Shown in pieces: positions 1-26,843 of a stretch of DNA of 26,843 bases. A program made the translations under genes and the position numbers. The notes below the pieces were generated by a model, which saw nothing but the letters and a program-made list of their open reading frames with translations, was not told the origin of the DNA and made no database searches. This stretch comes from a virus, in the IMG/VR virus record IMGVR_UViG_3300035070_003434, positions 1 to 26,843 of that record; one strand, given 5' to 3'. How positions within the stretch are numbered: position 1 is the first letter of the stretch; every line of letters begins with the position of its first letter.

Positions 1-1921
1 AGGCCTGCGCGTCGCCCTCGGCCTCGAGCACGGCGATGGCGAGCGGCATCCACGCGTGGCGGAACCATCCCGTGCGGTGCGCGCCCATGCCCTCGCCGTA
101 CTGGTCGACAGGCAACGGCGATCCGTCTGCCGTGCTGCCCAGCACTTCCCACTCGATGCCATCGCGCCATCCCTGCTCGAAGCACGTGCGCGCAGCATCG
201 ACAGCCATGCTCATGGCCTCCTCGTCGTCCAGCATCTTGCCCAGCAGGTAGAGCCCGAACGCCCCGATGCTCTGCTGCCACACCATCCAGGCCGATGGGT
301 AGGTGGGCGCTAGGTCGACCAGAAGTCGGGGGTCTGGCCTGCTGTCCCACACGGTCACCCCGTGCGCGTTCTTCCTCGGCAGCTCGTGCTTGTAGACGGT
401 GGTCACACGATCCAATGCGCGCATCACCATGCGGGTTACCGATGCCCCGTCCCCCATCGTGCTGGCCAACGCCCGAATCAGGATGCCGAACCACCCCACC
501 GATCGCGACGCATCGACGTGGCTGGTGCTCAGGCCTGGTTGCACGGTCTCGCTGAACCACACCACGCGCGCAAGCGCCTCGCACTCCATCTGCAGCGCCC
601 TGCTGCCGGTGACTGCAGCGGCGAACCACAGCGAGCCGTAGAAGAAGTGTTCCCGGTCAGGCCCGGACCACCCGCCCGTATCCATCGTGCCGGGGATGCG
701 CGACAGGCCCAGGCGATCCGGGCTCACGTCTGCCGAGTAGTGCGGGCATCCGCCCCACATGCGCAGGTTCGGGTGCGCGTCCCAGTCGAGCAGCTTGCCG
801 TCGGCTTCGCGCCAGTGACACGGACGCCGCGAAGCCAGCAGAGCGGCCTGGTAGCGGATGAAGACTGCCGCGGGCGCCGTGCGGTGCGCGGCGAAGGCCT
901 CGCCACCGTTGGCGCTGAAGCACTGGTCTTCTTGCGCACCGGTCACGCCGCTGTTCCAGGCGACGCCGAGTTCGGTCGTCGGGGTGGTCGACCACTGCTG
1001 TTGCATGGCGCCGCCCCACTGCTGCCGAATCCAGGTGTCGACGTTGAACCCGTTCTGCGCGTCGGGAACGCCAAGGCCACCGGCCTGCGTCTTCCACTCG
1101 GTTTCGATCGCGAACGGACCGCCTTGCATCGCCCCGGTGACCAGCTGCCGCTTCTGGTCCTCGGACAGCATCGTGAGCCATGCCGCGATGCCGGAGAACG
1201 AGCGCGCCTGTCCCTGCGCGATGCGCTCGCCGCGCAGCACCGCACCCATGCGCGCACCGTGGTAGGCGACCAGCATGTTGCCGATGCGCAGGTCGAACCC
1301 TGGCAGCGGGCCCTCGACGATCATCGGCGAGCGGTTCGGGTGCGCGCAGGTGAACACCAGTTCGAACCGCAGCCAGGCCTCGGTTGGCACCCAGGCAATG
1401 AAGATGTCGGCCCACACCGCCGAGCCGACCAAGGCGCGGCCGTGCGAGCGCAGCGCCGGGCCGTCGACCTCGATCAACGCGCCGCTCGCACCGGGCACCT
1501 GCTCGAGCACAATGCCGTTGATGCTGCAGCCGATGGCGCCGGCAGGGTCGGCGAGAACGTGCGGTGGGATCTGTGCGAGGGGGTTCGGCGCGTCGGGCAG
1601 CAGGTCCTCGTCGAGGTACTCGATCGAACCACCTTCCAACGGTGGCAGCTCGGTCCCCTCCTTGATCACCACCTCCGTCGCGTCCATGTGCTGCAAGGCC
1701 AGGTCGGCATGCACCGCCTCGTCGGATTGGCACTCGAGTTCGATCCACGCGCACGTGATGCGCCCCAGCTGCTCACCGCGCACGACGGTCATCATGCGGT
1801 CCGTGCCGCGATCGCCTTGCACGCGCCACAGACCGTTAGGCGGCAGCGGCACTGAGTCGGGGACGGTGAACGGCACCCAGCCTTTCCAGGGGCACGGGGC
1901 GGCGTTGTAGAGCTTCAGCAT
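1..1921 (-). CDS. Large putative virion protein with C-terminal helical domain (3' end outside window)
   Basis: A single open frame runs from ATG at 1921 to the window edge with no stop, so 640 residues are visible and the C-terminus is missing. Third codon positions are strongly G/C-rich in this frame, unlike the arginine-rich frames that overlap it. Residues 1 to about 215 look beta-rich. From about residue 424 onward the sequence is helical and rich in Trp, with segments such as DREHFFYGSLWFAAAV and SVGWFGILIRAL, resembling the alpha/alpha-toroid pattern of polysaccharide lyases and glycoside hydrolases. That fold assignment is my inference from pattern only and no catalytic residues can be assigned. 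It follows three tiny genes and the 577-residue protein at 2617-4350, which has a comparable helical core. The start has no strong Shine-Dalgarno (only GAGAG about 11 bases upstream). A receptor-binding or depolymerase role is possible but unproven. Confidence 0.85.
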   Translation of the reverse strand, partial: MLKLYNAAPCPWKGWVPFTVPDSVPLPPNGLWRVQGDRGTDRMMTVVRGEQLGRITCAWIELECQSDEAVHADLALQHMDATEVVIKEGTELPPLEGGSIEYLDEDLLPDAPNPLAQIPPHVLADPAGAIGCSINGIVLEQVPGASGALIEVDGPALRSHGRALVGSAVWADIFIAWVPTEAWLRFELVFTCAHPNRSPMIVEGPLPGFDLRIGNMLVAYHGARMGAVLRGERIAQGQARSFSGIAAWLTMLSEDQKRQLVTGAMQGGPFAIETEWKTQAGGLGVPDAQNGFNVDTWIRQQWGGAMQQQWSTTPTTELGVAWNSGVTGAQEDQCFSANGGEAFAAHRTAPAAVFIRYQAALLASRRPCHWREADGKLLDWDAHPNLRMWGGCPHYSADVSPDRLGLSRIPGTMDTGGWSGPDREHFFYGSLWFAAAVTGSRALQMECEALARVVWFSETVQPGLSTSHVDASRSVGWFGILIRALASTMGDGASVTRMVMRALDRVTTVYKHELPRKNAHGVTVWDSRPDPRLLVDLAPTYPSAWMVWQQSIGAFGLYLLGKMLDDEEAMSMAVDAARTCFEQGWRDGIEWEVLGSTADGSPLPVDQYGEGMGAHRTGWFRHAWMPLAIAVLEAEGDAQA

Positions 1922-2018
1922 CGGGGTCGTTCTCTCGTGTTTGCGGGTGCCCGGAAGCCAGCGCGACGCGCGCAGACTCCGGCCCCGGTTGTTTCTCGCC
2001 TTCGCCGTGCGCCAGCCG
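1922..2018. other. Short non-coding gap upstream of the 1-1921 gene
   Basis: These 97 bases separate the TAG stop at 2019-2021 from the ATG at 1921. Almost all other gene junctions in the window overlap or are separated by under 30 bases, so the gap stands out. I see no convincing -35/-10 pair, no U-run terminator and no clear hairpin. Only arginine-rich shadow frames cross it. Confidence 0.4.
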
Positions 2019-2255
2019 CTACTTCACGACGTCGCTCGGCAGTCGCACGGGCTTCGCGTCGCGAATGGTCTTCGACGCAACGGCGTTCTTCTTCGCCACG
2101 CGCAGCGCCTTCGCTTCGACGGCCGTGGCGCTGTGCACGGGGTTGGCGATCGCGGCGCCGAGCGCGCGCTTCCACCAGTTGTGGTCGTTCAGGTGCTCGA
2201 GCTTGGCGCTGGTGTCTAGCTCAAGGGTGACGATGACGCGGCGGTTCTTGATCAT
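2019..2255 (-). CDS. Small basic hypothetical protein (78 aa)
   Basis: ATG at 2255 lies two bases after the TGA of the upstream gene (2258-2260). The frame ends with TAG at 2019. The protein starts MIKNRRVIVTLELDT, has a short Trp-containing patch (HNWWKRAL) and is Ala/Lys-rich through its second half (residues 45-78). No membrane segment or known motif is visible. Two small membrane-protein genes precede it (2258-2458 and 2469-2612), and the four genes from 2612 down to the large 1-1921 gene appear to be co-transcribed. A structural or chaperone role is only a guess from position. Confidence 0.75.
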   Translation of the reverse strand: MIKNRRVIVTLELDTSAKLEHLNDHNWWKRALGAAIANPVHSATAVEAKALRVAKKNAVASKTIRDAKPVRLPSDVVK

Positions 2256-2257
2256 GT

Positions 2258-2458
2258 TCAGTGCGCCCCGATGACGGTGCCGATGTAGACGCCAGCAGCG
2301 AAGGCGACGACGGCACCCATGATGGCCAGCGTGCGCCACGTCTTCGCGTCGCTGCGCGCGAGCTCGGCGTCGGCCGTTGCCTTGCCGCGCTCGATGATGG
2401 CCAGCGTCAGCTTGCGCAGAACGTGCTCGTGCCGCTTTTCCAGGTTCTCGAGTTCCAT
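2258..2458 (-). CDS. Small coiled-coil/membrane protein (66 aa)
   Basis: ATG at 2458 is preceded by a GAGG Shine-Dalgarno about 8 bases upstream. Residues 1-43 are charged and helical (MELENLEKRHEHVLRKLTL...), likely a coiled coil. Residues 44-64 form one hydrophobic segment (LAIMGAVVAFAAGVYIGTVIG) with small residues and glycines. An amphipathic N-terminus plus one C-terminal membrane span is seen in small phage holin-like or accessory lysis proteins, but also in many uncharacterised ones. The adjacent single-span gene at 2469-2612 makes a paired membrane function plausible. I cannot assign holin function from sequence alone. Confidence 0.75.
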   Translation of the reverse strand: MELENLEKRHEHVLRKLTLAIIERGKATADAELARSDAKTWRTLAIMGAVVAFAAGVYIGTVIGAH

Positions 2459-2468
2459 CGCGATTGCC

Positions 2469-2612
2469 TCACTTCGCCGGGTTGTCGCAGTGCGCCAGCA
2501 GCAGCAGCACCGCGAAGAATGCGACCACCAGAAGGAACACGACGACGCCCTGCAGCGCATGGGTATCGCTGCAGGTCGTCGGCGGGAACAACTCGTCGTC
2601 GTCGCGCGCCAT
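2469..2612 (-). CDS. Very small single-pass membrane protein (47 aa)
   Basis: A short frame from ATG at 2612 to TGA at 2469, starting 5 bases beyond the stop of the 577-aa gene. The product starts MARDDDELFPPTTCSD, with an acidic N-terminus. It then has one strongly hydrophobic span of about 20 residues (VVVFLLVVAFFAVLLLLA) and ends HCDNPAK. Two cysteines flank the span. The acidic N-terminus and short basic tail suggest an N-out/C-in arrangement. It sits directly before a second small membrane protein gene, so the two could form a holin/antiholin-like or membrane-anchor pair. That is inference. Third-position G/C bias and tight spacing support it being real. Confidence 0.7.
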   Translation of the reverse strand: MARDDDELFPPTTCSDTHALQGVVVFLLVVAFFAVLLLLAHCDNPAK

Positions 2613-2616
2613 CGGA

Positions 2617-4350
2617 TCAGGTCGCCGCGGTGACCGTGATTTCGAGCGCGTTCGTCGTCACGATCTGGCCGCCCATCAGGATGCCAGCCTGCACCGTGTA
2701 CGTCTCGCCGACGTCGTCGATGGCCTGCATGTCGATGACGGCGACGCCATTCGCATCGGTCGTGAACAGCAGACTTCCGTTGTAGGTGGCCTGGTCGAGG
2801 TAGACGAGCCCCTGCGTGCGGGCCCCGAAGTAGCCCGGGTTCGGTCGAAGCGCGGTTTCTTCAGACCGAACCAGAACACCGACGACTTGCAGCTGCACGC
2901 CGACGTTCACCCGAAGGCGCCACGGGCGGATGTTGTCCGCCACGGTGTCCATCGTGATGCGCGGCTGGCTTCCGTTCGCGATGCCGATTTGCCGCATGCT
3001 GGCCATCACCTGCGGCTTGTACGGCTCCCATAGCGCTTGGATGTCCGCGTCGAGTCCCTGCAGGCTCAGGCCGAGGGCAGGCGCTGCGTCGATCCACCGG
3101 CGCACCCAGTCGAAGTAGGGGTTGTGGTTCCACATCTTCACCGCGCCCATCGCGAGCATGGACAGGTAGGTGCCCACCCAGCCGCTCGCCGCGCAGCACT
3201 GCCGATACCCGTTGTTGTACGACTTCGGATCCCAGCCGTCGTAGTGGTAGTGCCAGTCCGCAACGTCGCTCTCACCGTGCTTCACCCAGTGCGTGTTGCC
3301 CCAGTCGGCGTTGCCAACGTCGGCCGCGGTGTACCCGCCTTCGCCCCAGTTGTAGACGCCGCTGCTCGTCTCCTCGACGTAGAAGCACTGCCCATCTTCG
3401 CCCCACACCACGCGGTGATCCTGCGTGAGCCCACCCTGGTAGTACGCCACCGAAAGGTCGGTGCGCGCGAGCGCGTTGACGTCGTCGAAGTCGGGATGTC
3501 CGAGCAGCATCGACATCAGCACGATGATGGGCTTCATGCCAGTTGCGTGCGTGCCAGCCTGATAGCTCCCGTTCTTAGCCGCCCATGCGTAGTCGATCCC
3601 TGTCTGGCACAGCGCGATCGCGAGGTCCCGCTTCTGCGCATTCGGGATGTTGGAACACAGCGCGAGCATCATCCGGCTCAGGTCCTTGTTCAGATCGACA
3701 TAGTACGGCTCCATGTTGAGCTTCGGCCGCAGTCGATAGATGCCTTCTCCGTGGCCGATGCCCGACCACAGCTTGCGCGCTCTCGTCGCCATGTCTGCGA
3801 TGCCGGCGCCCCAGCTCGCCGCGAATACCTTCGGCAGACGATCCAGCATGCCGTCGTTCCACACGTACGGAGCCGACGGCCGTGCCTCGTTCCAGTACGG
3901 CGGGCGGAACTCGTTCGGGCCAGGGGCGGCAGTGACACAAGTCAGAACAGCCGCACGCAACACCTGCGTGTAGTCCGCGGTCGGTGCAGCAAGGTCCGAC
4001 TCGCACGAGATCAGCGAGTCGCCGGCAACCATGGCCAGGGTCGGCAGGTCGTTCGCGACGTTCAGGTCGTCGTCGTATGCGGTGCTCGATGGCGGCCTGC
4101 TGTCGAGTCCCTGCGCGAAGTCGTTCGCGTAGTAAGGCGGATCACCGTTCGGGTCGTACAGCGGCCGGTGCTGAATGTTCAGCATCGAGCCGTGCACCTT
4201 CCGCCCTCCCGTGAGCGTCGTCGTCTGCGGCGAGATCGCCGAAATGTTGATGGTGCCGACGACGTACGGGTCGCCGCCGATGAACGTGCCGGTCGCTGGC
4301 GTTCCGTCGATGGTCCAGGTGATGCCGTCCTTGGTGATCGTCGTGCTCAT
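2617..4350 (-). CDS. 577-aa protein of unknown function, toroid-like core with C-terminal beta domain
   Basis: ATG at 4350 has a GAGGAG Shine-Dalgarno about 9 bases upstream. Residues 1-115 are beta-rich, with the patterns GTFIGGDPYVVG (about 21-32), RKVHGSMLN (about 49-57) and GDSLIS (about 110). From memory, this N-terminal pattern also occurs in uncharacterised secreted proteins of Planctomycetes and Verrucomicrobia, which should be checked. Residues about 140-450 are helical and include a region dense in Trp, Tyr and His around residues 340-390 (for example ADWHYHYDGWDPKSYNNGY), as found in carbohydrate-active toroid enzymes. The last 90 residues look like an Ig-like beta domain. It is the first gene after the early operon and precedes the membrane genes and the 1-1921 gene. 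A virion-associated glycan-binding or degrading role is inference. Confidence 0.88.
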   Translation of the reverse strand: MSTTITKDGITWTIDGTPATGTFIGGDPYVVGTINISAISPQTTTLTGGRKVHGSMLNIQHRPLYDPNGDPPYYANDFAQGLDSRPPSSTAYDDDLNVANDLPTLAMVAGDSLISCESDLAAPTADYTQVLRAAVLTCVTAAPGPNEFRPPYWNEARPSAPYVWNDGMLDRLPKVFAASWGAGIADMATRARKLWSGIGHGEGIYRLRPKLNMEPYYVDLNKDLSRMMLALCSNIPNAQKRDLAIALCQTGIDYAWAAKNGSYQAGTHATGMKPIIVLMSMLLGHPDFDDVNALARTDLSVAYYQGGLTQDHRVVWGEDGQCFYVEETSSGVYNWGEGGYTAADVGNADWGNTHWVKHGESDVADWHYHYDGWDPKSYNNGYRQCCAASGWVGTYLSMLAMGAVKMWNHNPYFDWVRRWIDAAPALGLSLQGLDADIQALWEPYKPQVMASMRQIGIANGSQPRITMDTVADNIRPWRLRVNVGVQLQVVGVLVRSEETALRPNPGYFGARTQGLVYLDQATYNGSLLFTTDANGVAVIDMQAIDDVGETYTVQAGILMGGQIVTTNALEITVTAAT

Positions 4351-4422
4351 GTCCGTTGCTCCTCGTTCTGGTGGCCTGCTGCGTTCGGTGCGTCAGCCTA
4401 CAGGCTCACGGTTCGGACCGCA

Positions 4423-4611
4423 TCAAGGTGGCGGCTTGCCCTCGGCGTAGAAGCGTGCCGTCAGAGCCGCGGCCTCCTGCGTGCACTGGATGCACAGGCG
4501 CAGCGTGGCCACCTCGTAATCCCGGTCGTAGAACTCGACGACAACGAACGCGCGCACCATCCGGCTGCAGGCGCTGCACTCGCGCGGATCGCGTTGCACG
4601 ACGAGGTTCAC
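4423..4611 (-). CDS. Small zinc-binding protein with two CxxC pairs (62 aa)
   Basis: GTG at 4611 overlaps the upstream TGA as GTGA, the standard junction in this operon. An upstream in-frame extension exists but lies inside the previous gene. The protein has CSAC (Cys12, Cys15) and CIQC (Cys40, Cys43), a four-cysteine zinc-ribbon arrangement around a beta segment (AFVVVEFYDRDYEVATLRL). Such small zinc proteins are common in phage early operons and their functions are mostly unknown. It is the last gene of the early operon. The 72 bases between it and the 577-aa gene hold a weak AGCC/GGCT hairpin near 4400 but no U-run. Confidence 0.8.
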   Translation of the reverse strand: MNLVVQRDPRECSACSRMVRAFVVVEFYDRDYEVATLRLCIQCTQEAAALTARFYAEGKPPP

Positions 4612-5294
4612 GACGGCTTGACATCCGCAAGGGTGATGCACAACGTGCCATCGTCGAGCCACCGATGCGAAACGGTGACCTGCGACACGCCGCAAACCAT
4701 GATGCTCGGCGTCGCGCCGGCAGCGCGCAGCCGCTTCGATCTTGCGTTGAGCCCTTCGTCGATCACGACCGGTTCACCCACCGTCTTGACGATCGGCTCA
4801 CCCATCGACGCAAGCTGGTCATCAGCCCACGCCAGCGCATCCCGACGTCCAGGCACCGCAGCTATGCCCATGATCTTGCCGCGGCACTCGTGCAGCAGGT
4901 GCACCATGCGCTTCCGCATCGCCTCGACCAATGGCTCGTGCCCCGTGCAGGCCTCGCGGGCTTCGTCGCGCTGCTGGCGCATCGTGTTGCATTCCTTCCG
5001 CAGCACTTCGTTCTGCTTGCGCAGATTATGGCTGGCGTTGGCCGCGGTCAGGCGCTGGTCGATCGCCTCGTCGCGTTGCTTGCGCAGATTATCGCGCTCG
5101 GCGATCGCTTCGTTGCGCTGCTTGATCACGGCTTCGCGTTCGCGCCAGCGAGCTTCGTACAACTCACGCGACACCGAACTACCCGCGAGCGTGAACAGCA
5201 GCCGCAGCTCGTCTCGGTCCATTTCGAAGCGCCAGTCGGGTGACTTCAGGCGCCGGTCGAGGTCTTCGTAGTCGATTCGTTCCATTGGGATCAC
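4608..5294 (-). CDS. Coiled-coil early protein of unknown function (228 aa)
   Basis: GTG at 5294 overlaps the preceding TGA (GTGA). An in-frame ATG at 5285 is an alternative start. Residues about 40-125 form a long charged coiled coil with repeated QRDEAI-type units (AVIKQRNEAIAERDNLRKQ and similar). The C-terminal 90 residues are mixed alpha/beta (PIVKTVGEPVVIDEGLNARS ... SQVTVSHRWLDDGTLCITL). It resembles Ea22-like phage early proteins only in composition. It lies directly after the RusA-like gene and before a zinc-ribbon protein. Function is unknown. Confidence 0.85.
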   Translation of the reverse strand: MIPMERIDYEDLDRRLKSPDWRFEMDRDELRLLFTLAGSSVSRELYEARWREREAVIKQRNEAIAERDNLRKQRDEAIDQRLTAANASHNLRKQNEVLRKECNTMRQQRDEAREACTGHEPLVEAMRKRMVHLLHECRGKIMGIAAVPGRRDALAWADDQLASMGEPIVKTVGEPVVIDEGLNARSKRLRAAGATPSIMVCGVSQVTVSHRWLDDGTLCITLADVKPS

Positions 5295-5959
5295 CACAGC
5301 TCCGGTTGCAGGTTGGATGGTTCGCCGACGTTGCGCCACACGCGCAGGTCGGCGACCTGGTTGTCGTTGTGGTAGGCGATGCCTTGCACGGCATCGAGCA
5401 CCAGCTCGGGCACGTTGGTCACGTCGCGGCGCCGTCCGGTCGGCCCCTTGCCGCTCGGCTTCGGCCCGCGCTTCTCGATCACCACGTCGGCGGTGTCGTT
5501 CTTCACGTTGTGCACCACGGTCACGCCGACGTCTTCGTCGGGCAGCAGCGGCCGACGTTCGCTGAACGCCTGCGGCGCTTGCCGGCGCAGCGCGTCGACC
5601 GCCTCCTCGATGATCTTCTCTCGCGCGTGCCTCGCCTCGTCGGACATCGAGGAGCCCAGGTGCCCGGTCGGCTTCCGGCACTTCGGGCAGACGGCACCCG
5701 TGCGGAAGATGCGGCGACTGTTCTTCGCCGCCGGCGGGGTCGGCACCGTGAACCGCAGCGTCGGAACCTCGATCGCGGCGTCGGCGATCGGGTCGGCGAA
5801 CAGCTGCGCCGCTGTCGGCCGGCGTTCGCGGATCGCGCGCTCGATGTTGCCGGCCAGGCCGATCAGCTTGGCGACGGTGATCGTCACGGCGTCGATGTGC
5901 GCACGGTGCTGGATCGCGCGCAGGTCGGCGGCGATGCGGGCGAGGAGTTCCTGGTTCAC
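5291..5959 (-). CDS. rusA: RusA-like Holliday junction resolvase with N-terminal extension and CPKC insert
   Basis: GTG at 5959 overlaps the upstream TGA (GTGA) and has a GAGGGGTGG Shine-Dalgarno. About 70 N-terminal residues form a helical extension. The RusA-type domain starts near LRFTVPTPPAAKNSRRI. The catalytic region has the family pattern of spaced aspartates: RRRDVTNVPELVLDAVQG, then YHNDNQV near the C-terminus. RusA enzymes (about 120 residues in E. coli) cleave four-way junctions as dimers and need these Asp residues. Between the N-terminal strand and the first helix there is a CPKC motif with a nearby His, an insert I do not know in classical RusA. The protein ends LQPELW, one of four (D/E)LW tails here. 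Together with the nuclease and RecT genes it would complete a recombination set. Confidence 0.88.
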   Translation of the reverse strand: MNQELLARIAADLRAIQHRAHIDAVTITVAKLIGLAGNIERAIRERRPTAAQLFADPIADAAIEVPTLRFTVPTPPAAKNSRRIFRTGAVCPKCRKPTGHLGSSMSDEARHAREKIIEEAVDALRRQAPQAFSERRPLLPDEDVGVTVVHNVKNDTADVVIEKRGPKPSGKGPTGRRRDVTNVPELVLDAVQGIAYHNDNQVADLRVWRNVGEPSNLQPELW

Positions 5960-7323
5960 TTCCCACCCCTCGCCAGTTCGCGGCGGCATAGCTCGGCGAC
6001 GGCACGCCACAGCTCGTTGGTGCCTTCACCGCCGGCCCACTGCGCCAGTTCGCGCAGCACCTCGTCGCCGTCGCGCGTCGCGGCGTCCGGCTTCGGCTCC
6101 GCGTGCTGGGCGGGAAGGGCGGCGAGGCGGTCAGTGCAGAAGCTCGCCACCGCCTGGATGTTGGGGTAGCCCGCTGGGCGAAACTGGAACATCCACGACT
6201 GCACCGCCTCCAGCTCCCGCCTCGCCATCGCGGCCTGGTCGGCTCGGGCGGCGGCGAGGTCGCGCTCCAGATGCGCCACGCGCGCCTCGGCTGACTTCGC
6301 CAGTCCTTGCTCGACCTTCTGCGATGACTCAGCGAACTGGTGAGCTTTCACGGCGGCGGCGAGGTCGGCTTGCAGGCGGGCGTTCTCGGCGCGGAGCCGG
6401 TCGATCTCGGCCCGCAACTCCCGCAGCTTCGCGTCGCCGTCCTGTGGCGCTGGCGGTTCGGGCTTCGGCGATCGGACTCCGCTAGCCGCACACCCCATTG
6501 ATGCAGCGTCGACGAGTAGCGCCTCTTGCATCTCTTGCCATGCAGTCGTCCACATGCCTCCGTCACGTCGCCAACAGACGATCGCACAAGCATCTTGAAG
6601 CAAGTGGCGTAGTCGACGAACCTCGGCCAGCTTCGCGTCGCCGTCCGGCGCGGATCGCATGAGGGCGACGCCTTCGTCGATCCATTCGCGTGTATCGTCG
6701 AGTGTCATGCCGCCGCTGGAGCGGGCCGACCAATAGATGTCTCTCCATGCCGCGATCTTCGCCTCGTGCTTCGGCGACGCCTTCCGCGCCGCCATCGCCG
6801 CCGCCAAGGAGACACCATGACCAACCAAGACCCCATCGCCGTGCTCGGCGGCATCGAGAAGTCGCGCAGACTCATCGTCGAGTGGCGAGCCGAGTGGACT
6901 GGCGACAGCAAGAGGGCTGAGGAGTGCATTGGTGGTCTCCTTGGCGGCGGCGATGGCACGCAGCAGCGCGCCGGATTCGGTGTCGTTCATGGCGAAGCCC
7001 TTGAAGAACGCGGGCGCAGTGCTGCGTTGCGCCGACTCCAGTTGCCAGACGATCGGCTCCAGCGCAGCCAGCAGCTCGTCGCGTTGGGTGCGGAGCCGGT
7101 CCCGCTCCTCTCGTAGCGAAGCGATCTCGACCATGCGGTCCATGTGCGTGGCGTCGATCCTCTCGCCGATCTCAGCGGCTGCACGCAGGGAGTCCCGCTC
7201 CTCGGCGGCGTCGAGGCGAGCCCAGATGCGCTTCCGCAGCGCCGCGATGTCGAGGTCAGCCATTGCGTGCGCCTCCAAGGCAGATCGGATGTCAAGCACG
7301 GGAATTTGGTTGGGGGTGGTCAT
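5956..7323 (-). CDS. 455-aa coiled-coil early protein, Ea22-like, interrupted by an apparently inverted segment
   Basis: ATG at 7323 has an excellent AAGGAG Shine-Dalgarno. Residues 1-129 look like one Ea22-like early protein (coiled coil, then MNDTESGALLRAIAAAKET). Residues 130-170 are atypical, with only 22 of 40 codons ending in G/C by hand count. Residues about 185-455 hold repeated modules (DGDAKLAEVRRLR, DGDAKLRELRAE, DGDEVLRELAQW), long coiled coils and a short conserved end. The middle coincides exactly with the 121-bp spacer of a 23-bp inverted repeat, and the plus strand there carries a better coding signal with its own ribosome-binding site. The frame stays open throughout, so the fused protein may be made, but it probably derives from two or more genes. 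Its stop overlaps the resolvase start. Function is unknown. Confidence 0.7.
   Translation of the reverse strand: MTTPNQIPVLDIRSALEAHAMADLDIAALRKRIWARLDAAEERDSLRAAAEIGERIDATHMDRMVEIASLREERDRLRTQRDELLAALEPIVWQLESAQRSTAPAFFKGFAMNDTESGALLRAIAAAKETTNALLSPLAVASPLGSPLDDESARLLDAAEHGDGVLVGHGVSLAAAMAARKASPKHEAKIAAWRDIYWSARSSGGMTLDDTREWIDEGVALMRSAPDGDAKLAEVRRLRHLLQDACAIVCWRRDGGMWTTAWQEMQEALLVDAASMGCAASGVRSPKPEPPAPQDGDAKLRELRAEIDRLRAENARLQADLAAAVKAHQFAESSQKVEQGLAKSAEARVAHLERDLAAARADQAAMARRELEAVQSWMFQFRPAGYPNIQAVASFCTDRLAALPAQHAEPKPDAATRDGDEVLRELAQWAGGEGTNELWRAVAELCRRELARGGK
6791..6957. repeat. 23-bp perfect inverted repeat (6791-6813 and 6935-6957) around a 121-bp spacer
   Basis: Bases 6791-6813 on the plus strand are identical to the reverse complement of 6935-6957, a 23/23 match. 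The spacer 6814-6934 carries, on the plus strand, ATG at 6817 preceded by AAGGAGACACC and 39 codons (MTNQDPIAVLGG...), of which 32 end in G/C. The minus-strand reading of the same spacer has 22 of 40. If the spacer is flipped in thought, the gene starting at 7323 would end ...AIAAAKETP with its TGA overlapping that ATG (ATGA), exactly the junction type used throughout this operon. This looks like a past or ongoing inversion. Confidence 0.85.
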
Positions 7324-7334
7324 GGTGTCTCCTT
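6806..7334. repeat. Duplicated translation-start module in inverted orientation (6806-6823 and 7317-7334)
   Basis: The 18-mer AAGGAGACACCATGACCA occurs on the plus strand at 6806-6823 and on the minus strand at 7334-7317, where it is the ribosome-binding site and start of the 5956-7323 gene. The copy at 6806 faces the wrong way relative to all neighbouring genes. Only the two short arms are the repeat. The bases between are ordinary sequence apart from the 23-bp inverted repeat. Confidence 0.85.
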
Positions 7335-7341
7335 TCAGAAG

Positions 7342-7404
7342 AAAAACGGGGGCGCGCCGAGCACCTCGTCGGGGAGTCTTCCGCTGAAGACTCGACGCGC
7401 CCCC
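7342..7404 (-). terminator. Multi-hairpin terminator-like RNA between recT and the 5956-7323 gene
   Basis: Read on the minus strand, an outer stem pairs 7404-7396 (GGGGGCGCG) with 7356-7348 (CGCGCCCCC), 9 base pairs. Inside it is a perfect 8-bp hairpin GAGTCTTC-AGCG-GAAGACTC (7393-7374) and a small CGAG-GTG-CTCG hairpin (about 7368-7358). The outer stem is followed by G and then five U residues (7346-7342). A GC stem plus U-run is the classic intrinsic terminator. The nested arms make it a three-way junction rather than a simple hairpin. It lies between the TAG stop of the recT gene and the next Shine-Dalgarno, and is the clearest break in the early operon. Confidence 0.7.
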
Positions 7405-7454
7405 TGGTCACGAACAACGTCGGCGGTCAGACGATGTCGCAGGAGGGGATGGGC

Positions 7455-8885
7455 CTACGACTCGCTCTCGACGTTGCGCGCGACCTCGAGCAGTTGATCC
7501 GGTGTCAGTTCGTCCAGGCTTGCCGGCTTCGCCGTCAGGCCGAGCACTTGCGCCACCTGCGTGTAGGCGGCGTCCTTGGTGAGCTTGGCGGCCTTGAAGT
7601 GATCGTTCAGTCGGCGCCGGAGCGTCATCTTCACGAACACCACCGCGGCCGTCTGGTCGCCGAACACGCGCCAGCGGTCGCCCGTCCACTGTTCGATCGG
7701 CTTGCCGACGGCGAAGCGCAGAGCGCCCTTCTCGGGGTCGTCAGGCTCCCACTCGAACCCGAACAGCACCACGGTGCTGCTGTCGAGCGACCAGTCGCGG
7801 TCGGCGCGCGCAGCTGCCACCTGGTCGACCTGCGGTGCCTCGGCGGCCGGCTCCGGCGTCTCGGCTTCCGGTTCTTCGGCGTCGGCTTCGCCGGCGTCCT
7901 TCACCTGGAAGTCGGGGTCGACGAACGGCGCCAGCTCTGCGTGCGGATGCACGATCGCGAACACCTCGGCGGCCTGGTCGCCGGTGATGTCCTCGCACCG
8001 GATCCACGTCTCCGCGCCGCTGCTGTCGTCGATCGCAATGCACACCTGCAGCTCGAGTCCTTCGCCCCACGTGTCGCCGACGCGCCCCGTCTTCGGCCGC
8101 TTCTTCGTGTGCCGAGCCTTGCGCTTGCGCGGTGCTTCTGGCTCGAACCCGTCGCCGGTGCTGACCGTGTCCGGTTCGGCGGCCGGCGCCGCCGGCGGCA
8201 CCTCGCGCACCGTGAACTCGGCCGGCTTCATGTCAGCGTCGCCGTCTTCGTACAGGTCGGCGGCGAGCGACACACCTTCCAGCACGTCGGCGAAAGCGTC
8301 GCGGATCGTGAACGCCCTCGCGCGGTTGTAGAGCATGCGGTCCGGCGACGTCACCCACGGCGTCGGTTGGCCTTCGCGGCCTGTCTTTCCCCACAGCTTC
8401 GCCAGCTTCGCGTCGTCCACGGAGTACGAACGCTCGACCGTTCGCACCTGCCCGCTCGGCAGCTTGCGCTGGATGCTGACGGTCCAGCAGCGGTCGAGCC
8501 CGGCGATGGTGCCGGTGGCCTTCTCGTCGATGGACACCAGCGAAGGGTGCTGCAGGATCATCGCGACCGGCGCGTCGCCCCACAGCGTCGGGCGACCATT
8601 GATGACGGCGATGGACTTCAGGCACGCCAGCGGCGACAGGCCCAGCGGCAGCCCGGTCGCCAGCGCCACGAACACGCTCGCCGGTTCGCCCTGGAACTGC
8701 TGGGGCACGAGCTTGCTCGCCGCGAAGCGCGAACACATCCGTTCCAGCATGTCCCACACCTCTGGCACCAGCCACCAGCTGCGCGTCAGCTGCCCGGTCT
8801 GCTGCATCTGCGCCAGCTGCTGCGCGCTCTGTTGCGTCCTCGCCGGCATCATCGCCTGCACTGCCATCTTTGCATCGTCTGTCAT
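7455..8885 (-). CDS. recT: RecT-family single-strand annealing protein with about 250-residue C-terminal extension
   Basis: Start taken at ATG 8885; GTG at 8897 is an in-frame alternative. Residues about 25-225 match the RecT family closely: ATGLPLGLSPLACLKSIAVI, NGRPTLWGDAP, SYSVDDAKLAKLWGKTG and a final RMLYNRARAFTIRDAFADVL. RecT proteins anneal complementary single strands and work with an exonuclease during phage recombination. Here the upstream gene is a RecB/Cas4-like nuclease. Normal RecT proteins are about 260-340 residues. This one is 476. The extra part has a basic patch (RKRKARHTKKRPKTGR), a compact domain (LELQVCIAIDDSSGAETWIR...), an acidic Glu/Pro/Ala linker and a helical end (LTPDQLLEVARN). 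It ends with TAG at 7455 and is followed by the terminator-like element. Confidence 0.93.
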   Translation of the reverse strand: MTDDAKMAVQAMMPARTQQSAQQLAQMQQTGQLTRSWWLVPEVWDMLERMCSRFAASKLVPQQFQGEPASVFVALATGLPLGLSPLACLKSIAVINGRPTLWGDAPVAMILQHPSLVSIDEKATGTIAGLDRCWTVSIQRKLPSGQVRTVERSYSVDDAKLAKLWGKTGREGQPTPWVTSPDRMLYNRARAFTIRDAFADVLEGVSLAADLYEDGDADMKPAEFTVREVPPAAPAAEPDTVSTGDGFEPEAPRKRKARHTKKRPKTGRVGDTWGEGLELQVCIAIDDSSGAETWIRCEDITGDQAAEVFAIVHPHAELAPFVDPDFQVKDAGEADAEEPEAETPEPAAEAPQVDQVAAARADRDWSLDSSTVVLFGFEWEPDDPEKGALRFAVGKPIEQWTGDRWRVFGDQTAAVVFVKMTLRRRLNDHFKAAKLTKDAAYTQVAQVLGLTAKPASLDELTPDQLLEVARNVESES

Positions 8886-8976
8886 GGTCGACCACACTCG
8901 GCCCCCGCGTGTTTCGGTTGCGCCCTTGTCGATGCCGGCGGGGGTCGGCGGCGTCGCAGCGCGGTAGGGAATGAGA

Positions 8977-9828
8977 TCAGGAAACGACTCTGCCGCCGTG
9001 CCTCGCCTCGCAGTCCACGGCGAACCCGCACCAGCGGCGCGAACACAGTTGGTGGTTGCGGTTCGGCACCCAGTCGCCAGACGCGTAGGCGCGCGCGATG
9101 GTGCGGCGTGCAATCTCCATGCGGTGCAGCACGTGCTCGACCGCGCCGTCGCTGACGATCGTGCGAACCACCTGCACCTTCGGCGTCACCAGGTCGGTGC
9201 GCATGTTGTGGAACTGGAACAGCGGCACGTTCAGACCGCGCGTGTAGATCGCCGGCTGCGCGCTGCGCAGCACCTCGGCCTCGCCGTAGGTGCGCCGCGA
9301 TGCCTTCTGGTCGATGCACGTCGCCGCGACCTTCACGCCAGGAGAGTCGACGGACGCCAGCAAGTCGACCTTGCCGAACACGCGCCACGTCGTCGCGATG
9401 CCGCATGCCTCGTCGAGATCCTTGCGCGCGCTGGTGACCTCGAACTCGATCGGAACCTGCGGTTCGCGCAACGGTTGCACGTAGACGGCGACGCGGTCGC
9501 GCCACGTCACCACGCCGGCGGCGCCGGTGTCGAGCATCTTGCCGGGGTGCTCGTCGACGCCCCACTCCTCGACCTTGCGCGATTCGATCGCCCACCAGTC
9601 GGCGAACAGGTCGCGCACTTCGTTGGCACTGTCGGTCTCGCGCGTGCGGAGCTTGGTGGCGTAGACGTTGTTCGCGCACGCGTCGAACGCGTTGCCGAAC
9701 GCCTGCGCGGCGCCTGGCGGCCGGCGGCGGCCCAGCACGTAGCGCTGGAAGAACGCCTCGGGGCAGCGCTCGACCAGCTCGAGCTTCGACGGCGTGAAGG
9801 TTTCCAGGACTTGCTCGAGCGTCTTCAT
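8977..9828 (-). CDS. RecB/Cas4-like PD-(D/E)XK nuclease with probable Fe-S cluster
   Basis: ATG at 9828 overlaps the upstream TGA (ATGA). The 283-residue protein opens with the PSKLELVERCPEAFFQRYVLG pattern typical of PDDEXK_1/Cas4/AddB-type nucleases. The active site is visible as GKVDLLAS followed by CIDQKAS (Asp, then D-x-K). Cys22 plus three cysteines near the C-terminus (LCSRRWCGFAVDC) form the 1+3 spacing of a 4Fe-4S cluster in Cas4/AddB-like nucleases. The predicted role is 5'-end resection to make single strands for the RecT protein encoded just downstream. The gap to recT (8886-8976) contains complementary CCCCCGC/GCGGGGG arms with a loop of about 28 bases and no U-run. Confidence 0.9.
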   Translation of the reverse strand: MKTLEQVLETFTPSKLELVERCPEAFFQRYVLGRRRPPGAAQAFGNAFDACANNVYATKLRTRETDSANEVRDLFADWWAIESRKVEEWGVDEHPGKMLDTGAAGVVTWRDRVAVYVQPLREPQVPIEFEVTSARKDLDEACGIATTWRVFGKVDLLASVDSPGVKVAATCIDQKASRRTYGEAEVLRSAQPAIYTRGLNVPLFQFHNMRTDLVTPKVQVVRTIVSDGAVEHVLHRMEIARRTIARAYASGDWVPNRNHQLCSRRWCGFAVDCEARHGGRVVS

Positions 9829-10001
9829 TGGTTGTTCTTCAGGACGTGCCCGGTTCCGTTGCACTCACCGCAGTCGCACACCTCGACGACGCCGGCGCCC
9901 ATCGTGACGCCGGCGAGGAAGTGAGGCCCTGGCACTTCGACGCAGCCGGTGCCGTCGCAGCCAGTGCAACGATCGCAGTGCGGTTCCTCCGTCGGCTTCA
10001 C
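9825..10001 (-). CDS. Small DnaJ-type zinc-finger protein (58 aa)
   Basis: A short gene that is easily missed. GTG at 10001 overlaps the upstream TGA (GTGA), and its own TGA overlaps the next ATG (ATGA at 9828-9825). The sequence has two CxxCxGxG-like knots: CDRCTGCDGTGC (residues 9-20) and CDCGECNGTGH (residues 42-52), separated by a hydrophobic stretch. This is the zinc-binding pattern of the DnaJ cysteine-rich domain without the J domain. Such stand-alone modules occur in phage early operons and are of unknown function. Perfect coupling on both sides and high third-position G/C support it. Confidence 0.85.
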   Translation of the reverse strand: MKPTEEPHCDRCTGCDGTGCVEVPGPHFLAGVTMGAGVVEVCDCGECNGTGHVLKNNQ

Positions 10002-10591
10002 CACAGATCACCATCCGCCAGGTCGGCGCTTGCCTTGTTGAGCGTCTCGCGCACTCGATCAGGGTCGAGCGGCAGCGGCGGCACGGCTTCGCGCAGTGCC
10101 TGCTTCTCGGCCTTGGTGTAGGACGCGACGCACACGTGCCCGCGCATGTTCTCGGCCAGCCCAACGACGCCGCAGCGCAGGCACACCAGCTGCGGGTGCA
10201 CGTGGTCGTAGGTGCCATCGCAGAGGCCACACATCGACGGCGCCCGGTTCTCCATCCCGAAAGTCGGTTGCAGCATCGCCGCTGGGTCGGCGTCGGCGAC
10301 GCGATCCGCCGCAGCCCGCTCAGCAGCCATGCCGGCATCGACCTCGGTGGCGACCGTCTTTGGCTTGCTCGCAGAGAACCGGTCACGCTGCGGGCACGTG
10401 GCGAAGTGTGAGACGAACGCCGCCGGCTGTCGTGTGGCGACCGGGTTGCCACCGTCCATCTGCACCAGATACACCGGCGGCGTCGGGTCGAGCGGGTGCC
10501 GCTTGCCGTCGATGTCCGTCGCCCACACGATCGGCTTGCCGCAGCCCTTACACGGGGTGCGCGGGAAGGGGTCATTCGGTTGCTTTGGCAT
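9998..10591 (-). CDS. Zinc-ribbon early protein ending in DGDLW (197 aa)
   Basis: ATG at 10591 has a strong GGGGAGG Shine-Dalgarno 7-8 bases upstream. N-terminal pattern: CKGCGKPIVWATDIDGKRHPLD (Cys14, Cys17) with a later SHFATCPQRDRF (His and Cys), a four-ligand zinc site shared by a widespread but uncharacterised family of small phage proteins. A second site follows near residues 125-155 (CGLC ... CLRC ... HVC). The C-terminus is acidic and ends LADGDLW. Its TGA overlaps the GTG of the DnaJ-type zinc gene. It is probably a nucleic-acid or protein-interaction factor in the early operon, by inference from the zinc motifs only. Confidence 0.85.
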   Translation of the reverse strand: MPKQPNDPFPRTPCKGCGKPIVWATDIDGKRHPLDPTPPVYLVQMDGGNPVATRQPAAFVSHFATCPQRDRFSASKPKTVATEVDAGMAAERAAADRVADADPAAMLQPTFGMENRAPSMCGLCDGTYDHVHPQLVCLRCGVVGLAENMRGHVCVASYTKAEKQALREAVPPLPLDPDRVRETLNKASADLADGDLW

Positions 10592-10592
10592 G

Positions 10593-10821
10593 TCAGTCCT
10601 CCCCGTTGCCGAGCAGAAGAGTCGGCCCGTGTGTTGTGGGTGATGGCGTGTTCGATCTGCGGTTGCAGCACCTGTTGGCATGGTTGTGCCACCAGAGGCT
10701 TCCGACCAGGTCGTCGGTGAGCGTAGCGGCGGCCGTGCGCGCGGTAGCTGATGAACCAGACGCCGAAGGCCTTGCCGGCCTTCTTGCGGCGGTACAGCGA
10801 TCCGTGCGCGCGGCGGGACAT
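10593..10821 (-). pseudogene. Frameshifted small gene with integrase-N-terminus-like start
   Basis: ATG at 10821 overlaps the upstream TGA (TGATG). The first 35 codons (MSRRAHGSLYRRKKAGKAFG, then VWFISYRAHGRRYAH) resemble the N-terminal arm-binding domain of tyrosine integrases (GS-x-Y-x-R ... W-x-I-x-Y ... G-x-R). After about codon 35, third-position G/C shifts to the +1 frame, which reads TLTDDLVGSLWWHNHANRCC and onward and stops at TGA 10595-10593, one base before the next ATG, as expected in this operon. No in-frame start exists for the +1 part, so an indel, a sequencing error or programmed frameshifting is needed. Staying in the ATG frame would run deep into the next gene. No catalytic domain follows, so this is not an intact integrase. 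Confidence 0.5.
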
Positions 10822-11396
10822 CAGACCGACTCCGTCTTCTCGCGGATGCGGCGGATGGTTGCGCGCACCTCCTCTACGTCGTCGATCACCCATCGCTTCT
10901 CGTGCTCCATCACGCCGAGGTCGTGGGTATGCATGGGCTGCCCTGACACCAGCAGCGCCAGCAGCGCGTCGCGGTCGGCCACCAGATCCCGCACCGCGTC
11001 TGCGAGCGGCGGCAACTCCTGCACCGCCGAGTCCTCAACGTCAGACGGCTGCACGTAGGATGCGATGTCGTCCACTGTGCCGCGCAGCTTCGCGTTCTCC
11101 TCGGCGGCGGCGAGGAGGGCAGGCATGGCATGGTAAGCGCGCACGAGAAACGTTGCGATCTCGACGCGGAGGGGACCGTTGCCGATCAACGCGACAGTCG
11201 CTGGATCGGGCGCGTCACCGAGTACGAACAGGCAGTCCGTGGTCGATGCGTCCGGGCCGCACACCCACTTCTCACGCAGTTGCGCCAACATGTCGTCGAA
11301 CGAAGCCACGTCAGGCATCCTGGCGCCGCGCCAGTTCGTGGGCAGAAGTTGCAGGAGAGCCAGCAACTCCAAGACGCACTCGGGTGTGAGATCCAT
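10821..11396 (-). CDS. Ea22-like early protein of unknown function (191 aa)
   Basis: ATG at 11396 overlaps the upstream TGA (TGATG); a longer in-frame start at 11423 would lie inside the upstream gene. The N-terminal half (MDLTPECVLELLALLQLLP ... LVRAYHAMPALLAAAEENAKL) has the 'ALPALLAA-EENAKLR' pattern typical of small phage early proteins such as those of the Ea22 group. Near residue 145 it has ADAVRDLVADRDALLALLV, a helical coiled region. The C-terminus is charged (EVRATIRRIREKTESV). No catalytic motif is visible. Function is unknown. Confidence 0.82.
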   Translation of the reverse strand: MDLTPECVLELLALLQLLPTNWRGARMPDVASFDDMLAQLREKWVCGPDASTTDCLFVLGDAPDPATVALIGNGPLRVEIATFLVRAYHAMPALLAAAEENAKLRGTVDDIASYVQPSDVEDSAVQELPPLADAVRDLVADRDALLALLVSGQPMHTHDLGVMEHEKRWVIDDVEEVRATIRRIREKTESV

Positions 11397-11851
11397 CAGC
11401 TGTCGGCCCCCTGCCGCTGCCACCAGTCCAACACCTCCGCCCGATCGAACAGCAGTTTCCCGCCGACCCGTCGAGGCCTCGGGAACTCGCCGCGCGCGAC
11501 CATCTTCTCGATCGTGGTGCGGCCCAGGTTCACGAACGCGCGGACCTGGCGCATCGTCAAGGTGACCGACTCGGTCTGGCTGGTGGTGCTCATAGCGCTC
11601 TCGTCCCGAACGTGCTCGCGACTGGTGCTGGTGCTCGTTCTGGATGACTCGTCCTCAACGGTGCTGATGCCGCACGCTACGGCTTCTAGCTTCGCGCGGA
11701 TCACCAGCAGCAGCGCGCGCCACCGCGCCTTGCAGGCCTGCTCCCAGTGCCTCAGCGCTACCGACGGGGCCCGTCGGCCTCGGCCGCTCTTGGTGTACTC
11801 GGCCCGCGTGCGGTCCACGGGCACGGTCGTCGACTCTGCGAATCGTCTCAC
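11396..11851 (-). CDS. AlpA/excisionase-like helix-turn-helix protein with N-terminal extension (151 aa)
   Basis: GTG at 11851 gives the usual GTGA overlap; a GTG three bases earlier is equally possible. The last 60 residues are a MerR/AlpA-type winged HTH: LTMRQVRAFVNLGRTTIEKM, then FPRPRRVGGKLLFDRAEVLDWW, the pattern of the HTH_17/AlpA family. Such proteins act as excisionases or small transcription activators. The first 85 residues are basic with a helix (ALRHWEQACKARWRALLLVI) and a Ser/Thr-rich linker. An internal ATG (MSTTSQTESVTL, at about 11593) could express the HTH part alone. With an integrase-like fragment downstream, an excision or regulatory role is plausible. Confidence 0.82.
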   Translation of the reverse strand: MRRFAESTTVPVDRTRAEYTKSGRGRRAPSVALRHWEQACKARWRALLLVIRAKLEAVACGISTVEDESSRTSTSTSREHVRDESAMSTTSQTESVTLTMRQVRAFVNLGRTTIEKMVARGEFPRPRRVGGKLLFDRAEVLDWWQRQGADS

Positions 11852-12393
11852 CACAGTTCTTCACCACGTTGTGCAGCCGGCTCGGCCGCTGGTTTCGCTC
11901 TGCGCCGCGGCGCCGCCGGCACCGGCGCGGGAACGCCCCGCGCTTCGCGCTCCTGCGTCACGAGCTCCCGCAGCTTCTCGACACTGACGCCGAGCTCGTC
12001 CGCGACCACCTGCTCGGCGGCGCCGTCGCCGACGATGCGGCAGTAGGCAAGCCCGCGCGTGCGCGCCGCGGCCTGCTCGGGCGACGGCTCACGCGACAGC
12101 GGCGTCTCGTTCACCCCGCCGGCCTGCGCCTTCGCCGCGGCCTGCAGCTTGCGCACGTCGGTCAGAGCCGCGCGCCAGCGCACCGCCGACGACGTCGCCC
12201 AGCCCACCCAGTGCCCCACCGTGTGCAGCTTGCGCCGCGTGCGGTGCGACCATGTCACGAGTTCGGCCAGGTCTTCCTCGGCCATGCCCTCGTTGACCAG
12301 CCGCACCGCGCGCTCGCGCCGCTTCTCCGGCCGACCGATGTCGACGCCGGCTTGCGCCAGCAGTTCCTCGATCGCGTCGGCGGTGGTGCTCAC
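11848..12393 (-). CDS. Helical early protein ending in GEELW (181 aa)
   Basis: GTG at 12393 overlaps the upstream TGA (GTGA). The protein is largely helical: an N-terminal segment (TTADAIEELLAQAGVDIGRP), a basic middle (VTWSHRTRRKLHTVGHWVGW), then GAAEQVVADELGVSVEKLREL, which looks like a helix-turn-helix. It ends in an Ala/Pro/Arg-rich linker (VPAPVPAAPRRRAKPAAEP) and a short acidic tip GEELW. The design of globular domain, flexible basic linker and conserved tip resembles proteins that dock a partner through the C-terminus. No family recognised; replication or regulation is inferred from context. Confidence 0.83.
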   Translation of the reverse strand: MSTTADAIEELLAQAGVDIGRPEKRRERAVRLVNEGMAEEDLAELVTWSHRTRRKLHTVGHWVGWATSSAVRWRAALTDVRKLQAAAKAQAGGVNETPLSREPSPEQAAARTRGLAYCRIVGDGAAEQVVADELGVSVEKLRELVTQEREARGVPAPVPAAPRRRAKPAAEPAAQRGEELW

Positions 12394-12761
12394 GTCGAAG
12401 GCTGCAGGTTGCGGGTTTCCTTCTTCGCGTCGCGCATCGCCGCACGACACGCATCACGCGCGGCGTTGCCGAGGTCGGCCACTTCCTCGAGACACGCCAG
12501 CTTCACGCCGTCGCTCTCGCTCGCGAGCCCGTGCGCGATCGCCTTCGCCATCACCCCGACGAGATCCTTCGCCGTGCGCAGCCCCTTGGCGGCCTGGCTC
12601 GTCTTCGCCGTGTCGCGGTCCTCGTCGGCCTGGTCGCCGAGGAAGCCCGCGGCCTGGTCGGCCTTGTCGGTGCCGCCGGCGGCGTCCCATGAACTGGCGG
12701 TCCTGCGATCGGCCACCCCTTCCTTTGCGTGCTGTGCCATTCGTTCGGTCCTTGCGATCAC
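12390..12761 (-). CDS. Ala-rich helical early protein (123 aa)
   Basis: GTG at 12761 overlaps the upstream TGA (GTGA) and reads MIARTERMAQHAKEG; the internal ATG at 12740 with AAGGA about 9 bases upstream is an alternative start (116 aa). The first half is polar and probably disordered (ADRRTASSWDAAGGTDKADQ). The second half is helical (AKDLVGVMAKAIAHGLASES ... AARDACRAAMRDAKKETRNL). No motif recognised. It lies between the four-cysteine zinc protein and the GEELW protein. Confidence 0.8.
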   Translation of the reverse strand: MIARTERMAQHAKEGVADRRTASSWDAAGGTDKADQAAGFLGDQADEDRDTAKTSQAAKGLRTAKDLVGVMAKAIAHGLASESDGVKLACLEEVADLGNAARDACRAAMRDAKKETRNLQPST

Positions 12762-13027
12762 CAGAGGTCTTCGCCGACGGCCGGGTGATCGTCGGTCGGC
12801 GGTTGGTTGTCGACGACGTCGCCGGCGTTGAGCCGGTGCGCGTCGGGAAGGTTGTTGGTCTTGCTCGCGTAGCGCGCCACGAAGCACGCCTCGGAGCAGA
12901 ACAGCGGCGACGACCACACGGCTTCGTCGAAGAACGCGTCGCCGTCCATGCGCAGCATCTGGCCGCAGCGCGCGCACGGGATCGGGCGCGGGGGGAGGCC
13001 TACGCCGAGGAAGCGGGCGCGGATCAC
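12758..13027 (-). CDS. Small four-cysteine zinc protein ending in GEDLW (89 aa)
   Basis: GTG at 13027 overlaps the upstream TGA (GTGA). Cys18 and Cys21 (CARC) and Cys44 and Cys48 (CSEAC) form a treble-clef-like zinc site, the second pair being preceded by SSPLFCS as in MYM/FCS-type fingers. The C-terminal third is polar (NNLPDAHRLNAGDVVDNQPP) and ends HPAVGEDLW. The tip matches the ends of three other early proteins in the window. Probably a small adaptor or nucleic-acid-binding protein, inferred only from these features. Confidence 0.85.
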   Translation of the reverse strand: MIRARFLGVGLPPRPIPCARCGQMLRMDGDAFFDEAVWSSPLFCSEACFVARYASKTNNLPDAHRLNAGDVVDNQPPTDDHPAVGEDLW

Positions 13028-13413
13028 GCTGCCTCCATGCGCGCAACTCGACGGAGTTCGCGGTAACGCCGATTGGCCCCACCGAAGAACAGGCGGCCTT
13101 CGCGCCGCCGCTCGATGCGGTAGTTGATGGTGCGTAGCGCCATCTGCTCGTCCGTCGGCGGCTGCTTACTCCACATCTCGGGGGCGTCCCATTGGGCCAC
13201 CTGGTGCCATTTGGCCCCGCGCTCCAGGTGCATCAACTGCCCGACCATGGGGCCATTGAGGAATACCACGCCACCGTCGTCCGCGTCGACGAACATCGAC
13301 ATCGCCAAGAACTCCAGGCCGCGCGCCACCCAGGACATCGAACGCCAGTAGGCTGCCTTGGAGCGCGCCTTGTGCCGGCGGTGCCGAACACGCCGATTTG
13401 ATCGGTCGGTCAC
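13024..13413 (-). CDS. Basic early protein of unknown function (129 aa)
   Basis: GTG at 13413, 28 bases after the stop of the Lar-like gene. The N-terminus is strongly basic (MTDRSNRRVRHRRHKARSKA), followed by an Ala/Trp helix and a compact segment (MFVDADDGGVVFLNGPMVGQ). The C-terminus is again basic (YRIERRREGRLFFGGANRRY). The two arginine-rich ends suggest nucleic-acid binding. No family recognised. Its stop overlaps the next GTG (GTGA). Confidence 0.78.
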   Translation of the reverse strand: MTDRSNRRVRHRRHKARSKAAYWRSMSWVARGLEFLAMSMFVDADDGGVVFLNGPMVGQLMHLERGAKWHQVAQWDAPEMWSKQPPTDEQMALRTINYRIERRREGRLFFGGANRRYRELRRVARMEAA

Positions 13414-13441
13414 GGCTTCCTCGTTCGCGCAGTGTCACGCT

Positions 13442-13672
13442 TCACGCTTCACGCTCTGCGCGCTCGCGCGCACCGTCACCGCGGAACCGATGGTCCCAGC
13501 GCTCGACCGCGCCGACGCGCGTGCCACCGGTCGGGCCACGGCCGCCGCACGTCAGGCACTCGCACCACAGCGCGGCCAGCGATCCAGTCGAGAAGGCCGA
13601 TGCGTTCGCGCGGATCTCGACGCGCCGCGAGCCGCAGAACGGGCACCGCTTGATGTTCTCGCCGGTTGGCAT
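13442..13672 (-). CDS. Lar-like zinc-finger protein (76 aa)
   Basis: ATG at 13672. The sequence KRCPFCGSRRVEIR ... WCECLTCGGRGPTGG ... AVERWDHRF has the layout of the Lar restriction-alleviation family: a CPFCG knuckle (Cys10, Cys13), a second CxxCG knuckle (Cys39, Cys42) followed by GP, and a terminal W-(N/D) element. Rac-prophage Lar modulates type I restriction-modification in E. coli. Most phage homologues are untested, so anti-restriction is only a candidate function. An upstream candidate promoter lies at 13733-13760. Confidence 0.85.
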   Translation of the reverse strand: MPTGENIKRCPFCGSRRVEIRANASAFSTGSLAALWCECLTCGGRGPTGGTRVGAVERWDHRFRGDGARERAEREA

Positions 13673-13732
13673 GTGGACTCCACGTGCGCGGCGGAAGGCA
13701 CCACACCACCCGCCAGCAGCACGACGTCGGTA

Positions 13733-13760
13733 GCTTTACACTCCCGCGGCGGAACGTCAA
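13733..13760 (-). promoter_or_regulatory. Candidate promoter upstream of the Lar-like gene
   Basis: On the minus strand TTGACG (13760-13755) is followed after 16 bases by TAAAGC (13738-13733). A second TTGACG begins 15 bases further upstream (13775-13770). The -35 match is good and the -10 weak. It lies in the 108-base gap between the 13781 stop and the Lar-like ATG, a gap wider than most here. A short open frame starting MLDVPPRECK covers the same bases but has no sensible end. Confidence 0.35.
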
Positions 13761-13780
13761 GCATGCGGCTTCGTTTTTCG

Positions 13781-14374
13781 TCAAGCGAGCCGCAGCCGGT
13801 GCCGCATCCGCAGCGCCGACGGTGCGAGCTTCGGCGGCAGCCGCAGTTCGGCGAACCGGCTCGCCACGCGCGCGGCGGCCACCAGTTCGTTGCCGGCGAC
13901 GGCCGGCGACGTTCCGGCGGCGACCAGGTCGAGGAACCGACGCTGGATGTTCTCGCGCGTCTGCACATCGGCGGCGGTGCGCACCGGCACCGTCGCCACA
14001 CGCGACCGCGCGGCCACGTGCGCCACGAGCTCGGCCGCATCAGCCTGGCGACGACGATCGACCGTGCCGGCCAGCAGCGGCACGGCACCGCCGATGCCGC
14101 GGCGCTTGCACCTGCACTTCGCCACGGCCTCGGGGTCGCGCCGCAGCACCACACAGAGCCAGCCACCGCCGCGGCCGCGCTGCAGGTGGTGCGCCAGGAA
14201 CGTCAGCAGGTCGCTGGGCGAGAACCGGCGTCGCACCAGTTCGCGGGCCATCGAACGACGTTGGCCAGGTGCAAGGCCGAGCACGCCGGCGGCACTCAGC
14301 AACGCCGATGCTGCTTCGACGTCGTCGCTCCAGTCGCGCGCACCAGCGGCGCGCAAGGCCTGCAGTCCCTCCAC
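13781..14374 (-). CDS. Helical early protein of unknown function (197 aa)
   Basis: GTG at 14374 is the first start after an in-frame TGA two codons upstream, four bases after the stop of the preceding small gene. Helical segments: SDDVEAASALLSAAGVLGLA, then RELVRRRFSPSDLLTFLAHHL, WLCVVLRRDPEAVAKCRCKR, and a C-terminal basic end. The SPSDLLTFLAHHLQRGRGGG block resembles the C-terminal helical domains of some phage replication or DNA-binding proteins, but I cannot name a family. It is among the first genes of the early operon. Confidence 0.8.
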   Translation of the reverse strand: MEGLQALRAAGARDWSDDVEAASALLSAAGVLGLAPGQRRSMARELVRRRFSPSDLLTFLAHHLQRGRGGGWLCVVLRRDPEAVAKCRCKRRGIGGAVPLLAGTVDRRRQADAAELVAHVAARSRVATVPVRTAADVQTRENIQRRFLDLVAAGTSPAVAGNELVAAARVASRFAELRLPPKLAPSALRMRHRLRLA

Positions 14375-14377
14375 TCG

Positions 14378-14629
14378 TCACCATGGGCAGCGAGCACCGG
14401 CACCACACCGGCGGCTCGCGCGAGTCGTGGTGATACCGATGGCGAAGGCGGAAGCAAGCGGCGAATCGCGGGGCGGGCCAAGGTGGCTGGCCAGCTGCGG
14501 CCCCGTGATCGCCTTGTGGTGTTGCTGGCGCCGGCAGCTCTCGGCGCGGTGACCCGTGGAGCGGGTAGCGCGCATCTTGTAGCCGCAGCATCGGTGCAAC
14601 GCAACAGGTTGCGGTTCGCACGTTCGCAC
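14378..14629 (-). CDS. Small Cys/His-rich protein, start uncertain
   Basis: The frame ends TGA at 14378, four bases before the next GTG, consistent with the operon. The region HRCCGYKMRATRSTGHRAES followed by CRRQQHHKAITGPQLASHLG has strong third-position G/C and a Cys/His pattern of a zinc site. The last 30 codons are less convincing, and a second frame over the same bases (ending at 14296) also looks partly coding there, so a frameshift is possible. The GTG at 14629 would start inside the palindromic operator; TTG at 14599 or ATG at 14575 are alternatives. Confidence 0.42.
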   Translation of the reverse strand: MRTCEPQPVALHRCCGYKMRATRSTGHRAESCRRQQHHKAITGPQLASHLGPPRDSPLASAFAIGITTTRASRRCGAGARCPW

Positions 14630-14648
14630 GTGCGATCTAGTGCGAACC
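14613..14648. promoter_or_regulatory. Multi-half-site palindrome, candidate operator or iteron cluster
   Basis: Four related 8-mers are packed here on the plus strand: GTTCGCAC at 14614-14621 and 14622-14629, then the inverted forms GTGCGATC at 14630-14637 and GTGCGAAC at 14640-14647. The centre 14622-14637 is a near-perfect 16-bp palindrome and the outer pair extends it with a 2-base offset. This is the arrangement of a cooperative repressor operator or a small set of replication iterons. It lies at the head of the early operon, just past the end of the frame at 14648. Confidence 0.6.
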
Positions 14649-15010
14649 TAGTGCCTACCTGGTGCAGAACCGGCTGCAGATCGACGCTTGACACCGCCGC
14701 GCTGGGCCCGTAGGAACCGCGCTGCGAACGGCCAACGGGGGGGTAGGGGGGGTCTGGGTACGGCCTGGTCCTTCTGACGGTGGGAGTCCCGATGGATTCC
14801 TCTCTCAGAGTCTGACGCGTGCGTGCGCGGGCGCGGGGGAACTGTTCGGCGTTGTGGTGCGATTTTATTCCCACAATTATTCGCCGCGACCAGCTCGCGC
14901 TTCAGGCGTGCGACATCGGCTTGCAGCGCCTTCGGGTCCTCGGCCTTCGCCTGGTGGTTCGCCGTGGGCGCCAAGTGGGCGCCAGTGGTGTGGCGTGCGC
15001 CACCAGCCAT
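14648..15010 (-). CDS. Possible small coiled-coil protein, C-terminal half doubtful (120 aa)
   Basis: ATG at 15010 with GGGGAG about 11-15 bases upstream. The first 48 codons have strong third-position G/C and read MAGGARHTTGAHLAP ... KALQADVARLKRELVAANN, a plausible disordered N-terminus plus a coiled coil. From about codon 49, at the AT-rich patch near 14855-14880, codon bias disappears and the rest is basic and Pro-rich (APQRRTVPPRPRTHASDS), crossing the G-run tract before TAG at 14648. Either the gene was truncated or extended by a frameshift near 14870, or only the first part is real. Confidence 0.42.
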   Translation of the reverse strand: MAGGARHTTGAHLAPTANHQAKAEDPKALQADVARLKRELVAANNCGNKIAPQRRTVPPRPRTHASDSERGIHRDSHRQKDQAVPRPPLPPRWPFAARFLRAQRGGVKRRSAAGSAPGRH

Positions 15011-15235
15011 GCCTGGTTTCGCTCCCCGAAATGAGGGCGCCCCAGGACGCCCCAGGATCGCCTGGAAGCCACCCCCTACCGTTGGTCGGGCGGGGCGGCG
15101 ATGTCGCGGCAGGCGCGGTGCCAGCGGTGCGGATCAGCCAGCCGGTGGCGGCTCTGCACCGCCGTGATGCGGGGGAAGGGTTGCCCCGCTCGCCGTCTAC
15201 GGGCCACGGCGGGGCGCGTGGTGCCAACACTGCAC
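14649..15235. other. Gene-poor control region between the two operons
   Basis: This is the longest stretch without a well-supported gene. It holds the doubtful frames 14648-15010 and 15076-15207, an AT-rich patch (14855-14885), a plus-strand G-run cluster (runs of 7, 7 and 3 G at 14737-14743, 14746-14752 and 14756-14758) and a weak plus-strand TTGACA-17-TAGGAA pair (14688-14716). It is bounded by the tRNA-end-like sequence on one side and the palindrome on the other. Together these suggest a control, attachment or origin region, but no single element is proven. Confidence 0.4.
15076..15207 (-). CDS. Possible tiny protein (43 aa), weak support
   Basis: GTG at 15207 to TAG at 15076. The codons have high third-position G/C and the product (MARRRAGQPFPRITAVQSRH, then RLADPHRWHRACRDIAAPPD) is basic with a Trp-His patch. 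There is no clear Shine-Dalgarno and it stands alone between the tRNA-end-like sequence and the next ATG. In DNA this GC-rich, a short open frame can be chance. Confidence 0.25.
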   Translation of the reverse strand: MARRRRAGQPFPRITAVQSRHRLADPHRWHRACRDIAAPPDQR

Positions 15236-15296
15236 TGGTGGACCGCGAGGGAATCGAACCCTCCGCATGCTGGGCCCGACGTGCGGGGTTCCAGCA
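15236..15296 (-). other. tRNA 3'-end-like sequence, candidate attachment-site core or degenerate tRNA
   Basis: On the minus strand, bases 15263-15236 read as a perfect tRNA T-arm (GAGGG-TTCGATT-CCCTC), a 7-base acceptor strand (GCGGTCC), discriminator A and encoded CCA. Upstream, TGCTGG (15296-15291) pairs with CCAGCA (15273-15268) in the place of an anticodon stem, but the loop is 17 bases, not 7. No GGACCGC 5' acceptor strand or D-arm lies within 96 bases, so a complete tRNA cannot be folded. Temperate phages often carry a tRNA 3' end as the attP core, which would fit. A decayed phage tRNA is the alternative. Confidence 0.6.
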
Positions 15297-15331
15297 GGCG
15301 ACGCCGTGTGCAGCCCGTGCGGCAGCGAAGG

Positions 15332-15574
15332 CTACTGCCGCGGTGCCCGACGCACCACGACGTTGTCCCACGGCTCGGGGTGCCGCACCCACGGCGGCGC
15401 GCACTCGCGGTCGACAGCGGCCTGCAGAATCGCGCTCACATCGAACGCCGGGGTCGGGGTTGTACTCGACCGGCCTGGCCTGCTCCGGCGCGCCGCAGCG
15501 GTAGCGGCGGCCGTCGCGCGTGACGTGGAAGCCTTCGACCAGCGGCATGCGGCCTTGGCGGCAGTAGGCGTCAT
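15332..15574 (-). pseudogene. Small cysteine-containing gene broken by one or two frameshifts
   Basis: ATG at 15574 overlaps the upstream TGA (ATGA), and that frame stops at TAG 15334-15332. Its last third reads like a real protein (FDVSAILQAAVDRECAPPWV, then RHPEPWDNVVV). The middle codes convincingly in another frame (DAYCRQGRMPLVEGFHVTRD, then GRRYRCGAPEQARPVEYNPD), with GC-rich third positions and two cysteines. One extra base after the ATG and one base fewer in the GG near 15446-15447 would join all parts into one frame. An internal ATG at 15548 would remove the need for the first change. It is either a decayed gene or carries sequence errors. Confidence 0.55.
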
Positions 15575-15906
15575 GGTTTGGCCTCCGGGGTCTGTTTGGC
15601 GACCCCCTTCGCCTCACGCCACTTCGCGTGCAGTCGGTTGAGCGCCGAGGCGAGGGCCTCATGGAGAAGTGCCACCTCGTCACAGTAGTCCTCCTCGGTC
15701 AAGGGTTCGCTCAGTCGCTCCCAACATTCGCCGCCCATGGCGTCGTGCGATAGCCATTCGACGCGGAACGAGTTGAACCCTTCCTCAGGCTCCTCTTGGA
15801 CCAGGCGAAGGTACCGATCCCCAATCTCCTGACCCTGCCAAAGAAGGCGCGGAAATACAGGTTCTCCGTCGTGCACCGGGATGAGGTCGACCCGTGGATC
15901 GCTCAT
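15571..15906 (-). CDS. Acidic small protein of unknown function (111 aa)
   Basis: ATG at 15906 overlaps the upstream TGA (ATGA). The protein begins MSDPRVDLIPVHDGEPVFPR and continues with aromatic, acidic stretches (EEPEEGFNSFRVEWLSHDAM). It then has a helical region (EDYCDEVALLHEALASALNR) and a basic, polar tail. No motif is recognised. It is co-transcribed with the HTH gene just upstream and could modulate it, but nothing in the sequence shows this. Confidence 0.8.
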   Translation of the reverse strand: MSDPRVDLIPVHDGEPVFPRLLWQGQEIGDRYLRLVQEEPEEGFNSFRVEWLSHDAMGGECWERLSEPLTEEDYCDEVALLHEALASALNRLHAKWREAKGVAKQTPEAKP

Positions 15907-16169
15907 GCGCGTACCTTCGCCTCGCGCCACAGCCGCAGCACTTCGGCCAGCTTCGGCGCTTGCGACCCGTCGACCGGCTTGCCCAGCGCGAAGGCGAGCT
16001 TGCGCAGCAGGTCGTTCGGCGGGCGCTTGTGCTGCAGCTCGAGGAGGTTCCACAGCGATTGCCGCGACACGCCGAGCACCGCCGCCAGTTCCTCGCGCGT
16101 GCCGGCGAACAGCCCGACGAGGTCTTCCCACGCGCGCGGCTTGGCCACCGCCTTCGGTGCGGCGCGCAT
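15903..16169 (-). CDS. Small helix-turn-helix DNA-binding protein (88 aa)
   Basis: ATG at 16169 overlaps the previous stop by one base (TGATG). Residues about 22-60 carry an HTH: FAGTREELAAVLGVSRQSLW followed by NLLELQHKRPPNDLLRKLAF, in the style of XRE/Fis-like bacterial domains where 'GVSRQSLW' is the turn and recognition helix. A stand-alone DNA-binding protein this short in a phage is usually a repressor or activator. Candidate targets in the window are the TTGAC-type promoter at 16453-16481 and the palindrome at 14613-14648, but no binding site can be assigned. Confidence 0.83.
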   Translation of the reverse strand: MRAAPKAVAKPRAWEDLVGLFAGTREELAAVLGVSRQSLWNLLELQHKRPPNDLLRKLAFALGKPVDGSQAPKLAEVLRLWREAKVRA

Positions 16170-16444
16170 CAGAACGCCCCCGCGACGGCGACGCCGATCG
16201 CAACGCCGATGGCGACGCCGATGGTGCCGACCAGCCACGCCGCGGCGCCGAACCCCTCGCGCTCGGCCTCGGCGTCGGTGTCGCCCTGGCCGCCGGCGAT
16301 CAGGGGCAGCAGGTCGCGGTGCACCGGGCGGCCGTGCACGACGCAACTCGGGCAGCGGTGCCGCACGCCGGATGCTCCGATGACCAGGCCGAACCCGCCG
16401 CAGCGGATACTGGGGAGTCTCTCACGTTCCGCTTGCTTGCTCAT
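16169..16444 (-). CDS. Small Cys-containing membrane protein, possibly leaderless (91 aa)
   Basis: ATG at 16444 lies only about 8 bases beyond the -10 element of the promoter at 16453-16481, so the mRNA would start at or just before the ATG and have no room for a Shine-Dalgarno. The N-terminal half has Cys15 and a CPSC pair (Cys31, Cys34), then a polar acidic stretch. Residues 66-91 form a Gly/Ala/Val membrane segment with a GVAIGVAIGVAVAG repeat. The cytoplasmic domain may bind zinc. Function is unknown. It heads the operon leading to the HTH gene. Confidence 0.78.
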   Translation of the reverse strand: MSKQAERERLPSIRCGGFGLVIGASGVRHRCPSCVVHGRPVHRDLLPLIAGGQGDTDAEAEREGFGAAAWLVGTIGVAIGVAIGVAVAGAF

Positions 16445-16452
16445 GCCCGGAA

Positions 16453-16481
16453 CGTCTACCGACCGTCCCCGGCCGTGTCAA
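16453..16481 (-). promoter_or_regulatory. Sigma70-like promoter for the 16.4-15.3 kb operon
   Basis: Minus strand: TTGACA at 16481-16476, exactly 17 bases, then TAGACG at 16458-16453. The -35 is a perfect consensus, the spacer is optimal and the -10 matches 3 of 6. A second TTGACG begins 11 bases upstream (16492-16487), one helical turn away, and may be an operator half-site or an alternative -35. It occupies the 56-base gap between 16501 and 16444, the only clear break in the gene string from 26.8 to 15.3 kb. Confidence 0.55.
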
Positions 16482-16500
16482 GCAAACGTCAAGGAATCCG

Positions 16501-16827
16501 CTACAGCCGTTGCCGTCGTCGGCGTTCGTCGCGCGCGCCACGCCAAGGGTCGTCGTCGTCGAGCCGCTGCCGCATCGCCCGGCGCGCCCGCATCGTCGCC
16601 AGATCCTGCGTGCCGCGCGCCTGCAGATCCTCGAGCAGCTGCAGCCTGGCGGCGACGGAGCGCGCCCCCATCGCCAGTTCGGGCGCGCTGCGGTCCAACG
16701 CACACGCGCACGCCGAGGCCTCGCGCGACAGCAGCCGCAGCGCCACGATCGCCACCAGCTCGGCCTGCTCCGGGTCAAGCCCGGCGACGCGCGCGAGCTC
16801 GGCAACGAACTCGGCGCGGCGGTTCAC
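16501..16827 (-). CDS. Small helical protein of unknown function (108 aa)
   Basis: GTG at 16827, six bases after the stop of the lipoprotein gene. The product is almost entirely helical: FVAELARVAGLDPEQAELVA, then IVALRLLSREASACACALDR and SVAARLQLLEDLQARGTQDL. It ends in a very basic, Arg-rich tail (RARRAMRQRLDDDDPWRGAR). No signal or membrane segment. It is the last gene of the tail/lysis operon before the promoter at 16453-16481. A DNA-binding or packaging accessory role is conceivable because of the tail, but is not supported by any motif. Confidence 0.78.
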   Translation of the reverse strand: MNRRAEFVAELARVAGLDPEQAELVAIVALRLLSREASACACALDRSAPELAMGARSVAARLQLLEDLQARGTQDLATMRARRAMRQRLDDDDPWRGARDERRRRQRL

Positions 16828-16833
16828 TGCGCG

Positions 16834-17202
16834 TCACACCTTCTCGACGAGCTTCTGCAACTCCGCGGTCTGCTCCGCCGTGCGCGGCGCGCCACGCTCC
16901 TTCTCCACCTTTCGGGCCGCGAAACCGACGGCGATCGGCACCCCGGTCAGAATCGAAGCGACCACGGAACCGCCAGCGATCAGCCAGTTGGCCCAGTCGT
17001 CGGCGGTGATGGTCGGCCGGTTGAGCGACTCGACGGCCGCATCGTACTGCGCCTGCGTGATGCGGCCGACGTTCAACTCGTTGAGCAGCGACTGCCGCGC
17101 AGCATCGCGCTGCGGCGACGTCAGGCCCATACCCTCGCACGCCGGCAGCAGCAGCAGGCCGAGACACATGGCGTACGTCACCAGCTTGTGGATGGTCTTC
17201 AT
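16834..17202 (-). CDS. Phage lipoprotein with additional membrane segment (122 aa)
   Basis: ATG at 17202 overlaps the upstream TGA (ATGA). The N-terminus MKTIHKLVTYAMCLGLLLLP leads to a lipobox (LLPAC, Cys22), so signal peptidase II processing and lipid attachment are expected. This implies a Gram-negative-type envelope or at least a lipoprotein-exporting host. A second hydrophobic span lies near residues 70-95 (WLIAGGSVVASILTGVPIAV), followed by a charged coiled tail ending LQKLVEKV. Lipoproteins next to a small membrane protein at the end of a tail operon can be spanin or lysis components, but the extra span is atypical and this is inference. Confidence 0.85.
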   Translation of the reverse strand: MKTIHKLVTYAMCLGLLLLPACEGMGLTSPQRDAARQSLLNELNVGRITQAQYDAAVESLNRPTITADDWANWLIAGGSVVASILTGVPIAVGFAARKVEKERGAPRTAEQTAELQKLVEKV

Positions 17203-17561
17203 GGGTGACGGATGCTACTCGCGATCTGCGCCAGGGTGGCAGTCAACTGCCCCAGATTGGCGAGGATCGCCTGGTGCGTCACCTTCTCCTCGCTCTCGAA
17301 CTCACGCCACTGGGCGATGGCTTCCTTCTGGTGCTGCACGCTTGCGACCAACGCGTCCACCAGACGGGATTCGCGCTCGCGCCGCGCCACGGCGTCGCGT
17401 TCGTCGCGCGCGTCTGTTGCCTCTTGGCGTTTCTGCGATCCGCGCACGAGCACGAGCAGCACGGGAGCCACCATGATGGCCAAGATGGCTCCAGCGAGCC
17501 CGGCGTCGGCGAGGTTGGTCAACGTCTTGTCCGCTGCTTCTTGGGTTACGTGTAGCGACAT
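17199..17561 (-). CDS. Membrane protein with coiled coil, holin-like candidate (120 aa)
   Basis: ATG at 17561 preferred; TTG at 17582 is in frame but has no Shine-Dalgarno. One strong hydrophobic segment near residues 22-43 (LAGAILAIMVAPVLLVLVRG) is followed by a long charged helix (SQKRQEATDARDERDAVARR ... QKEAIAQWREFESEEKVTHQ) and a weakly hydrophobic end. One membrane span plus a cytoplasmic coiled coil occurs in holin-associated and other phage membrane proteins. It immediately follows the fibre gene and precedes the lipoprotein with a 4-base overlap, so a lysis cassette is a reasonable hypothesis. Confidence 0.8.
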   Translation of the reverse strand: MSLHVTQEAADKTLTNLADAGLAGAILAIMVAPVLLVLVRGSQKRQEATDARDERDAVARRERESRLVDALVASVQHQKEAIAQWREFESEEKVTHQAILANLGQLTATLAQIASSIRHP

Positions 17562-17588
17562 CGTCAGTACGCTTGCGCCCAAAGTCGT

Positions 17589-18800
17589 TCAGCGGAACTC
17601 GACGTTGACGGAATAGAAGGTGACGCTGGTGGACCCGTTGCCGCCGTCGCCCGTGACCGCGATCATGCCGTCGATCTTGGCGCCCGACGCAATGTCGATC
17701 CAGCCGGAGTCGAGGTAGTTCGCGCCCGCACCGGTGCCGAGCGTGAGCACGACTTGTGCCGACGCGCCGAGCTGGGTCCAGGTCCCGACCGTGTTGTAGG
17801 TCGACGCGGCCTGTCCGTTCGTCGTGTACTTGGCGGTGAGGTGCACGGAACCGCTCGACGCGGCGCCGGCGTGGCACGCAGTGATGCGCGCCTGAGTCGC
17901 GCGAGTCCCGTCGTACGGACGGCAGGACCACGGAGCCGAGCCGAGGAACAGGGTCTCGGCCGACAGGACGGCCCAGTTGACCGTTGGACCGGCCCAGATC
18001 GCGTACACATGCGGCGATCGCACATCCGCGATTGCCCGCACATCCGATCCGCTGAGGTTGCTCGGAGCGCCAGCGCCAGATCCTTTCGGACGGCCCTTGA
18101 GCGTCCCGTCCTCCATGTTGGCCATCTTGGCCGACGTGATGGCCGCATTCGGGATCTTGGCGGTGATCACCCCATCGTCCTGCAACTGCGCCGACCCGAT
18201 CGTGTCGAGCACCGCGACTGCGCCAAGGCCCAATGCGGTGCGGGCCGCTGATGCGCTCGCCGCGTTCAGGAAGTTGGACCGCACCCACGCATCGAGCGCC
18301 GTCATAGAGAACGTGTCGACACCCGTCGCATAGACGATCTGGTTAGCCGCGGTCGTCAGCGCTGCCAATGCGGTCAACGTCGCGTCGAGCGGTTGCTTCC
18401 CGGCGAGCAGCGCCACCGTCAGTGCCGCGAGCGAATCGACCTCGACAGCGCGCACGAGTTCGTTCGTGCCGTTGGCCGCAGCAACTGCGCTGGTCGGAGC
18501 TAGCGTAGTGAACGCGCCCGCGGCCTCCAACGCATAGCCAGGGTGAGGATCGGCTTCTCCGTCGTGCGTCGCGATCGCTGCGTCGATCAGGTCGTTCGCC
18601 TCCGACTCGGTGATGCCACCACCGCCGGTGCCGCCGGTGTCGTCCACGAGCACTACGTCGGCCGCGTCTATCCGCACCACCTGCTCGCCGCGCTCACCAA
18701 TCGCGACGAGCACGGTGTCGCCGTCGATGCGGCGCACCTTGCCGGCGAGCACGTACACCTCGCCGGCTGCAATCGTGTGCCCGTTGCGATCGGTGGCCAT
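17589..18800 (-). CDS. Tail fibre protein (403 aa)
   Basis: ATG at 18800, 7 bases after the previous stop. Residues 1-55 form a small beta domain (HTIAAGEVYVLAGKVRRIDG), then a Gly-rich linker. Residues about 110-200 carry the widespread tail-fibre repeats LDATLTALAALTTAANQIVY, ATGVDTFSMTALDAWVRSNF and ASAARTALGLG. The last 150 residues are a beta-rich C-terminal head (GSVHLTAKYTTNGQAASTYN ... GDGGNGSTSVTFYSVNVEFR) that would contact the host. Fibres of this kind trimerise and determine adsorption. It follows the tip protein gene and a small accessory protein. Confidence 0.9.
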   Translation of the reverse strand: MATDRNGHTIAAGEVYVLAGKVRRIDGDTVLVAIGERGEQVVRIDAADVVLVDDTGGTGGGGITESEANDLIDAAIATHDGEADPHPGYALEAAGAFTTLAPTSAVAAANGTNELVRAVEVDSLAALTVALLAGKQPLDATLTALAALTTAANQIVYATGVDTFSMTALDAWVRSNFLNAASASAARTALGLGAVAVLDTIGSAQLQDDGVITAKIPNAAITSAKMANMEDGTLKGRPKGSGAGAPSNLSGSDVRAIADVRSPHVYAIWAGPTVNWAVLSAETLFLGSAPWSCRPYDGTRATQARITACHAGAASSGSVHLTAKYTTNGQAASTYNTVGTWTQLGASAQVVLTLGTGAGANYLDSGWIDIASGAKIDGMIAVTGDGGNGSTSVTFYSVNVEFR

Positions 18801-18807
18801 GGATCGG

Positions 18808-19440
18808 TCACTCCATCTCGACGCCGACCCGCAGCGTCGTCAGGTTGCCGATGCTGCCGACCTTCGTCAGCGTCAGTTCCAGCACGTCGCCGGCGGCAAC
18901 CGTCGCGTTCTGGTCTGGCGTCAGGAAGTAGGCTGCATTCGCCACCATCTCGGCTCCACCGCCGACGCCGCCGAGGCCGGTGAACGTGCCGACGGTGCCG
19001 CTGAACAGAGCGACCGGCGAACCGGGCGCCGACGCTGGGTACTTCGTCAGCACGAACTGCCACTCGTTGCCGCTGCTGCTCGTCGTTGCGGCGCCGCTCA
19101 GAACGGCCATGCGCTTGATCGTCCCCGCTCGCGGCACGATGGCGAGCTTGTCCGTCTTGCTCGCGCTTACCGTCGCCGCGGCCCAGCCTTCGACCGGCAG
19201 CTGCAGCACAGAGTCGGTTGCAAGCGGAGCGACCTTCAGCCAGGCGGTGTCGCCGGCGTTGCGGATCTTCAGCCACCCACTCGTCGTATCCGCCCACAGC
19301 ATGTACGGCGTTGTCGCAGCAGGTGCCGATGAGCCGCTGTGGCAGGATCGGAGCGCCAGCAGCGCGTTCGGAATCGTCGTCATCAGCGCGAAGTTCGCAT
19401 ACTGCGTCGGCGAGATTGGAAGCGAGAAGTCTTGTGCCAT
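18808..19440 (-). CDS. Beta-rich tail tip or fibre accessory protein (210 aa)
   Basis: ATG at 19440, 14 bases after the tip protein stop. The N-terminus MAQDFSLPISPTQYANFALM is followed by a segment (TTPYMLWADTTSGWLKIRNA) that resembles the short fibre modules of the 'YxLWxDTTSGxLKxRN' type found in phage tail proteins. The rest is a beta sandwich (TIKRMAVLSGAATTSSSGNE ... AAGDVLELTLTKVGSIGNLT). It probably forms part of the distal fibre or tip. No enzymatic motif visible. Confidence 0.85.
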   Translation of the reverse strand: MAQDFSLPISPTQYANFALMTTIPNALLALRSCHSGSSAPAATTPYMLWADTTSGWLKIRNAGDTAWLKVAPLATDSVLQLPVEGWAAATVSASKTDKLAIVPRAGTIKRMAVLSGAATTSSSGNEWQFVLTKYPASAPGSPVALFSGTVGTFTGLGGVGGGAEMVANAAYFLTPDQNATVAAGDVLELTLTKVGSIGNLTTLRVGVEME

Positions 19441-19454
19441 CGTGGTTCCTGCGT

Positions 19455-22400
19455 TCAGACGAACGCGTGATAGGAGAGTAGGTGAACGGTCGCCCGGTAG
19501 ACAACTTCCCGACGGTGGATCGTGACTCGCACCTGCATCCTGCTGGCGAGCACGGTGCGGTCCACGTGCTCGCGGTACGCCGTCCAGGCTCCGTCGACGT
19601 AGAAGCGCGACTCGACGAGCACCTGCGTATGCGTGCCAACCTCGCCGATGTGGCCACCCACTCGCAGCGAAAGCGGAAGGTCGCTGAGCGGCATGGCCAG
19701 GTCGCCAACCGTTGTCTCCCAGTCGAGGCCAGGCACACCGCTGCTCGCTGGCCTGCCCTCGATCGTGCGCCACCGTGCTTCTCCGCTGCCGACGGCGAAG
19801 TCGAGTTCGCCAACCGTCACGTCCTCAAGTTCGCGGCGGTCCCATCGGACTTGCCAGAAGAACGGCGCTTGGTAGCCCGCATCTTGCTCGGCACTGACGT
19901 AGCTGCCGGACAGTACCGCCGACTGAAGCTGCAACACTCCGCCGCTGAACTCGGTTCCGTCGTGCGTGCCTGCCGGAGACGTAGCAAGGTCGTCTTCGTC
20001 GATCTCGGCGACCATGTTCGGCGGCGACCAGTCCGGGTTCTCGACGACAACAGGCAAGCCGTGCAGCCCGCTTTTCGACTTCGCCGTGACGAGGATCGGC
20101 GGCCCGGCAGGAATCGACAGGTGGAACCGTGGGAAGCGCTCGCGAGCGAGCACGCGACGAGCCGCCCACGAAGATCCGATGGCGAGTTCGTACGCATCGA
20201 GGTCGGGCGCCTGCAGTTCATCGGCTTGCACCAGCACGGCGCCGTCCAGCAGAACGGCGCGCGCCTTCGTCATCGCCGGCGGCTGCCACTCCGGGAACTC
20301 GCTCGCGATGATCGTCGTCTGGTCGCCCTGCTCCGGCATGACGTGGATGCCATCGAGCCCCGGCCAGCAGATCGACACCTCGTAGCTTCGGTGCGCTTCG
20401 AAGCCATCCCAGTTCAGCGTGGACGCATCGGTGGTCGCGATCGGGCGCCATACTTCCTCACCCACCGGGCGCACATAGACCGCGCACGTTTTCGCCTGCA
20501 TCGAGCGCGGGCGAGCCCATGTGATCCGATGCCCGCTCCAGTCCCGTTGAACGCTCGTGCCGAGCGTCGCCTGACGGTCTCCGGTGTCTGCAGGAGCATC
20601 GAGCACGCGGAACTCTGCGTCATCTCCGCGCGCCGCATCGTCCCACTCTGATTGCTCGATGGGATCGTACGCGGTTGGCGTCCATTGGATGGCCCGGCAC
20701 TCGCGCTTCAGATCCTGCCCCAGCGACACCGACACCAGTTCGTAGGTTTCCACCAGCTTGTCGGCGACGCCGAGCACGACGGCTGCACCGTTCTGCACTT
20801 CGGTGACGCCTGGATCGTCGAGGATGATCGGCCAGCCGTTCACACCTGGCGGAAACGTCATTCCGATGGTCGCGATGCGACTCGACCCGTCTTCGCTGCG
20901 CACCACGATGTGCGTCGCCGTTCCGGGGTCGTGGTCGATCACCAGGTTGGTGCTGTCCTCGATGTGCGTCACCATCGCCGACACCGCGACATCGTCGGCG
21001 CCGAACGGCCGAAGCAGCTCGTGCTCGAACTCGATCAGGTCTCCGACTTCGGCGGCGAGCGTCCACGGTCCCGCGACGAACGACAGCTCCCGATCGACCA
21101 GACGCGTGATGCGGTGCTTCCAGATCCCTTCGCGAAACAGCTGCTGTCCTCGCGTCACGCCGTACGCTTGCACGGTCTCGGGGCGGTAGCTGTCCCCGTC
21201 GAGGAAAGTGGCATCGTTCATCGTGCCTTCGGGGTCCTCAACCGGTAGCACGTCCTGCTGCCAAAGGTCGGCTTCGTTCAGGTACTGGAACAGATAGACC
21301 GTCGGGCGCGACAGCTTCGAAAGCCATCGCATGCTCACATTCTCGACGTTGCCGCTGGTCAGAAGTTGCGTCGGCGTCTTCGCAGGAACGGTGACACCTG
21401 CGTCGCCATGCTCGTCGCGGAACTGGTAGATGACGGACAGCTTGCCGTTGCGAATGACCGGAGCGGCGCGACCTGCAGCGCAGAACGTGAGCACCCATTC
21501 CCATGCAGGCCTAGGTCGGTCGCCGACGACGTCGACCGTGAACGCCGCTTCATCCCACGGCGTCGTTGGGTTTGGGTCCGTGTCGCAGAACGCTGCCCAT
21601 CTGCGAAACGCCGGCAGGTCCACGTCGGCTTCGGTCAGGTACTCGCCGAGCCCGTGCCGCGACAGGATGTAGTCGAGACAGCACCACGCGGGGTTCCGGC
21701 CTGGCGGGTGCGTGTTGAAGTCGAACGGCGCCGCCGGCACGTGCCAGCAGCGCGGCGACCATCCGTTCACCGCGTCCCAGACGCGCACGAGCAGCGCTTC
21801 CACCGGCACCTGCACCTGCGGCAGACCACCGGAGAATCGAGCGCTCGCCCACAGTTCCAGCGCCATCAGAGCTTCGTTCGGATAGCGCAGTGTGGTCGGT
21901 TGCTGCACAGAGACGTCACGCCACACGAGCGACGCAACCGTCTGCGGACCCACGAAGCCGAACTTCTCAACGGTGACCTCGAAGTTGCGCGTGATGCCGT
22001 TCGGCCACCACTGCGTCAGGTCGACACTCAGAGTCCGAACGAAGTATCCAACATAAGGCCCACCGGCACCGACGTCCGTCGTGCTCACCACGACGCCGCC
22101 AGAAACGTCGCCTACCTCGCGGACGTTGATGCGCACCTGCGCAAACACCACCTGCGGCACTCCGGTCGATCCCTGCTCATAGAGGCCAGAGGGCGCCACG
22201 ACGATGACGCGCAAACCGACGACGTTGCCACCGTCAGAGTACGTGAACACCTTCGGTCCCGTGACAAGGTCGAGTCCCAGTTCATATGCCGCAGAGATCC
22301 CGGAGAACGGCATCGGCAGCGGCGTCTGGTCCTGCGTCCCGGGTCTCGTGTACGCGATCGCTCCGAGCGACGTTCCCGGCGGTGCGTCGATCAAGTTCCC

Positions 22401-23027
22401 GTCGATGATGAGTCCGACCGGCAAGTTCGCGTTGAAGAGCACGTTTTGCTCGCCTGTCTTGCCTCCGACCGATTGCACAACTCCCTCGCACAGCGAAAGG
22501 ATCATGCGGAGCTTGTCCGTTTGGCTCGATGCACCTCCCGATCCCGTCGTGTTGACGTCGGTCCAGACGACTTGGCCGCCGACAGCGTGCTTGCCGTAGA
22601 CCCACGGCACCGGCAGACCGGCGCCATAGTTCGTTTTTATGCCGTCCCATGCGTACGTTTGCGAAGCGCTGTCGCCACGATCCTGCGCGACACCAGGCGG
22701 CTTCGGCGCAGGAGTCAGCAGGCCGATGAGGTAGTGCACCGCCAGCGCGACGATCGCGTATTCGATGACCTCGATGACGAACGCGAGAACGGCCTCGCCT
22801 GTCGTCTGCGGCATCACTACGACGTGTTCGCCGTCGACGAGCGGGCGGTCGAGTTCTGCCTGGTTCTCGACCGCGATGCCGTCGATGGCGACGACTATTC
22901 CAAGGCCCTGCGGAAGACGCGAACGAAGGCCATCCACCAGATCCATGGCAGTCTGACCAATCGCTGGCAGATCATGCGTCGAGACATCGTCGCCGAGCAG
23001 GCCCTTCTTCACGGAAAGTCGTATCAC
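19455..23027 (-). CDS. J: Tail tip attachment protein, lambda J-like with an I-like N-terminus (1190 aa)
   Basis: GTG at 23027 is preferred over 23042: it gives the GTGA overlap with the protease gene and has GGAGG 7 bases upstream. Residues 1-75 resemble lambda gpI (ubiquitin-like IVVAIDGIAVENQAELDRPL, then a hydrophobic segment AVLAFVIEVIEYAIVALAVH). From about residue 120 comes the J signature (SASQTYAWDGIKTNYGAGLP, then VPWVYGKHAVGGQVV) and the long tail-hub region typical of J, including SCWHVPAAPFDF-like parts and WCCLDYILSRHGLGEYLTEA. Fibronectin-like beta domains fill the C-terminal third. The lambda I and J functions appear fused here. The protein forms the tail tip and determines host attachment. 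Confidence 0.92.
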   Translation of the reverse strand: MIRLSVKKGLLGDDVSTHDLPAIGQTAMDLVDGLRSRLPQGLGIVVAIDGIAVENQAELDRPLVDGEHVVVMPQTTGEAVLAFVIEVIEYAIVALAVHYLIGLLTPAPKPPGVAQDRGDSASQTYAWDGIKTNYGAGLPVPWVYGKHAVGGQVVWTDVNTTGSGGASSQTDKLRMILSLCEGVVQSVGGKTGEQNVLFNANLPVGLIIDGNLIDAPPGTSLGAIAYTRPGTQDQTPLPMPFSGISAAYELGLDLVTGPKVFTYSDGGNVVGLRVIVVAPSGLYEQGSTGVPQVVFAQVRINVREVGDVSGGVVVSTTDVGAGGPYVGYFVRTLSVDLTQWWPNGITRNFEVTVEKFGFVGPQTVASLVWRDVSVQQPTTLRYPNEALMALELWASARFSGGLPQVQVPVEALLVRVWDAVNGWSPRCWHVPAAPFDFNTHPPGRNPAWCCLDYILSRHGLGEYLTEADVDLPAFRRWAAFCDTDPNPTTPWDEAAFTVDVVGDRPRPAWEWVLTFCAAGRAAPVIRNGKLSVIYQFRDEHGDAGVTVPAKTPTQLLTSGNVENVSMRWLSKLSRPTVYLFQYLNEADLWQQDVLPVEDPEGTMNDATFLDGDSYRPETVQAYGVTRGQQLFREGIWKHRITRLVDRELSFVAGPWTLAAEVGDLIEFEHELLRPFGADDVAVSAMVTHIEDSTNLVIDHDPGTATHIVVRSEDGSSRIATIGMTFPPGVNGWPIILDDPGVTEVQNGAAVVLGVADKLVETYELVSVSLGQDLKRECRAIQWTPTAYDPIEQSEWDDAARGDDAEFRVLDAPADTGDRQATLGTSVQRDWSGHRITWARPRSMQAKTCAVYVRPVGEEVWRPIATTDASTLNWDGFEAHRSYEVSICWPGLDGIHVMPEQGDQTTIIASEFPEWQPPAMTKARAVLLDGAVLVQADELQAPDLDAYELAIGSSWAARRVLARERFPRFHLSIPAGPPILVTAKSKSGLHGLPVVVENPDWSPPNMVAEIDEDDLATSPAGTHDGTEFSGGVLQLQSAVLSGSYVSAEQDAGYQAPFFWQVRWDRRELEDVTVGELDFAVGSGEARWRTIEGRPASSGVPGLDWETTVGDLAMPLSDLPLSLRVGGHIGEVGTHTQVLVESRFYVDGAWTAYREHVDRTVLASRMQVRVTIHRREVVYRATVHLLSYHAFV

Positions 23028-23407
23028 GGCTGCCACCTCCACACCTCTGCAGGCTGCACCTTCCAGCGGTAGCCTGGCACACAGTACGCCGATCCGTGCT
23101 CACGCGACGAAGAGTAGACGTGACCAGCATGCACGATCGCGCACCACGGATGCGTGCCATAGAACAAGAGCACGTCGCCGTCCCTGATGACGTACGGATC
23201 AGCTGGCGCATCGACGCGAACCCAGCCTGCAGGGAAGCCGCTGTGGTCGATCTCTCCACGCCTGTACGCCGCTTCGATCGACGGCCAACCATCAGGTGCC
23301 GGGACGCCGCGCCGGCGAGCGATCTCGGCGACCACGCCAAGACAGTCGATGCCCACTCCTGGTGTTCGCCCTCCGACGACGTACGGCGTGCTGAGAATGT
23401 CGCGCAT
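23024..23407 (-). CDS. NlpC/P60 tail peptidase, lambda K-like C-terminal domain only (127 aa)
   Basis: ATG at 23407 overlaps the upstream stop by one base (TGATG). The motif PYVVGGRTPGVGIDCLGVVA gives the catalytic Cys22 in the G-x-D-C-x-G context of NlpC/P60 cysteine peptidases; RDGDVLLFYG (about 75-84) and histidines at 86, 93 or 96 are candidates for the catalytic His. Lambda gpK carries an N-terminal JAB/Mov34 domain before this domain, which is absent here. These enzymes cleave peptidoglycan cross-bridges or act in tail tip assembly. Position between the L-like and J-like genes matches lambda order. Confidence 0.9.
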   Translation of the reverse strand: MRDILSTPYVVGGRTPGVGIDCLGVVAEIARRRGVPAPDGWPSIEAAYRRGEIDHSGFPAGWVRVDAPADPYVIRDGDVLLFYGTHPWCAIVHAGHVYSSSREHGSAYCVPGYRWKVQPAEVWRWQP

Positions 23408-24096
23408 CAGCGGCGCCTCGATGCGATCCCAGGATGGCCACCATAGTTGCCAGGAAGCACCGGCGGCAGACCGCGCAACGTCATGTCGTCACCTCGTTCG
23501 ATGCATGCCGCTAGCGACTTGTCGCACGACGTGAACGCCGCGAACGCGTTCTGCACATACCCGCACTGGTGCGAGCCGAACGACCACCGACACCGCTTCG
23601 GGATGTAGCGATCGGTTGGGCTTGTGCGCGCGAAGAAGTTCGGCCGCTCGAGCCGCAGCGTGATCGCGCTACTCGTCGCCTGCACTCCGCCCACGCGCAG
23701 GTCCCAGTGCAAGAACTCGTGGTCCGGGTATGGGATCGCGAGCGCCGCCGTCGGGACCAGCATCAACACGGCCTGATTCCCTTCGATCTTTCCGTTGTGC
23801 AGGTACGGCATGAGGAAGCGCGTGCTGTTGTCGATGCTCAACTGCACCTGCGGCAAGTCGCCTTCCTGGTTCTGCTCGATCGGCGAGAACGTGAACGGCC
23901 ACGGGTACCAAGTCTGCACGGTCGGGTTCGACGCCGGCCACTCCAGCGGAACGTCGAGCGAGCTCGATCGCAGCAGCACCGATGGCGTTGCGATGTCGCC
24001 CTTGCTGACCTGCAGTTGCAGGAGCCACACCCACGGTTGCGTTGCGTGCGGCCGCTCGCCCTGCTGCTCGACCGTCGATGGAAGGATGATGGGCAC
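23407..24096 (-). CDS. Minor tail protein, lambda L-like (229 aa)
   Basis: GTG at 24096 is chosen because GGAG lies 7 bases upstream and the start is just past the preceding stop; TTG at 24114 would overlap it. The N-terminal two-thirds are beta-rich (TYPWPFTFSP region, QVQLSIDNSTRFLMPYLHNG). The C-terminal third holds a cysteine cluster CRWSFGSHQCGYVQNAFAAF then TSCDKSLAACIERG, the four-Cys pattern of lambda gpL, which binds an iron-sulfur cluster. Position before the K-like protease supports the identity. Confidence 0.83.
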   Translation of the reverse strand: MPIILPSTVEQQGERPHATQPWVWLLQLQVSKGDIATPSVLLRSSSLDVPLEWPASNPTVQTWYPWPFTFSPIEQNQEGDLPQVQLSIDNSTRFLMPYLHNGKIEGNQAVLMLVPTAALAIPYPDHEFLHWDLRVGGVQATSSAITLRLERPNFFARTSPTDRYIPKRCRWSFGSHQCGYVQNAFAAFTSCDKSLAACIERGDDMTLRGLPPVLPGNYGGHPGIASRRR

Positions 24097-24098
24097 GC

Positions 24099-25877
24099 TT
24101 AGGCTCCAGTCCAACGAAGCACGGCAACGTCGACCGTGATTGAGAAGATGTCGTGCGCGACCTGCTGGCGCAACGGGCGAACGGCTGTCAGCACCGATAC
24201 GGGATCACCGCGCGGCGGCACGTACTGCCACGTCAGGTTGTCGCGCAGGAACTCGAACACCTCCTGCGCCTGCGAGGTCTTGAGCGGCCCCCATCCGACA
24301 GTCAGCACGCGCAGCGCAGGAGCACCCATCGGCCACGAACGCTTGTAGCCGGTCGCGCCTTCGATCTTGGTGCGCTCAAGTCGTCCGAGTTCAAGCGGAT
24401 CGGAGTTCGGTGGCAGCGGTGGCAGCGGAAGGCTTGCCGGGTCGGGTCCCTGCGAGTTCGGGACGATGAATAGCGGCGCCGGCTCCGTGCCCGGCGGCAC
24501 CGTGACGTTCTCCGGGTCGCGCACCGGATGGAACTGCACCACGGTGATGTCGCGCACGGCCTGCCGCGGCGCCGGTGAAACTGCATTGCCGAGCCACGTC
24601 GCGCGCCACTGCATCGCCGGCGACAACACCTGGAAGGTGCGACGCCCGTACGACATCGCACTCGCCCGCTCGCCGCGCGTCGCATCACTCTCCGTCTTCG
24701 TCGTTTCTCGAAACCCGGCGAGGATGTTGTTGGATTCCCACGCTCGCGTTCCGTACGCCGCGCGCTGGTTCACGAACACCGGCATACCGCAAGCCATGAC
24801 GATTGGCTCGGTGAGCAGTTGCGGCGCTGGTCGTTCAAGCGTCGTGTGCCAGGTCGGCCACAGCGGGTCGATCTCAGGAAGCGCTATGTCTGTCGTCGCG
24901 ATGTGCTGCCAGAGCAGGTCGGTGAGCGTGTCGATGCGCACCGCGAAGTGGCGCACGTCGAACCACCGCGACTGCACGGTGGTCGGGCCACCGATCTGCT
25001 GCAGCGATGCTCCGAACGTCGTCACGCTGTTCGCCTGCTCTTCGACCCAGAATCCACCTTGGTGCACCCAGTTCCAGATCGGGAACGATCCGCCGACGTT
25101 CGGCGAACGGTTGTAGCCGTACCGGTCGCCGGTCCCCAGGTACGTGCTTTTCGATCCGACCGTTCCTGCCGGCGAAAGCCCGAACTGGAACTGCGGCGCA
25201 AGCTGGTTGTGGTCGCGCACCTGGTAGCGCGTGGAAGCGAAGTTGAGCCACACCTCGTCGGCGTTCCCGAAAGCTGGGCCCAGCAGGTCCCACTGCGCCA
25301 TGCCGGACGACGAGGGCGCCAGTGGCGTCCCTGTTCCGCCGCTCGCGTGATACTGCGCACTGTGACCTGCGGGAATCTGCGACAGGTCGAACCACAGCCA
25401 CGCCACGTCGCTGACAGTGAACTCCGTGTAGAACGTCTGCGGGTCGCCGCCTGTGTAGCTGCGAGCGAACAGGCAAAGGTCGACCGTGCTGAGGTCGATG
25501 GACGTGCCGAAGAGCGCATCGGCTTCGGTCGCCGAGATCAGCACGAGGAACGCGAACGGGATGCCGACGTCGGCGTCGATCGGCTCCTGCAGCGGCACAT
25601 CCATGCGGTAATTCGGGTGCTTCGTTCCTCCGGTCGTTCCGAGCACGACTTCGGCACGCCCATGCACAAGCCCGGATCCGGCATACAAGCGGTCGCCGAT
25701 CTTGCCCGTGATCCAAAGGGCATACGGCCGCGCTCCGGTTGGCATGTCGTCGGTGCCCATCGACGCAATCTGCGACCACCCGTCGCCGCCGCCGGCATCG
25801 CTGCTTTGGTTGCCGATCGTCGTCACACGATGCGAGTTCACACCCTGCTTCAGACCGCAGTACCGGAGTTCAGTCAT
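24099..25877 (-). CDS. Large minor tail protein with gpM-like C-terminus (592 aa)
   Basis: ATG at 25877 chosen; the frame is open further upstream but overlaps the tape-measure gene. Residues 1-450 are beta-rich and aromatic, with no domain I can name (for example TFYTEFTVSDVAWLWFDLSQ and GTGDRYGYNRSPNVGGSFPI). A Pro-rich linker (PDPASLPLPPLPPNSDPLEL) follows. The last 100 residues (TGYKRSWPMGAPALRVLTVG, then EVFEFLRDNLTWQYVPPRGD and FSITVDVAVLRW) have the layout of lambda gpM-type minor tail proteins. The long N-terminal part would then be an addition to the usual short M protein. It sits where lambda has M, before the L-like gene. Confidence 0.82.
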   Translation of the reverse strand: MTELRYCGLKQGVNSHRVTTIGNQSSDAGGGDGWSQIASMGTDDMPTGARPYALWITGKIGDRLYAGSGLVHGRAEVVLGTTGGTKHPNYRMDVPLQEPIDADVGIPFAFLVLISATEADALFGTSIDLSTVDLCLFARSYTGGDPQTFYTEFTVSDVAWLWFDLSQIPAGHSAQYHASGGTGTPLAPSSSGMAQWDLLGPAFGNADEVWLNFASTRYQVRDHNQLAPQFQFGLSPAGTVGSKSTYLGTGDRYGYNRSPNVGGSFPIWNWVHQGGFWVEEQANSVTTFGASLQQIGGPTTVQSRWFDVRHFAVRIDTLTDLLWQHIATTDIALPEIDPLWPTWHTTLERPAPQLLTEPIVMACGMPVFVNQRAAYGTRAWESNNILAGFRETTKTESDATRGERASAMSYGRRTFQVLSPAMQWRATWLGNAVSPAPRQAVRDITVVQFHPVRDPENVTVPPGTEPAPLFIVPNSQGPDPASLPLPPLPPNSDPLELGRLERTKIEGATGYKRSWPMGAPALRVLTVGWGPLKTSQAQEVFEFLRDNLTWQYVPPRGDPVSVLTAVRPLRQQVAHDIFSITVDVAVLRWTGA

Positions 25878-25893
25878 CGGTTCCGTGCTCGCT

Positions 25894-26820
25894 TCATGCC
25901 GTGCTGCGCTGGATGACGTGCCGCATGCCGGCGCGGTTCTCGGCCTGGTTTTCCCAGATCGAACGCAACGTGCCGGACTGCTCGACGAGCACACGTTGCA
26001 CGTCGCGACCGTCCATCGCAGTGATGTTGAAGTTCAGGACCGTTCCGCCGCCACCGCCTCCAGTGAAGGTGACGGGGATGCTTCGGTTGTCCGGCAGCGG
26101 CACCACGGCCTCGCTGTTCTTGCCTTCGCCGATCGCCGCCAGCGTCGGGCTATGGATCACATCGCCACGTGCGAGCGCTCGGAACGGGATCACGTTCGTA
26201 CTCACGCCGCCGGGGACCACGCCGCCATCCTCAAGACCAAAGAGGGTCTTGATTGCACCCAGCAGGAGCAGCTTCGATGCCATGCGGGCAATGTCGACCA
26301 GGAACTGCCGCGCGAAGTCGCGGAACGCATCCTTCGCGCTCTTGGCCCCGGTGATCACGTCGCCCATTGCGTCGCTGAGGCCATCGACGCCGTTCACCAG
26401 GACCGTGCCCAGCGCGTTGCCTGCGGACTCGCCGAGGTTCACTGCGGCATCGCGAAGCCCCTCGATTGCTCGCGTGAATCCGCCAGCAAACGTATTCTTC
26501 GCAGCCTCTGCCTTGCGCTTGATGTCGTCGAACTTGCGCTCGACGGCGCCGAGCGCTGCCGCCAGCTCGGCGGCGCTGATGAGGCCCTTCTTCGCGGCCT
26601 CCTCGAGCGCCAGCACATCCTCCTTGCGCTCGATCTCCGCCAGCTTGTCGCGCACCCCCTCGAGGCCTGGCGTGATGCGCGCCAGTTCGGTGATCAGGCC
26701 ACGGGCGCCCTTCGCCAGATCGTCGAACGTAGCGGCCTCGACGCCGATCTCTGCGCCTGGCCCGCGGACGTCATCCACGGTGGGCATGATGTTCTGCGCT
26801 GGCAGATGGGGTGCGTGCAT
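25894..26820 (-). CDS. Tape-measure-like tail protein, C-terminal part or short form (308 aa)
   Basis: ATG at 26820 follows an in-frame TAG directly, so this frame truly begins here; ATG at 26787 (MPTVDDV) is an alternative. Residues 20-110 are coiled-coil helices (ARITPGLEGVRDKLAEIERK). Residues about 115-205 are Ala/Gly-rich and amphipathic (GNALGTVLVNGVDGLSDAMG, RQFLVDIARMASKLLLLGAI). Residues about 210-260 carry the tape-measure C-terminal signature: GGVVPGG ... LARGDVIHSPTLAAIGEG ... EAVVPLPD. Complete tape measures are usually over 600 residues, so the protein is short or the tape measure is split between two genes. Confidence 0.85.
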   Translation of the reverse strand: MHAPHLPAQNIMPTVDDVRGPGAEIGVEAATFDDLAKGARGLITELARITPGLEGVRDKLAEIERKEDVLALEEAAKKGLISAAELAAALGAVERKFDDIKRKAEAAKNTFAGGFTRAIEGLRDAAVNLGESAGNALGTVLVNGVDGLSDAMGDVITGAKSAKDAFRDFARQFLVDIARMASKLLLLGAIKTLFGLEDGGVVPGGVSTNVIPFRALARGDVIHSPTLAAIGEGKNSEAVVPLPDNRSIPVTFTGGGGGGTVLNFNITAMDGRDVQRVLVEQSGTLRSIWENQAENRAGMRHVIQRSTA

Positions 26821-26843
26821 CTATCGCGCGATGAGGCCGACAA
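26821..26843 (-). CDS. C-terminal end of an upstream tail gene (partial)
   Basis: The last bases of the window read, in the frame of the next gene, ...VGLIAR followed by TAG at 26823-26821, directly before ATG at 26820. This is most simply the end of an upstream gene. With only seven codons visible nothing can be said of its function. Position suggests a tape-measure or tail chaperone component. Confidence 0.4.

Follow-up and report, generated by a model that had tools for sequence, protein, structure and literature searches.

An apparently reversed gene start between perfect inverted repeats in a phage early gene, a probable scar of a short template-switch inversion

The host ORF and its inverted repeat

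The window (the whole stretch of viral DNA that was analyzed, 26,843 nucleotides) contains early recombination genes at 7455-8891, 8977-9828 and 5291-5956, encoding a RecT-like annealing protein, a PD-(D/E)XK nuclease and a RusA-like resolvase, respectively. Between the RecT-like and RusA-like genes lies a minus-strand open reading frame of 455 codons, here called the host ORF, which contains a 23-bp inverted repeat (Table 1). The two arms match at 23 of 23 positions in inverted orientation and are separated by 121 nt, exactly as placed in a preliminary description of this DNA. No longer inverted repeat within 1 kb occurs in the window, the runner-up being 18, and the longest in the shuffled controls did not exceed 17 (n = 120; 60 fourth-order Markov sequences and 60 codon shuffles); the 23-bp repeat is beyond chance. 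An imperfect repeat extends past the inner edges of the arms (ACCATG versus CACCAATG). The hairpin that the arms can form is stronger than expected (z -7.5); a function for this hairpin was considered and set aside, as a strong fold is expected from the arms alone and nothing else points to such a role.

Both arms consist of gene-end codons together with ribosome-binding site (RBS) sequence. The left arm and the spacer together make one coherent block of 144 nt, comprising the end of a gene (A), an RBS and the start of a second gene (B), in reverse orientation: the plus strand reads ...GCC ATC GCC GCC GCC AAG GAG ACA CCA TGA, overlapping ATG ACC AAC CAA. The right arm carries that gene end in the operon direction. 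On the minus strand the order is therefore arm, reversed B, reversed arm and downstream sequence.

Table 1. Positions of the host ORF, the inverted repeat and the two related gene starts
Feature	Positions	Strand	Remarks
Host ORF, 455 aa, between RecT-like and RusA-like genes	5956..7323	-	Mosaic; coiled-coil C-terminal half
RBS and start of host ORF (AAGGAGACACCATGACCA)	7317..7334	-	Identical to plus-strand 6806-6823
Module A, first 131 codons of host ORF	6931..7323	-	Flipped in silico, would end ...AIAAAKETP*
Right arm of 23-bp inverted repeat	6935..6957	-	Encodes AIAAAKET in frame with A and carries RBS-like AAGGAGAC; probably the copy that was there first
Spacer; probably the start of displaced gene B with its first 39 codons (MTNQDPIAVLGGIEKSRRLIVEWRAEWTGDSKRAEECIG)	6814..6934	+	121 nt
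RBS and probable start of displaced gene B	6806..6823	+	18/18 to host gene start, inverted
Left arm of 23-bp inverted repeat	6791..6813	+	Probably the new copy
Downstream part of host ORF (...ARKASPKHEAKIAAWRDIYW...)	5956..6790	-	Minus frame coding again, from coding statistics

Probable gene start and coding signal on the plus strand

An RBS (AAGGAG, 6806-6811) and an ATG at 6817 precede a plus-strand frame in which 32 of 39 codons end in G or C, and a recount bore out each of these earlier readings. The count for the minus frame over the spacer needed a small correction, from 22 to 23 of 40. Among trusted minus-strand genes other than the host ORF (GC3 0.83; 934 windows of 40 codons) the minimum was 24 per 40 codons. 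Within the host ORF, the number of G/C-ending codons per ten is 5, 6, 6 and 5 exactly across minus codons 131-170, which correspond to the spacer; a second low-GC3 zone lies at codons 231-290, so that low GC3 alone is not unique to the spacer.

Over 6817-6936 the plus frame had a coding log-likelihood of +7.2 and the minus frame one of -2.8. A lead this large, 9.9 nats, was reached in that antisense frame by 2 of 1000 overlapping windows taken from other genes. In a search for the best antisense segment, plus-strand 6805-6912 came out top among trusted genes with 14.7 nats, followed by 11.9 and 11.6; scores above 14.7 nats were confined to 15.5-16.4 kb and 19.5 kb, where the ORFs or 5′ extensions concerned are doubtful and were excluded by our own judgement. 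The codon signal is thus real but modest by itself, as it comes from only 39 codons and some other genes reach 11-12 nats. Separately, the overlapping ORFs at 15571-16346 include plus-strand frames that score far above the minus-strand frames in use, and the starts or the strand of these genes need re-annotation.

The 18 nt that span the plus-strand RBS and ATG are an inverted copy of the start of the host gene itself, identical at all 18 positions, where the best other match anywhere in the window is 12 of 18. The two longest inverted repeats of the window hence both involve the plus-strand block 6791-6823. This second match does not appear in the preliminary description. Because of it, the likeliest content of the spacer is a genuine gene start of the operon, now lying backwards, and a displaced gene start appears likely once the modest codon signal is combined with the 18-nt match.

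If instead the present orientation were ancestral, the minus-strand protein would be real throughout and the plus-strand start fortuitous. The minus frame is indeed open across all 455 codons, and the low-GC3 zone further along the same ORF would fit such a protein, but an 18/18 identity to a gene start centred on precisely the RBS and ATG does not, nor does a plus-over-minus score that exceeds that in any trusted gene, and we regard this explanation as very unlikely. Of in-place inversions of 121 bp in the same phase, 67% left an ORF open, so an open frame of 455 codons needs no special cause; selection for an open ORF was for this reason dropped as an argument. Past inversion, a switch and an artefact had all been left open before. 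A past inversion of what appears to be a real gene start is now well supported by the codon statistics, the RBS and the 18-nt match, while the switch has lost ground for the reasons given below.

Origin of the reversed block

Flipping the spacer in silico reproduced the arrangement described earlier: A, with 131 codons, ends in ...AIAAAKETP* and its TGA overlaps the ATG of B (ATGA), giving a new start, and flipped B is offset from the downstream frame by one base and runs out of frame for about 80 codons over downstream coding sequence. The ATGA junction had been said to be used throughout the operon, which was an overstatement, as the junctions vary among GTGA, TGATG, ATGA and gaps.

If the spacer inverted back and forth between the arms within the phage population, one state would give the 455-aa protein and the other the 131-aa A plus a newly started B. 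Such a switch would account for the perfect 23-bp inverted repeat, for the ATGA junction and RBS of the flipped state and for the hairpin strength, and it resembles invertons and invertase-driven phase variation, in which a short segment lies between inverted repeats and a flip would alter reading frames. However, it differs from these systems in several respects. Only the present orientation has been seen. No resolvase/invertase or integrase domain is present in the window, a genome fragment, where searches for serine and tyrosine recombinases (PF00239 and PF00589) gave no match; the arms are already accounted for by gene-end codons and an RBS; and, where an inverton has coherent genes in both states, flipped B is out of frame downstream and no continuous downstream gene is restored. 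We therefore consider an invertible switch improbable. A live inversion of this kind, inside a gene of a phage early operon, would be unusual. In a variant of this idea, the gene would toggle reversibly between the 455-aa fusion and A plus B, either through a recombinase from the host or encoded at a distance, or through template switching at the 23-bp arms coupled to replication, which we judge highly unlikely.

We favor a different origin and think it probable that the block is the scar of a past short inversion by template switch, in which the end of A, the RBS and the start of B were copied in reverse. In this model, two genes would have overlapped by ATGA on the ancestral minus strand: the short A, of 131 aa with AIAAAKETP* at its end, and B, with an RBS (AAGGAGAC) of its own. 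On reaching the end of A during replication, the growing strand would have jumped to the opposite strand, about 120 nt farther on, and read back through B and the end of A before it returned to its own template. In the product, the end of A would be followed by reversed B, then by a reversed copy of that end and then by the downstream sequence. Since reversed B by chance lacks a stop in the frame of A, A would now be fused, via antisense B, to the downstream sequence in a 455-codon ORF, and the fused product may be expressed. The anatomy of the block suggests that the inversion event itself created the 23-bp repeat, which would then be a by-product of copying, or a shorter imperfect repeat evened out, rather than a recombination site; the inner-edge extension noted above is compatible with a short imperfect-repeat seed. 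If the repeat was made by the template switch, the frame puzzle disappears, since no prior repeat is needed and sequence may have been lost at the return point.

The block is, as such a mechanism predicts, the reverse complement of a sequence that is sensible in the other orientation. In the four-point model, template switches often make perfect inverted repeats (PMC7954356), and both the creation of perfect inverted repeats and the inversion of spacers by template switching are documented (PMC7954356, PMC8604942). The local reverse-complement copy that yields a perfect inverted repeat is the feature shared with short-range template-switch mutation, including quasipalindrome-associated mutation (PMC7954356, PMC8604942), and a further paper (PMC7202029) likewise describes a reverse-complement copy that makes an inverted repeat. 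In yeast, a spacer inversion is reported in which a short repeat also grew from 5 to 16 bp (PMC8604942). In contrast to those cases, the block here is about 144 nt long and contains a gene boundary, and its four switch points could be fixed only with the ancestral sequence. An inversion of 121 bp is also large beside in-gene spacer inversions in yeast that altered just 2-5 bp (PMC8604942), which counts against the template-switch reading.

The same anatomy would fit a one-off inversion between inverted arms that existed beforehand. Either recombination or intermolecular template switching would have driven it, with an indel arising later, and there are documented cases of spacers inverted between perfect repeats already in place (PMC8604942). 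This route is less economical: it needs a chance reverse copy of the end of A and the RBS to have lain downstream of B beforehand, as well as a later frame-shifting indel, and we think it very improbable.

An amplification chimera, or an assembler that joined the block backwards, would mean that the real genome carries A and B in tandem. The record is a single virus contig, and 85% of 475 chimeras formed in multiple displacement amplification were inverted (PMC1855051), joined, like the arms here, at short complementary sequences (PMC1855051). Those chimeras, however, have a single junction and a deletion of the intervening sequence, whereas an artefact here would need two junctions separated by about 144 nt, the second leading back to the original strand; nor is flipped B cleanly joined by the downstream frame. 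An artefact appears unlikely.

Should the template-switch origin be correct, this locus would be a readable case of one replication error that reversed a gene boundary and fused parts of neighboring phage genes in a single open frame. It also carries a warning for annotation, as the 455-aa ORF is probably in part antisense sequence.

Relatives and patchwork of the host ORF

Viral contigs, genomes, and phage and plasmid records were searched with the 455-aa protein and with modules of it, as well as with the RecT-like and RusA-like neighbors, and returned no locus that spans the spacer and no relative with the ancestral gene order. For the putative displaced gene B (MTNQDPIAVLGGIEKSRRLIVEW) no homologue was detected, and family libraries gave nothing. 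Both results weigh against the template-switch reading. Degenerate DNA patterns for VEWRAEW and MTNxDPIAxL were also tried and discarded, having yielded four chance matches and none, respectively.

The sole relative, a contig (L006/L011), matches only the C-terminal module of the host ORF. DNA identity is 93% over 6112-6262 and 98% over 6352-6396, the matched part of the relative being L011 3955-4134; there was no further DNA match in the 10 kb of this contig that were compared, and modules A, B and C are unmatched in its record. The two matched pieces adjoin in the relative, where the window has about 90 extra bases between short direct repeats of GACCTCGCCGCCGCC. This C-terminal coiled-coil module, shared with an otherwise unmatched phage contig, appears to be a recently exchanged module. 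Further upstream in the host ORF, an 18-nt direct repeat, GACGGCGACGCGAAGCTG (DGDAKL), occurs at 6628-6645 and 6424-6441 and flanks a low-GC3 stretch, which is possibly an inserted or duplicated module. Together, the shared C-terminal module with its difference of about 90 bases and the DGDAKL repeat indicate a patchwork make-up of the host gene. Such a make-up agrees with a locus prone to rearrangement but is no proof of mechanism.
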